From: Vibrio taketomensis
GTDB taxonomy: Bacteria > Pseudomonadota > Gammaproteobacteria > Enterobacterales > Vibrionaceae
Direction: 5' to 3'
Length of the DNA stretch: 64,000 bases
NCBI RefSeq assembly: GCF_009938165.1
Contig: NZ_AP019649.1
Location: forward strand, 992,001-1,056,000
The notes under the pieces were generated by a model. That model did not search any database, was not told where the DNA came from, and saw only the letters and a program-made list of their open reading frames with translations. Below are positions 1-64,000 of this stretch, in pieces (the first letter of the stretch is position 1; the number at the start of each line of letters is the position of its first letter). Made by a program: the position numbers and the translations under genes.

Positions 1-117
1 GTCTTGAATCAATAAAAATCATCTTTCTTGATTTTAATGTAATAAATACTAGAAATGTTACGACATATGAATAGAATACAACGGAAATTGATTCCCAATG
101 TAAATAAAGTGGTTTAG

Positions 118-828
118 ATGAGCTATCACGTTTTAGTTGTAGAAGACGACGCAGTGACTCGCAGTAAGCTAGTTGGTTACTTTCAAAATGAAGGTTACAC
201 CGTTAGCGAAGCGGAGAGTGGCGAGCAGATGCGCGACACGCTACAAAGTAATTCGATTGACCTAGTAATGCTAGACATCAATCTTCCTGGTGAAGATGGT
301 TTGATGTTGACGCGTGAACTTCGTAGTCAATCGGACATTGGAATTATCCTGGTAACAGGACGCACGGATAGCATTGATAAGATCGTAGGCCTAGAAATGG
401 GCGCAGACGATTATGTAACCAAACCATTCGAGCTTCGTGAATTGTTGGTTCGCGTTAAAAACTTGCTGTGGCGTATTTCTGCCGCGCGTAACGCGGACAG
501 CATGGTTGAGCAAAAAAATGATACCAACATTGTGCGTTTCGGTGAGTGGATGTTTGATATCCAACGCCGTGCATTGAGCCGCAATGGTGAACCGGTAAAA
601 TTGACAAAAGCAGAATACGAATTGTTAGTCGCACTTTCTTCATACCCGAACCAAGTGCTAAGTCGCGAGCGTATTTTGAATATGATCAGCCACCGTGTCG
701 ATGCGCCGAATGACCGTACGATTGATGTACTGATTCGTCGTATGCGCGCGAAGATGGAATTTGATCCGAAGAATCCACAGATTTTTGTGACGGTTCATGG
801 CGAAGGCTACATGTTCGCTGGTGATTAG
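118..828 (+). CDS. torR: TorR, TMAO-responsive OmpR-family response regulator
   Basis: DNA-binding response regulator that activates TMAO respiration genes when phosphorylated by TorS. The N-terminal receiver domain shows the acidic pocket E9-D10-D11, phospho-acceptor D53 (MLDINLP), T80 and K102 (VTKPFE). A winged-helix OmpR-type output domain follows, with RTIDVLIRRMR as the recognition-helix region and HGEGYMF at the C-terminal wing. Stretches such as GIILVTGR and VGLEMGADDYVTKP match TorR much better than the paralogue ArcA. Length (236 aa) is normal. No torS or torT lies downstream, and the torECA target operon is about 35 kb away. What precedes it is outside the window. Confidence 0.92.
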   Translation: MSYHVLVVEDDAVTRSKLVGYFQNEGYTVSEAESGEQMRDTLQSNSIDLVMLDINLPGEDGLMLTRELRSQSDIGIILVTGRTDSIDKIVGLEMGADDYVTKPFELRELLVRVKNLLWRISAARNADSMVEQKNDTNIVRFGEWMFDIQRRALSRNGEPVKLTKAEYELLVALSSYPNQVLSRERILNMISHRVDAPNDRTIDVLIRRMRAKMEFDPKNPQIFVTVHGEGYMFAGD

Positions 829-843
829 TCGCTAAGCATCAAT

Positions 844-875
844 AAAAAAACCGAAGCTAATGCTTCGGTTTTTTT
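844..875. terminator. Bidirectional Rho-independent terminator between torR and elyC
   Basis: Stem CCGAAGC / GCTTCGG with loop TAAT, flanked by an A-run on the left and a T-run on the right. It can therefore end torR on the plus strand and the converging elyC on the minus strand. Confidence 0.9.
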
Positions 876-901
876 ATGTCTAATTCGCTATCAGCGTAGC
901 G

Positions 902-1705
902 TTATACTCGGCTTTCAGAGGCTTCAATGCTTTTCTCTTCGTAGTCAGAAACCCAATTACGTAGCGATTGCCAAATACGGCCTAGTGTTTCATGCCAGTA
1001 TTGCTCGGTTTGCTCTAGGTAAATCGCTTTCGGAGTGTATTTACTCCAGAATTGATGAATCTCGTTTTGCGCTAAGTAGTTGGTCGGCGCTGGGTAAGGG
1101 TCAAGGCCTGCAGAATGGAACTCGTTCAACGCGCGCTGCATGTGGCTCGCTGAAGTCACTAACACCACTTGTTTACGTTTAACGAATGCAGCAGCTTGGC
1201 GCGCTTCTTCCCATGTGTCTTTGGCGGTTTCTAGCAAAATAATGTCAGATTTTGATACGCCCAAGGCAAGTGCCACTTTGGCCATCATGCGAGCATTGCT
1301 CACTTCTGTACCGCCCGAGTAGCCAGACAAAATCAATTTAGAGCCAGGATAAATGCGCATGATGCGAATTCCTTCCGCCAAACGCATTAATGCCGTGCGG
1401 CTCAACTCTGATGTTGGTGGGATTTCATCATCAACAACATGCCCACTGCCCAACACCATCACATAATCAATCGATTTGTCGACAGGCAAAAAGGTCGTGA
1501 ACTGGCGCTCTAGTGGCATCAGTAAGCGTGATGTGACCGGTTGGAATGATACGAGGAAAATACCAATAAAAGAGAACAGCACCACAAAACAGCCGGTTTT
1601 CTGCTTTCTGGTAAACATAATTAGCATTAAGCCGAAGAAACCAATGATAAGCATCGCTGGTAATGGCATAAGCAATGAAGATAAGACTTTTTTCAGCTCA
1701 AACAT
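902..1705 (-). CDS. elyC: ElyC-like envelope biogenesis factor (DUF218 domain)
   Basis: Inner-membrane protein of the ElyC/SanA/YdcF (DUF218) family. ElyC in E. coli is needed for peptidoglycan/envelope integrity at low temperature. Two N-terminal hydrophobic segments (about residues 10-60) are followed by the DUF218 domain, with YVMVLGSGH near residue 80, the glycine-rich LILSGYSGG, and the ETAKDTWEEA motif that carries the family's conserved acidic and polar residues. At 267 aa it has the usual length. It is divergent from cmoM-mukFEB, the same neighbourhood as E. coli ycbC-smtA-mukFEB, which supports orthology. The start follows the only N-terminal methionine before the first membrane segment. 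Confidence 0.88.
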   Translation of the reverse strand: MFELKKVLSSLLMPLPAMLIIGFFGLMLIMFTRKQKTGCFVVLFSFIGIFLVSFQPVTSRLLMPLERQFTTFLPVDKSIDYVMVLGSGHVVDDEIPPTSELSRTALMRLAEGIRIMRIYPGSKLILSGYSGGTEVSNARMMAKVALALGVSKSDIILLETAKDTWEEARQAAAFVKRKQVVLVTSASHMQRALNEFHSAGLDPYPAPTNYLAQNEIHQFWSKYTPKAIYLEQTEQYWHETLGRIWQSLRNWVSDYEEKSIEASESRV

Positions 1706-2077
1706 ACATAAATAGTCCGAAAAACACCAGTTGATTATAAAATAAGAGAATCCCTATTTATATCTGCCTTTCTTGTGACAGAATAGCGGAATAGAGGGTC
1801 TTATGGCCTTTTGATATGATTTTTGTAGTTGTTTGTTGATTCTTTGCACAAAGCGAGGAATTAAGCAGCGAGTTTCCTGAATCGAAACACACGCACTTTG
1901 CCGCTTAGGGCATATCAGACACTACGCAAAGGGTTCGAACCATGCGTCCCGAATAAAGATTTTACTCTTTAGTGGAGAGGATTCTCGTTTAGCATCGCTA
2001 GGCGACAAACCTCTCGTTGTGACTAAAATGCTGTTTGCTCGAACAAATTTACCACAAAAGGTCAGCAGACCTTCAAC
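1706..2077. promoter_or_regulatory. Divergent intergenic region between elyC and cmoM
   Basis: 372 bases without a convincing gene. It must hold the promoters of both elyC (minus) and the cmoM-mukFEB operon (plus). An open frame on the minus strand at 1922-2179 runs into cmoM and has no family resemblance. No operator or terminator was recognised. Confidence 0.5.
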
Positions 2078-2887
2078 ATGATAACCCAAGCCGCTGTGAC
2101 AGAAGACCGCAATTTCGACGATATCGCCCACAAATTTGCAAAAAACATTTATGGTTCCGACAAAGGTGAGATTCGCCAAATCATTGTTTGGCAGGATCTT
2201 GAACAGGCCCTTGCTTTACTCCAAAGTGATCAAACGAGCTTAAACTTGCTGGATGCAGGTGGTGGTCTCGCGCAAATGTCACAAAAAATTGCCAAACTCG
2301 GACATCAAGTTGCGTTGTGCGACTTATCGTCTGAAATGCTGCAATTGGCGAAGCAAGATATCGAAGCCAACGGATTGCTTGAGAACTACCGTTTTATTCA
2401 CTCTCCGGTACAAGAGATTGCTCAGCATATGTCTGAGCCTGTGGATATGGTGATGTTTCACGCTGTGATGGAGTGGTTGGTGGATCCGAAATCGGCGCTA
2501 GAAACCGTATTAGAACAGGTCAAACCTGGCGGCGTGGCGTCTATCATGTTCTACAACCATCATGGTTTGGTATATAAAAATGTGGTGTGTGGCAACTTAC
2601 CGCATGTATTGGAAGGCATGCCGCATCGCAAGCGTTTTAAACTGCAGCCACAAAAAGGCCTAGTGCCACAAGATGTCTATCAGTGGATCGAAGACGCAGG
2701 TTATGAAATCTGCGGTAAATCCGGCATCCGCTGTTTTAGTGATTACATTGGCAATCGCGCCAATATGGGTGATTACCAGTTTGAAGATGTATTGGCTTTG
2801 GAAGAGAAACTTTGTCGTCAAGAGCCATACCTCTCATTAGGTCGATACATACATGTATGGGCACAAAAGAAAAATAAACAGGAATAA
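2078..2887 (+). CDS. cmoM: CmoM, tRNA 5-carboxymethoxyuridine methyltransferase
   Basis: SAM-dependent methyltransferase that converts cmo5U34 to its methyl ester (mcmo5U) in a subset of tRNAs, improving wobble decoding. [17 protein letters not shown] at the N-terminus is the CmoM signature. The class I SAM-binding loop is [13 protein letters not shown] (about residues 57-69), with the acidic motif II at [11 protein letters not shown]. At 269 aa it is slightly longer than E. coli SmtA/CmoM; the true start could be the GTG at 2096, closer to the conserved region. mukF follows after only two bases, so the genes are co-transcribed, as in E. coli. CmoA and CmoB, the earlier pathway enzymes, are at 14-16 kb. 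Confidence 0.93.
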
Positions 2888-2889
2888 CA

Positions 2890-4227
2890 ATGAGTGAGAT
2901 GACTCTCAACGTTGCTGAGCAGCCTATCGATGAATTGGTAGGTTGGGTAAAGCAGCACGATTTCTCATTGAATCTAACAAGCGAAAGGTTGGCTTTTCTT
3001 ATCGCTATTGCAGTGTTAAGTAATGAAAGGTTTGATGAAGAATTGGGTGAAGGTGAGCTCCATGACGCGTTCACTATCGTCACTCGATTATTTGAAGATA
3101 CCGGCGAGGCATCGGCGTTTCGTGCCAACAATGCCATCAATGAATTGGTAAAACAGCGCCTAATTAGCCGTTTTACCAGTGAAGTGACTGACGGCGCGAG
3201 TATTTACCGTTTGTCACCGTTAGCGGTGGGTATCACGGATTATTACGTTCGTCATCGCGAGTTCTCGAAACTGAAACTATCGATTCAATTGTCGATGGTG
3301 GCGGATGAAATGGCGAAAGCGATTGAAGCGGCGCAAAAAGGCGGTACGCCGGGTCATTGGAAGAAAAACGTGTATGGCGTTTTGAAATATTCCGTTGGCG
3401 AAATTTTTGACCAAATCGATCTTAACCAACGTGTGATGGATGAACAGCAGCAATCAGTGAAATTGCAGATTGCGGAGCTGCTCAACAAAGACTGGCGTGA
3501 AGCGATCAATAACTGTGAATCGCTACTGTCTGAAACTTCGACCACACTACGCGAGCTGCAAGACACCCTGCAAGCTGCAGGTGATGAGCTGCAAACCCAA
3601 ATTCTGGATATTCAGGAAATCGTCTACGGTGATGAGGAACTGGAGTTTATCGAAGAAACACTGTTTGGCTTGCAGATGAAGCTTGATCGCATCACCAGTT
3701 GGGGCCAACAAGCGATTGACCTATGGATTGGTTACGACCGTCACGTACACAAATTTATCCGTACCGCGATTGATATGGATAAAAACCGTGCCTTTAGCAC
3801 GCGTCTACGTCAGTCCCTTAAAGATTACTTCGATATGCCTTGGCTACTGACGTATGCCGATGCAGAGCGTTTGATGGACCTACGTGATGAAGCCCTAGTG
3901 CTGCGTGACGATGAGGTAACTGGTCAAGTGCCAATGGAAGTGGAATACGAAGAATTTCAACAAGTCAATGATGAGCTGTCCGAGCGTATTGGTGAAATGC
4001 TGAAAGTTCATAAAGAGCAGGGCATTCCAATCGACCTTGGCGTGGTGCTACGTGATTACCTAGCAGCGCACCCTCGTACTCATCATTTTGATTTAGCACG
4101 AATCGTTGTCGACCAAGCGGTGCGATTAGGTTATTCCGAAGCGGATTACCAAGCAGTGCAGCCAGACTGGCAAGCAATCAACGAATTTGGCGCAAAGGTA
4201 CAAGCAAATGTCATCGACAGATACTAA
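2890..4227 (+). CDS. mukF: MukF, kleisin subunit of the MukBEF condensin
   Basis: Kleisin of the gammaproteobacterial SMC-like condensin. It bridges MukB heads and recruits MukE for chromosome organisation and segregation. The 445-residue sequence has an N-terminal winged-helix dimerisation domain, a helical middle region, and the C-terminal winged helix that contacts the MukB head ([17 protein letters not shown]). Length agrees with E. coli MukF (440). It starts two bases after cmoM and overlaps the start of mukE by 20 bases, indicating tight operon organisation and probable translational coupling. Confidence 0.96.
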
Positions 4228-4972
4228 TCAATACATGTCAGAAAATCTGGCAAAAGCAATTACAAACCCTCTGTTCCCAGCGCTTGATAGCATGCTGCGT
4301 GCAGGGCGTCATATTTCGAGTGAAGACATGGATAACCATGCTTTGCTATCGGATTTCGAAACTGAGTTGTCTCAGTTTTATCAACGCTACAACACGGAAT
4401 TGGTAAAAGCACCGGAAGGTTTCTTCTACTTGCGCCCACGTTCAACGTCATTGATCAGTCGTAGCGTATTGTCTGAACTGGATATGCTAGTAGGTAAGGT
4501 GTTGTGTTTCCTTTACCTAAGCCCAGAGCGTTTAGCGCATGAGGGCATCTTTACTAACCAAGAGTTGTATGAAGAGCTGATTCAGCTGACTGACGAATCT
4601 AAGTTGATGAAGTTGGTAACTAATCGTGCAACCGGTTCTGATTTAGATAAAGAAAAACTATTTGAAAAAGTGCGTACCTCGCTACGTCGTTTACGTCGTC
4701 TTGGCATGATCATTAATATTGGTGAAACGGGTAAATTCCGTATTAGCGAAGCGGTATTCCGCTTTGGTGCTGACGTTCGTGTCGGCGACGATATGCGTGA
4801 AGCACAGCTCCGTTTGATCCGTGATGGTGAAGCGGTAGTGCATACCCAAGAGCCTAGCCAAGGCAGCCTGTTAATGGACGATGAGTCAAAGCAAGTGGCT
4901 GATAACGAAGAAGTTATCCACGATGCTATCCATGAAGAAAATGGCTACGAAGAGATTGAGGACGAAGCATGA
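4208..4972 (+). CDS. mukE: MukE, winged-helix (KITE) subunit of MukBEF
   Basis: Forms the MukE4F2 subcomplex that regulates MukB head engagement. The conserved block [18 protein letters not shown] and the segment [11 protein letters not shown] are hallmarks of MukE, and the C-terminus is acidic and low complexity. The ATG at 4208 was chosen because it has an upstream AAAGG and gives a 254-residue protein near the family's length; an in-frame start 21 bases earlier has no good ribosome site. It overlaps mukF by 20 bases and mukB by 4 (ATGA). Confidence 0.95.
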
Positions 4973-7900
4973 TTCAACGCGGTAAATACCAATCGCTGAC
5001 CATGATCAACTGGAACGGCTTCTTTGCTCGTACCTTTGATATCGATGGCCTAGTGACCACACTTTCAGGCGGTAACGGTGCGGGTAAGTCGACCACTATG
5101 GCGGCATTTATCACCGCCCTTATTCCTGACCAAACGCTACTGCATTTCCGTAACACCACCGAGGCGGGCAGCAGCCAATCATCTCGCGATAAAGGTCTAT
5201 ACGGTAAGTTGCAACCAGGTGCTTGTTACGCAGCACTCGACGTTGTTAACTCACGTAACCAACGTTTACTGTTTGCGGTAAAACTGCAGCAAGTAGCCGG
5301 TCGTGATAAGAAAGTCGACATCAAACCTTTCGTGATTCAAGGTCTACCAAGTGACGTGAAGCCATGTGACGTACTGATTGAGAGCGTATCAGAGACTCAG
5401 GCACGTGTGCGTCAAATCAACGAAGTGAAAGACAGCGTTGCAAAATACGAAGGTGTGCAGTTTAAAGCATTTTCTTCAGTGGTGGACTACCACGCACAAA
5501 TGTTTGAATTTGGCGTTATTCCGAAGAAACTTCGTAACTCATCAGACCGTTCTAAGTTCTACCGCTTGATTGAAGCATCGCTTTACGGTGGTATTTCAAG
5601 TGCGATTACTCGCTCACTGCGCGACTACCTACTGCCACAAAACGGCGGGGTAAAAAAAGCGTTCCAAGATATGGAATCGGCGCTGCGCGAAAACCGCATG
5701 ACGCTAGAAGCGATCAAAACCACTCAGGCTGACCGTGATTTATTCAAACACTTGATCACCGAATCGACCAACTACGTGGCGGCGGACTACATGCGTCACG
5801 CCAACGAGCGTCGTAACAAGCTAGAGCAGACGATGGCGCTGCGTGGTGAGCTATTTGGTTCACGCCAAAGCCTGATCGAACAGAATTCATTGCTCAACCG
5901 TGTTCACGAAGAGCTAGAGATGCTGGTGGAAAGCGAAGCTGCACTTGAGCAAGACTACCAAGCAGCCTCAGACCATTTGCAATTGGTGCAAAATGCACTG
6001 CGCCAGCAAGAAAAGATCGAACGCTACCAAGAAGATCTAGAGCAGCTTAGTGAGCGCCTCGAAGAGCAGTTAATGGTGGTGGAAGAAGCGCAAGAGCGCG
6101 TGATGATGGCTGAAGAGCAATCAAACGTTGCGGAAGACGAAGTTGATAGCCTTAAAACCCAACTTGCTGACTACCAACAAGCGCTGGATATGCAGCAAAC
6201 TCGCGCACTGCAATACCAACAAGCAGTACAAGCGCTAGAAAAAGCAAAACAGCTGATGAGTGATGACTCGCTAACCGCAGAATCTGCACAAGCGTTAGTG
6301 TCTGAGCTAAAACATCGTGAGACAGATAACACCACCACGCTGCTGGCACTAAAGCATAAGTTAGATATGTCATCGGCGGCGGCGCAGCAGTTTGAAACGG
6401 CGTTGCAACTCGTGACTAGTATCGTTGGCCACGTTGAGCGCAGCCAAGCAGCAGAACAGGCGAAAACTGCCCTTGTGCAAGCTCGTGATGCGCAGCAACT
6501 GAACGATAATGAACCGCAATGGCGCGCGCAGCATCGTGATCTTGAGCGCAGTATGCAGCAGCAACGCCAGGCGCGTGAGTTGGTACAAGAGTACCAAAAG
6601 CAGCATCATATTGAGCTGACTGACGAACTGAGTTTTGAGCAAGAGCGTGAGCGTCACAGTGTGCAAATTGAATCGCTTGAATATGCGCAAGAAGAAGTGC
6701 GTGAGCAGCGCAGTGAGCAGCGTCGTCTTGAGCAAGATGCGGCCTCTGAAATTGCCAAACTTGAAGGCATTGCACCAACGTGGATTGCCGCTAACGATGC
6801 ACTAGAAAGCCTACGTGAACAAAGTGGAGCAGAACTGATTGATAGTCAATCAGTGATGAGCCAAATGCAGCAAGTGTTGGAGCAAGAGAAGCAACAATCG
6901 ATTGCTAAAGACAAGCTTGCTGAGCGCCGCACTTTCCTTGATGGTGAAATTGAGCGTTTAGCATCACCTGGTGGTTCAAACGATCCTCGTCTAAAAGGTT
7001 TAGCGGATACGCTAGGTGGCGTGCTGCTGTCGGAAATTTATGACGACATTACCATTGATGACGCGCCTTACTTCAGCGCAATGTATGGCCCAGCGCGTCA
7101 TGCGATCGTGGTATCTGATCTTTCAGGCATCGAAGAGAAGCTGGTTGAACTGGATGATTGTCCAGAAGACTTATACATCATTGAAGGCGATATTGATGCA
7201 TTTGATGACAGCTCATTTGATGCTGAAGAGCTTGAAGGTGCAGTGTGTGTTCGTCTAAACGATCGCCAAATGCGTTACTCTCGCTTACCTGAGATTCCAC
7301 TATTCGGCCGCGCAGCGCGGGAACAGCGTCTAGAGCTATTGCGCAATGAGCGTGAGCAAGTAGTTGAAGATCATGCGAAAGCGGCATTTGATTCGCAAAA
7401 ACTGCAGCGACTATACCAAGCCTTCAACAACTTTGTAGCGAAGCATATTCAGGTGGCGTTTGAAGCGGACCCTGAACAAGCGCTGCAAAAGGTGCGCGAT
7501 AACCGCAACCAGTTTGTACGCCTACTGGCAGAGCTAGATGGTAAAGAGCAGCAGCAACGTGCGCAGCTTCTGGCGAGCAAACAAGCGATTGCGTTATTGG
7601 ATAAGCTAGCGCCAACCATGCGCTTTATCGAAGACGAAACGCTAGCAGAGCGTTTTGCTGAAGTTGAACAAAAACTGACGCAAGTCTCGCAAGCAAAAGC
7701 ATTCCTAGCGCAACATGGTAAATCACTACAGGCACTAGAAAATGTTATTGGCGCTTTGGATGCGGACCCCGAGCAATTTGAAGCGCTAGAAGCGGAATAC
7801 AAAAATGCTGACCAACAGCTGCAAACGCTAAAAACTCAGATTTTTGCACTGTCCGATTTGGTTGAGCGTCGCCACTACTTTGCTTACTCGGATTCAGTGG

Positions 7901-9426
7901 ATCTACTGAGTAAGAGTAGCGAATTGAGCGAGCAGCTAAAAGCGAAGCTGGTTCAAGCAGAACAGTTGCGTACCCGTCGCCGTGATGAGCTTAAGCAGAC
8001 TCAAGAACAAATGAACCAGTACAACCAAGTATTGGCGTCATTGAAGAGCTCGCACCAAGCGAAGCTCGAAACCGTTCAAGAGTTTAAGCAAGAGCTACAA
8101 GAGTTTGGTGTTAACGCCGACGAAGGTGCAGCAGAGCGTGCTCAGCGCCGTCGTGACGAGCTAAATGAACGTCTACACACTTCACGTAGCCGTAAGAGTG
8201 AGTACGAACGTACTATCACTTCAACCGAGCTTGAAATGAAGGCGTTAGTGAAGCGTCTGAAGAAAGTACAAAAAGATTACGCTGAGCTTCGTACTTTTGT
8301 CGTTGCTGCGAAAGCAGGTTGGTGCTCAGTATTGCGTCTTGCGCGTGAGCATGATGTTGAACGTCGTCTTCACAAACGTGAATTGGCGTACATGTCAGCG
8401 TCTGAACTGCGTTCAATGTCGGATAAATCGCTTGGTGCATTACGTCTTGCAGTAGCGGATAACGATGATCTTCGAGACTCGTTACGTCTGTCTGAAGATA
8501 CGGCGCATCCAGAACGTAAAGTGCTGTTCTACATTGCGGTTTATCAACATCTACGTGAGCGTATTCGCCAAGATATTATTCGCACCGACGATCCAGTTGA
8601 AGCGATTGAAGAAATGGAAGTAGAGCTAGCGCGTCTAACCGAAGAGCTAACTCAACGTGAAAACCGTCTAGCAATCAGCTCTGAATCGGTTGCGAGCATT
8701 ATTAAGAAGACGATTCAGCGTGAGCAAAACCGTATTCGTATGCTTAACCAAGGTCTATCAAACATCTCGTTTGGTCAGGTTAAGGGCGTGCGTCTAAACG
8801 TGAAAGTGCGCGAAAGTCACGAAGTGCTACTTAATGGCTTAGCGGGTCAACAAGAGCAGCATAAAGATCTGTTTGAAAGCACTCGCTACACCTTCTCTGA
8901 AGCAATGGCGAAACTATTCCAACGTGTTAACCCACATATCGATATGGGTCAACGTTCACCTCAAGTGTTAGGTGAAGAGCTACTGGATTACCGTAACTAT
9001 CTAGAGCTAAGTGTGGAAGTGAACCGTGGCTCTGATGGTTGGCTACAAGCAGAATCCGGTGCGCTATCAACAGGTGAAGCGATCGGTACTGGTCAGTCAA
9101 TCCTATTGATGGTGGTTCAAAGCTGGGAAGAAGAGTCACGTCGTCTGCGTAGTAAAGACATCGTTCCATGTCGTCTACTGTTCTTGGATGAGGCGGCGCG
9201 TCTGGATGGTAAGTCTATTTCAACGCTATTTGAGCTTTGTGACCGTCTGGATATGCAGCTTCTCATTGCAGCACCAGAAAACATCAGCCCAGAGAAAGGT
9301 ACCACTTACAAACTGGTACGTAAGGTGTTTAAAGATCACGAACACGTACACGTAGTGGGTCTGCGCGGCTTTGGTCAAACAGACAAAGTGAAGAGTGAAG
9401 TTCAAGAACTGATTGAAGAGCTTTAA
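4969..9426 (+). CDS. mukB: MukB, SMC-like ATPase of the MukBEF condensin
   Basis: The large DNA-translocating ATPase of the complex. Walker A is GGNGAGKST at residues 34-42. Long coiled-coil arms rich in Gln, Glu and Leu flank a central hinge (about residues 650-780). The C-terminal head carries the ABC signature region [12 protein letters not shown] and Walker [15 protein letters not shown]. At 1485 aa it is essentially the same length as E. coli MukB. It starts inside the mukE stop codon. Several long open frames on the opposite strand within it are artefacts of the codon bias of the coiled coil. Confidence 0.98.
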
Positions 9427-9442
9427 TCATCGTTCTCTTATT

Positions 9443-9471
9443 AAAGGCTACCTATGGGTAGCCTTTTTTAT
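9443..9471 (+). terminator. Rho-independent terminator of the cmoM-mukFEB operon
   Basis: Stem AGGCTACC / GGTAGCCT with a TATG loop followed by six Ts, 16 bases after the mukB stop. It lies between convergent genes and may also help end the EamA gene. Confidence 0.92.
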
Positions 9472-9484
9472 CTCTGGTAGACAG

Positions 9485-10351
9485 TTATTTTTCGGTCGTG
9501 ATCTGATGGTTGTGTTTGGTCCAAAACACTAATGCGATACCAGAAAGAATGACACTGCTAATTAAGGTTTCACGTAGTGTTAACGTCTCACTGAGTAATA
9601 GGGCACCGAGTACCAGTGCAATTGCGGGCACTGAGAGCTGACTGATGGCCGCTTGCAACAGGCTGATCTTAGGCAACACTTGATACCAAAGTAGATAACC
9701 TAATGCCGAAGTGACTGAGCCGGAAAGCGCAGCCAGTAGCATTCCATCGCGGCTTATTGTGTAATAATCCATCGTCGGTAATAACAACAAACTTATAATC
9801 GCTGCGGCGATAAATCCCCAAGCAGTTCCCGCTGTTGGAGTGGAAGCTTGTTTGCCAAGGGCAGTGAAGGCCGCCCATGCAATTCCAGCCCCGATCATCA
9901 TCAGTGCCGATAGCGGATCCGGTTGATGAGCAGACGGTAGCATCAAGCTAACAAAGCCCATAAGTGAAATGAGAGCGCCCACCACTTCTAAACGGCGAAA
10001 GCGCAGTCCTTGAAAGCGATGAAGTGCCAACAAAGACAGTTGTACTGCTCCAAATAAAAGTAATGCGCCAGTGCCTGCGGTTAGTTTGAGGTAAGCGAAA
10101 GAGAAAAGGGCGGCATAAGCAAAAAGACTTAAGCCAGCATAAAAACTAAAACGTAGCGATTCTGCTCGAGACTTGAGCTGAGTTCGCTGACTCCCAAGTA
10201 TCACTATTGCTAATGTGATTGCCCCAGACCATAAACGGATGAACGTGAAACTGCTCGGGTCGATTAACCCTTGAGTTAAAGCTAGGCGACATAAAATAGA
10301 ATTAGCGGCAAAGGCGATCATGGCCAGCGCGAGAGTCGAAAAGAGAGGCAT
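9485..10351 (-). CDS. EamA/DMT-family transporter
   Basis: Drug/metabolite transporter superfamily protein of the inner membrane, with about ten hydrophobic helices arranged as two EamA halves (residues ~1-140 and ~145-288). The substrate is unknown; relatives export amino acids or metabolites. The ATG at 10351 was chosen because GGAGA stands four bases upstream; starting 42 bases earlier would add a short non-membrane extension. Single gene, convergent with mukB. Confidence 0.85.
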   Translation of the reverse strand: MPLFSTLALAMIAFAANSILCRLALTQGLIDPSSFTFIRLWSGAITLAIVILGSQRTQLKSRAESLRFSFYAGLSLFAYAALFSFAYLKLTAGTGALLLFGAVQLSLLALHRFQGLRFRRLEVVGALISLMGFVSLMLPSAHQPDPLSALMMIGAGIAWAAFTALGKQASTPTAGTAWGFIAAAIISLLLLPTMDYYTISRDGMLLAALSGSVTSALGYLLWYQVLPKISLLQAAISQLSVPAIALVLGALLLSETLTLRETLISSVILSGIALVFWTKHNHQITTEK

Positions 10352-10483
10352 CACATCTCCACAAGGTTTTACGAGTGGAATTAAGTGTAGCAATAATGTT
10401 CGCAGTTAATTAGTTGATAAGAGTATTACTTATGCTCTCAGTCAGAGAGTATGCTTGGCCGATACGTTGTCATGTGAGCAAGA

Positions 10484-10511
10484 AAAAAGCTGCCATCTGG
10501 CAGCTTTTTTT
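10484..10511 (-). terminator. Terminator of the ATP-grasp / transglutaminase / retropepsin operon
   Basis: Stem AGCTGCC / GGCAGCT with loop ATCT, A-run on one side and T-run on the other, 16 bases past the ATP-grasp stop codon on the minus strand. Symmetric enough to work in both directions. Confidence 0.88.
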
Positions 10512-10526
10512 GTCCCAATGCTTAAG

Positions 10527-11507
10527 TTACTCGCGATGAGTACCAAACTGTTTGGCGGCGTAGGCAACGCGCTCTTCAGGGGTAGGGTAACGCCCTGGCG
10601 TGCCTAAGCTTTCAATATGACGTAGACGTGGTAACAAGCCTGCACCATTAGCGATTTGAATCGCCAGTCCTGGGCGGGCATTTAGCTCTAGTACCATTGG
10701 TCCTTCTTCTTTATCGAGAACCATGTCAGTACCCATATAGCCAAGACCGGTCATTTCCCATGCGCTAGAAGCCAGTACTAATAGCTTTTCCCAGTGCGGC
10801 ACTTGTAGTGTCATTAGGTCTTTGCCAGTGTCGGGATGATGACTCAATGGACGGTCAAATTGCACTGCCCGAATCGCTCGGCCAGTCGCAATATCTAACC
10901 CAACGCCAACCGCACCTTGGTGGAGGTTCGCTTTGCCATCTGAAGCTGCAGTTGAGCAGCGCATCATTGCCATCACAGGGTAACCTTTGAATACAATAAT
11001 GCGGACGTCAGGCACGCCTTCATAGCTGAAACCATCAAAGCAATCGTCAAACTTAATTAAGTTCTCAACCACGGCAACATCGTTCTTACCACCGAGTGAG
11101 AAGAGGCCTGCCAGTGCATTACTGATATGGCGTTCGACATCTTCTTTGTTGATGCTAGAACCTGACGGCTTGGTGTAAGTACCATCTTTGTGTGAGGTAA
11201 TCACTAAGATGCCTTTACCACCACTGCCTTGCGCCGGTTTAATCACAAATCCCGGCCAATCTTTCACCATGTCGTGAATTTTTGGCACGTCTGCTTGGCT
11301 TCGAATTACGCCAATTAACTTAGGAACGGTTGCTCCGGCGGCTTCTGCAATGATTTTGGTTTTGAGCTTGTCATCCACCAATGGGTATTTTGAGCGATCA
11401 TTGTAGCGACCAATATAGCTATGGTTGCGCTGATTCATGCCCATAATACCTTTATGCTTTAACTTGGAAGGCGAGGTATAACGCTCACGTAGACGAGATA
11501 AGAACAT
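10527..11507 (-). CDS. Alpha-L-glutamate-ligase-like ATP-grasp protein (RimK-related)
   Basis: ATP-grasp amide ligase of the RimK-related group; such enzymes join an amino acid to a carboxylate through an acyl phosphate. Visible features are the glycine-rich nucleotide loop GFVIKPAQGSGGKGILVI (about residues 85-102) and the C-terminal metal-binding motif VLELNARPGLAIQIAN. Length 326 aa. It is the last gene of a three-gene operon, three bases after the membrane protein. The substrate is not known. By family analysis (ATP-grasp amidoligase neighbourhoods) this trio is a recurring cluster proposed to make and cut peptide or amino-acid linkages at the envelope. Function here is inferred. Confidence 0.85.
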   Translation of the reverse strand: MFLSRLRERYTSPSKLKHKGIMGMNQRNHSYIGRYNDRSKYPLVDDKLKTKIIAEAAGATVPKLIGVIRSQADVPKIHDMVKDWPGFVIKPAQGSGGKGILVITSHKDGTYTKPSGSSINKEDVERHISNALAGLFSLGGKNDVAVVENLIKFDDCFDGFSYEGVPDVRIIVFKGYPVMAMMRCSTAASDGKANLHQGAVGVGLDIATGRAIRAVQFDRPLSHHPDTGKDLMTLQVPHWEKLLVLASSAWEMTGLGYMGTDMVLDKEEGPMVLELNARPGLAIQIANGAGLLPRLRHIESLGTPGRYPTPEERVAYAAKQFGTHRE

Positions 11508-11510
11508 AGC

Positions 11511-13019
11511 TTAATCTCCATCAACCAATGGTTTAAAGCGACGTAGCTCAGTTAAGCGGTAACCAGTGTAAGTACCAAGTAGCAGAATACACGCCAGTAC
11601 AATTAACTGCAGACCGATAAAGTTAAACGTTAGGTGTTGTACATATTGGTTCGTCATCGCGAGGTAAACCAATACCGCTGTCATTAGCGAACCACCACCT
11701 TGTTTCAATACTTCTTTCGGGCCTTCTTCTTCCCAAAGGATTGACATACGTTCGATAGTCCAAGAGAGGATGATCATTGGGAAGAACGTAATAGATAAAC
11801 CTTCAGTCAGACCAATCTTAAACGCCACCACTGTAAACACGGAGATGATCATGATAACGGTAATGATCACGGCTGAAATACGTGCTACCAGTAGCAAGTT
11901 TAACCTTGAGAGGTAACTGCGAATCACCAAACCTGTACCGACAATCAGCAAGAAACCCACAATACCTGTCAGCAACTGCGTTTGTACGAAAGCAACCGCA
12001 ATCAGTACTGGCATGAATGTACCAGAGGTTTTAAGACCGATAATCACACGCAGGAACACCACAATCAGTGCACCGATTGGGATCAGCATAATAGTCTTAA
12101 ACATCGCTTGTTCTTCAAGCGGCAAGCTGTGTATTGAAAGGTTAAGTAGAGCGTCAGCTTCGACTTTGTCTTTGGTTGCCTGTTGCGCCGAGACTTCTTG
12201 AGCAATCATCGAGAAGTGTACTTGGCTATTTTCACCACCCATCAGATCAAGCAATGAGACGTTAGATTCATCCCAAACTAAAATGTTTGGTGAGATCGTT
12301 TGGTCAGCGGTGCGCGGATTAAACAATACCCATTCACTGCCATCCCAAACTTGGTTCATTTGCTGAATGGTTTGGCGACGACGACCATCTTCCAGCTCAA
12401 TCACCCCTGCAATCTTGCTTGGAATTTTGCTGTAAGCGAGAATTTTGTGTACGGCTTCAACGCGAGACATGGTGTTGAGAATCAATGCCGCATTTTGGCT
12501 GTCAACATCATTCAGTTGTTTAATCAGTTCACGGGTAAAGGTGATGTCATCAGCGGAACGCTTGTTTGCTCGTTCAATCAAAGCGACAACAGCGGCTTCT
12601 GTCGGACCGTCAAAAGTGGCGACAGGTAGCTCAGGAGCAGGAGGAATAGGGGTAACTTTAGCTTGAGGATCGACTAAAAACTGTGCTTTATAGTAAATAG
12701 TCTGCGGCCCGCTGGCTTGACGAATAGACCATTCAGCGCGACGTCCAGTGAGATTGCTGGCATACGAAACACCATAACCGGCAGATGAAGAGCTTTCGCT
12801 GATTTTAGTGTAACCGGTTTGAGTATCGGGTACCGCTAGCGATGCTTTGACTGGTTTGCCTTCTGCATCAAATTGGATTCTCGCTTCGATATCCCAAACT
12901 TGACGGGTTTCGCCCGGAGTCCATGGCACGCCATAGCTTTCATGTCTGAGGATACTCATCGTCGCGCCTATTCCGATCAGGATCGCGACGAAGATATAGA
13001 GAGGGACTTTGGAAGTCAT
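11511..13019 (-). CDS. Inactive transglutaminase domain fused to seven transmembrane helices
   Basis: 502-residue inner-membrane protein. An N-terminal anchor (residues ~5-25) precedes a periplasmic region containing a transglutaminase-like fold (about 150-290). This is the family described as inactive transglutaminase fused to a 7-TM domain; I do not see a clear Cys-His-Asp triad, and the segment around ALILNTMSRVEAVHKIL lacks the nucleophilic Cys. About seven hydrophobic helices follow (residues ~310-490). It lies between the retropepsin-like lipoprotein gene (8 bases away) and the ATP-grasp gene (3 bases), so the three are surely co-expressed. It probably acts as a binding or scaffold partner. 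Confidence 0.85.
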   Translation of the reverse strand: MTSKVPLYIFVAILIGIGATMSILRHESYGVPWTPGETRQVWDIEARIQFDAEGKPVKASLAVPDTQTGYTKISESSSSAGYGVSYASNLTGRRAEWSIRQASGPQTIYYKAQFLVDPQAKVTPIPPAPELPVATFDGPTEAAVVALIERANKRSADDITFTRELIKQLNDVDSQNAALILNTMSRVEAVHKILAYSKIPSKIAGVIELEDGRRRQTIQQMNQVWDGSEWVLFNPRTADQTISPNILVWDESNVSLLDLMGGENSQVHFSMIAQEVSAQQATKDKVEADALLNLSIHSLPLEEQAMFKTIMLIPIGALIVVFLRVIIGLKTSGTFMPVLIAVAFVQTQLLTGIVGFLLIVGTGLVIRSYLSRLNLLLVARISAVIITVIMIISVFTVVAFKIGLTEGLSITFFPMIILSWTIERMSILWEEEGPKEVLKQGGGSLMTAVLVYLAMTNQYVQHLTFNFIGLQLIVLACILLLGTYTGYRLTELRRFKPLVDGD

Positions 13020-13027
13020 AAATTGCC

Positions 13028-13774
13028 TTATTGGTTTTGTTGTTCTTCAGACTGAACGTATTTCTTACTCACATCGACAACGGCGATATCTTGAATAAAT
13101 TCACGACCTAATAACACTGGGTGACTCATCTGAGAGCGATCTGCCAAGGTAAACTGCGCTTTTTCGTGAATTTTGCCGACTTTAACCCACAACTCAACGA
13201 CAGCACGACGTTCCATTTCGTCGTTAGTGGATTGACGAATTTTTACGAACTTCACGATTGGTGCTTCAATCCAGTTATCTTCGCCTGATGGCGTATTTTC
13301 ATCAGATAAGTGGAAGCGAACCCATTTTTTACCGTTACGTTCAAACTCTTCAATATCGACGGCGTTGAGTGAAGAGGTTGCGGCACCCGTATCAACACGA
13401 GCGTCAAAGGTTTGTTTGATAGATTCGATGGTGACTCGTTCAATCGCACCCAGCACCACATTATGGGTTGGCGGCGCAGCAACAGGGGCTACGACGGGTT
13501 TAACGGTTTCTTGTTTCAACGAGTCAATTTTCTTAAATGCAATCGCTTGGTTATCCAGCGTTTTACTTTGCATCGTTAGAATTTTTGCTTCGAGGCTTTT
13601 GATGTAAGTAGATTGTTCAGCGACTTGCTGATTGAGAGAATCGACCTGGCTGTTTAAGTTGGTTTCAACAGATTGGATAGCCGCCAACGTTTGTTGATGG
13701 TTTCTATCTATGTTGGTAAGGGTGCAGCCAGATAACAGAGTAAGAGCTACTACAGGTGTTAATCGGATGAACAT
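13028..13774 (-). CDS. Retropepsin-like aspartyl protease, lipoprotein (RimB/ATP-dependent Zn protease family)
   Basis: First gene of the trio. The N-terminus is a lipoprotein signal with lipobox LLSGC, so the protein is probably anchored facing the periplasm. A coiled coil (about residues 25-70) precedes the protease domain, whose catalytic motif is VDTGAATSSLNA, the D-T/S-G-A of retropepsin-like enzymes; LLGREF near the end is also conserved. The family was once annotated as ATP-dependent Zn protease, but no zinc motif is seen. Length 248 aa. With the ATP-grasp ligase and inactive transglutaminase it likely forms a ligation/cleavage system. Confidence 0.83.
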   Translation of the reverse strand: MFIRLTPVVALTLLSGCTLTNIDRNHQQTLAAIQSVETNLNSQVDSLNQQVAEQSTYIKSLEAKILTMQSKTLDNQAIAFKKIDSLKQETVKPVVAPVAAPPTHNVVLGAIERVTIESIKQTFDARVDTGAATSSLNAVDIEEFERNGKKWVRFHLSDENTPSGEDNWIEAPIVKFVKIRQSTNDEMERRAVVELWVKVGKIHEKAQFTLADRSQMSHPVLLGREFIQDIAVVDVSKKYVQSEEQQNQ

Positions 13775-14015
13775 TGAAATGCCTACGTTTCTTTTTGTTT
13801 CATTTCAGCAAGTAATCTCGAGTCAAACGTGCTGATAATGGTATGAGTTAATTAACGTTTTTAATTTTAGACTAAGGTTTGCAAAACCTCATAGCAGAAC
13901 TGAAAAGTTCTCTCGAGTGGAGAAGGAATAACCTAAGTCTATGTAGCAAAACGAATTCAGCGGCTCACAAATTTAACCAAGTGAGCAAATTTTCGTAACA
14001 CAATCCCTTTAAGCA

Positions 14016-14041
14016 TAAAAAAAGGATGCGTTATGCATCCT
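14016..14041 (-). terminator. Terminator downstream of cmoAB
   Basis: Stem AGGATGC / GCATCCT with loop ATAAC, followed on the minus strand by seven Ts. It begins 16 bases after the present cmoB stop. Confidence 0.85.
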
Positions 14042-14056
14042 AATATTGTTACAGAT

Positions 14057-15079
14057 TCAGACAAAGAAAAAGTTAAACTGTGTCAGAAAAATACTTTTCT
14101 TATAAAAGTTACGGTTTTTCGCGACCAAAACAGCACGACGTGGTGCAGGGTGACCTTCGACTGTTTTGCTTGGATCGTTTTGATCTAGGTAATCAGGTAG
14201 CGAATTGTGCGTCATCCAATCTGTGGTGCGTTGTTCGTCGGTTGACGTCACATTTTCGTCAACGATTCGTACATCAACAAAACCAACTTGCTCCAACCAC
14301 ACTTTTAATGCTTTTGCTGAAGGGAAGAAGTACACATTGCGCATTTGCGCGTAGCGATCCACTGGCACTAGTACCGAGGTTTCGTCGCCTTCAATAACCA
14401 GTGTTTCCAACACGAGCTCACCGCCTGATACCAACTGATCTTTAAGCTGGATTAGATGGTCCAATGGTGAACGGCGGTGGTAAAGCACGCCCATGCTAAA
14501 TACAGTGTCAAACGCTTCCAGTTTAGGTAGCTGCTCAATACCCAGTGGCAGAAGATGTGCACGCTGATCATCGCCCATCATCTTACGAATTGCTTCGAAC
14601 TGAATTAGGAATAGGTGAGAAGGGTCAATACCGACTGTTAGGCGTGCACCTTCACCTAGCATGCGCCACATGTGGTAGCCATTACCACAGCCAACATCAA
14701 GTACACTGCGGTTTTTCAATGGTGAAATGTGTGGCAATACGCGATCCCATTTCCAATCACTGCGCCATTCAGTATCGATGTGGATACCGTGCACGTGGTA
14801 AGGACCTTTGCGCCATGGGTGGAAGGTGCGCAGTAAGTTCTCAAGTTTTTTCAACTCGCCAGTGTGCATTGGCGAGTTGTTAGAGATCGTCACTGAATCT
14901 TTGATATCTATATTATCAGGCGTACCCGCTGGAATTTTATTTAGCGCACGTAGCCAGCGATCAAAGTCACCGTGTTCTGCATTTTGCCAGTCTGTGAGCT
15001 GTTGTGGTAGTACATTGAGCCAAGGTTGCAGACGCGTATCTTGGGCAATAAGTTGGTAGAAATTGGCAAAATTAAACAT
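14057..15079 (-). CDS. cmoB: CmoB, tRNA U34 carboxymethyltransferase (C-terminus frame-shifted)
   Basis: Transfers the carboxymethyl group of Cx-SAM to 5-hydroxyuridine-34 of tRNA. The N-terminus [12 protein letters not shown] matches E. coli CmoB, which decided the ATG at 15079 over an upstream GTG. The SAM-fold motif is [15 protein letters not shown], followed by [15 protein letters not shown]. The reading frame runs to 340 aa, but the family ends near residue 323 with a short basic tail. Adding one base to the five-base T-run at 14115-14119 would give A-K-K-P-stop at 14109 and exactly 323 residues, so the last 19 residues look like frameshift readthrough. The catalytic domain is untouched. 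cmoA lies upstream in the same operon. Confidence 0.92.
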
Positions 15080-15147
15080 AGTTTTCACAGAGTAATGGGT
15101 TAAAATTTGTCACTCGTTTTGCATCGGCAAAACTTTTTCGCTTCTCG

Positions 15148-15903
<756 letters not shown>

Positions 15904-15988
15904 TTACAGTCAGCACTAAAAGGGCGCGTATTTTATGAAAATTTCGCGCCGCTGTCATGTATTGCATCAAGCCATGAAGGAGTGTTGG

Positions 15989-16855
15989 TTAAAACATGCT
16001 GATTTGTGAATCACCATCCACGGCAGGAAAGGCATTTAAGGCAGGTAGAGTCACTTGCTGTGCCAATTGCTGATAGAGCTTGTGCGCTAACTCAGGAGCG
16101 AGCACGTTGTCTGGTGTATGAATCATTAGATATGGCTGCTTACCTTGAGCGATCCATTGAGGTAGTTTGCTTAACCATGGTTTAAAAAAATTGAAATTGG
16201 CATCGAAATCCGGGTGACCAATAAAGCGGATCATTGGATGATCAGCGGTGGCTATTGCATGTACTGGCACGCGTGGTTTTTTCTTTTGCGCATCGATAAT
16301 GACCTCATTAACAGGCTCGGCGGCAAATACCGGGCGACTATCCATAATGATGCGATCGATTTCTGATTCAATCAGCCATTGGTTAAGGCGTTTTTCATCG
16401 TCGTTTTTGGCAAAATAACCAAGATGACGGACTTCGACCCCAAGCGGGAAATCCGCAGGAAATAATGCGCAAAACTGCTGTAAAACCGGCAAATCTGCAG
16501 GACTAAAAGCGGCGGGTAACTGAATCGTCCATTGCCCGATTCGATGGTGCAGCGGCGCCATAATCTGCAAAAACGCTTTTAATTGCGCTTGGCATCCTTT
16601 GAGCATTTGTTGATGGGTAATGGCTTGGGGCAATTTGAAGGTGAACTTAAACTCATCATGGCTGGCAGCGTGCCAATTCCGCACTGTATTTGAGCTGGGT
16701 GTGGCATAAAACGTGGTGTTGCCCTCAACGGTATGAAATACCTGAGTATACTTTTCGAGCCGCTCAGCTGGCTTAGTTCCGCTGCCATAAAAGCTTTGTT
16801 GCCACTGGTTGTGTGACCACATGGTTAGGCCAAGTCGAAGAGGTAATTGCATCAT
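15989..16855 (-). CDS. yecE: DUF72 family protein YecE
   Basis: DUF72 TIM-barrel-like protein of unknown enzymatic role. Characteristic features are LGLTMWSHNQW at the start, VEGNTTFYATPS near residue 43, FTFKLPQAITHQ near residue 72 and the PYLMIHTPDN block close to the C-terminus. 288 aa, slightly longer than E. coli YecE. It precedes cmoAB on the same strand with a gap of about 100 bases, a conserved neighbourhood, but no functional connection is established. Confidence 0.85.
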   Translation of the reverse strand: MMQLPLRLGLTMWSHNQWQQSFYGSGTKPAERLEKYTQVFHTVEGNTTFYATPSSNTVRNWHAASHDEFKFTFKLPQAITHQQMLKGCQAQLKAFLQIMAPLHHRIGQWTIQLPAAFSPADLPVLQQFCALFPADFPLGVEVRHLGYFAKNDDEKRLNQWLIESEIDRIIMDSRPVFAAEPVNEVIIDAQKKKPRVPVHAIATADHPMIRFIGHPDFDANFNFFKPWLSKLPQWIAQGKQPYLMIHTPDNVLAPELAHKLYQQLAQQVTLPALNAFPAVDGDSQISMF

Positions 16856-17175
16856 ATCGATTGAGAGTGATTTGCTTGTTCCCCATATTACTCAAATTTT
16901 TGTTAAATCACTAACTCGAGAAGGGTGAACAATTCTCGCGGAATCTAGCATCTTGCGGTGAGTTGGGTATATAATCCCAGCCAATTTTTTATCTTTGATG
17001 TGCTTTTGCACACTAGCTGACGCAAAAAGCATCAATAGAAGGTAAAACGCAATAAATTGTATGTTGAATGGTCGATTTTAATCATCTTTCAGCGTATAAA
17101 TGGAACTTTGGTCTGCAGGCATATAAGCGTTAGCAGACGGCATCATCAATATTTAGAGAGATTGGGAATTTCATT
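16856..17175. promoter_or_regulatory. Divergent region between yecE and aspS
   Basis: 320 bases with no gene. It holds the promoters of the minus-strand yecE-cmoAB set and of aspS. GGTATATAATCC near 16966-16977 contains a TATAAT-like -10 for plus-strand transcription (inference). The aspS ribosome site AGAGAGATTGGG is 10-20 bases before its ATG. Confidence 0.4.
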
Positions 17176-18954
17176 ATGCGTACCCATTACTGTGGTCACC
17201 TGAACAAGTCCCTTGCAGGACAAACTGTAGAACTATGCGGCTGGGTTAACCGTCGTCGCGATTTAGGCGGTCTGATTTTTATCGATATGCGAGATCGTGA
17301 AGGCGTTGTTCAGGTTGTTGTTGATCCAGATATGGCAGATGCTTACAAAATCGCTGAGCAACTACGCAATGAATTCTGTATCAAACTAACAGGTGAAGTT
17401 CGTGCACGTCCAGAAAGCCAAGTAAATGCTGGCATGGCTACTGGTGAAGTTGAGATTCTGGCAACAGGTCTTGAAATCATCAACCGCAGCGACGTTCTAC
17501 CACTAGACTTCAACCAAAAGAACTCTGAAGAACAGCGTCTAAAATACCGTTACCTAGACCTACGTCGTCCAGAAATGAGCGACCGCATCAAACTACGTGC
17601 TAAAGCGTCAAGCTTTGTACGTCGTTTCCTAGATGACAACGGTTTCCTAGACATCGAAACACCGGTTCTAACGAAAGCAACGCCAGAAGGTGCACGTGAC
17701 TACCTAGTACCAAGCCGTGTACATAAAGGCAGCTTCTACGCACTACCTCAATCTCCACAGCTATTCAAACAGCTGCTAATGATGTCTGGTTTTGACCGTT
17801 ACTACCAAATCGTTAAGTGTTTCCGTGACGAAGACCTACGTGCTGACCGTCAGCCAGAATTCACTCAGATCGATATCGAAACCTCATTCATGTCTGCTGA
17901 TCAAGTGCGTGAAGTGACTGAAAACATGGTTCGCGATATGTGGCAAGAGCTACTGAACGTAGACCTAGGTCAGTTCCCAGTAATGTCATTTGAAGAAGCG
18001 GCACGCCGTTTTGGTTCTGATAAGCCAGATCTACGTAACCCTCTTGAGCTTGTTGACGTTGCAGATATCCTAAAAGATGTCGACTTCAAAGTATTCTCTG
18101 GTCCTGCTAATGACGAGAAAGGTCGTGTGGCAGTGATTCGTGTACCAGGTGGCGCTGCGCTATCTCGTAAGCAAATCGACGAATACACTAACTTCGTAGG
18201 TATTTACGGTGCGAAGGGTCTAGCATGGATGAAAGTAAACGACCGTGCAGCAGGCTTTGAAGGCGTACAATCTCCAGTAGCTAAGTTCCTAAATGAAGAA
18301 GTTGTGGCACAACTACTTGATCGCACTCAAGCGGAAACTGGTGACATCATCCTATTTGGTGCAGACAGCAAACGCGTTGTAACAGAAGCGATGGGCGCAC
18401 TGCGTCTTAAACTAGGTACTGACCTTGAGCTAACTGATAAGTCAGCTTGGAAACCGCTATGGGTTGTTGACTTCCCAATGTTTGAAGAAGACGACGAAGG
18501 TAACCTACACGCGATGCACCACCCATTCACATCGCCGCTAGGTCTAACTGCTGAAGAGTTGAAAGCGAACCCTGCATCTGCAAACTCAAATGCGTACGAC
18601 ATGGTTATCAATGGCTACGAAGTGGGCGGTGGTTCTGTACGTATCCACAATGCAGAAATGCAAGCAGCAGTATTTGATATCCTAGGTATCGATGCAGACG
18701 AGCAAAAACTGAAGTTTGGCTTCCTACTTGACGCACTGAAATTCGGTACACCACCACACGCAGGTCTTGCATTCGGTCTAGACCGTCTAGTGATGCTACT
18801 ATGTGGTACTGAAAACATCCGTGACGTTATCGCATTCCCTAAAACAACCGCTGCTGCGTGTCTACTAACAGACGCTCCAAGCGTTGCTAACCCAGCAGCA
18901 CTTGAAGAGCTAGCGATTGCCGTAACGGTAGCGAAAGAGAAAGCAGCAGAGTAA
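17176..18954 (+). CDS. aspS: Aspartyl-tRNA synthetase
   Basis: Class IIb synthetase charging tRNA-Asp. The N-terminal OB-fold anticodon-binding domain (about 1-110) contains [26 protein letters not shown]. The catalytic core includes motif 1 around [25 protein letters not shown], motif 2 [18 protein letters not shown] and motif 3 [12 protein letters not shown]. The bacterial GAD insertion domain lies between motifs 2 and 3. At 592 aa it has the expected bacterial length. Single-gene unit with its own terminator. Confidence 0.98.
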
Positions 18955-18969
18955 TTGATACTCACTGAT

Positions 18970-19014
18970 CGATCAAAAAAAGCCACTTCTATTGAAGTGG
19001 CTTTTTTTGATCGA
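18970..19014 (+). terminator. Strong Rho-independent terminator after aspS
   Basis: Stem AGCCACTTC / GAAGTGGCT with loop TATT, extended by pairing of the A- and T-runs and an outer ATCGATCA/TGATCGAT palindrome. Nearly symmetric, so it can also serve the converging BLUF gene. Confidence 0.92.
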
Positions 19015-19067
19015 TAAAGAGTGCAAAAGAGAGTAAACCCGATGAGCGCTCTACTATTTCAATACTT

Positions 19068-19466
19068 CTACGCTTGTTGTGTCGAGAAGTCATTTGGGTA
19101 GAGAAATAGAGTTCTTGCTTTGAGGATTTCAAACAAGGCTAAGCCGTCTGTGCATTTGAGTTGCTCAATCATTTGGTCATCATCAATGTAGACATGGCCC
19201 ATGCTCCAATCCTGATACATTCTTTGCTCGATGTTAGCTTCGAGCAATGTGTTAATGTGGCAATGTCGTTTGTCTGCACAGATCTCTTCATAAAGGTCAT
19301 CGAGAGTCGATGATTCCCCTTCAATATATTGAATAAACCCTGAGGAATGGGACATTAAAAAACCGGTAACATTGAGCCGTGCATTTTTCTCAATTGCGGC
19401 GGCGAGAAGTTGCTGTAAATCGACATCACTCAATTTTGCATCGCTGCTGTAGAGAATAAATTTCAA
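19068..19466 (-). CDS. BLUF-domain blue-light photoreceptor
   Basis: Short (132 aa) BLUF protein binding FAD and sensing blue light. Residues that align with the known photocycle set are all present: Y6 (ILYSS), N28 (KNAR), Q46 in GFIQYIEG, and W87/M89 in DWSMG; DKRHCH is also typical. No output domain is attached, only a C-terminal helical tail of about 35 residues. It starts at a TTG that overlaps the TGA of the upstream diguanylate cyclase gene; an AGAGGAG ribosome site stands seven bases before it. The overlap implies coupled synthesis and suggests that the photoreceptor controls the cyclase in trans (inference). Confidence 0.88.
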   Translation of the reverse strand: MKFILYSSDAKLSDVDLQQLLAAAIEKNARLNVTGFLMSHSSGFIQYIEGESSTLDDLYEEICADKRHCHINTLLEANIEQRMYQDWSMGHVYIDDDQMIEQLKCTDGLALFEILKARTLFLYPNDFSTQQA

Positions 19467-20236
19467 ATCAGTCTCCTCTTGTTTTTGTACATCAAAGAAT
19501 CGGCAACTTTTATGGTTTTGAAAAGGTCAAATTCTTCGTTGTAGGCCCAGCCAACACTGTATTGAATATTAGAGGCTTGAGTTTTTGAGTGTAGCTGATA
19601 ATCAATGCGTTCGATTAATACGTTTGGTTCGATATGCTCATTTAAAACAATGACGACAAATTCATCACCACCATAACGAAATACAAGGTCTGTCGCTCTG
19701 AGTGACTCAAGTAGGGCGTTGGCAAATGTTTTGAGTACTTGGTTACCTGCTTCGTGCCCTTGCGTGTCATTAACGGCTTTCAAGTTGTCTAAATCAAAAA
19801 AGAACAGTAGAAAGTTTTGTTGAGAAAGGCGTTCGTTCAGGGACTTAAGATAGTCAAAGCAAAGTGCTCCAGTCAGACTATCTTTGATGCTCATGTCTTT
19901 CATTATCTTGGTGCTGAAATCAAGCAGCTCAATGTAACGTAATCCAAGTCGTTGATAGGTAACTTTATCGAGGTCTAAATTAAAGGCAAAGCGAGCTGCG
20001 TGGTGGAGAAGATCAATTTTTCGATCAATAGTGCGATTGGTGATGTGACTTTGACTAGCAAAATTGTTGCCACCATCGGAATCGCTCAGTAGAAAGCACA
20101 ATACATCAAACGCATAACAGATATCATTGAGTTCCAAATCGGGGACTCGCTCTGCTAAGTACGCTTGGATTTTAGCGCATTGCTTTATGATATCGATGTC
20201 TAAGGTGCCACCGAACTTGGTGTACGTATCGCTCAT
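19463..20236 (-). CDS. GGDEF diguanylate cyclase coupled to the BLUF gene
   Basis: 257-residue soluble protein with a helical N-terminal domain of no recognised family (about 1-115) and a GGDEF domain (about 116-257) that makes c-di-GMP. The active-site motif is intact (RYGGDEF, residues 187-193), and an inhibitory I-site RATD (180-183) sits the canonical five residues before it. MSIKDSLTGALCFDYL is the usual domain start, and FFFDLDNLKAVNDTQGHEAGN contains the metal and base-binding residues. Start ATG at 20236 has AGAGG upstream. It overlaps the BLUF gene by four bases, so the two are translated together. Confidence 0.9.
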   Translation of the reverse strand: MSDTYTKFGGTLDIDIIKQCAKIQAYLAERVPDLELNDICYAFDVLCFLLSDSDGGNNFASQSHITNRTIDRKIDLLHHAARFAFNLDLDKVTYQRLGLRYIELLDFSTKIMKDMSIKDSLTGALCFDYLKSLNERLSQQNFLLFFFDLDNLKAVNDTQGHEAGNQVLKTFANALLESLRATDLVFRYGGDEFVVIVLNEHIEPNVLIERIDYQLHSKTQASNIQYSVGWAYNEEFDLFKTIKVADSLMYKNKRRLI

Positions 20237-20457
20237 TAATACCTCTACTAACCAATGGGTATAATATGCATCTCTATTGTTATAAGTAAAGTCTTGTGCA
20301 ATAGATTACCGATACATTTAATATCATTAGTAAGTTTAAAATACTTAGCTAAAAAGTAAATTTATAGTTTACTTTCAGTAAGATGAGCAAAAATTCAGTA
20401 CAACATAGTTCACACTTTAATACATCGTTCAACTAATGCTTTTGGTTAATGGCAGTT

Positions 20458-20973
20458 TTAGCTGAATCGTGTTCTTAGCCACAATCCCCACGGTGTGGTG
20501 ATACCTGAAGTGAGATATTTGATTTCGCCATCTTTGACAATCGCAATCGTCGGAGTGACGCGAATTCCCCATTCAGTGCTAACAGGATGTTGGGCATCAT
20601 TAATCGCGGAAAACTGAAATTGTTTAGCATCGAGATAAGATTGGATACGTGCGTTATCGCCGGATGAAAGCGCTACCGTGACCACTTGATGATCATTTGC
20701 AAACCAATCTATAACCGGGCTAACCCACTTACAAGCGCCGCACCATGTCGCCCAGAAATAGACAATCACAGGGTCACCTTGTTTGCTGAGTGCATTAACG
20801 TCGATATGGTTACCGTTAATATCGACAGTTTGAATTTCCGGTGCTTTACCTTTTGGTGCAGAGCTACTGTGATAAAAATCCATCGCATAGGATGCAACGG
20901 CAATGATCACGAGTGCTAAGCAAAACTCCTTCAGCCAATATTTCCAACTGGATTTTTTTGTCGCGCTTTTCAT
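20458..20973 (-). CDS. scsD: ScsD-like membrane-anchored thioredoxin-family protein
   Basis: Periplasmic thiol-disulfide oxidoreductase tethered by one N-terminal helix (about residues 12-31). The redox motif is WATWCGACKW, and the cis-proline loop is RVTPTIAIV, as expected for TlpA/ScsD-like proteins. 171 aa. It overlaps the scsB-like gene by four bases (ATGA). In Salmonella the equivalent proteins protect periplasmic thiols during copper stress; no scsA or scsC is present here, so the substrate may differ. Confidence 0.82.
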   Translation of the reverse strand: MKSATKKSSWKYWLKEFCLALVIIAVASYAMDFYHSSSAPKGKAPEIQTVDINGNHIDVNALSKQGDPVIVYFWATWCGACKWVSPVIDWFANDHQVVTVALSSGDNARIQSYLDAKQFQFSAINDAQHPVSTEWGIRVTPTIAIVKDGEIKYLTSGITTPWGLWLRTRFS

Positions 20974-23072
20974 GGTTGGCTCGCTCGTTTAATCGCATCG
21001 ATAACTTGTGTGTCAGATAGAATCACTGGTAGAGCAATCCCTTGAGGCGCAGATGGGCCATAGATAATATTAAACGGCACGCCGTAGCGTCCATGGCTTT
21101 GTAGATACTGCGTAACGTTCTCGTTTGGCGTCGTCCAATCACCGAGCATCAATACCATATTCGGCTTCTGCAATGCACTATAGACAGGGTCTTGCAGTAC
21201 GACACCAATCTTGTTGGCTTTACACGTAATACACCAATCTGCGGTGACTTCGACAAATACGGTTTTGCCTTGCTTAGTTAATGCGCTGATTTTATCTGCT
21301 TGCAGTTTTTGCCACGGAAGATCATCGACGATTGGCGTCGCCCAGTTATCAGCAGTAAGGCTACCAATGACTAAGCTACTCCCGCCAAGTAGTGTCATAA
21401 CGGCAATAAGCGGAACCAAAAGTTTGCGCCCATGAACACGGCCTAGCCATATTAGGCTTATGACCATAATAATGGTTGATAGAACTAGCACGACAAATTT
21501 ACCGAGAAATGGCGTCAGTAAGTTGGTGAGCCAAAGGGTTGTCGCCAGCATCATAAAGCCAAACAGCAACTTAATACGGTCCATCCATAAGCCCGGTTTT
21601 GGCATAAATGCGATTAAACGAGGCGCAATAGCAAACAGTAACCAAGGAAAGCTCATACCGATGCCAAGGGCGATAAATATGATCCACAGTTCAAGGTAGC
21701 TTGCACCCAGCGCATAAGCGACCGCAGTGCCTAAAAATGGTGCACTACAAGGCGTGGCGAGTAGGGTGGCAAACATACCCTGAACAAAATGACCAAGATG
21801 GCTACTGTCACCTTGAGTGGCGGCCCAAGTGTTGAGGCGACTTGGCAGCTTGAATTCAAATAATCCCAGCAGGTTTAATGCAAATAGCAGCGTTACAATC
21901 AGCATCAATAGTAGAAACTCAACGCTTTGGAATTGAATGCCCCAACCAATACTTTCTCCGCCGATTTTTAGCAGAGTTAATGCACCTGCGATCAACGCAA
22001 ATGAGCTGATGATCCCCAGTGCTGAAGCGATAAAAGAGGTGCGAATATGACGCACAGACGCTTGTTGTTGCAGCGCAATACTATTGAGTTTCAAACCTAG
22101 TACAGGTAATACGCACGGCATAATGTTGAGCAGTAATCCACCCAACAGCGCAAAACCCAACATGGTCATCAAGTTAGTTTGGCTATATTCAATCGGCGTT
22201 GTGCCCACATCGGCGCTCAGTTCTGTAGCAAAGGTTTGATCTGATATGGTTATTGTGACTGCTTTGCCTGTTAGATCGGCATGACCTTTCCAGTTACTGA
22301 CATCGAAGACTGCGGTCAGTTGGTATTGATTCGCTCCAACGTTGTTGTTGATGGTTAGAGATGGCGGCGCAAAAAACTCTTTTTCCACTTGTTTGCCATC
22401 GACCAATACTTGCGGCGATTGCCACGCGTGTTGGTTAGTCAGTTGCACCACAAACTGTTGTTGCTCTGCATTCCAGTAGGTGCCAGCGAGGTTAACCTTT
22501 GGATTAACTTTGGGACTTAGGCTCATTCCCTGATTGAAAAGAAACATGGCATCAGGATCGAGTGTCAGGTTTTTAGGATCAATCTTTAGATCGATTGGAT
22601 AATCGGTGATCACACAGATATCGGTGCAGGACGGTAAGCGTAGGTTGCCTTCAAGTCTTGCCGCTTGATTGGCATTTTCGAGCGTCAGAGTGAGTGGAAA
22701 GCTCACTTGATGCTTGTAGCCTAACGTCATGATTCCAAGTTGCTCAAAATAATGAGGTATTGGCCAATGCCATTGGACGGATTCAATGTTAGTGGATTCG
22801 GACCAGTGTAGTTCAGGGGCAATGCCGGCTTCACCTGGGCTTCGCCAGTAGGTTTTCCACTCTCCGTCAAGCCGCACATCAAGTACTGCTTGCACTTGTT
22901 TTAATTGTGGTTGCTGCTCACCTGTTAATAGCAGACGTAGTTTAACTGGAGGATGCTTGGCATCGGTTATCCAATCAGTGCTTTGCGCAAAGCTAACATA
23001 GGAAAATAAAGTGCTAATTAGCAGAATGAAAACAACAACAAACTGTTTGATGTAGCGAATGTTTGGCGACAC
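20970..23072 (-). CDS. scsB: ScsB/DsbD-family thiol:disulfide interchange transmembrane protein
   Basis: Moves electrons from cytoplasmic thioredoxin to periplasmic partners. An N-terminal signal and large periplasmic domain (with CTDICVITDY) precede about eight membrane helices holding the redox cysteines in NIMPCVLPVLGLK and TPCSAPFLG. The C-terminal thioredoxin-like domain carries DWCITCKANK. At 700 aa it is larger than classical DsbD, as ScsB is. Start is a GTG. Its operon partner is the ScsD-like gene. Confidence 0.86.
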   Translation of the reverse strand: MSPNIRYIKQFVVVFILLISTLFSYVSFAQSTDWITDAKHPPVKLRLLLTGEQQPQLKQVQAVLDVRLDGEWKTYWRSPGEAGIAPELHWSESTNIESVQWHWPIPHYFEQLGIMTLGYKHQVSFPLTLTLENANQAARLEGNLRLPSCTDICVITDYPIDLKIDPKNLTLDPDAMFLFNQGMSLSPKVNPKVNLAGTYWNAEQQQFVVQLTNQHAWQSPQVLVDGKQVEKEFFAPPSLTINNNVGANQYQLTAVFDVSNWKGHADLTGKAVTITISDQTFATELSADVGTTPIEYSQTNLMTMLGFALLGGLLLNIMPCVLPVLGLKLNSIALQQQASVRHIRTSFIASALGIISSFALIAGALTLLKIGGESIGWGIQFQSVEFLLLMLIVTLLFALNLLGLFEFKLPSRLNTWAATQGDSSHLGHFVQGMFATLLATPCSAPFLGTAVAYALGASYLELWIIFIALGIGMSFPWLLFAIAPRLIAFMPKPGLWMDRIKLLFGFMMLATTLWLTNLLTPFLGKFVVLVLSTIIMVISLIWLGRVHGRKLLVPLIAVMTLLGGSSLVIGSLTADNWATPIVDDLPWQKLQADKISALTKQGKTVFVEVTADWCITCKANKIGVVLQDPVYSALQKPNMVLMLGDWTTPNENVTQYLQSHGRYGVPFNIIYGPSAPQGIALPVILSDTQVIDAIKRASQP

Positions 23073-23284
23073 GAGCGATCCGTTTTGGAAATGAATTTAG
23101 GATGAAGATAAGACCGCTTTCAAGTAATTATTCTTTCGAGAAAGTTCTTCGATAGAGTCTTTTGAGCAAGTCTTTCAAGCAAGCGTAATAATGAGTGAGT
23201 AGCGATTCAAGTGTTGATTTGTAACATCTGTTTGTAAAGCAAGGATAGAGGAGTTTCCGCTATCCTTTTAAAAGCTTGATTTAC

Positions 23285-23975
23285 TCAGAGCGTAATTTCT
23301 TTCCATTCACCAGGTTGTAGATCGCCAAGTACAATATCACCCATTGAATAGCGAATTAAGCGCAGCGTCGGGAAACCGATGTTGGCGGTCATGCGACGTA
23401 CTTGACGATTGCGTCCCTCAATAATAGTGATGGCCAGCCAAGTAGTTGGAATACTGGCGCGAAAACGCACGGGTGGATTACGCTCCCATACTTGTGGCTC
23501 AGGCATGATTTCGACTTTTGCAGGGAGTGTCATTCCATCCTTAAGCTCAACCCCTTTGCGCAGTTTATCCAAGTCGACTTGCGTTGGCGCACCTTCTACT
23601 TGTACCCAATAGGTTTTCGGAGATTTTGAGTTTGGTTGAGTCAGTTTTGCCTGCAAAATCCCATCATTAGTGAGTACGAGTAAGCCTTCACTATCGCGAT
23701 CAAGGCGTCCTGCAGCATACACGTCTTTTACCGGAATAAAATCCGCCAATGTTTTACGCCCTTCACCGTCAGTAAATTGCGTTAGGGTGTCGAAAGGCTT
23801 GTTGAATACCAGTACTTTTCGTTCTTGAGGTGAAATTCTTGGCTTGTTTGACGGCGTTTTTACGTTTAGAAGAAGAGTGTCGAGTAGCCGTACCGAGCTT
23901 ATCAGTCTGTTTGAAACGCTTTGTCGTTCGTTGCGTTGAATTTTTTGGTGACGGACGACGAGAACCGTTTTGCAT
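23285..23975 (-). pseudogene. rluE: RluE, 23S rRNA pseudouridine synthase, frameshifted near the N-terminus
   Basis: The catalytic part reads [14 protein letters not shown], then [15 protein letters not shown] (catalytic Asp in GRLDRD) and [12 protein letters not shown], the RsuA/RluE family pattern. RluE makes pseudouridine 2457 in E. coli 23S rRNA. The ATG at 23975 opens a basic N-terminal tail of the same protein in another frame, which stops after 68 residues. Removing one base from the five-T run at 23857-23861 joins the two frames ([18 protein letters not shown]). The whole gene would then be about 229 aa. Either a real +1 frameshift or a consensus error; translation from an internal start would lack the KPF loop. 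Confidence 0.82.
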
Positions 23976-26491
<2,516 letters not shown>

Positions 26492-26554
26492 CTAAATCGT
26501 TTGGCTTAAGTGAAAGCTTAAGCCAACGAGCCTCTTTGATAAATGTGTGCATAA

Positions 26555-26590
26555 ATAAACAAAAACCCGCTATGTGCGGGTTTTTGTTTA
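26555..26590. terminator. Bidirectional terminator between icd and cspD
   Basis: Symmetric hairpin: ATAAACAAAAACCCGC pairs with GCGGGTTTTTGTTTAT around loop TATGT. A-tract and T-tract on the two sides allow termination in both directions for the convergent genes. Confidence 0.92.
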
Positions 26591-26615
26591 TCTTTCTTGT
26601 CTATATCGGCAGCGA

Positions 26616-26837
26616 TTATTTGGCTGGCTGTGCTTCCAGCGGTGTGACCACACTAGCATGATATCCTTTAGGACCTTCTTCTACTTCAAAGTTGACTTGT
26701 TGGCCTGCTTTCAGAGTACGATAACCGTCCATTTGAATAGTTGAGTAGTGTGCGAACACGTCACTATCTTCTCCTTCTGGACAAATAAAACCAAATCCCT
26801 TGGCATTGTTAAACCATTTTACTGTACCTGTAGCCAT
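26616..26837 (-). CDS. cspD: CspD, cold-shock-domain protein
   Basis: 73-residue cold-shock-fold protein; E. coli CspD is a stationary-phase inhibitor of replication that binds single-stranded DNA/RNA. RNP1 is KGFGFI and RNP2 is DVFAHYS, following the typical GTVKWFNNA start. The ATG at 26837 is nine bases after GAGGG, whereas the ATG at 26846 directly abuts that ribosome site and is less likely. Divergent from clpS-clpA, the usual order in gammaproteobacteria. Confidence 0.93.
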   Translation of the reverse strand: MATGTVKWFNNAKGFGFICPEGEDSDVFAHYSTIQMDGYRTLKAGQQVNFEVEEGPKGYHASVVTPLEAQPAK

Positions 26838-27294
26838 GCTATACATCCCTCATGCATATCGTTATCATTTATGATTGGCTTCACTCCTGTCAGCCAATTT
26901 CGAAATAGTGAATATTCATTCAGCCGCTGCCGAATTTTCAACCACTTACCCTCCAGAGTAGTCAATGAGAGACGACAGTCAATAGTAAAACGTATTACTT
27001 GATAAATATTTAAAAACATTTTTGTGCTGTAGATTACAATACGATAACTTTTTTTACGCGCAAGACATGAAAACTCCAGTTTTATTAGTGCTTTTTGTTG
27101 TTTTTTTAGTCATTATCAAGATATTGGCGCTAAGAAGGCTAGGTTTTATTTGCAGCGATACAATTGCTGCATTAGTCTCTAAGTATGGGCTTTTTTAACT
27201 GCTTGTGCTTTTTGCTCTTACAAGAAAATCTACCCTTATTTTCGGCACGGCGAAGTGTTAAAATTAGATCGAAACTACCTACATCATACGTATT
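26838..27294. promoter_or_regulatory. Divergent region between cspD and clpS
   Basis: 457 AT-rich bases with the promoters of cspD and clpSA. The open frames on either strand have no family resemblance and no ribosome site. No terminator or clear operator was recognised. Confidence 0.45.
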
Positions 27295-27615
27295 ATGAGC
27301 AAGCATTTTGAATGGGTAACTCCAGACTCAGATCTACTGGAGTTAGAAAAAACAAAAGTAAGTCCACCATCAATGTACCACGTTGTGTTAAACAACGATG
27401 ATTACACACCAATGGACTTTGTGATTGAAATTCTTGAGCGTTTCTTTTCAATGGATTTAGACAAAGCGACTCAAGTTATGCTCAAAGTGCATTACGAAGG
27501 TAAAGCAGTTTGCGGCACCTTTACTGCAGAAGTAGCAGAAACGAAAGTGGCGCAAGTCACCATGTATTCTAGAGAAAATGAACATCCACTGCTTTGCACT
27601 ATGGAACAAGCGTAA
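27295..27615 (+). CDS. clpS: ClpS, adaptor for ClpAP and N-end-rule substrates
   Basis: Small cytoplasmic adaptor (106 aa) that delivers proteins with N-degrons to ClpA and blocks other substrates. The conserved core is [20 protein letters not shown], containing the N-end-binding Asn-Asp-Asp, followed by [15 protein letters not shown] with the substrate-binding His. clpA follows after 45 bases. Confidence 0.97.
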
Positions 27616-27660
27616 GCTTGTGCGAACAATAAACGGAAGTTGTTCTTTTAGGAGGTCCTT

Positions 27661-29928
27661 ATGCTGAATAAAGAGTTAGAGTCGAGTCTCAACGGCGCTT
27701 TCGCCCGTGCAAGAGACAAAAGACATGAGTTCATGACTGTCGAGCACCTCCTGCTGGCGTTATTGGAGAATGATGCAGCGCGTGACGCATTAGCAGCATG
27801 CCAAGCTGACATCGACACCTTACGCAACGAGTTGGACGTTTTTATTGACCAAACGACGCCACTGATTCCTGAAAATGATGAAACGCGAGAAACTCAGCCT
27901 ACGCTCAGCTTTCAACGTGTGCTGCAACGTGCTGTTTTCCACGTGCAATCATCCGGTCGTAGCGAAGTAACTGGCGCAAACGTGCTAGTAGCCATTTTCA
28001 GTGAACAAGAGTCTCATGCTGCTTACCTATTAAAGAAAAACGACGTAAGCCGTCTAGACATTGTTAACTTTATTTCCCACGGTATTACGAAAGCGTCAGG
28101 CTCAAATGATGAGTCATCGTCTGATTCGTTTAGCAGTGACACTCCAACTGAGGAAGTTAACGGTGAAGAGCGTTTAGAGAGCTTTGCCACCAACCTCAAC
28201 CAAGTGGCAAAAAAAGGTCAAATCGATCCGCTTATTGGTCGCGATAAAGAGTTAGAACGCACTATCCAAGTGTTGTGTCGTCGTCGCAAAAATAACCCAC
28301 TACTTGTCGGTGAAGCCGGGGTTGGTAAAACAGCCATCGCTGAAGGTTTGGCATGGCGCATCGTGGAAGGCCAAGTACCAGAAATCATCAAAGACAGCGT
28401 TATCTACTCGCTGGATATCGGTTCGTTGTTAGCCGGTACAAAATACCGTGGTGATTTCGAGAAGCGTTTTAAAACGATTCTCAAGCAGTTAGAAAAAGAA
28501 GAGGACGCTATTCTGTTCATCGATGAGATCCATACCATCATCGGTGCGGGCGCAGCGTCTGGTGGTCAAGTGGATGCGGCGAACCTAATCAAACCGCTGT
28601 TAAGTAGCGGCAAGTTACGCTGTATCGGTTCGACTACCTACCAAGAATACAGCAACATCTTTGAGAAAGAGCGAGCACTATCACGCCGCTTCCAAAAAAT
28701 TGATGTGGTTGAACCATCGATTGATGACACCACTAAGATCCTCATGGGTCTAAAACCAAAATACGAAGCACACCACGAAGTGCGTTATACCAACAAAGCG
28801 CTGCGTGCAGCAGTTGAGTTGTCAGCGAAATACATCAATGAACGTCATTTGCCAGACAAAGCGATTGACGTGATCGATGAAGCGGGTGCACGCAGTCGCC
28901 TTGCGCCAGCGAGTCGTCGTAAGAAGACAGTTGGCGTAGCGGACATCGAGGCGATGGTAGCTAAGATGGCGCGTATTCCTGAGAAATCAGTTTCTTCTTC
29001 AGACAAAGAAACCCTACAAACTCTTGATCAGAAAATGAAGATGTTGGTGTTTGGTCAAGATGGTGCGATTGATGTTCTAACTGAAGCGATCAAACTGACG
29101 CGCGCAGGTCTAGGCGCAGATAATAAACCAGTGGGTTCATTCTTATTTGCTGGCCCTACAGGTGTGGGTAAAACAGAAGTGACTGTGCAGCTTTCTAAAC
29201 TGCTAGGTATTGAACTTTTGCGTTTTGATATGTCGGAATACGGTGAACGTCACTCGGTGAGCCGTTTGATTGGTGCTCCTCCAGGCTATGTCGGTTACGA
29301 CCAAGGTGGCTTGCTGACGGACGCGGTGATAAAACACCCTCACTCAGTGGTGCTACTGGATGAAATAGAGAAAGCGCACCCAGATATCTTTAACTTGTTA
29401 CTGCAAGTAATGGATAACGGTACGCTTACAGACAACAACGGCCGTAAAGCGGACTTCCGCAACGTGATTTTGGTTCTGACTACCAACGCAGGTGTGCAAG
29501 AAACGGAAAAACGCTCGATTGGTTTGGTGCAACAAGACCATAGTCCAGATGCGATGGCGGAAATTAAGAAGGTGTTTACACCGGAGTTCCGTAACCGTCT
29601 CGATAACATCATGTGGTTTAACAGCCTCGATGAGCAAGTTATCGCTCAGGTGGTGGATAAGTTTATTGTTGAGCTTCAAGCACAATTGGATGCTCGCGGC
29701 GTATCGATGGAAGTATCGGACGAAGCGCGTAAATGGTTGGCAGTGAGAGGCTATGATAAAGCGATGGGTGCGCGTCCGATGGGCCGCGTGATTCAAGAGC
29801 AGCTTAAGAAACCATTGGCGAACGAGTTGCTATTTGGCTCATTAGTTGATGGCGGTACGGTGAAAGTGACACTCAAGGGTGATGAACTTAAATTCCAATT
29901 CGATACGGAAGCTGAACCAGTACATTGA
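27661..29928 (+). CDS. clpA: ClpA, AAA+ unfoldase of the ClpAP protease
   Basis: Hexameric unfoldase feeding ClpP. The N-terminal Clp_N repeats (about 1-145) bind ClpS. Module D1 has Walker [14 protein letters not shown] and Walker [10 protein letters not shown]; module D2 has [13 protein letters not shown] and [13 protein letters not shown]. The ClpP-contacting loop is visible as RSIGL. 755 aa matches the family. A textbook ribosome site (TAGGAGGT) stands before the ATG. Confidence 0.98.
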
Positions 29929-29948
29929 TAACATCCGAAATTAACATC

Positions 29949-29979
29949 AAAAAGCCAGAGCATAGACTCTGGCTTTTTA
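29949..29979 (+). terminator. Terminator after clpA
   Basis: Stem AGCCAGAG / CTCTGGCT with six-base loop, A-tract before and T-tract after; between convergent clpA and the DUF218 gene. Confidence 0.9.
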
Positions 29980-30010
29980 CTCCGGTGTTTTTCCGCTGGG
30001 AAGGTGAACG

Positions 30011-30634
30011 TCAAATCCGCGCTTTGATCGCTTGATACGCTTGCTCTACTTGATCTGGAATCGGTTGCTCGATTTGAAATCCTTTAGCAGGGTAGTCTTT
30101 AATACGTTCAAAATCCCCAATCATGGCTTCGAGTACGGCAAAGAGATCAACTTCTTCACTGAAGTAATCACTGAATGACTGTTTGGTGGAACTAACAGCC
30201 ACATAATCAATGGGATTAGGCCACTGTTTGACAAAGGTGGCGTAGGCACGTCTTTCCATATATGGCTTTTGTACTAATATAAAGCGTCGAAAATCTAAGT
30301 TTTGCTGTTGGCAAAGCGCGAAGCTGAACTTGACGTTTTCCCCGCTATTTGAAGATTGATTTTCGATAATGATTGCGTCACTTGGTACGCCTAAATCAAG
30401 CGCGATGCGGGCGAACAACTCTGCTTCGCTTTGCTCAAATACGCCTTCTGTCAGACGACCAAAACCGCCTGAGAATAGAATCTTATTTGCTAAGCCTTGG
30501 TTGTAGAGTGATACCGCATGTTCAGCAACGCGGACATCATTGCTGCCCATCACGAAAATACAATCTGCCGGTTGCAACTTATGGTCGAGTTGCATGTATT
30601 GCCATAATACGTCGATATGTTGATAGAGTTTCAC
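30011..30634 (-). CDS. DUF218/YdcF-family protein
   Basis: Soluble DUF218 protein of about 207 aa similar to YdcF, which binds S-adenosylmethionine in E. coli; no reaction is established. Motifs: ADCIFVMGSNDVRVAEHA, KILFSGGFGR and ENQSSNSGENVKFS, the usual acidic/polar DUF218 pattern. The GTG at 30634 was chosen: AGAGAGG lies just before it, and it clears the upstream gene by ten bases, whereas the longer frame overlaps that gene by about 210 bases. Third gene of a LysR-SDR-DUF218 set. Confidence 0.78.
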   Translation of the reverse strand: MKLYQHIDVLWQYMQLDHKLQPADCIFVMGSNDVRVAEHAVSLYNQGLANKILFSGGFGRLTEGVFEQSEAELFARIALDLGVPSDAIIIENQSSNSGENVKFSFALCQQQNLDFRRFILVQKPYMERRAYATFVKQWPNPIDYVAVSSTKQSFSDYFSEEVDLFAVLEAMIGDFERIKDYPAKGFQIEQPIPDQVEQAYQAIKARI

Positions 30635-30644
30635 GGATTCCTCT

Positions 30645-31466
30645 CTAGACGATTTCAAGCGTGTGTTGAAAGTGAAATTTGTAGCCAAGGTCAACAAGTT
30701 TGTCTGCGCGGATGTGTTTATCGGCATGGTTGACAATAGGCGGAAGTTCGAGCGGTTCGCCACTGGCATCAATCGCAGCTTGGTAGAATTCAGCTTTACT
30801 GGTGGTGTTTGGCGTGGTGGCATTGACGACTTGGTTATCAATATGAAACAGAGCATAGCTTACAGCGCCAATGGCATCTGTGAGATGCAGCATGTTGGCA
30901 GGCGCTTGATCACTGACTTGCTTTAAATGAGAGACAAAACGAGCAGGGTGACGATTGGGCCCAACCAAACCGCTACAACGCACAATGGTGTAGCGAATGC
31001 CACAATCGATTAAACTTTGCTCTGCTTGCAGCATTACTCGAGCATTATCTGAAAACTCAGCATTGCCAAAGGCTAACTCTAAGCTGGCTTGATCTTCACT
31101 CATACTCTCCGCACGATTTGGGTAAACCGTGGTTGAGCTTACCATGACGATTTTATCTACAGGCAGCAGCATGGCTGCGTCAATCAAGTGTTGCCAATAA
31201 AGTGCATACTCTTCGCCGTTGCCTCGGCGAAATCCGGGAGGAAAACAACCGATGATCAGTTGAGGTTGAAAAGCGGAGAGGGCGTCAATGGTCGATTGCT
31301 TATCATTGGCTAAATTCACTACTGCAGAGTGTAACCCTTGTGCTTGTAATTCAGCCGCTCCTTCGCTGGTGGTTTTTGTCACCAATACATCGTGACCAAG
31401 GCTAGTAAATAGTTTTGCCAGTGGTGTACCTAACCAGCCTCCACCGACGATCGCAATTTTCTTCAT
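30645..31466 (-). CDS. NAD(P)-binding SDR/epimerase-like protein (YeeZ-related)
   Basis: Extended-SDR Rossmann protein of about 273 aa. The nucleotide-binding loop is IAIVGGGWLGTPLA at the N-terminus. SSTTVYPNRAESMSED holds the region equivalent to the catalytic Ser-Tyr of epimerases, although the YxxxK motif is not obvious. RYTIVRCSGLVGPNRHP is typical of YeeZ-type proteins. Start ATG at 31466 has AAGGAAG upstream. It follows the LysR gene by 20 bases and precedes the DUF218 gene by 10, so the three are probably one operon. Confidence 0.78.
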   Translation of the reverse strand: MKKIAIVGGGWLGTPLAKLFTSLGHDVLVTKTTSEGAAELQAQGLHSAVVNLANDKQSTIDALSAFQPQLIIGCFPPGFRRGNGEEYALYWQHLIDAAMLLPVDKIVMVSSTTVYPNRAESMSEDQASLELAFGNAEFSDNARVMLQAEQSLIDCGIRYTIVRCSGLVGPNRHPARFVSHLKQVSDQAPANMLHLTDAIGAVSYALFHIDNQVVNATTPNTTSKAEFYQAAIDASGEPLELPPIVNHADKHIRADKLVDLGYKFHFQHTLEIV

Positions 31467-31486
31467 AATTGACTTCCTTAATCGTA

Positions 31487-32374
31487 CTAACAACGCTGAT
31501 TGCGAAGCTCTCTTAATCTTTGTCTTAAGTACTTATGCGCAGGGCAAGCGAGTACGCTTTGATGTTGAATTACGTCAATATTGGCTTGCCATGACAAATT
31601 TTCAAATTGAGAGCGTAGTCGAATCACTTTATTGCCAGCCAGCTCACTTTCGGCAAGATGTTTGGGTAACATTCCCCAACCGAAGCCGCTACTGACGAGC
31701 TCTGTCAAAATATAGTAGTTGTCTGCAAACCAAACATCTGGGCTATAAGCTTGTTGAAAGCTGCTCATTTCATTGGTTTTAGAACGAATCAAAACCTGAC
31801 GATGTAAGCGTAACATATCCAAATGAATCACGGTTTGTTTAGCTAAAGGATGGTCTTTTGCTACATAAACATCAAATTCAATGCCGCCCAGCCCTTCGAA
31901 ATCGACGTTGTCACTTACAGATGATTCACTAAACATAATTCCCATCGTTGCTCGCTGTTCTCGAACCAGTTGACGAATATCGATACTCGAGGCAGCCAAG
32001 CACTCAAACCTAATCTCGGGAAAGCGTTCAGACACATCTTTTAATGCTTGAGAGAGTTGGGTTAGTGGAATGCCTTCATCAATTGCAAGTGTGATATCAC
32101 AATAGTTGTCCTGGCTTAACTGGTTAGCGCAATTGACCAATCGCTGATGTTGAATCAGTGACGCTTTGGCGAACGGCAGGAGTTTTTGGCCGTGCTCAGT
32201 GAGTTGAGGATAGCGCCCCGAGCGGTCGAATAAATCTGCGCCGCAGTCGATTTCCATATTCATGACGTGTTGGCTTATCGCCGACTGCACTTTACCAAGA
32301 CGACGCGCTGCGGCAGAAAATGAGCCTTGCTCTACGGTTGTAACGAAGGCTTCTAGTTGTTCGATGCTAAACAT
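31487..32374 (-). CDS. LysR-family transcriptional regulator
   Basis: 295-residue LysR regulator: N-terminal HTH (SFSAAARRLGKVQSAISQHVMNME) and a C-terminal effector-binding domain. It is divergent from the PACE-family efflux gene across 87 bases, the arrangement in which a LysR protein normally controls its neighbour. It is also first in a minus-strand operon with an SDR and a DUF218 protein. The inducer is unknown. Confidence 0.88.
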   Translation of the reverse strand: MFSIEQLEAFVTTVEQGSFSAAARRLGKVQSAISQHVMNMEIDCGADLFDRSGRYPQLTEHGQKLLPFAKASLIQHQRLVNCANQLSQDNYCDITLAIDEGIPLTQLSQALKDVSERFPEIRFECLAASSIDIRQLVREQRATMGIMFSESSVSDNVDFEGLGGIEFDVYVAKDHPLAKQTVIHLDMLRLHRQVLIRSKTNEMSSFQQAYSPDVWFADNYYILTELVSSGFGWGMLPKHLAESELAGNKVIRLRSQFENLSWQANIDVIQHQSVLACPAHKYLRQRLRELRNQRC

Positions 32375-32461
32375 ATCAGTTTAAGTGATGGTATCTAACT
32401 TTATTCCATCATATTAAATGATGAAAATAACTGCAAATCGAAACACATTGAGAGAAACACC

Positions 32462-32899
32462 ATGCAAACTAAAGAACGTATTTTCCATGCCATTACGTTT
32501 GAAGCGGTCGCTCTTGCGATCATTATTCCAACCACAGCCCTAATCACGGGTAAAGCGACGGGCGATCTGGCGATTGTAGGTATTGGGTTAAGCCTGTTTA
32601 CCGTGGTGTGGAACTATATCTATAACATTATATTTGATCGTTGGTTTGGCAGTGATCGTAGTCATCGCTCATTAAAGATGCGTATTGGTCATACTTTCGG
32701 TTTTGAAGGTGGGTTGATCTTTTTGAGCGTGCCGACGATTGCTTGGTTTTTGCAGATCAGCATTTGGGGAGCATTGCTGCTTGAGGCTGGGTTTCTGGTG
32801 TTCTTTTTCTTCTATGCCACGGGATTTAACATGGCTTACGACAAATTGCAGCCATACAAATGGTTGTTCTCATCCAAAACAACCAGTTCGGCACTTTAA
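32462..32899 (+). CDS. PACE-family efflux transporter
   Basis: 145-residue inner-membrane protein with four helices arranged as two bacterial-transmembrane-pair repeats, the PACE (AceI-like) architecture exporting biocides such as chlorhexidine or short-chain diamines. The first repeat begins RIFHAITFEAVAL and contains the conserved Glu in helix 1; the second begins MRIGHTFGFEGGL with a matching Glu. WNYIYNIIFDRWF is characteristic. Substrate not determined. Divergent LysR regulator next to it, and a terminator directly follows. Confidence 0.87.
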   Translation: MQTKERIFHAITFEAVALAIIIPTTALITGKATGDLAIVGIGLSLFTVVWNYIYNIIFDRWFGSDRSHRSLKMRIGHTFGFEGGLIFLSVPTIAWFLQISIWGALLLEAGFLVFFFFYATGFNMAYDKLQPYKWLFSSKTTSSAL

Positions 32900-32918
32900 A
32901 AGCAAGACATTGGAAAGT

Positions 32919-32946
32919 AAAAGAGCACCGTTCGGTGCTCTTTTTA
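32919..32946. terminator. Terminator between the PACE gene and the TIGR02647 gene
   Basis: Stem GAGCACC / GGTGCTC with loop GTTC, A-tract before and five Ts after; located between convergent genes. Confidence 0.9.
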
Positions 32947-32952
32947 AATCCG

Positions 32953-33183
32953 TTATTTTAGTACGCGTAGAATCTTGTCTGCGTGCTCGGCAACTTCAAT
33001 GCCTTCGTCAGTGAGATAACCACCATCAGGGAGTGTACATAGCCCTTTATCAAATAGGCGTTTTACCGCTTGTTGCATTTCTTCAGATGCATCGCTATGA
33101 ACTTTAATGCCAGTAGCTGAGCTACTAAGATCGAATTGAAGTAGCAGATTTAATTCAGAAAGATGTTCTGGCAAGTATTTCAT
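32953..33183 (-). CDS. TIGR02647-family small protein
   Basis: 76-residue protein resembling the TIGR02647 family of small gammaproteobacterial proteins. Visible pattern: LxELNLLLQFDLSSSATGIKVH, RLFDKGLCTLPDGGYLTDEG, and a C-terminal helix AEHADKILRVL. The middle looks like a small winged-helix fold, but no function is known. Ribosome site AAAAGGAA stands before the ATG at 33183. Confidence 0.75.
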   Translation of the reverse strand: MKYLPEHLSELNLLLQFDLSSSATGIKVHSDASEEMQQAVKRLFDKGLCTLPDGGYLTDEGIEVAEHADKILRVLK

Positions 33184-33922
33184 TGTGTGTTCCTTTTAGT
33201 TAATGACCTCGAGCTCACCACGGCCTTTCATATTGAATAAGACTACCTATGGTTGCTTAAGTGTAATCAAACTACTGCGAATAGCATAGTGAGACAACGG
33301 CAGTGCTTCGAAACTGTTATTCAGCCCATAAAACTGCGCCTAAGTGACGTAAAGATAGCCAATGTCAGTATCGATACTTAAGCAAACTTGTCGTGCGAGA
33401 AGAAGTTTTGGCACTGCTTTCTGGTTCTATCGACTCAAAACAGACGAATTTTAGTTTCGCCATTTTGCTATCACTTAAATCAGTGACAGTGTGTACAGTA
33501 CTGTATTGCATCGTGAAGTCATTTGAGTACCAGTAACTCGCTAATATAAAGAAAGCGAAGGGCAATAATATAAGATTAAGACAACGTACCAATATTGCCT
33601 GGTATGACCTGTTATAAATGAAAACTTAAGTTGAAGTTAAATGGGCATAAAAAGGCTGTTTATTATAAACAATAAGCCTAAAGGGTCAGAATTCTAAATA
33701 TTACACTTTTATTAAAATATTAAGCCTATGAAAAGTAAGGTTTATATTTGAATCGTTTGAGGTCAATTTAGTAAATATTATATCGTATTTCAGACCTTAA
33801 AGTGTGTGGTTAGTTTGGTTACAAACATTTTCAGTTAACAATGAAATTAGCACTTGAATAATCCCAAATTTAGGAGGATTATCCGCGACCACTTATTCAC
33901 AGCTTCAAATTGTTATCCGACT
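33184..33922. other. Long AT-rich intergenic region upstream of focA
   Basis: 739 bases, strongly AT-rich. A minus-strand frame at 33365-33592 has a hydrophobic N-terminus but begins with TTG and shows no family resemblance, so it was not called. An imperfect hairpin sits at 33653-33679 (AGGCT...AGCCT with an inner GTTTAT/ATAAAC). A six-codon frame (33841-33861, M-K-L-A-L-E) precedes a perfect AGGAGG at 33872-33877 that has no canonical start codon in range. The focA promoter must be here. Confidence 0.45.
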
Positions 33923-34774
33923 ATGAACTTAAACCAATTTGACTCTTTATTGCCGCCACAAATGGCTGAGCGCGCAGCAGAAATCGGCTTTGGTAAAGCA
34001 ACTAAAGATCCAATTAAATCTTTATTACTAGCGATATCCGCTGGCCTGCATATTGGCATCGCCTTTATTTTCTATACTACCGTTACCACAGGTGCAGGCG
34101 ATATGGCCTGGGGTATGAGCCGTCTGGTTGGTGGTATTGCCTTTAGCTTAGGTCTGATTCTAGTTGTGGTGACAGGTGGTGAACTGTTTACCAGTTCTGT
34201 ATTAACCTTGGTCGCACGAGCAAGTGGCAAAATTTCTTGGTGCACACTATTTAAAAACTGGTTCGTGGTTTACATCGGCAACTTGATTGGCGCATTGCTA
34301 TTAGTCGCTTGTATGCTGGTTGCAAAACAATACATGTTTGGTCATGGTAGTGTTGGCTTAAATGCGATGGCGATTTCGCAACACAAGCTACACCATGGCT
34401 TCTTCCAAGCAGTTGCTCTAGGCATCATGTGTAACGTGTTGGTATGTATTGGTGTGTGGATGACATTTAGTGGTCGCACGCTTACCGACAAAATCTTGGT
34501 AATGATTCTACCTGTTGCAATGTTTGTTTCTGCTGGTTTTGAGCACTGTATTGCGAACATGTTCCAAGTGCCTATGGCGATTGGTATCAAAACCTTCGCT
34601 CCAGCTGAATTTTGGCAAATGACCGGCGCTAATATCGCGGATTATGCAGACTTAACGTTGGGCAATTTTGTTATTAATAACCTAATTCCCGTGACTCTAG
34701 GTAACATCATTGGCGGTGGTTTTTTTGTTGGTATGTGGTACTGGCTAATCTACCTACGTGATGACAATCATTGA
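33923..34774 (+). CDS. focA: FocA-type formate/nitrite channel
   Basis: Pentameric inner-membrane channel of the FNT family. Six helices are visible. NLNQFDSLLPPQMAERAAEIG is the typical N-terminal cap. VVTGGELFTSS and NVLVCIGVWM, with GFEHCIANMF, match FNT signature regions; the central pore His is in this segment (EHCIAN). The ATG at 33923 was chosen by comparison with E. coli FocA; no good ribosome site stands before it, whereas an AGGAGG lies 46 bases upstream. pflB, the usual partner, is not adjacent. 283 aa. Confidence 0.87.
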   Translation: MNLNQFDSLLPPQMAERAAEIGFGKATKDPIKSLLLAISAGLHIGIAFIFYTTVTTGAGDMAWGMSRLVGGIAFSLGLILVVVTGGELFTSSVLTLVARASGKISWCTLFKNWFVVYIGNLIGALLLVACMLVAKQYMFGHGSVGLNAMAISQHKLHHGFFQAVALGIMCNVLVCIGVWMTFSGRTLTDKILVMILPVAMFVSAGFEHCIANMFQVPMAIGIKTFAPAEFWQMTGANIADYADLTLGNFVINNLIPVTLGNIIGGGFFVGMWYWLIYLRDDNH

Positions 34775-34793
34775 TCAGCATTGAACTGTATAT

Positions 34794-34823
34794 AGAGGGC
34801 TCGCATATTTGCGGGCCTTTTTA
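34794..34823 (+). terminator. Terminator after focA
   Basis: Hairpin GGCTCGCA / TGCGGGCC (one wobble) around TAT, followed by TTTTTATT, 20 bases after the focA stop. Confidence 0.78.
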
Positions 34824-34858
34824 TTATCAGCAATAACATAAGATGCGTTTCTTTCGCC

Positions 34859-35050
34859 TCATTTGTCTGTGTTAAAAGACAAATATTGTCTATTCCCTTC
34901 GATGTTCGTGTATCTAAAGACAAGGTTATCGCTAAGCGTAACCAACTCTTGCGGCCTATCGACCAACCAGTTTTTCTGGAGATCAATAGCTAAGTTGAGC
35001 TCAAGCGTGTAGCTGCGAGGATGGGGTATTTGTAGGTGTTCGATATGCAT
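34859..35050 (-). CDS. Hypothetical small protein
   Basis: 63-residue frame beginning MHIEHLQIPHPRSYTLELN, mixed charged and hydrophobic with no signal or membrane segment. It resembles no family I recognise. The ATG at 35050 has only a weak purine-rich upstream stretch; the open frame extends to 35104. Base composition is similar to neighbours. Could be a real small gene or a chance frame. Confidence 0.4.
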   Translation of the reverse strand: MHIEHLQIPHPRSYTLELNLAIDLQKNWLVDRPQELVTLSDNLVFRYTNIEGNRQYLSFNTDK

Positions 35051-35158
35051 CACCGGCTCTCTTTTGGGTAAATTCACAGTGATTTTGCAGAGCCTAGTTT
35101 GCAAAACAATGACACATATTTGGCTAACAAATGATCTTTCACAGAACTGCCTACAACC

Positions 35159-35181
35159 TTATCCACAGATTCTGTGGATAA
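35159..35181. promoter_or_regulatory. Inverted pair of consensus DnaA boxes
   Basis: TTATCCACA at 35159-35167 and its exact reverse complement TGTGGATAA at 35173-35181, separated by GATTC. Each half is a perfect match to the TTATNCACA DnaA box. The pair lies in the 114-base gap upstream of the small hypothetical frame and downstream of the fetB-like gene. The same bases form a nine-bp hairpin, so a purely RNA role is also possible; no T-run follows. Confidence 0.5.
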
Positions 35182-35217
35182 GATCTGAAATAGGGAGTGT
35201 GTAATTGAAAATAATGG

Positions 35218-36009
35218 TTATTTTTTGTTCGCAGCAACAAGAATAAGACCATTTTTATCGATACAACAACGAATCGTGAGGCTTAAGGTTAGTGCAATCG
35301 ATATTGATAGCATCACAAAGATCGCGAGCATGATCATTAATTGATATTTAATCGCGACTAATGGACTCGCGCCACCAAGAATTTGCCCTGTCATCATTCC
35401 AGGTAAAGTGACTAATCCCATGGTACTCATTGAGGCTAAAGATGGCGCTAATGATTTCTGTATTGCCTCTCTTATAAAGGGCTGGCAGGCATAATTTACC
35501 GGAGCACCCAAAGATATTGCGCCTTCATATTCTGCTCTGCGTTGCTCAAAGCTGTTAAACACGTTTTGCAGCGCCACAATATTGCCGCTAAGTGAGTTAC
35601 CCAACAGCATGCCGGCTAGTGGGATCAGGTACTGAGCGTTGTAGAAAGGCGTGGGCCTAACGATAAACAAACAAATCAATGCTAATAAAGGTAAAAGGCC
35701 AACACTAAGCCCTGCAATTACGGGAAGAAGAAGCTTTGATTTGGGTAAGTGAGCTTTACTTACAATCGAACTTGCTCCGATCAACAGCATGGCTAGTAAC
35801 CATAAAATATTGATGGGTAAATTGTTTAGCTGAAACAAGTATTCTAGATAAATACCGACTAATATCAGTTGTAAAGCCATACGACACACACTGATGATGA
35901 GCTCTCGTTCTATCTTGAGTTGATAGTAGCGGCTGACCCCCAAAGGGATAAGCAGTGTCGTAAAAAAAAGTGCTAAATCTGACCAAGAAATATCCATAGC
36001 TGCGGTCAT
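35218..36009 (-). CDS. fetB: FetB-like ABC transporter permease (UPF0014)
   Basis: 263-residue membrane protein of the FetB family with about seven helices. FetB pairs with the FetA ATPase for iron export in E. coli. The motif MLLGNSLSGNIVALQ followed by EYEGAISLGAP, and MSTMGLVTLPGMMTGQILGGASP, are characteristic. The ATG at 36009 was chosen because GGAGG lies five bases upstream. No ABC ATPase gene is adjacent, so its partner must be elsewhere or lost. Confidence 0.8.
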   Translation of the reverse strand: MTAAMDISWSDLALFFTTLLIPLGVSRYYQLKIERELIISVCRMALQLILVGIYLEYLFQLNNLPINILWLLAMLLIGASSIVSKAHLPKSKLLLPVIAGLSVGLLPLLALICLFIVRPTPFYNAQYLIPLAGMLLGNSLSGNIVALQNVFNSFEQRRAEYEGAISLGAPVNYACQPFIREAIQKSLAPSLASMSTMGLVTLPGMMTGQILGGASPLVAIKYQLMIMLAIFVMLSISIALTLSLTIRCCIDKNGLILVAANKK

Positions 36010-36187
36010 ACTATCCTCCAAAAGCAGCTCAAATTATATCGATTTTCACGTTTGGGCGGAGTGAACTTTGTACGATTTCCGCGTTAGACTATAAAGTTAT
36101 TCGCAACAGATTGTTTACAATTGCGCAGTATTCGATAGAGCGTTGATGTTGAAATGATGTAAAATTAGGCGTTTTTAAAGGTGATAT

Positions 36188-36260
36188 TTCATACAAACTC
36201 GCCTAGTGTTAATAGGGATTTCTTGTTAATAAATCTTCATAAAGAGATGCATTTTTCATA
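36188..36260 (+). promoter_or_regulatory. Putative TorR-binding region upstream of torECA
   Basis: TTCATA occurs three times in the same orientation (36188-36193, 36236-36241, 36255-36260) between fetB and torE; this is the core of the decameric E. coli tor box (CTGTTCATAT). The region is AT-rich and precedes the operon by 180-250 bases. Pattern seen in sequence; TorR binding is inferred. Confidence 0.4.
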
Positions 36261-36442
36261 TAGATTCTTATTAAAACACATCTCTGGGCAAGCTCAAAAA
36301 GTAGTGATTAAAAGGGTTTGAGAGGGAGTAATTGATTGAACCCTATAAAGAGTATGGTCTAAAATTTTACTTAGAAATAATCGACCGTTTAGCTCACTTC
36401 GGTGAGTTAAAAAATAACACTAGATACACGATAGGCAAATGT

Positions 36443-36625
36443 ATGAGTGATGTTAACAAAATTGAGAGTGATGAAAAGCGCTCACTGGAATGGAAGTCTT
36501 TCTTCCTCATTGCAGTAGTTCTCTTTCCAATCCTTAGTGTGGCGTTCGTAGGTGGCTACGGATTTATCGTTTGGATGCTTCAAATGTTCGTATTTGGTCC
36601 TCCAGGTGCGCACGGCGGCCTATAA
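36443..36625 (+). CDS. torE: TorE, small membrane subunit of the TMAO reductase system
   Basis: 60-residue protein with one C-terminal transmembrane helix (about 18-42), of the TorE/NapE family seen in Vibrio and Shewanella tor operons. Start ATG at 36443 gives MSDVNKIESDEKRSLEWKSF, the usual TorE N-terminus, with AGG eight bases upstream; the open frame extends further upstream to a TTG preceded by GAGGGAG, which would add 37 residues unlike the family. torC follows after 50 bases. Confidence 0.83.
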   Translation: MSDVNKIESDEKRSLEWKSFFLIAVVLFPILSVAFVGGYGFIVWMLQMFVFGPPGAHGGL

Positions 36626-36675
36626 GCCGCTGAGCTCAAACTCACACTTTAAAAAAGATTTTAAGAGAGCAAGCA

Positions 36676-37860
36676 ATGAAATCATTAATCATTAAACTGT
36701 GGCGCACCATGTCGCGTCCTGCAGTTCATATCAGCCTTGGTGTTCTTACCTTGGGTGGTTTTATCGCAGGTGTCATTTTCTGGGGTGGTTTTAACACTGC
36801 ACTAGAACACACGAACACTGAAAAATTCTGTATCAGCTGTCACACTATGCGTGACAACGTTTACGTTGAGCTTCAAGACACTGTTCACTGGAAAAACCAC
36901 TCTGGTGTCCGTGCAACATGTCCTGACTGTCACGTTCCTCATAACTGGACTGACAAAATCGCTCGTAAGATGCAGGCTTCTAAAGAAGTATTCGCACAAG
37001 TATTCGGCAACTACGATGAACCAGGTGTTTTCGAAGAGCGTCGTATCGAGCTAGCGAAACACGAATGGGATCGTTTCTCAGCAAACGGCTCTCAAGAATG
37101 TAAGAACTGTCACAACTACGCTTCTATGGACTTCGAGCAAATGTCTCCAACAGCTCGCATCCAGATGAAGCAAGCAGCTGAGAAAAACCAAAGCTGTGTT
37201 GACTGTCACAAAGGTATCGCACACAAACTTCCAGCTGGTATGGATAGCATTGGCGGTATCGTAGGCGACCTAGAAGCATTGGCTTCAAACACTAACTACG
37301 ATGTTGGTCAAACTCTAGTAAGTATCCGTCACCTACCTATCTACTTCGATGATCAAGGTAAACAAGAAGCAGGTCTTCTAAACCCAGCATCTGAAGTAAA
37401 AGTAATTGCTGACAAAGGCGACTACGCTGAAATCGAGATCGACGGCTGGCGTAAAGCGAAAGGCTTTGGTCGCGTAATCCAAGCTGACTTCGGTATGAAC
37501 ATCGCAGTGGCATCTCTTCTAAAAGAAGCGTCAACAGATCCTAAAGTTGTAACGACTGGCGAGAAGAAAGTGGATGAGCTAACTGGTCTTCCTTGGGAAA
37601 AAGTGGCTGCGACAGTATGGGTTAAGAAAGAATCTATGCTAAACAGCATCACTCCAGTTTGGGAAAAATCAGCGGAAGCATACAAAACTAACTGTTCAGT
37701 ATGTCACACCCAGCCAGCTGAAGCGCACTTCGATGCGAACACATGGCCAGGTATGTTTGACGGTATGCTTGCATTCGTAAACCTAGACACAGACAGCGAA
37801 GCATTGATTCTGAAGTATCTACAAATGCACTCTTCAGATTTCGTTGAAGGTCACCACTAA
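36676..37860 (+). CDS. torC: TorC, pentahaem c-type cytochrome
   Basis: Membrane-anchored quinol-oxidising cytochrome that passes electrons to TorA. One N-terminal helix (about 18-40) anchors a periplasmic NapC/NirT-type domain. Five haem motifs are present: CISCH (52-56), CPDCH (82-86), CKNCH (142-146), CVDCH (174-178) and CSVCH (340-344); the last lies in the TorC-specific C-terminal domain that contacts TorA. 394 aa is normal. Second gene of torECA. Confidence 0.96.
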   Translation: MKSLIIKLWRTMSRPAVHISLGVLTLGGFIAGVIFWGGFNTALEHTNTEKFCISCHTMRDNVYVELQDTVHWKNHSGVRATCPDCHVPHNWTDKIARKMQASKEVFAQVFGNYDEPGVFEERRIELAKHEWDRFSANGSQECKNCHNYASMDFEQMSPTARIQMKQAAEKNQSCVDCHKGIAHKLPAGMDSIGGIVGDLEALASNTNYDVGQTLVSIRHLPIYFDDQGKQEAGLLNPASEVKVIADKGDYAEIEIDGWRKAKGFGRVIQADFGMNIAVASLLKEASTDPKVVTTGEKKVDELTGLPWEKVAATVWVKKESMLNSITPVWEKSAEAYKTNCSVCHTQPAEAHFDANTWPGMFDGMLAFVNLDTDSEALILKYLQMHSSDFVEGHH

Positions 37861-37885
37861 TAAGCGTCGGATGGAGAAATTTTAA

Positions 37886-40348
37886 ATGGCTATTACACGA
37901 AGAAGTTTTCTTAAAGGCGTAGCAACCACAAGTGCTGTATCAGTAATTGGTCCTAGCTTATTAGCATCAGCTTCTGCTAAGGCTGCTGAGACAACAGGTA
38001 CTTGGAAAGTAACTGGTTCTCACTGGGGCGCGTTCCGCGCCCACATCTACGGCGGTAAAGTTCAAGAGATCAAACCTATTGAACTGGATAAAAACCCGAC
38101 CGAGATGCTGAACGGTATCAAAGGTATTATCTACAGCCCTTCACGTGTACGTTACCCAATGGTTCGTCTAGATTGGCTGAAAAACCACAAATACAGCGCA
38201 GATACTCGCGGTAACAACCGTTTCATCCGTGTAACTTGGGATGAAGCGCTAGATCTTTTCTACCGTGAACTAGAACGCGTACAAAAAGACTACGGTCCAT
38301 GGGCTCTGCATGCAGGTCAAACGGGCTGGAACCAAACTGGTGCATTCAACAACTGTACAGCTCACATGCAACGTGCAGTAGGTATGCATGGTAACTTCAT
38401 CACTAAAGTAGGTGACTACTCTACTGGTGCAGGTCAAACCATCATGCCTTACGTACTAGGCTCAACTGAAGTTTACGCTCAAGGTACATCATGGTCAGAG
38501 ATCCTAGACAACTCTGACAACATCATTCTTTGGGCGAATGACCCAGTGAAAAACCTGCAAGTAGGTTGGAACTGTGAAACGCACCAATCGTTTGAGTACC
38601 TAAAACAGCTAAAAGAAAAAGTAGCGAAAGGCGAGATCAACGTTCTATCTGTTGACCCAGTTAAGAACAAGACTCAACGTTACCTAGAGAACGATCACCT
38701 GTACATCAACCCGATGACAGACGTAGCGTTCATGCTGGCAGTAGCTCACACGCTTTACAACGAAAACCTATACGACAAAGAGTTCATTAATACTTACTGT
38801 CTAGGTTTTGAAGACTTTATCGGTTACGTTCAAGGCGAAACCAAAGATAAAGTAGTGAAGACTCCTGAGTGGGCGGCAGAGATCTGTGGCGTTAAAGCTG
38901 ACAAGATCCGCGAATTCGCACGCATGCTAGTAAACGGCCGTACACAGATCCTTATGGGTTGGTGTATCCAACGTCAAGAGCACGGTGAGCAACCATACTG
39001 GGCAGCAGCAGTAGTTGCAGCAATGGTTGGTCAAATCGGTCTACCTGGCGGCGGTATCTCTTACGGTCACCACTACTCAAGTATCGGTGTGCCTTCAACT
39101 GGTTTTGCTGGCCCTGGCGGTTTCCCTCGTAACCTTGATCAAGGTATGAAACCAAAATGGGACAACAACGACTTTAACGGTTACAGCCGCACCATTCCTG
39201 TTGCGCGTTGGATCGACTGTCTACTAGAACCAGGTAAAGAGATTCGTTACAACGGCGGTAAAGTAATCCTGCCAGACTTCAAGATGATGGTGATCTCGGG
39301 TTGTAACCCATGGCACCACCACCAAGATCGTAACCGCATGAAGAAAGCATTCAAGAAGCTTCAGACTGTGGTTACTATCGAGTTTGCTTGGACTGCAACC
39401 TGTCGTTTCTCTGATATCGTGCTTCCAGCATGTACTCAGTGGGAACGTAACGACATCGACGTATACGGTTCATACTCGAACAAAGGTCTAGTAGCGATGC
39501 ATCGTCTAGTAGACCCACTGTTCCAATCTAAGACTGACTTCCAAATCATGAGTGAGCTAACTCAACGCTTTGGTCGTCGCGACGAGTACACTCGTGGCAT
39601 GAGCGAGATGGAATGGATCGAGAGCCTATACAACGAATGTAAAGCGTCAAACAAAGGCAAATTCGAAATGCCTGAGTTTAACGAGTTCTGGGAACAGAGC
39701 GTTCTAGACTTCGGTGAAGGTAAGCCTTGGGTTCGTCACGCAGACTTCCGTCAAGACCCAGAGATTAACCCTCTAGGTACACCGTCTGGCTTTATCGAGA
39801 TCACATCTCGTAAGATCGGCCGTTACGGTTACGAACACTGTCAAGAACACCCAATGTGGTTTGAAAAGACAGAACGTTCACACGGTGGTCCTGGTTCAGA
39901 CAAACACCCGTTCTGGCTACAATCTTGCCACCCAGACAAGCGTTTGCACTCACAAATGTGTGAGTCAGAAGAGTTCCGTGCAACTTACACGGTTCAAGGT
40001 CGCGAGCCTGTATACATCAACCCAATTGATGCGAAAGAAAAAGGCATCAAAGATGGTGATCTAGTACGCGTATTTAACGACCGTGGTCAGCTAATGGCTG
40101 GTGCTGTACTAACTGACAGCTACCCACGTGGTGTTATCCGTATCGAAGAAGGTGCGTGGTACGGTCCTCTAAGTGAGAAGATTGGTGCTATCGATACTTA
40201 CGGCGATCCAAACACACTAACGCTAGATATCGGCTCTTCTGAGCTAGCTCAAGCAACGTCTGCAAACACTTGTATCGTTGACTTTGAGAAGTTCAAAGGC
40301 AAAGTTCCACCAGTAACTTCATTCGGTGGTCCAATCGAAGTTGCTTAA
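37886..40348 (+). CDS. torA: TorA, trimethylamine-N-oxide reductase (molybdoenzyme)
   Basis: Periplasmic bis-MGD molybdoenzyme reducing TMAO to trimethylamine as terminal electron acceptor. It has a Tat signal (RRSFLKG at residues 5-11, cleavage near ASAKAAE) and the molybdopterin oxidoreductase domains. [11 protein letters not shown] contains the conserved Ser that coordinates Mo. [16 protein letters not shown] and the C-terminal dinucleotide-binding domain ([20 protein letters not shown]) are typical. 820 aa. The chaperone gene torD does not follow; a terminator does. Confidence 0.96.
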
Positions 40349-40370
40349 TAGCAAATTTGATTCAGCGTGA

Positions 40371-40397
40371 TAAAACCAGCCTTCGGGCTGGTTTTTT
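40371..40397 (+). terminator. Terminator of torECA
   Basis: Stem AACCAGCC / GGCTGGTT with a TTCG tetraloop followed by T-run, 23 bases past the torA stop. Confidence 0.92.
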
Positions 40398-40500
40398 CGT
40401 TAATTTGTGCGTTTAACTTTGTTCCGCTTGGCTAATAGTCGCCAATCAACAAGGGCTGCTATAAACTAGACGCAGAACAAAGACATTAGTTAGGTTTTTT

Positions 40501-41022
40501 ATGTCCATCATCTTGGGAATAGACCCAGGCTCTCGCATTACCGGTTATGGCGTGATTCGTCAAAATGGTCGTCATCTGCAATATTTAGGCAGTGGCTGTA
40601 TTCGCACTTCTGAAAAAGAATTACCGGGACGTCTTAAGCAAATTTATGCCGGTGTAACGGAGATCATCACTCAGTTCCAACCGGACGTATTTGCGATTGA
40701 ACAAGTGTTTATGGCGCGCAATGCGGATTCTGCACTCAAACTTGGCCAAGCGCGTGGCAGTGCCATTGTGGCGGCAGTAAATGCTGAGCTACCCGTCTAC
40801 GAATATGCTGCACGTTTAATTAAACAAGCGGTGACGGGCACTGGCGGCGCTGACAAGCAACAAGTGCAACACATGGTTCAGCAGATGCTTAAGCTGCCAG
40901 CGTGCCCACAAGCTGACGCGGCCGATGCTCTCGGTGTGGCGATTTGTCATGCCAATACCAACAAAACACTGATTGCGCTTGCTGGCAAAGCGACCAGTGC
41001 GCGTCGTGGACGCTATCGTTAA
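40501..41022 (+). CDS. ruvC: RuvC, Holliday-junction resolvase
   Basis: Endonuclease that cuts Holliday junctions moved by RuvAB. Catalytic acidic residues lie in [14 protein letters not shown] (Asp7), [10 protein letters not shown] (Glu) and the C-terminal [12 protein letters not shown] (two Asp). 173 aa, normal length. ruvA follows after 112 bases, so it may be transcribed with or separately from ruvAB. Confidence 0.97.
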
Positions 41023-41134
41023 ATCTTCATCGAATAATTCAAATTGATTGAGGGATAGCGAGTCGTTTTTTACTGGCTATCCATCCAGTTATTTATTATT
41101 ATCAAAGCAACTTTTAGAACACTAGGTACCTACC

Positions 41135-41752
41135 GTGATTGGACGTCTTCGTGGCATTCTGCTGGAAAAGCAACCTCCTGAACTCCTAATTGAAGTCAAT
41201 GGCATTGGCTATGAAGTGCAAATGCCAATGAGCTGCTTCTATGAACTGCCAAATATTGGTGAAGAGGCGATCATTTACACCCATTTTGTGGTGCGTGAAG
41301 ATGCACAATTGCTTTACGGATTTAACACTGTAAAAGAGCGTGCATTATTCCGAGAAGTGATCAAAGCGAACGGAGTAGGGCCAAAACTGGGTTTGGGTAT
41401 TCTTTCTGGCATGACGGCGACTCAGTTCGTTGCGTGTGTTGAGCGTGAAGATATTTCAACGCTAGTAAAATTGCCGGGTGTGGGTAAGAAAACCGCTGAG
41501 CGCCTTGTGGTTGAAATGAAAGATCGCCTGAAAGGTTGGAGCGCGGGTGACTTGTTCACGCCGTTTACGGATGCGGCGCCGTTAGACAATGGCTTAACGC
41601 CATCTCAAGGTAACAGTGAAGAAGAAGCGGTAAGTGCGTTGCTGGCTCTGGGCTATAAACCAACGCAAGCATCTAAAGTCGTGTCTCAGGTGATCAAACC
41701 GGGAATGAGCAGTGAAGAGCTGATCCGCGAAGCGCTAAAATCAATGGTGTAA
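41135..41752 (+). CDS. ruvA: RuvA, Holliday-junction DNA-binding subunit
   Basis: Tetrameric junction-binding protein. N-terminal OB domain ([28 protein letters not shown]), two helix-hairpin-helix motifs ([16 protein letters not shown] and [19 protein letters not shown]), and a C-terminal UBA-like domain contacting RuvB ([18 protein letters not shown]). 205 aa. Start is GTG. ruvB follows after 21 bases. Confidence 0.97.
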
Positions 41753-41773
41753 TTGGGAAATTAAGGGAACAAG

Positions 41774-42778
41774 ATGATTGAAGCTGACCGCCTAATTGCG
41801 CCAGATAATCCGAGTTTTCGTGATGAAGACGTGATAGATCGCGCGATTCGTCCAAAGAAGCTGTCTGATTACCAAGGACAGGATCATGTACGTGATCAAA
41901 TGGAAATCTTCATTAAAGCCGCGAATTTGCGTAGTGAAGCGTTGGATCATCTGTTGATTTTTGGTCCTCCTGGCCTCGGTAAAACCACGTTGGCGAACAT
42001 TGTGGCTAACGAAATGGGGGTGAATATTCGTACCACCTCTGGTCCTGTACTTGAAAAAGCAGGGGACTTGGCGGCGCTATTGACCAACCTTGAAGAAAAC
42101 GATGTGTTGTTCATTGATGAAATTCACCGTTTAAGCCCAATGGTGGAAGAGGTACTTTACCCAGCGATGGAAGACTACCAGTTGGACATCATGATTGGTG
42201 AAGGCCCTGCGGCGCGATCGATCAAGATCGACTTACCACCTTTCACTCTAATTGGGGCGACCACTCGTGCCGGTTCTTTGACTTCGCCACTCCGTGACCG
42301 TTTTGGTATTACTCAACGTCTTGAGTACTACAAAGTGGCAGACCTGCAGCACATTGTGCAGCGCAGTGCGGATTGTTTAGGCTTATCGATGGAATCGGAA
42401 GGAGCGCTGGAAGTAGCGCGTCGTGCTCGCGGAACACCGCGTATTGCCAACCGTCTGTTACGCCGCGTTCGCGACTATGCCGAAGTGAAAGCGGATGGTC
42501 ATATTAGCGCAGATATCGCCGATAAAGCACTAAACATGCTCGATGTAGACGCAGAAGGTTTCGATTACATGGACCGCAAACTGTTGCTTGCAATTATGGA
42601 AAAATTTGGCGGCGGCCCAGTTGGTTTAGATAATATGGCTGCGGCAATCGGTGAAGAGAAAGACACAATTGAAGACGTGTTAGAGCCATATTTAATTCAA
42701 CAAGGGTATTTGCAACGTACCCCGCGTGGGCGTATTGCCACTGACCGCGCATATCTGCATTTCGGTATTGATAAGTAG
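41774..42778 (+). CDS. ruvB: RuvB, Holliday-junction branch-migration ATPase
   Basis: AAA+ motor of the RuvAB complex. Walker [14 protein letters not shown], Walker [12 protein letters not shown], sensor [18 protein letters not shown] with the arginine finger region, and the C-terminal winged helix ([31 protein letters not shown]). 334 aa, normal. Co-transcribed with ruvA. Confidence 0.98.
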
Positions 42779-42894
42779 CGTCATTCAAATCAAAAAGTAG
42801 TCACCAAATCTTGGGCTCAAACTTGTGAACAATTTAGAAAGATTGTGAAGGTTTGAGCTCATTTTCGTTTTGGCTCATCGACTTACAATGCTAT

Positions 42895-42910
42895 GGTGAT
42901 TTGCATCACA
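42895..42910 (+). promoter_or_regulatory. Putative CRP site upstream of cydA
   Basis: GGTGA-TTTGCA-TCACA, one mismatch from the consensus TGTGA-N6-TCACA palindrome. Located about 405 bases before cydA. Binding is inferred from the match only. Confidence 0.45.
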
Positions 42911-43035
42911 ACTTCTAAAGCTAATGTACTGATACAAAAGTACTAAATTTTGATGATACTTTGCCATTTTGTGACCATTGCACGCCGTTCTATTTCTCAT
43001 TTTCATACATTTCCAACAATAAAACCTCAAATTAA

Positions 43036-43049
43036 TTGACTTGCATCAA
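43036..43049 (+). promoter_or_regulatory. Putative FNR box 1 upstream of cydA
   Basis: TTGAC-TTGC-ATCAA, one mismatch from TTGAT-N4-ATCAA. 37 bases before the second, perfect box. FNR in E. coli controls cydAB; here inferred. Confidence 0.6.
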
Positions 43050-43085
43050 TATAGATGTTTTTTGCTCGTTTTCTGCAATTTTAGT

Positions 43086-43099
43086 TTGATACAGATCAA
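43086..43099 (+). promoter_or_regulatory. Putative FNR box 2 upstream of cydA
   Basis: TTGAT-ACAG-ATCAA, a perfect match to the FNR consensus, 217 bases before the cydA start. Confidence 0.7.
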
Positions 43100-43315
43100 C
43101 GCGGCACAATATTAGAAACCTTTTGAAACATCGGATTTTTCAAAGTAATATTAGCATTAGCTATATTAGCTGATGCTTAACAAAAAACTAACTATTGCGG
43201 CACATATTATTAACAATGTGGTGTTTTTAAGAAACATTCTCAGGGAAATATGGATTCTGAGAAGCTAAAGCAATGAACGCAAAGCGTGTCTTTCAGCCGA
43301 CACATAGGAGTTCCC

Positions 43316-44902
43316 ATGATTGACATAGTTGATCTATCGCGGTTGCAGTTCGCACTGACAGCGATGTATCACTTCCTATTTGTACCGTTGACTCTAGGTA
43401 TGGCATTTTTACTTGCCATCATGGAATCGATGTACGTAATGACCAACAAGCAAATCTACAAGGACATGACTAAGTTCTGGGGTAAGCTTTTCGGTATTAA
43501 CTTCGCTCTAGGTGTGGCAACAGGCCTAACCATGGAGTTCCAGTTTGGTACTAACTGGTCATATTACTCTCACTACGTTGGTGACATCTTCGGTGCACCG
43601 CTCGCCATTGAAGCTCTAGTAGCCTTTTTCTTAGAATCCACTTTCGTTGGCTTATTCTTCTTTGGTTGGGATCGCCTATCTAAGCGTCAACACCTTGTTG
43701 TAACTTGGTTAGTGGCAATCGGTTCGAACTTCTCAGCACTATGGATTCTTGTAGCAAACGGCTGGATGCAACACCCAGTGGGCGCAGAATTCAACTTCGA
43801 AACCATGCGTATGGAAATGGTGAGCTTTGCTGAAGTGGTTCTAAACCCAGTAGCACAGGTGAAATTCGTTCACACTGTAGCGTCAGGTTACACTACAGGT
43901 GCAATGTTCATTCTAGGCATCAGCTCATGGTATCTACTAAAAGGCCGTGATGTTGCGTTTGCACGCCGTTCATTTGCTATCGCAGCATCGTTCGGTATGG
44001 CAGCAATTCTGTCTACTATCATCCTTGGTGACGAATCAGGTTACGAACTAGGCGACGTGCAAAAAGTGAAGCTAGCAGCAATTGAGGCTGAATGGCACAC
44101 TGAACCTGCACCAGCGGCGTTCACTGTTGTTGGTTTCCCAAGCCAAGATAAGATGGAAACAGAATACGCAATTAAGATCCCATACGTAATGGGTATCATT
44201 GCGACACGTTCTCTTGACACACAAGTAACGGGCCTAGTTGACCTTCGTGAACAACACGTTGAGCGTATCCGTAACGGTATGTACGCCTACGAGTTGCTTG
44301 AAAAACTACGCGCTGGTGATAAATCTGAAGCGAACAAAGCAGCGTTTGACGAAGTAAAAGATGACCTAGGTTACGGTCTACTTCTAAAACGTTACACCGA
44401 CAAAGTAACGGATGCGACTGAATCGCAAATCCAAGCGGCTGCGGATGACTCTATCCCAGAAGTTTGGCCGCTATTCTGGTCATTCCGTATCATGGTTGGC
44501 TGTGGTTTCGTAATGCTATTCGTATTTGGTATGGCATTTATCCAAACTTGTCGTCAAAAAATCGAACAAAAACCTTGGCTACTTAAAGCGGCGCTATTCA
44601 GTATTCCACTACCATGGATTGCGGTTGAAGCAGGTTGGTTCGTGGCAGAATTTGGCCGTCAACCATGGGCAGTAGGTGAAATTCTACCGGTACATGTTGC
44701 GGCATCAGCTCTGACTGCTGGCGAAATCTGGACATCACTATTTGCCATCCTTGCGCTGTACACTGTGTTCTTAATTGCAGAAGTGTACCTAATGGTTAAA
44801 TTCGCTCGCAAAGGTCCTAGCAGCCTGAAAACAGGTCGCTACCACTTTGAGCAAAACGCTGACTCTGTAGAAGACAAAGTTAGCCGCCAAGTAGAAGCAT
44901 AA
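43316..44902 (+). CDS. cydA: CydA, cytochrome bd ubiquinol oxidase subunit I
   Basis: Haem-bearing subunit of the high-affinity terminal oxidase. Starting at ATG 43316 (AGGAG upstream) puts the haem-ligand His at residue 19 ([12 protein letters not shown]) exactly as in E. coli; a frame ten codons longer exists but lacks that agreement. About nine membrane helices, [11 protein letters not shown], and the periplasmic Q-loop around residues 250-350. 528 aa. Confidence 0.96.
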
Positions 44903-44918
44903 GGCAAGGAGACAGATT

Positions 44919-46055
44919 ATGTTTGATTACGAAATCTTACGACTTATCTGGTGGGTGCTAATTGGCGTTCTAATGATAGGTTTTGCCATCACAGATGGTT
45001 TCGATATGGGCGTGGGTGCACTAGTGCCAATCATTGGTAAAAGTGACAATGAACGCCGTGTGATGATCAACTCGATCGCACCGCACTGGGACGGCAACCA
45101 AGTATGGCTAATCACCGCAGGTGGTGCGCTATTTGCAGCTTGGCCACTAGTATACGCAGCGTCATTCTCTGGTTTCTACCTAGCAATGATCTTGACGCTA
45201 GCTGCGCTATGGCTACGTCCGCTTGGTTTGGACTACCGTTCAAAAATTGAAGAGCCAAAATGGCGCCGTTCGTGGGATATCGCGATTTCAATCAGCGGTT
45301 TTGTTCCACCACTGATCTTCGGTGTGGCGTTTGGTAACCTTCTACAAGGCGTTCCATTCCAACTAAGTGACTTTATGATGCCGACTTACCACGGCTCATT
45401 CTTCGGTCTACTAAACCCATTTGCGCTGCTTTGTGGCCTAGTAAGTGTGTTTATGATTCTGATGCAAGGTTCTACTTGGCTACAAATGAAAACCACTGAC
45501 GAACTGCATGTTCGCGCACGCTCTGTAGCTCAGCTTATGGGTCTACTAACAGTGGCAGCATTTGTTGCAGCTGGTTTCTGGATCCAAAACATGGAAGGTT
45601 ACGTTATTACAACAGTAATCGACCACAACGCGGCTTCGAACCCTCTTAACAAAGAGGTAGTGCGTGAAGTAGGTGCGTGGATGAATAACTTCCACACTTA
45701 CCCTCTAATGTGGGCTGCGCCTGCACTGGGTGTGTTTATGCCTCTTCTAGCGGTAATCGCATCACGCTTTGAGAAAGGTGGCTTTGCTTTCCTATTCTCA
45801 AGCCTAGGTAACGCGGGTGTTATCCTAACTGCTGGTTTCTCTATGTTCCCGTTCATCATGCCTTCAAGCCTTGAACCATCACATAGTTTGACCATGTGGG
45901 ATGCAACGTCATCTGAGCTTACACTGAACCTAATGACAGCGGTTGCTGCTGTGTTCGTTCCAATCATTCTTGGTTACACCACTTGGGGTTACTACAAAAT
46001 GTTTGGTCGCTTGGATAACAAGTATATTGAAGATAACAAACACTCACTTTACTAA
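44919..46055 (+). CDS. cydB: CydB, cytochrome bd ubiquinol oxidase subunit II
   Basis: Partner subunit of CydA with about eight membrane helices. MFDYEILRLIWWVLIGVLMIGFAITDGFDMGVGAL and NQVWLITAGGALFAAWP are highly conserved CydB blocks. 378 aa. Starts 16 bases after cydA; cydX follows after 12 bases. Confidence 0.97.
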   Translation: MFDYEILRLIWWVLIGVLMIGFAITDGFDMGVGALVPIIGKSDNERRVMINSIAPHWDGNQVWLITAGGALFAAWPLVYAASFSGFYLAMILTLAALWLRPLGLDYRSKIEEPKWRRSWDIAISISGFVPPLIFGVAFGNLLQGVPFQLSDFMMPTYHGSFFGLLNPFALLCGLVSVFMILMQGSTWLQMKTTDELHVRARSVAQLMGLLTVAAFVAAGFWIQNMEGYVITTVIDHNAASNPLNKEVVREVGAWMNNFHTYPLMWAAPALGVFMPLLAVIASRFEKGGFAFLFSSLGNAGVILTAGFSMFPFIMPSSLEPSHSLTMWDATSSELTLNLMTAVAAVFVPIILGYTTWGYYKMFGRLDNKYIEDNKHSLY

Positions 46056-46067
46056 GGAGCAATTACT

Positions 46068-46175
46068 ATGTGGTATTTCGCATGGATCCTAGGTGTACTA
46101 CTTGCTTGTGCATTCGGTATCATCAACGCTCTTTGGTTAGAGCACACAGAAATGATGGACAAAGACAGTGAATAA
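46068..46175 (+). CDS. cydX: CydX, small subunit of cytochrome bd oxidase
   Basis: 35-residue single-helix protein starting MWYFAWILGVLLACAFGI, the CydX signature, with the conserved Tyr3 and Glu (WLEH) near residue 25. Needed for stable haem incorporation in the oxidase. AAGGAG ribosome site eight bases before the ATG. Its end overlaps the ybgE start by eight bases. Confidence 0.93.
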   Translation: MWYFAWILGVLLACAFGIINALWLEHTEMMDKDSE

Positions 46176-46470
46176 TCTCACTGACTTGATGACAAAAATA
46201 CATGCGCCGTTAGATAAAGCTCCACTGCGAGTTTTATCTTTGGTGCTGGGCTTCTTCCATGTTGCGATGCTAATGTGGAACCCTCATGCTTATTCAGAAG
46301 CAATTGGTGGCTTTAACGCATTTATTTCACCATTGCTGATTTGGGCAGTGTGTTCAAGTATGGTGTTTGGCTTGTCTTTCAAACCAAGAAATTGGTATTG
46401 GCAGGTTTTATTTAGCCCATACATCAGTTTGGGCATCTTGAGCTACTTAACAATCGCTTACGTTTTGTAG
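46168..46470 (+). CDS. ybgE: YbgE, cyd-operon membrane protein
   Basis: 100-residue inner-membrane protein with about three helices (LRVLSLVLGFFHVAMLMWNPHAYS, ISPLLIWAVCSSMVFGLSF, YISLGILSYLTIAYVL), conserved at the end of cyd operons; role unknown. Starts with a GTG that overlaps the cydX stop, so translation is likely coupled. Confidence 0.88.
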   Translation: MNNLTDLMTKIHAPLDKAPLRVLSLVLGFFHVAMLMWNPHAYSEAIGGFNAFISPLLIWAVCSSMVFGLSFKPRNWYWQVLFSPYISLGILSYLTIAYVL

Positions 46471-46505
46471 CAATAATTGCCTAAATACTCATCAAGAAAC
46501 CATTG

Positions 46506-46542
46506 AAAAAGCGCCTGATTTTTATATCAGGCGCTTTTTTTT
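46506..46542 (+). terminator. Terminator of the cyd operon
   Basis: Stem AGCGCCTGAT / ATCAGGCGCT followed by seven Ts, separating cyd from the ybgC-tol-pal operon. Confidence 0.93.
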
Positions 46543-46636
46543 CGTCTAACATCAGAATTCAGCTTTTAGCGCTTGCACATAAGTCGTTGTAATGCGTTAT
46601 AGTATTGCGTTAAACAAAGGATTTACGGGTAATATT

Positions 46637-47056
46637 GTGAGTAACACTTTGGAAATATTTTCATGGCCTGTCACGGTCTATTATGAAGATACCGATGCCG
46701 GTGGTGTGGTCTATCATTCCAACTATTTAAAGTATTTTGAAAGGGCAAGAACGGAGATGCTTCGCAGTGTTGGCGTTTCACAACATGCACTTTTGGAACA
46801 AAATATTGGTTTTGTAGTCCGACATATGGACATCGATTATTTACAGGGTGCAAGGCTTGATGATCAATTACTGGTGAATACTTCGATCGCCGAGTTAAAA
46901 AAAGCATCGTTAACATTCTGTCAGGAGATCGTAAATCCTGACGGCAAGACATTGTGCCGCGCCATGGTTAAGGTAGCATGTATCGACAATCAGAGGATGA
47001 AACCAACTGCGATTCCTCAAGCAATATTTATGGAGTTTTCTGGAAGTGACCGCTGA
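46637..47056 (+). CDS. ybgC: YbgC, Tol-Pal-associated acyl-CoA thioesterase
   Basis: Hotdog-fold thioesterase (139 aa from the GTG at 46637). The catalytic motif [26 protein letters not shown] contains the active-site Asp. In E. coli YbgC acts on acyl-ACP/CoA and is first gene of the tol-pal cluster. The GTG start was chosen because the family begins a few residues before FxWPVxVYYEDTD; the frame extends 15 codons upstream. It overlaps tolQ by 11 bases. Confidence 0.93.
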
Positions 47057-47729
47057 TATCTCAATTCTTGATCTGTTTTTGCAGGCGAGCTTGCTCGTAA
47101 AAATGGTAATGCTGATTCTTCTTGGTATGTCGATTGCCTCATGGGCGATGATCATAAAGCGCAGTAAAGTGCTTTCTCAAGCAGCAAAAGACACAGAAGC
47201 GTTTGAAGACAAATTCTGGTCAGGTACAGACCTATCTGTGATTTACCAAGCGGTGGCAAAACGCAAAGATGAACTCTCAGGTACTGAAGAAATTTTCTAC
47301 TCAGGTTTTAGCGAATTTGCGCGTTTACATAAATCGAATGCGAATTCACCAGACTACATTATGGAAGGTACAGGCCGTGCTATGCGCGTTGCAGTTGCGC
47401 GTGAAGTAGACGAGCTAGAAACCAGTCTACCATTTTTGGCAACCGTTGGCTCAATCAGTCCATACATTGGTCTATTTGGTACGGTATGGGGCATCATGCA
47501 CGCCTTCATCGCGCTGGGCGAAGTGAAACAAGCCACCCTTGCTATGGTAGCACCAGGTATCGCCGAAGCGTTGGTCGCGACAGCAATGGGCTTGTTCGCC
47601 GCTATTCCAGCAGTTATGGCATACAACCGTCTAAGCAACAAAGTTTCTAAGCTTGAGCATAACTACGCGACCTTCTCAGAAGAGTTTCATAGCATTCTGC
47701 ACCGTCAAGTGATGGCGGGAAGGGAGTAA
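47046..47729 (+). CDS. tolQ: TolQ, proton-channel subunit of the Tol-Pal system
   Basis: MotA/ExbB-family protein with three helices; forms a channel with TolR that energises TolA. Conserved blocks: [42 protein letters not shown] and [31 protein letters not shown]. 227 aa. Starts at a GTG overlapping ybgC; tolR follows after three bases. Confidence 0.97.
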
Positions 47730-47732
47730 CGC

Positions 47733-48176
47733 ATGGCGGGTTATCAACCTAAAAAGCGTAAAATGACGGCAGAGATCAACGTAGTACCATACATCGATGT
47801 GATGTTGGTATTGTTGATCATCTTTATGGTGACTTCACCGTTCGTTACTCAAGGTGTGGAAGTTGAACTACCAAAAACTGAGAGCGCGACCCCAGCCCAA
47901 GATTTGGCGGGTGACAGTGATGCAAGCTTTATCATCGTTGAAGTAGATCGCGATGGTAATTTTGGCTTGAGCGTCAACGACGAAGAAGTGATTCGTGGTA
48001 TTTCTTTGCAAGATCTGATCGTACGTGTAAAAGCAGAGCTGAGCTTAAAACCTAACTCACCAGTTGCGGTGGGTGGAGATGCAGCGACACCATACGCAGA
48101 GATTGTATTGATATTGGATGAGTTGAGCCAAGCAGGCATTGCCAAAGTCGGTCTGCTAACGGACATCAAGGAATAA
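47733..48176 (+). CDS. tolR: TolR, proton-channel subunit of the Tol-Pal system
   Basis: 147-residue ExbD-family protein: one N-terminal helix with the essential Asp in the PYIDVMLVLLIIFMVT segment, then a periplasmic dimerisation domain that binds peptidoglycan. MTAEINVVPYIDVMLVLL is highly conserved. 12 bases before tolA. Confidence 0.97.
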   Translation: MAGYQPKKRKMTAEINVVPYIDVMLVLLIIFMVTSPFVTQGVEVELPKTESATPAQDLAGDSDASFIIVEVDRDGNFGLSVNDEEVIRGISLQDLIVRVKAELSLKPNSPVAVGGDAATPYAEIVLILDELSQAGIAKVGLLTDIKE

Positions 48177-48188
48177 GTCGTTCACTGC

Positions 48189-49227
48189 ATGAAAGACCAT
48201 AAGCTAAATAAAAACAAAATGGGCAAACCGATCTTAGTATCGGTGGCCCTGCATGCGACTTTAATTGCAGCACTTATCTGGGGTACCGATTTCACGATGT
48301 CAGAACCTACGCCAACGGCGGGAATGGTTGAGGCGGTAGTGATTGACCCTGCGTTGGTGCGCCAGCAAGCGCAGCAAATTCGCAAACAGCGCGAAGAAGC
48401 CTCACGTAAAGAGCAAGACCGCCTTGATAAACTCCGTCGTGAAAGTGAACAGCTTGAGAAAAACCGTAAAGCGGAAGAAGAACGCATTCGTAAACTGAAA
48501 GAGCAGCAAGCAAGAGAAGCAAAAGCAGCACGCGAAGCGGAAAACAACAAAAAGAAAGACAAAAGAAAGAAAGTTCGCAAAGAGAAAGAGCGAACAACAA
48601 CGAAAAGAACATAAATAAAGAAGCGGCAATAGCAAAGCTGAAAAAGAGCGCATCGAAAAAGAAGCTGCAGCAGCGAAAGCAGAGCAGCAGCGTATCGAGC
48701 GTGAAAAACAAGCAAAAGCGGCCGAAGAGAAAGCGCGTAAAGAGCGTGACGCTGCAGAGCGAGCAGAGAAAGAGCGTATTGCTAAAGAAAAAGCAGCGAA
48801 AGAAGCCGCAGAAAAAGCGCGCAAAGAAAAAGAACGTTTAGAACGTTTAGAGCGCGAGCGTAAAGAGCAAGAAGCGGCTTTGGATGACATCTTCTCTGGG
48901 TTAGAAAGTGAAGCAGAACAAAACAGTGCGGCACGCGGCCAGTTTGTTGATAGTGAAGTTGCTCGTTATGGTGCCATCTATACGCAACTTATCAAAGATA
49001 AGCTATTGGTGGAGGACTACTTTCGGGGAAAGTCCTGTCGAGTTAACTTACGTCTCATTTCGACTGGGGCAGGTGCGATTGTCAGTAAGTTTAGCGTTCT
49101 AGAAGGCGATAACCGAGTGTGCGCAGCAACGGAGCGTGCCGTGTCACAAGTTACTAGCTTCCCGCTGCCTACCGACCCGAGTGTGGTTAGTAAACTAAAG
49201 AATATTAACCTAACTGTTGAACTTTAA
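48189..49227 (+). pseudogene. tolA: TolA, periplasm-spanning Tol-Pal protein, broken by two indels
   Basis: N-terminal anchor (VSVALHATLIAALIWG), a long Lys/Glu/Ala-rich helix, and a C-terminal domain III (YGAIYTQLIKDKL, SCRVNLRLI) are all encoded, but in three frames. The first frame ends at 48614 after 141 residues. Adding one A in GGAAAAC (near 48539-48543) and one in GCAAAGC (near 48634-48637) restores a single frame with no stops and about 346 aa. TolA normally links the inner membrane to Pal and TolB. Upstream tolQR and downstream tolB-pal-cpoB are intact, so either this is a sequence error or envelope function would be strongly affected. Confidence 0.88.
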
Positions 49228-49242
49228 TGAAAGGATGAGCTT

Positions 49243-50595
49243 GTGTTAAAGCGATTAATATTAGGACTCGTACTGATTGTTTCGAGCACCATTCAAGTAG
49301 CCAATGCGGCACTGGAATTGGTGATCACAGATGGTATCGACTCGGCTCGCCCGATTGCTATCGTACCATTTAAATGGGAAGGCGCAGCGCCACTGCCGCA
49401 AGATGTTTCGGCAGTGATTGCCTCTGACTTACAACGTAGTGGTAAGTTCAGCCCTGTTGCGACTAACAACATGCCTCAAACGCCTTATACTGATGCTGAA
49501 ATTAATTTTGAAGCATGGACACGTATTGGGGTCGACTCTCTGCTAACAGGCACAATTACCACAGACGCAAAGGGCGACTACGTGATCAATTACCAATTGA
49601 TTGACGTTGCGCGTGGCCAATTGACCAAAGGTCAAAGTAAAGCACTCGGCGCCGATGGTGATCTTATACTTTCTCGCGATCATGTGCTGTTTAACAAACG
49701 TGCAGTGGTGCCGAAAAATCGTCTACGTGAGTATGCGCACCGCATTTCAGACCTTGTTTACGAAAAACTAACTGGCGAGCGCGGCGCATTCTTAACGCGC
49801 ATTGCTTACGTAGTGGTGAATGACAAAGACCCATACCCATACCAACTGCGTGTGGCGGATTATGACGGATACAACGAGCGTTTAGTATTGCGTTCTAAGC
49901 AACCTCTAATGTCACCTGCTTGGTCACCAGATGGAAAACAACTGGCGTATGTGAGTTTCCAAGACGGCCAGGCGGAAATTTTCATCATGAACATTTACAC
50001 CGGCAAGAGTGAAAAGATTACTTCTTACCCACGTCACAACGGTGCACCACGTTTTTCACCGGATGGTAAAACACTTGCTCTAGTATTGTCGAAAACGGGT
50101 AGCTTGCAGGTTTATACACTCGATCTAGCGACACGAAAGTTAACGCAAATTACGCGGGGCAGATCAAATAATACAGAACCATTTTGGCACCCTGATGGAA
50201 AATCCTTGATCTTCACTTCCGATCGGGGTGGTAAACCTCAGATTTATCGAGTAAATTTGGCAGACGGTGCCACAAGCCGTATAACTTGGCAGGGTAGCCA
50301 AAACCTGGGTGGCCAAATTACGCCAGATGGTCGTTATTTGGTTATGGTAAATAGAAGCAACTCAGGCTTTAACCTTGCCAAACAAGATCTGGAATCGGGT
50401 GCAGTACAAATATTAACCAAGACACTTTTGGACGAATCTCCAAGTATCGCGCCAAATGGTGGCATGGTTATTTACAGCTCTATCTATAACAAGACCAACG
50501 TACTATCGATGGTTTCAATAGATGGCCGCTTTAAAGCTCGTTTACCAGCAACAAATGGTCGCGTCCGCGCTCCGGCATGGTCACCGTTTTTGTAG
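49243..50595 (+). CDS. tolB: TolB, periplasmic beta-propeller protein of Tol-Pal
   Basis: 450-residue exported protein: signal peptide ([16 protein letters not shown]), an alpha/beta N-domain that contacts TolA, and a six-bladed propeller with the repeated SPDGKxLAxVS motif ([41 protein letters not shown]). The propeller binds Pal. GTG start with AAGGATGAGC upstream. pal follows after 32 bases. Confidence 0.97.
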
Positions 50596-50627
50596 CAAGT
50601 AAGTTTAAAATAGTAAGGAAAACACAA

Positions 50628-51146
50628 ATGCAACTTAACAAAGTTCTTAAAGGGCTACTAATTGCACTACCAGTTCTAGCGGTTACGGCATGTAGTTCAA
50701 GCGACGATGCTGCAAATGCGGCTGGCTCAGAAACTAACAACAATGGTTCATCAACAACAGTAACAACTCCGATTGATGAGCAAGGTCAATTAGCTGAGCA
50801 AGAGCTTAAAGATCAAGTAATGCAAGCTTCAACTATTTACTTCGCGTTCGACAATGCAACTATTGCTAGCGACTACGAAAAAGTACTAGCGCTGCACGCT
50901 AAGTACCTAAGCTCTAACCCAGCAATCAAAGTTACTATCGAAGGTCACGCGGATGAGCGCGGTACTCCTGAGTACAACATCGCTCTTGGTGAACGTCGTG
51001 CACAAGCAGTATCTATGTACCTACAAGCACTAGGTGTACAGGCTGACCAAATCGCTATCGTAAGCTACGGTGAAGAGAAGCCGCTAGTTCTAGGTCAGTC
51101 TGACGAAGCATACGCTAAGAACCGCCGCGCAGTTCTAGTGTACTAA
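50628..51146 (+). CDS. pal: Pal, peptidoglycan-associated lipoprotein
   Basis: Outer-membrane lipoprotein (172 aa). Lipobox AVTAC gives the lipidated Cys, a Ser/Asn/Thr linker follows, and then an OmpA-C domain binding diaminopimelate: [18 protein letters not shown] and [21 protein letters not shown]. The ATG at 50628 has AAGGAA upstream, and an in-frame longer form would hide the signal peptide. Confidence 0.97.
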
Positions 51147-51161
51147 TTCGAGGACGACCTC

Positions 51162-51929
51162 ATGTTCAGTAACTTAAAGCATGTTTTTTCGCTTACGTTA
51201 CTGGCAAGTGCAGCGAACCTAGCGTTCGCTGCACCAGCTCCAGTAGCCGATCTCAGTGGCAGCTCAGCCAATTCTTCCTTTTCTTCAAATGAGAACGACA
51301 TTCAGCGTCTAGAACGACTGCTGGAAAACCGTAATCGCGTGCAATTACAATTGCAGCAACAAGTGGACTCAATGGCACTTGAAATCAGCGATTTACGTGG
51401 TCAAATTGAAAAGAATAATTATGACATGCAACAAATGTTGCAACGTCAGCGCGAGCTGTTCATCGAGCTCGATAAAGTTCGACAAGAAAAAGCAACGCCA
51501 GTTGTCGCGCCAGTTGAAAAACCAACGGCAAAAAAAGAACCGCAAGGAACGTTTAGCAGTAATGTGGACGAACAAACCGCGTATCAAAATGCGGTCGATT
51601 TGATCCTCAAAAAGCGTGACTACGCAGGCGCTATTGCAGCGTTTGTGCAGTTCCAAAAAGACTTCCCTGATTCTACCTTTATGCCAAATTCCCATTATTG
51701 GTTAGGTCAGCTTTATTTCGCTAAAAAGCAAGATAAAGAAGCAGTGAAGAGTTTTGCTGCAGTTGTGGCGTACCCAGATTCAAACAAACGCGCTGATGCG
51801 TTAGTGAAATTGGGGGATATTGCAGAGCGTAACAATAACGCTGAGCAAGCGAAAAAGTACTATCAACAAGTGGTAACTGAATACCCTGGTAGCGCTTCAG
51901 CCAATATGGTGCAAGAAAAGCTAAAGTAA
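51162..51929 (+). CDS. cpoB: CpoB (YbgF), Tol-Pal cell-division coordinator
   Basis: Periplasmic protein that couples Tol-Pal activity with peptidoglycan synthesis. Signal peptide ending AFA, a trimerising coiled coil rich in Gln/Arg (residues ~45-110), and C-terminal TPR repeats (AYQNAVDLILKKRDYAGAIAAFVQF, NSHYWLGQLYFAKKQDKEAVKSF). 255 aa. Last gene of the tol operon. Confidence 0.95.
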   Translation: MFSNLKHVFSLTLLASAANLAFAAPAPVADLSGSSANSSFSSNENDIQRLERLLENRNRVQLQLQQQVDSMALEISDLRGQIEKNNYDMQQMLQRQRELFIELDKVRQEKATPVVAPVEKPTAKKEPQGTFSSNVDEQTAYQNAVDLILKKRDYAGAIAAFVQFQKDFPDSTFMPNSHYWLGQLYFAKKQDKEAVKSFAAVVAYPDSNKRADALVKLGDIAERNNNAEQAKKYYQQVVTEYPGSASANMVQEKLK

Positions 51930-51946
51930 AACATTGAGCTTTTGAA

Positions 51947-51971
51947 AGAGGTGCTTCGGCACCTTTTTTTG
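51947..51971 (+). terminator. Terminator of the tol-pal operon
   Basis: Stem AGGTGC / GCACCT with TTCG tetraloop followed by seven Ts, 20 bases past the cpoB stop. Confidence 0.92.
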
Positions 51972-52091
51972 TTTACGGCTCAGTGCAACTCGCAATAACG
52001 CTATCAGCGAGTATCAGCCAAAGCGCTTTGATTCTTGATATCGATCGGAGTTACAATACTCGGACTAACGGAAGTTGCGTAGAGCAGAGCA

Positions 52092-53153
52092 ATGAGTCAC
52101 ATTTTAGATAAAATCGATACAGTTTATCCTTTCCCTCCAAAACCAAAACCATTAAGCGATGAACAAAAGCGCGCTCATATCGAAAACATTAAGCGTTTGC
52201 TTAAAGAAAAAGATGCGGTATTGATCGCCCACTATTACACCGATCCCGAGATCCAAGCATTAGCGGAAGAGACGGGTGGTTTTGTTGGTGACTCATTGGA
52301 GATGGCGAAGTTTGGTAACCGTCATTCTGCGAGTACATTGATCATTGCTGGCGTTCGTTTTATGGGTGAATCAGCGAAGATTCTTACTCCTGAAAAACGT
52401 ATTTTGATGCCAACACTTGATGCGGAATGCTCACTTGACTTGGGCTGTCCTGCAGATAAATTCACTGAGTTTTGTGATGCGCACCCAGACCACACTGTTG
52501 TGGTTTATGCAAACACTTCTGCAGCGGTTAAAGCACGTGCTGATTGGGTGGTTACCTCAAGCATCGCGCTTGAAATCGTCGAGCACCTAGACAGTGAAGA
52601 TAAGCCAATCATTTGGGGCCCAGACCGCCACTTAGGTTCATACATCGCTAACAAAACTGGCGCAGATATGCTGCTATGGCAAGGTGAGTGTGTTGTTCAC
52701 GATGAGTTCTCTGCTGATGCACTGCGTAAAGCGAAAACGCTTTACCCTGATGCAGCGGTATTGGTTCACCCAGAATCACCAGCAAGCGTTGTAGAGCTTG
52801 CTGATGCAGTTGGTTCAACTAGCCAGTTAATCAAGGCAGCCAAAGAGCTACCACAACAAAAAATGATTGTGGCGACAGACAAAGGCATCTTCTTTAAGAT
52901 GCAACAGCTTGTGCCTGAGAAAGAACTGATTGAAGCGCCAACAGCGGGCGCAGGCGCGACTTGTCGTAGCTGCGCACACTGCCCTTGGATGGCTATGAAC
53001 GGCTTGCAAGCGATTGAAGCGGCACTGACAGAAGGCGGTGAACAACATGAGATCTTTGTTGATGAAGCACTACGTGTGAAATCACTGATCCCACTGAACC
53101 GCATGCTTGATTTTGCCGAGCAGCTTAATATGCAAGTGAAAGGCAATGCCTAA
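52092..53153 (+). CDS. nadA: NadA, quinolinate synthase
   Basis: Iron-sulphur enzyme condensing iminoaspartate with dihydroxyacetone phosphate for NAD synthesis. The [4Fe-4S] Cys residues lie in [22 protein letters not shown] and [12 protein letters not shown]. 353 aa. Downstream of tol-pal as in E. coli; monocistronic with its own terminator. Confidence 0.97.
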
Positions 53154-53201
53154 TTTGCCTTACTGAATGACTGTTTAGATACACGATTCAGAATATGATT
53201 T

Positions 53202-53231
53202 TCAAGCCAGCAGTTTTGCTGGCTTTTTTTA
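53202..53231 (+). terminator. Terminator after nadA
   Basis: Stem AGCCAGCA / TGCTGGCT with short loop followed by seven Ts. Confidence 0.92.
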
Positions 53232-53331
53232 TCCGCTTGCGCAGCCTCTCATCTTATCGTTCGTTATTCGCATCAATTCACTATATCTGCTTGAATTACA
53301 CTATGGTTCATAATAATCAGCGGAATGATTG

Positions 53332-54366
53332 ATGACACTGTGGCTTTATCTCAGGCGCGCATTGAAAGCGACCTTATTTGACCTCAGCACTCGTAATTTG
53401 CTGCTATTAACCGCTCTTTACGTGGTTTTATCATGGCTATTGTTGAAGCTCACGGGTGAATACGAGCTGACGGACAATTTCTCCAATTTTATTTACTACT
53501 TGATGGTCACTGCGAGTACGGTGGGCTATGGCGATCATTCACCCGTAACCGACATGGGGAAATGGGTGGTGGTGATCTTTATCATTCCAGGTGGATTGGC
53601 ACTATTCGCTTCAATATTGGGGCGTATTGGTTCAAATCTTGTCGACTATTGGCGAGCAGGCGTATTAGGGAAGAGAAAAGTGAATACTGACAATCATATT
53701 TTATTATTGGGCTGGAATGGTCAACGCACTCTGCATCTGATTCGCATGTTGCAACACGAAGAAGAGGGGAATCGTCCAATCGTGCTTTGTACGCGTTCAG
53801 ATATTGAAAATCCGCTGCCGGGTGAAATCGGGTTTGTTAAGGTGAGTAGCTACACCGATGCACAAGAGATGAAAAATGCCCGTATTGATGTCGCGAGTTG
53901 TATCGTGGTGGACAATTTAGAAGACGACATCACGCTCTCTGCCGCGCTCTACTGCACGAATATCAACCCTGACGCTCATCTCGTTGCTTACTTTAAAGAC
54001 GAGGCTCTGAGCGCGCTATTGAGCCAGCACTGCCCTAATGCGGAATGTATTCCTGCAGTGGGTGCAGAGATGTTGGCAAAAGCGGCCGTCGACCCTGGCT
54101 CAAGTGCCTTGCATCAAGAGTTATTGGCATCAACTCGAGGAATGACGCAATACTCAACCTACTATCCGGCTACGGCATTGGAGATTTCGGTAGAGAAAGT
54201 GTTCTTGTTTATGAAAAATCACCATCAAGCAACGTTAATTGCGGTTGAAGGCGAGGGTAATATTGAGTTAAACCCAGATCTGGAGACGGTCATTAAGCCT
54301 GGAAATAAATTGTTCTATATTGCTGATGAGCGCATCGAACAGTTTGAGTGGGGGAAGATAGTGTAA
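53332..54366 (+). CDS. Two-helix potassium channel with RCK (TrkA-N) domain
   Basis: 344-residue Kch-like channel subunit. Two membrane helices (about 23-40 and 75-95) flank the pore loop with selectivity filter TVGYGD (63-68). An RCK Rossmann domain follows (LLLGWNGQRTLHLIRML near residue 125) and then a second C-terminal RCK-like domain. The classical glycine-rich nucleotide loop is altered to GWNGQRT, so its ligand is not certain. Start ATG at 53332; monocistronic. Confidence 0.87.
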   Translation: MTLWLYLRRALKATLFDLSTRNLLLLTALYVVLSWLLLKLTGEYELTDNFSNFIYYLMVTASTVGYGDHSPVTDMGKWVVVIFIIPGGLALFASILGRIGSNLVDYWRAGVLGKRKVNTDNHILLLGWNGQRTLHLIRMLQHEEEGNRPIVLCTRSDIENPLPGEIGFVKVSSYTDAQEMKNARIDVASCIVVDNLEDDITLSAALYCTNINPDAHLVAYFKDEALSALLSQHCPNAECIPAVGAEMLAKAAVDPGSSALHQELLASTRGMTQYSTYYPATALEISVEKVFLFMKNHHQATLIAVEGEGNIELNPDLETVIKPGNKLFYIADERIEQFEWGKIV

Positions 54367-54374
54367 GATTAGAC

Positions 54375-54432
54375 TTGCCATTTCTGACAGCCAAAGTCCA
54401 GATTTGTCATTCCTGATTGCCGTAGTCAGGAA
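54375..54432 (+). repeat. Two tandem REP-like units
   Basis: Two 29-base units in direct orientation, 54375-54403 and 54404-54432, aligned as TTGCCATTTCTGACAGCC... and TTGTCATTCCTGATTGCC.... The second holds an inverted repeat ATTCCTGA / TCAGGAAT; the first is a decayed version (TTTCTGA...TCCAGAT). The pattern resembles the dispersed GTCATTCCTGA...TCAGGAAT palindromes of gammaproteobacterial intergenic regions. Confidence 0.55.
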
Positions 54433-54624
54433 TTTCGCCCTTTATTGCTTTGACCATAAACAAAAAGGCCCCACTGTCGCGACGCCTTGCATAAAATGTC
54501 GACGTAATTCTCAACTATAAATGAAAAGTGAATGGTTGAAGTTAGTTCCCTCGATTTATTTGCAACAAGCCCTTTCTTGGTGCCTAGGAAGTGGCTTTAA
54601 ATACTATCTTTCATCTTAGTACTC

Positions 54625-54771
54625 TTAATTACAGCGTGTTTCTGAGACATCGCTTTTGTGGCCGCAACAGGTGATGAGCCCATTATTGGGTATATAACCA
54701 TGCGTCTGATGATGGTTTTCTCCATGGTAATACGGTTGAGAAAGCGCCGTTGAATAGAACGTTAAGAGCAA
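54625..54771 (-). pseudogene. Possible small exported protein or gene remnant
   Basis: 48-codon frame from a TTG: hydrophobic start LLLTFYSTALS, which looks like a signal peptide with cleavage after ALS, then a His- and Cys-rich tail (YYHGENHHQTHGYIPNNG, then LITCCGHKSD). AAGGA lies about 25 bases before, but no canonical start codon is well placed. Dropping one base of the A-run near CACAAAAGC would lead into a different 20-residue C-terminus. No family recognised; low certainty. Confidence 0.25.
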
Positions 54772-55026
54772 GATAAATATATTTCTAGTGAGAAAATAAA
54801 ATCCTTATAAATATACCTATTTAGTATTCGATTGTTCATTGGAAGCCCGCTTGCTAGAAGATATTAATTGAAGCAAATAGTGCTATGTCAAAATAATTGG
54901 TGTTGTCCGTTAAGTGGCTAATGAATAAAGCCCCTGAGCATAAATAAGCGATGTAAATGGGGGAGTGAATTCAGTCAGTAACGCGGCAACTTCAAGGAAG
55001 AAGTGTATAAGTTTTTAAGGAAAAAT

Positions 55027-55869
55027 ATGAAGTACAGTATGTTAGTGGGTGGAGTGCTGATTGCTTTCTGTCTGGGTTTTATGGCCAGTCATTATCAACA
55101 GATACCCCCATTAGAGTCACTTGATTCAAAGGCAACGGAGATAGTTGAAACGGCAGAACCTGTTGCTGACTTCAAAGCCATCTATCTAGCGGCGCGACAA
55201 GGGGATGCTGAAGCGCAATTTCAGATGGCGATGCATCAGAACGTCAAAATACTAAACCACTCTGCTTTTATTTGGTTTAAGCGTGCGGCACGTCAGGGAC
55301 ATGTCGAAGCAATGTATCAATTAGCAGGGTTATACTTTGAATCATATGCTAAAGATAAGCGGGCTAGAGCTGAAGAGTGGGCGATAAAAGCGGATGAAGC
55401 GGGTCATCCGTTAGCCGCTTTATTGCTTGCACGCCGAGCTCCTGATAATGAGCGTCTCAAATGGCAGGAAAAAGCCGCTTTAACCGACCCTGCTATTGGA
55501 CTTCAGTTAGCTTCGAATCTTAGCTGCGGCAATGAAACAGAAAAGCGCTGCCTTCAATTGATTGAACAAGCTGCTGCTTATGGTTACGCTGCGGCACAAT
55601 ATCAGTTAGTGCCTCATGCCGTTTTTGGCTACACCTATAGTCCTCCCTCTCCGAAGCAACAACAACTTGCAAACCGTTGGCTATCATTGGCAGCGAAACA
55701 ACGTTACGGTGAAGCACAGCAAAGCTATGCCGAATTCTTATTTGAAATAGAAGATTATCCCAATGCCTGGGTCTGGGGGAAAATTGTGCGAGACGAATAT
55801 CTCTATAACGACGCCGAACGCGAATTATCAATGGTCGAGTTCGGTCCTGTATTGGAACAATTAGTCTGA
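55027..55869 (+). CDS. Sel1-repeat protein with N-terminal membrane anchor
   Basis: 280 residues from the ATG at 55027, which has AAGGA six bases upstream (a GTG 24 bases earlier also has a ribosome site). One N-terminal hydrophobic segment (MLVGGVLIAFCLGFMA) anchors or exports it. The rest consists of Sel1/TPR-like repeats, e.g. AARQGDAEAQFQMA, AARQGHVEAMYQLAGLYF, AAYGYAAAQYQL. Such repeats mediate protein interactions. Partner unknown. A second Sel1 gene follows 51 bases later, likely co-transcribed. Confidence 0.75.
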   Translation: MKYSMLVGGVLIAFCLGFMASHYQQIPPLESLDSKATEIVETAEPVADFKAIYLAARQGDAEAQFQMAMHQNVKILNHSAFIWFKRAARQGHVEAMYQLAGLYFESYAKDKRARAEEWAIKADEAGHPLAALLLARRAPDNERLKWQEKAALTDPAIGLQLASNLSCGNETEKRCLQLIEQAAAYGYAAAQYQLVPHAVFGYTYSPPSPKQQQLANRWLSLAAKQRYGEAQQSYAEFLFEIEDYPNAWVWGKIVRDEYLYNDAERELSMVEFGPVLEQLV

Positions 55870-55920
55870 CTTTACAGCGTTATCAGATCCCAGAAAATAA
55901 TGACGATAGGTATTAATTCA

Positions 55921-56811
55921 ATGAAGATCAAAACTCAATATCTGTTTTCTGTGTTGATGGTGATTTTTACAGCGAGTGGCATAGTTAGCGCTAATGAGGA
56001 CAAGGTTGATGTCCCCCAAAATATGGCTTCACCTTTAGCAGAACATTACCAAGCAGCGTTAAATGGTGAGCCTGAAGGGCTTATGGCAATGGTGGCACTG
56101 TATGAAAGATTCCCAGGTTGGGGCTCTGAAGAACCTCTTCAGTATTGGCTGGAACAGTTAGCAGATACGGGTGATACTGGTGCCAAGGCGAAGCTCTGTC
56201 AGTTTGATAATCAAGTTGCTTTTGATTATTGCCTCAGTGCTGCAGCGAGTGGGGAGATTCAAGCAATGCTCTCTATTGCTCAAAAATACAGCTTTGGCGA
56301 TGGTGTTGAAAGATCAGAGAAAATCGAAGCTTACTGGTTGCTGAAAGCCGCTCAAGCTGGCGACTCAAGAGCTCAGGAGTCTATTGGTATTTCCTATTAT
56401 TGGGGACATGGTGTTTCAATAGATTACCAACAAGCTTATCAATGGTTTACTTTGGCAGCGCAGCAGGGAGAGCCTACAGCACAACGTTTTTTAGGGGTGA
56501 TGTATCTAGAAGGCACGGAGCCCGTTGTTCAAGATTATGCTCAAGCACTAGATTGGCTGCAACAGGCTTCTGAGCAAGGAGACAGCTCGGCGCAAATGGA
56601 GCTTGCAATCATGTACTATAAGGGGCTGGGTGTTGAGCAGAAAAAAGTTGAGTCCTATGCCTGGATGCGTTTAGCACTAGAGCGTGTTATAGGGATAAAT
56701 AAGGGACAATGGGACGCTAATCTAGCGTCAATAAAATCTGGATTAAGCGAAACAGATATTGCAGAGGGAGAAAAGTTATTTCAAAAACTGCAAGAAGAGT
56801 ATTTAGACTAA
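55921..56811 (+). CDS. Secreted Sel1-repeat protein
   Basis: 296 residues from the ATG at 55921, which begins a typical signal peptide (KTQYLFSVLMVIFTASGIVSA, cleavage near SAN). At least four Sel1 repeats are visible: AQAGDSRAQESIGISYYWGHGV, AAQQGEPTAQRFLGVMYLEG, ASEQGDSSAQMELAIMYYKGLGV and a C-terminal SYAWMRLAL. Function unknown; it follows another Sel1 protein and could act with it in the periplasm. Confidence 0.78.
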   Translation: MKIKTQYLFSVLMVIFTASGIVSANEDKVDVPQNMASPLAEHYQAALNGEPEGLMAMVALYERFPGWGSEEPLQYWLEQLADTGDTGAKAKLCQFDNQVAFDYCLSAAASGEIQAMLSIAQKYSFGDGVERSEKIEAYWLLKAAQAGDSRAQESIGISYYWGHGVSIDYQQAYQWFTLAAQQGEPTAQRFLGVMYLEGTEPVVQDYAQALDWLQQASEQGDSSAQMELAIMYYKGLGVEQKKVESYAWMRLALERVIGINKGQWDANLASIKSGLSETDIAEGEKLFQKLQEEYLD

Positions 56812-56956
56812 TTAATATTATGCGTCGTTCCTTCATTATTCTGGGTGTTTCTGGCTTGTTGAAAAAATTAATTCAAGGTTGAAACTATCATCGTATGAAA
56901 TAAGGGTTGCTGAGAGCAATGACGAACGATTTCATCGCTATTCATGGCTTTCACCG

Positions 56957-56989
56957 CAAACAAAAAAGGCTTCACTTAGTGAAGCCTTT
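56957..56989 (-). terminator. Terminator of yecA
   Basis: Long stem AAAGGCTTCAC / GTGAAGCCTTT with a three-base loop; on the minus strand it is followed by a T-run. It may also stop readthrough of the Sel1 genes. Confidence 0.88.
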
Positions 56990-57017
56990 GAACCAATAGC
57001 GTTAAAGCAAGTGATTA

Positions 57018-57590
57018 CTACTCACCAGCCTCAACCAACTGAACGCCACGCATGGTTAAACCACACAGCATGGTTGGAATAGCGTTAAAGATCTCTTCAA
57101 ACTGATCCATGCCTTCAAAACCTTGAGCAGCAAGTGTGGTAAGAGACGTTTCTGGATCGTACAGCATAGTCAGAGACAGCAGTACACCACCTAACAGTGC
57201 GTTGTCTTGGCTATCTTCAGGCATGATTTCTTCCCAGTCATCGCGTGCCAGTTGGTAACCTTGCAGCAAGCCTTCACAGAAGTCGCGAGTTGCTTCAGTT
57301 ACAATCTCTCCTTCGTCTAGCGCGCAGCCTTCTGGCCATTGCCACTCATTGTTTAGTAGAGCAGGGCGGTATTGATTCCATAGATTGATCACCTGCTCGA
57401 TGTAGCTCTCTAGCTGCTCACCGTCAGAGAATGGCGCAACTTCTTCACCGCCCCAAAGGAACGGTAGCCATTCATGTGGGTCAAGGATATGAGGTGCAGT
57501 CGCCATAGCCGTAACAAAGCCGTGAGTTTTTGCATTGTTGATCAGCTTACCTTCTAGTTCAGGTAGCGCGAGAATTTGTTCTAAAGTCAA
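57018..57590 (-). CDS. YecA/UPF0149-family protein
   Basis: About 190-residue UPF0149 protein; LTLEQILALPELEGKLINNAKTHGFVTA and EWLPFLWGGE are family hallmarks. Helical, cytoplasmic, function unknown. The C-terminus lacks the SEC-C zinc motif seen in longer YecA proteins. TTG at 57590 chosen because the family starts at this point; the open frame continues 144 bases upstream to 57734 without a better ribosome site. Confidence 0.7.
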   Translation of the reverse strand: MTLEQILALPELEGKLINNAKTHGFVTAMATAPHILDPHEWLPFLWGGEEVAPFSDGEQLESYIEQVINLWNQYRPALLNNEWQWPEGCALDEGEIVTEATRDFCEGLLQGYQLARDDWEEIMPEDSQDNALLGGVLLSLTMLYDPETSLTTLAAQGFEGMDQFEEIFNAIPTMLCGLTMRGVQLVEAGE

Positions 57591-57896
57591 AATCAATACC
57601 GATTCAATTTGAGATATAGGATGGGCATATACTATCAGGGCATTGTTAACAAAAATAGTTTGCTGTTCGATATTATCTACGCCCATTAACCTCAAGATAC
57701 TTAGTTTAGTGAGAACGACTTGGTTTGTAGACAAGGCAACGAGTGGGCGACCTAGTGATTTTCAATTCTGCATCTTGACGTTACTCAGGTAAAGACGACT
57801 TACTTGAACTGGGTTCAGTGAAAAGTATGGAAAACCTGTATCTTGGCCCGACTTGTGTATACTGATTATCTATAAACTCCAAAAACCCAGTTGGTT
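57591..57896. promoter_or_regulatory. Divergent region between yecA and the hybrid kinase gene
   Basis: 306 bases upstream of both genes. Part could be the N-terminal extension of the yecA frame. No recognised operator. Confidence 0.35.
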
Positions 57897-60302
57897 ATGA
57901 CGGCACGTTCATCGTTAAAACGTAAGAGTATAGTTGCTCTTGCCCTCTATCTTGCTCTGGTGGTCGCAACCATTGGGGCCGTGAGCTATTTTGCTGTTGA
58001 GCCACCTATTCGCGCACAATTGATGCGTAACTTAGACTCTCGCTCGCAAATTATTGCCAGTGAAATCGAAACCTCCTTTCAATCCTCTTTAGGGGTTTTG
58101 AGTAGCTTAGTGGGTATCGCTAGAACAGGTCAATCATCCGAGCTACAAGCGCAGATAGTGCAAAACATTTTCCATTCTCTTGATGGGGTAACCGTTAGTG
58201 GTGGCTTGTGGCCAAATCCAAATATTACCAAAGGCCAGGTTAGCTATGACAGCCTATTTGTTAATCGCACATCAGAGGGTGAAGTTGAGCGCATCTATTC
58301 TTGGAACAATGCAACCCTTGGTGGTTATGATGGGGAGCAATGGTACAGCGATGCTCAAATAGAGCCGCTTGGTAGCGTGGTTTGGTCTCCAGTCTATATT
58401 GACCCATTTACCCATGTGCAAATGATTACTGCTTCCTCTCCCTATTATGTCAACGGGGAGTTTGCTGGCGTCGCTACCGTGGATTTATCACTGACTCGAT
58501 TACTCGATGCAATCAAAGCGCATGCAGAGCAATATGGGCTCGGGATTATTATACGCGATGCAAATCATCAAGTGGTGCTCAACCATAACGTACAATTGGT
58601 TGAAGGCATTTATATCAGCCATCAAACCTTTGGGGACTTTGGCTGGACTTTAGATGTCGTGAACGCCAATCAGCGTGTTGCGGATCAAACCTATGATTTG
58701 GTCTCGAAAGTAGAAATGGGCATCATGCCAGTGATGTTGGTTTGTGTCTTAATTGGTTATGTGGTGATCAACCGAACCTTGATCGATCCTATCGTGCGGA
58801 TTGCGCGTGATGTCGATGATTCTAAACAGGGGGGCGTTATCGATATTGATTACCGCCAGGACGATGAGATCAAACATCTAATAGACGTGTTTAATGAGAA
58901 AACACGTTACCTAGAGCGAGAGAAGCAAAATGCACAAGCTTCAACGCAAGCAAAAAGTGCGTTTTTAGCCACTATCTCTCATGAGGTTCGCACGCCAATG
59001 AACGGTGTGCTCGGCACCGCACAGATATTACTCAAAACGGATCTTACGAGTGAGCAAAGAAAGCACCTAAAAACGCTCTATGATTCAGGCGATCACATGA
59101 TGATGCTGCTGAATGAGATCCTCGATTACTCGAAAATTGAGCAGGGACGTTTAGAGTTAGAAAAAGCGCCGTTCCCACTCTCTTCAATCTTGGGCAGCAT
59201 TAACAGCGTTTACCACACTTTGTGTGCAGAAAAGGGGCTCGAGTTTAGGATCGTCAATAACATCGATAAGCTGCGTTGGTACAACGGTGATAAAGCACGT
59301 TTAAGACAGGTGCTGTTCAATTTGCTTAACAATGCCGTTAAGTTTACCGCTAGTGGCTTTGTGGAAATCAGTTTTGATGAAGTCAGTTTAGATGGACGTA
59401 ACTGCCTGAATATTAAAGTGACTGACTCGGGTGTCGGTATTGCGCGCTCTTCGTTAGACAAAATATTTAAGCCGTTTGTGCAAGCTGAGTCTTCTACCAC
59501 GCGAAAATTTGGCGGTACGGGATTAGGGTTATCCATTGTTAAGCAGATCAGTGAGTTGATGCAGGGTGATATCTCGGTACAAAGTGAATTAAATAAGGGT
59601 ACAACGTTTGATGTACTCTTGGCTTTGGATACCTGCTTACCCGCTCAAGCCGATATCGTAGAGCATCACAAGCTCGATTACAGCGGATTAAAAGTACTTA
59701 TTGTGGAAGATAATCGTACTAACAGTATTATTATTAATACCTTACTGTCTGCTAAGGGTTTTGAATGCCAAGTGGTTGGCGATGGACAACAGGCGATAGA
59801 CACGCTTCAAAGCCACCAGTTTGATTTAATTATGATGGATAACCACATGCCGATTAAAGACGGCATTAGTGCCACCAATGAAATTCGTGCGATGCACAGT
59901 AAACAAGCGAAAACGCTAATATTTGGCTGTACCGCCGATCTATTCAAAGAAACTCAAGACAGAATGCGCGCAGCGGGTGTGGATGCGATCGTTTCCAAAC
60001 CGATCGATGAAAAAGAGCTCGACGATATGCTGTTCCGTTTTGCAGATAAATTGTACCAATTCAAATCTCCTCATCAAAGAGCTGTAAAATTTAATACGGA
60101 GCAAGAGTTGATTGCTCTCTACATCGCATTAGAGAATCGCAACTCGAGTGAGGTCAATGATATGTTGCAGCGCTTCTACACTCAGTTTGAAACGACCGAA
60201 CATGACCAACTATTGACCTTGCTTAAGCAGATGATCGAACATCGTTCCTTGCCCTCACAATACGAAATAGACTTGCTCACCATGTTATTAAAGGATGTTT
60301 AA
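57897..60302 (+). CDS. Hybrid sensor histidine kinase with periplasmic dCache domain
   Basis: 801-residue inner-membrane kinase. Helix 1 (about 13-35), periplasmic dCache-type sensor (about 40-270; SSPYYVNGEFAGVATVDLSL is the Cache core), helix 2 (about 278-298), HAMP, HisKA with phospho-acceptor His362 (ISHEVRTPMNG), HATPase (LFNLLNNAVKF, VTDSGVGI, FGGTGLGLSI) and a receiver domain with Asp648 (MMDNHMP). The C-terminal 80-odd residues are helical but no HPt signature His was found. No response-regulator gene is adjacent, so the output partner is unknown; dCache relatives bind amino acids or other small molecules. Confidence 0.88.
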   Translation: MTARSSLKRKSIVALALYLALVVATIGAVSYFAVEPPIRAQLMRNLDSRSQIIASEIETSFQSSLGVLSSLVGIARTGQSSELQAQIVQNIFHSLDGVTVSGGLWPNPNITKGQVSYDSLFVNRTSEGEVERIYSWNNATLGGYDGEQWYSDAQIEPLGSVVWSPVYIDPFTHVQMITASSPYYVNGEFAGVATVDLSLTRLLDAIKAHAEQYGLGIIIRDANHQVVLNHNVQLVEGIYISHQTFGDFGWTLDVVNANQRVADQTYDLVSKVEMGIMPVMLVCVLIGYVVINRTLIDPIVRIARDVDDSKQGGVIDIDYRQDDEIKHLIDVFNEKTRYLEREKQNAQASTQAKSAFLATISHEVRTPMNGVLGTAQILLKTDLTSEQRKHLKTLYDSGDHMMMLLNEILDYSKIEQGRLELEKAPFPLSSILGSINSVYHTLCAEKGLEFRIVNNIDKLRWYNGDKARLRQVLFNLLNNAVKFTASGFVEISFDEVSLDGRNCLNIKVTDSGVGIARSSLDKIFKPFVQAESSTTRKFGGTGLGLSIVKQISELMQGDISVQSELNKGTTFDVLLALDTCLPAQADIVEHHKLDYSGLKVLIVEDNRTNSIIINTLLSAKGFECQVVGDGQQAIDTLQSHQFDLIMMDNHMPIKDGISATNEIRAMHSKQAKTLIFGCTADLFKETQDRMRAAGVDAIVSKPIDEKELDDMLFRFADKLYQFKSPHQRAVKFNTEQELIALYIALENRNSSEVNDMLQRFYTQFETTEHDQLLTLLKQMIEHRSLPSQYEIDLLTMLLKDV

Positions 60303-60519
60303 TCCTCACGATAAATATTCCATAACAATCTAACGCCTCTAGTGAAACTTGCTACTTTTGAACAAAAATCAGTGGTTTATTAACCGTTAATTAAAAAATA
60401 TGGAATCTAAAACTGGAAAATTAATGTTTTAATAGCGCCAATTGCTAGCTGGTGGTCTTAATCATAGTTATTGGTGTTGCAATTTGGCTATTTAACTAGT
60501 TTTTTATGTTGAGGTTGGA

Positions 60520-60993
60520 ATGAAAGTCTTTGGGGCTTTAAATATTCGAGGTGCATTGGCTGATACTTTTGCAATGGTAGTGTTTTGTTTTGTTACTGGT
60601 ATGTTTATCGAGATATTTATCTCCGGTATGACATTTGAACAATCACTAGCATCACGCTGTTTATCGATTCCGGTGAACATCGCTATTGCTTGGCCATATG
60701 GTGTATTCCGTGACTTTATGTTGCGTACAGGCCACCGTATATCGCCAACGTCAATTATGAAAAACATCGCAGATTTGTTGGCATACGTATTATTCCAATC
60801 TCCGGTTTATGCCATCATCTTGTTGGTAGTTGGCGCATCAACTGAGCAGATCATGACGGCAGTCGCTTCTAACGCACTAGTATCGTGTGTGATGGGCGTT
60901 TTTTACGGTTACTTCTTGGATGCATGCCGCAAGTGGTTTCGCGTGCCAGGCTACTACATGCCAGTTACAGCGGATAAACTCTCAGCAGATTAG
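60520..60993 (+). CDS. alaE: AlaE, L-alanine exporter
   Basis: 157-residue inner-membrane protein with four helices; [53 protein letters not shown] and [13 protein letters not shown] match E. coli AlaE (YgaW), which exports L-alanine. The GGTTGG-like ribosome site is weak. Monocistronic. Confidence 0.9.
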
Positions 60994-61111
60994 CCAATAG
61001 ATAACCAATCAGACATCTATCGGCGGATTTTTTCAGGATTAAGCTTGACCAAACCCTCTAGAATCATTAAATTAGCGCCTCGTTAGCGTAGCGCTAACCA
61101 CAATTTGATTT

Positions 61112-61199
61112 GGTGAGTTGTCCGAGTGGCTGAAGGAGCACGCCTGGAAAGTGTGTATACGGCAACGTATCGAGAGTTCGAATCTCTCACTCACCGCCA
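61112..61199 (+). tRNA. tRNA-Ser (GGA)
   Basis: 88-base serine tRNA. Acceptor stem GGTGAGT pairs with ACTCACC; D-arm begins GTCCGAGTGGC; anticodon GGA at 61146-61148; long variable arm characteristic of Ser; T-loop GTTCGAATC; discriminator G and encoded CCA at the end. Its 3' end adjoins a decayed integrase gene, the usual arrangement for an attachment site. Confidence 0.97.
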
Positions 61200-61276
61200 C
61201 ATTATAAAGGTCTGATTTTCAGGCCTTTTCGTTTCTAAAGCCTAGTGAGCTGCCAGAGGGCACAATGGAGCGCACA

Positions 61277-62420
61277 ATGGCACATCAATCTTCACTCAAT
61301 CCATCTCGTCGGGAATGCACGTATCTAGTGCGTGGTAGGACAGGGATCATTCTTTCGTTGGAACGTTGCTGATAACGGAACGTATCGACAGACCAAGCTC
61401 AGTTTAAGAACCCGTGACTATCTTAAAGCAATCAACTTAGCTTCAACGCTAGCATTAAAAATCACGTCGATAGGAAATATCACACCAGAAGATGTTCAAA
61501 CCATCTATAGAGAGTTTAAGGGAGAAACTGACAAAGTATCAAAATGCATTCATTCTCTGTATGTTGAAGAGGCTTTGACTGATCTTGCACCTAAAGTCGG
61601 TTGGAGTATCGAAATTGTTGGCTCACATTTACGAAGACCCTCGATGCTTCCACGACAATCACTACCATTCGAAAATCCCATATAGAGAAGTGGAAAGCGA
61701 CACAAACGTGCAGTGAAACCACATTAAAGAAAAAGTTACGCTTCTCTCATCATGTTTTAGTCGCTTGAGATTTCATACGAACCGGACTGGTTTAGGTTAA
61801 AGATCAAATCAGGAGGATAAGTCAAAACGCGCTCTAGAGCAATCTGAGTTAGAAAACTATTCAGCATCACTCGACAATACAAACCAGCAGATCAATCAAA
61901 TAGAGCGGGTGCTTGGAATATTTACCTAGATTAGCTGCTCTCACAGGTTGCAGGCTTAACGAGATTGCACAAATGCGCGTAGGTGATGTCACCTACAAAT
62001 AAGCCATTCCTTTCAATCAATGACAGCGGGGACACTAAACGCCTTAAAACCGTTCAAGCCGGAGAAATATTCCGTCTCTTCTCAATTACATGACTTATTG
62101 ATACCGCTAGTTCAAGGCGGGAAAAATCAGAATTACTATTTAATGATCTGCCATATCGTGAGGTTGGTGGCTATGCTCCAGTTCCTAGTAAATGGTTTAC
62201 AGGCATATTCAAAGCAGCATTCAATGATTCTACGATCACTTTTCATTCAATACGGCATTACGTCGTAACGTCGTTATTCAACAATAACTGCCATGAAGAC
62301 CTAATTGCAGAGCTTGTCGGGCACAGTATTGGTAAGCGGATGACGGGCAAAGTCTACATGTCTGGATTCAGTTTCGACATAAAGCTAGCTGCAATATCTA
62401 CATTGACTATCTGTAACTAG
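61277..62420 (+). pseudogene. Decayed tyrosine-recombinase integrase
   Basis: Begins with ATG at 61277 (MAHQSSLNPSRRECTYLVRGR), then continues in other frames: FFRWNVADNGTYRQTKLSLRTRDYLKAINLASTLAL is the integrase N-terminal SAM-like domain; GCRLNEIAQMRVGD holds the first catalytic Arg; TFHSIRHYVV the HxxR box; ELVGHSIGK the second His; VYMSGFS the nucleophilic Tyr. Several frameshifts interrupt it, so an intact recombinase is unlikely. It lies 77 bases after tRNA-Ser, marking an integrative element. Confidence 0.8.
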
Positions 62421-62471
62421 AGGATAGTTTCTGATTTTGAAAAATTGGATAAATTTTTCACGCCGATTCAT

Positions 62472-62514
62472 GGATGTGGGGAGGTGTTGGCCGTGGTCTC
62501 GCCCCCACACATCT
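62472..62514. repeat. GC-rich imperfect inverted repeat after the integrase remnant
   Basis: GATGTGGGG and CCCCACACATC flank a GC-rich loop region, in otherwise AT-rich DNA. A T-run does not follow directly. Could be a terminator of the integrase or an attachment-related structure. Confidence 0.35.
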
Positions 62515-62673
62515 AAACTTTCATATTAATCATTGTGTTGAACTTTGGAGTTATATAATCAAGCTATGATGAAGTTCACATTTAACAATAGGCACAGTAC
62601 TCCCCAAAAAATATTAAGAGGTTAATATTTCACCTATGTGTATCTAGTTTGAATATAATTTCCCGAGGTAAAG

Positions 62674-63435
62674 ATGATGTATGGGGTCATAAAGTCATAC
62701 GACGGAGTGGAGCAATATGGCTACGTGATGGATGTCGATACCAACAAGAGTTATCACTTTTCATTTCGCAACTGTGATTATTCGTTGATCCCTTTCATTA
62801 ACGATGGTGTGTATGTCACTTTTGAGCTAAAGCCATCCCCGAAAGGTTATAAAGCAATAAATGTAGAGTTATTGAATGATAGTAACTTCCTTTACGAAAT
62901 ACCTAACAAACTCTTGACCTCAAAAGGAACCAGCATAGAAGGCTGGAATTTGCACCAAACACCAGATTGGTATGTTGTAGGGAGTGGTGAATCTCCTGAT
63001 GAAGCGCGACAATCGATGTATTCGCATTGTCGTGAATTGGGAGCAACAGGAGTTCTAGCTGTATCGTACCAGAAGACGACTGGTACGGACGGAAACTATC
63101 AGTTTACCGTTCACAACTATGTTGGAGCCCCCGCGATGCTAACGAGAAAGCACCCTAGAGGGACAATTCACGGTCATGAACTTGGCGACTTGAATGGAGA
63201 ATTAGCGAAGTTAAAAGCTACGTATATAAACAAAACGAGAACTGCATTTATGGTTAGGCTCGGACTTATTATATTAATAGCCATCCTTGGCATCGGTTTT
63301 TTTGGAGAGTTTGGTGGGCTAGTTGCCTTAATACTGGCGATAATTTTCGTTCCACGTAGGACATACGGAGAGTGGCTTCAACGATATACACCAAAGAGAA
63401 AATACTCGACGGGTAAGGAGTGGAAGTCACTGTGA
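62674..63435 (+). CDS. Cold-shock-like domain protein with C-terminal membrane helices
   Basis: 253-residue protein of unusual architecture. Residues 1-68 look like a cold-shock (OB) domain: GVIKSYDGVEQYGYVMDVDTN, YHFSF, then VYVTFELKPSPKGYKAINV. The middle (about 90-150) includes SPDEARQSMYSHCRELGATGVLAVSYQ, resembling the YbjQ/dodecin-like alpha/beta fold seen in small sensor domains. The C-terminus has two close hydrophobic helices (residues ~190-225) and a basic tail. No known family with all three parts. Ribosome site GAGG before the ATG. Inside the tRNA-Ser island. Confidence 0.65.
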   Translation: MMYGVIKSYDGVEQYGYVMDVDTNKSYHFSFRNCDYSLIPFINDGVYVTFELKPSPKGYKAINVELLNDSNFLYEIPNKLLTSKGTSIEGWNLHQTPDWYVVGSGESPDEARQSMYSHCRELGATGVLAVSYQKTTGTDGNYQFTVHNYVGAPAMLTRKHPRGTIHGHELGDLNGELAKLKATYINKTRTAFMVRLGLIILIAILGIGFFGEFGGLVALILAIIFVPRRTYGEWLQRYTPKRKYSTGKEWKSL

Positions 63436-63633
63436 ACCCTCATTGGTAAATTGTGTAAAAATCGAGGTTTGAGACAATTTATTGAAGGAATGCATTTATG
63501 CATGTTTTATGCAGTATTTATTCATCTAGTTTTGGCTGGAATACATAAGAAAACGAGCAACTCAACCCAAATCCTCGAGTTACCCACTCTCTGTAGTGCA
63601 GATTAGATACATTATGTTAAATGCGGTTGATTT

Positions 63634-64000
63634 CTAAACAATTTGAGGAATTGCAGAGGCATGCTCCGATTCATTCGCAATGTCTGCAAGGATGAAGGCT
63701 AGTGGGTTCTCTTGATTACCCGATAGTTCGACCTGTTGTTTTGCATTCCAGTTACCACGACTACGGCAACGTAACCAGAATTCCATCGCACGTACGTCAG
63801 GCGGCAATTCTTCACGGTACTGAACTATCTCACCTGAACTCAGAACCTTCTCCTTAAGCAAAGTAATTCCAGTAGCGCGCTTGAAGAGTTGATAGGCGAC
63901 CTCAGCATCTGCCTGTAACTTGCCTCGCTTACGAGCTTCTGCAAATTCAGGGTAGAGGCTAACCCAGTGGAATATCGTATCACGGTGTACGTCGAAGAAG
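63634..64000 (-). CDS. Phage terminase small subunit-like protein (partial)
   Basis: Runs in from the window's right end without a stop, so the N-terminus is missing. TIFHWVSLYPEFAEARKRGKLQADAEVAYQLFKRATG resembles the HTH and linker of phage terminase small subunits; LPPDVRAMEFWLRCRSRGNW is the proline-Asp-x-x-A-x-x-x-WL-x-x-R signature seen in the same family. 122 residues visible. It suggests a prophage or phage-like satellite continues to the right. Confidence 0.7.
   Translation of the reverse strand, partial: FFDVHRDTIFHWVSLYPEFAEARKRGKLQADAEVAYQLFKRATGITLLKEKVLSSGEIVQYREELPPDVRAMEFWLRCRSRGNWNAKQQVELSGNQENPLAFILADIANESEHASAIPQIV

Follow-up and report, generated by a model that had tools for sequence, protein, structure and literature searches.

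The short BLUF photoreceptor and the GGDEF diguanylate cyclase encoded by two overlapping genes in the window, which is the whole 64,000-nucleotide stretch of Vibrio taketomensis DNA that was analyzed, probably form a dedicated two-protein switch for c-di-GMP synthesis, in which the BLUF protein, on sensing blue light, would act in trans to control the cyclase; we put the probability of this reading at roughly three in four. The observations behind it are the intact parts, the strict linkage of the two genes, and their common descent, and it is the joint inheritance of both genes that makes a single light switch probable. The features concerned are the following.

19463..20236, minus strand: GGDEF diguanylate cyclase gene, 257 codons (ORF and Pfam match; in the clade of ten paired cyclases)
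19883..20236, minus strand: cyclase residues 1-118, N-terminal helical region and stalk helix, of no recognized family
19466..19882, minus strand: cyclase residues 119-257, GGDEF catalytic domain (PF00990 at residues 129-254)
19688..19699, minus strand: cyclase residues 180-183, RxxD inhibitory I-site (RATD), with RxxD in 10/10 paired cyclases
19658..19672, minus strand: cyclase residues 189-193, GGDEF active-site motif, unchanged in 10/10 paired cyclases
19473..19477, minus strand: AGGAG, ribosome-binding site of the BLUF gene, within the cyclase gene and 6 nt before the TTG (by eye)
19463..19466, minus strand: TTGA overlap, comprising the cyclase stop TGA (19463-19465) and the BLUF start TTG (19464-19466)
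19068..19466, minus strand: short BLUF photoreceptor gene, 132 aa, TTG start (PF04940 and ORF)
18968..19015, no strand: perfect 22-nt inverted repeat with T-runs, in the intergenic space where aspS and the BLUF gene converge

The four-base overlap between the BLUF start and the GGDEF stop, from which the original prediction had set out, is read directly from the letters TTGA. Because of this overlap and the ribosome-binding site inside the cyclase gene, we infer that the two genes are translationally coupled: the cyclase would be translated first, and translation of the BLUF gene would restart at the cyclase stop codon, giving matched amounts of the two proteins. The inverted repeat downstream is likely a bidirectional terminator common to aspS and the BLUF gene, and is absent from the list returned by the terminator scan. 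Promoter-like sites were found in no excess (4, compared with 4.4 expected from shuffled sequence). The host genome, 4.3 Mb in two contigs, contains no second BLUF gene by profile match at E 0.001. Just upstream of the cyclase gene is a pair formed by a thioredoxin-like gene and a gene that we take to be DsbD-like (20458-23072, minus strand), which themselves overlap by 4 bases.

The catalytic domain of the cyclase matches PF00990 with an E-value of 6.2e-25, its I-site lies five residues upstream of the GGDEF motif, and the metal and nucleotide residues, D148, N156, and D157 along with others, are invariant among the nine aligned paired cyclases. The protein has the residues expected of an active diguanylate cyclase, a predicted product-inhibition site included, and the earlier description of a GGDEF protein with intact active site and I-site holds. 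In the structural model, the block-mean pLDDT is mostly above 90 for the catalytic domain and 47-80 for residues 1-118, where helices are placed at residues 14-30, 36-50, 67-85, and 91-117. That this N-terminal region belongs to no recognized family, as had also been proposed, is borne out by searches of three kinds: it has no Pfam match at E up to 1, no NCBIfam family, and no significant match in a PDB sequence profile search (best E 0.31). It is the fastest-diverging part of the cyclase, with 13-26% identity between subgroups, and in hhalign comparisons, for which 40 of 47 controls were run, the window's group and G700 are demonstrably homologous here, while the signal is weak for G094 and about at background for G174, G200, and G283. 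Structural matches of the cyclase model span mainly residues 86-256, so that they barely test the residues before 86, which are modeled at low to middling confidence. In the two of four comparisons with unsaturated synonymous change, dN/dS is 0.04 to 0.16 for each gene and for each of the two cyclase parts.

How often the pair recurs was assessed in a sample of the window's family (296 genomes, of which 97 have a BLUF match); the 132 hits in 131 loci represent about 130 genes (L015/L127 and L021/L128 are the same BLUFs encountered twice), and the GGDEF and EAL genes beside each were found with profiles built here. A GGDEF-only gene lies directly upstream of the BLUF gene, on the same strand and overlapping it, in nine of these cases, whereas for the other ~121 BLUF genes of this sample the position immediately upstream is never taken by a GGDEF-only ORF; one further family BLUF overlaps an upstream GGDEF-EAL gene. 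Wider samples of 369 genomes of the class and 394 of the order added three more BLUFs of the paired kind (G700, G814, and G434). The first of these, from another family, makes a tenth pair, in which the BLUF gene overlaps such a cyclase gene by 26 nt if a GTG start is chosen. The overlap is 4 nt in seven of the ten pairs, 11 nt in G283, 26 nt in G700, and 35 nt in G094, the last two values depending on the start codon chosen, and AGGA occurs in the 25 nt that precede the BLUF start in eight, the exceptions being G283, which has GGGAG, and G094. The original prediction had staked itself beforehand on the two genes occurring together in relatives, and they do: BLUFs of the paired subfamily immediately follow a GGDEF gene of this kind in 9/9 cases in the family sample and in 10/12 over all samples, and both partners form clades. 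The distribution of the pair is, however, patchy and rare, as seen from its presence in 9 of 296 family genomes and 4 of 394 order-sample genomes, from the orphan BLUFs, and from a search of 15 relatives beside the window's own genome, where only G434 gave a match. The orphan BLUF genes (L245, 1498-1881; L219, 1468-1884) belong to the paired subfamily but have no GGDEF gene beside them. In neither of their genomes was a cyclase of the paired type found elsewhere, with none at E 1e-25 in G814 and with a best score in G434 of 93 bits, covering the GGDEF part only, versus 231 bits for the G700 pair; this type of BLUF can therefore exist without the cyclase. No fusion of a paired-type BLUF to a GGDEF domain occurs among the BLUF hits of the family, class, and order samples. 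On plasmids, identity to the cyclase is at most 35% among the 12 of 832 matching records listed, one further record outside those 12 falling in the 60-80% band, and identity to the BLUF protein is at most 42% among the 15 of 101 matching records listed. Viral contigs yielded no confirmed relative of the paired-subfamily BLUFs. A cyclase scan of genome contigs returned general GGDEF relatives, with a BLUF profile match (E 0.001) in none of the 80 kept loci.

A tree of 174 distinct BLUF ORFs (minimum length 100 aa) unites the ten paired BLUFs with the two orphans in a single long-branched clade (SH-aLRT 99); this tree was built by a quick method, carries long-branch warnings, and leaves out duplicates and the short fragments L028, L120, L122, and L232. 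The ten paired cyclases are likewise a single clade (SH-aLRT 99) in the cyclase tree, which comprises 105 motif-carrying GGDEF domains taken from some of the loci. Both trees keep the window's five-genome group together and group G174, G200, and G283; in the BLUF tree the orphan G814 falls within this latter group and G434 next to it. They disagree on G000, which goes with G183/G212 in the BLUF tree and with G158/G062 in the cyclase tree, and on G094, which joins G700 in the BLUF tree only. In the window's group, aspS lies on the BLUF side in four of the five pairs, and in the fifth, G158, the upstream neighbors are as in the window and the contig ends just after the BLUF gene; pairs outside the group, as seen for four pairs and G700, have different surroundings. 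The occurrence of the pair at several different chromosomal places argues that it is inherited as a two-gene cassette. The correlation of identities between partners (r 0.92-0.94) was set aside as evidence because shared descent alone would produce it.

Such linkage could also reflect co-expression only, with both proteins taking part in a light response but BLUF having a different target and the cyclase a different regulator. Short BLUF proteins elsewhere do have unrelated partners, as exemplified by BlsA, which is reported to act through Fur (PMC5955987), and the two orphans fit such independence. We nevertheless consider this alternative rather unlikely, because the order and strand are the same and the genes overlap in 10/10 pairs across several surroundings, both partners form clades, and the cyclase has no other input domain recognized by Pfam or NCBIfam.

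The evidence for a partnership is in itself silent on light, and the BLUF protein might instead stabilize the cyclase, or inhibit it stoichiometrically, independently of light, for example as a sensor of redox or flavin state, with light as a side effect. The residues of the protein speak against this. The 132-residue ORF matches PF04940 (E 8.2e-25, 87 bits against a cut-off of 25) and carries Y6, N28, Q46, W87, and M89, in agreement with the original description of an intact BLUF protein, and all five, including the Trp and Met, are unchanged in 10/10 paired BLUFs even though overall BLUF identity drops to 32%, which makes a role independent of light improbable. These Tyr, Asn, Gln, Trp, and Met residues presumably occupy the corresponding photocycle positions of AppA. 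A C-terminal tail beginning RTLFLYP (19086-19115, minus strand) is common to the five BLUFs of the window's group and absent from the other four aligned pairs, and is a candidate contact segment. Chance adjacency without functional meaning, which nothing was found to favor, although GGDEF genes are so many (up to 71 first-look candidates; six genomes) that some neighbors are expected, was rejected as exceedingly improbable on the strength of the census, with its ~121 other family BLUF genes lacking such a neighbor and its recurrence of pairs in different surroundings, and of both trees.

If BLUF does control the cyclase in trans, the switch might work as follows. Because its key residues are intact, the BLUF protein would bind flavin and undergo the usual Tyr-Gln hydrogen-bond switch. 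It would bind the cyclase in trans, most likely at the N-terminal helical region or the stalk, the helical region being the likely docking site. By altering how the cyclase dimer is arranged or how stable it is, light would then switch the conversion of GTP to c-di-GMP, on or off alike being possible, and product inhibition would operate through the intact I-site. A more specific version, to which we give even odds, is that the pair is a dedicated cassette in which the separate BLUF protein docks on the cyclase via a previously unrecognized helical domain. The pair would then be a diguanylate cyclase gated in trans by BLUF, the reverse of PapB-PapA in what it does to c-di-GMP, and would amount to an optogenetic cyclase that occurs naturally in two parts.

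According to a 2022 review (PMC8846402), light sensing in c-di-GMP signaling is carried out either by photosensory domains inside GGDEF/EAL proteins or by short photoreceptors with EAL proteins as their targets, and in the accessible part of its Table 1 BLUF appears only with phosphodiesterases or as a regulator of one; no description of a BLUF-controlled cyclase in trans was found in the accessible portions of the open-access literature on BLUF. The closest known system is PapB-PapA of Rhodopseudomonas palustris, of which the window's pair is the putative synthetic counterpart. In both, a short BLUF protein acts, or would act, on a separate c-di-GMP enzyme, in PapB-PapA by protein contact according to that review (PMC8846402), but PapA is a solo EAL protein that degrades c-di-GMP, whereas the enzyme in the window has an intact GGDEF active site and lacks an EAL domain: Pfam identifies GGDEF and nothing else in it, where a PapB-PapA-type system has an EAL phosphodiesterase. 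SiaC-SiaD of Pseudomonas aeruginosa resembles the pair in another respect, SiaD being a small cyclase that has N-terminal helices plus a stalk and is activated by a separate partner (PMC8457831). SiaD is the first structural match of the window's cyclase, tied with others, and also matches it in a PDB sequence search over residues 91-233, but the similarity does not extend beyond residues 88-256, the GGDEF domain with its stalk helix, and the score against the NCBIfam SiaD equivalog is 85 bits versus a cut-off of 290. The neighbors of the window's cyclase gene are the BLUF gene on the 3' side and the thioredoxin-like gene on the 5' side by Pfam, and SiaC is not known to be a BLUF protein. BldP combines BLUF and EAL domains in one chain. 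BLUF-EAL proteins (BlrP1, BldP, and E. coli BluF/YcgF) likewise tie BLUF sensing to c-di-GMP-type enzymes (PMC8846402, PMC3509220), but BlrP1 and BluF/YcgF are single chains with EAL in place of GGDEF. SesA, Cph2, and the phytochrome-activated cyclases share with the proposed switch a GGDEF activity changed by light, but have a bilin photoreceptor in the same chain (PMC5812497; structural matches 5llw/5llx).

If the proposed switch is real, BLUF control in trans would extend beyond the regulation of EAL proteins to c-di-GMP synthesis, these bacteria could couple blue light directly to lifestyle choice, and the pair would offer a compact, flavin-based two-protein tool to change c-di-GMP with light. 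Because ten divergent pairs have been located, the interface could be mapped by swaps of cognate and non-cognate partners.

Other BLUFs stand beside EAL, GGDEF-EAL, and GGDEF genes, so that the window's pair seems to be one instance of a broader tendency for short BLUF genes to be located next to c-di-GMP genes. Elsewhere in the order, a BLUF gene overlaps a downstream EAL-only gene by 16 bases in a PapB-PapA-like arrangement (L248, 689-1899), so both types, with EAL and with GGDEF partners, exist. A second kind of pair consists of a GGDEF-EAL gene with an altered GGDEF motif followed by a different BLUF (L114, 3695-5501; L260, 67-1866; L267, 1411-3208); the genes overlap in L114 and L267 and are separated by 12 nt in L260, and genes resembling STAS and response-regulator genes by eye lie downstream in L114. 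In L249, a GGDEF gene of another kind, with a PAS-like N-terminus by eye, lies 126 nt upstream of the BLUF gene. A different BLUF is divergent from a GGDEF gene of 323-335 aa in L020, L138, and L194, while in L120 (G180) and L122 (G020) the BLUF is reduced to a fragment and the GGDEF gene remains; the GGDEF domains of these five loci form one clade.

Upstream of the cyclase gene, G158 also has the DsbD-like and thioredoxin-like genes, and in G062, G183, and G212 a pseudouridine synthase gene is the next gene instead. The window's own pseudouridine synthase gene, presumably of the RluE/RsuA type (23285-24065, minus strand), is read in two frames that cover orthologue residues 4-69 and 71-261, with the switch near 23859, and is thus either a frameshifted gene or an assembly error.
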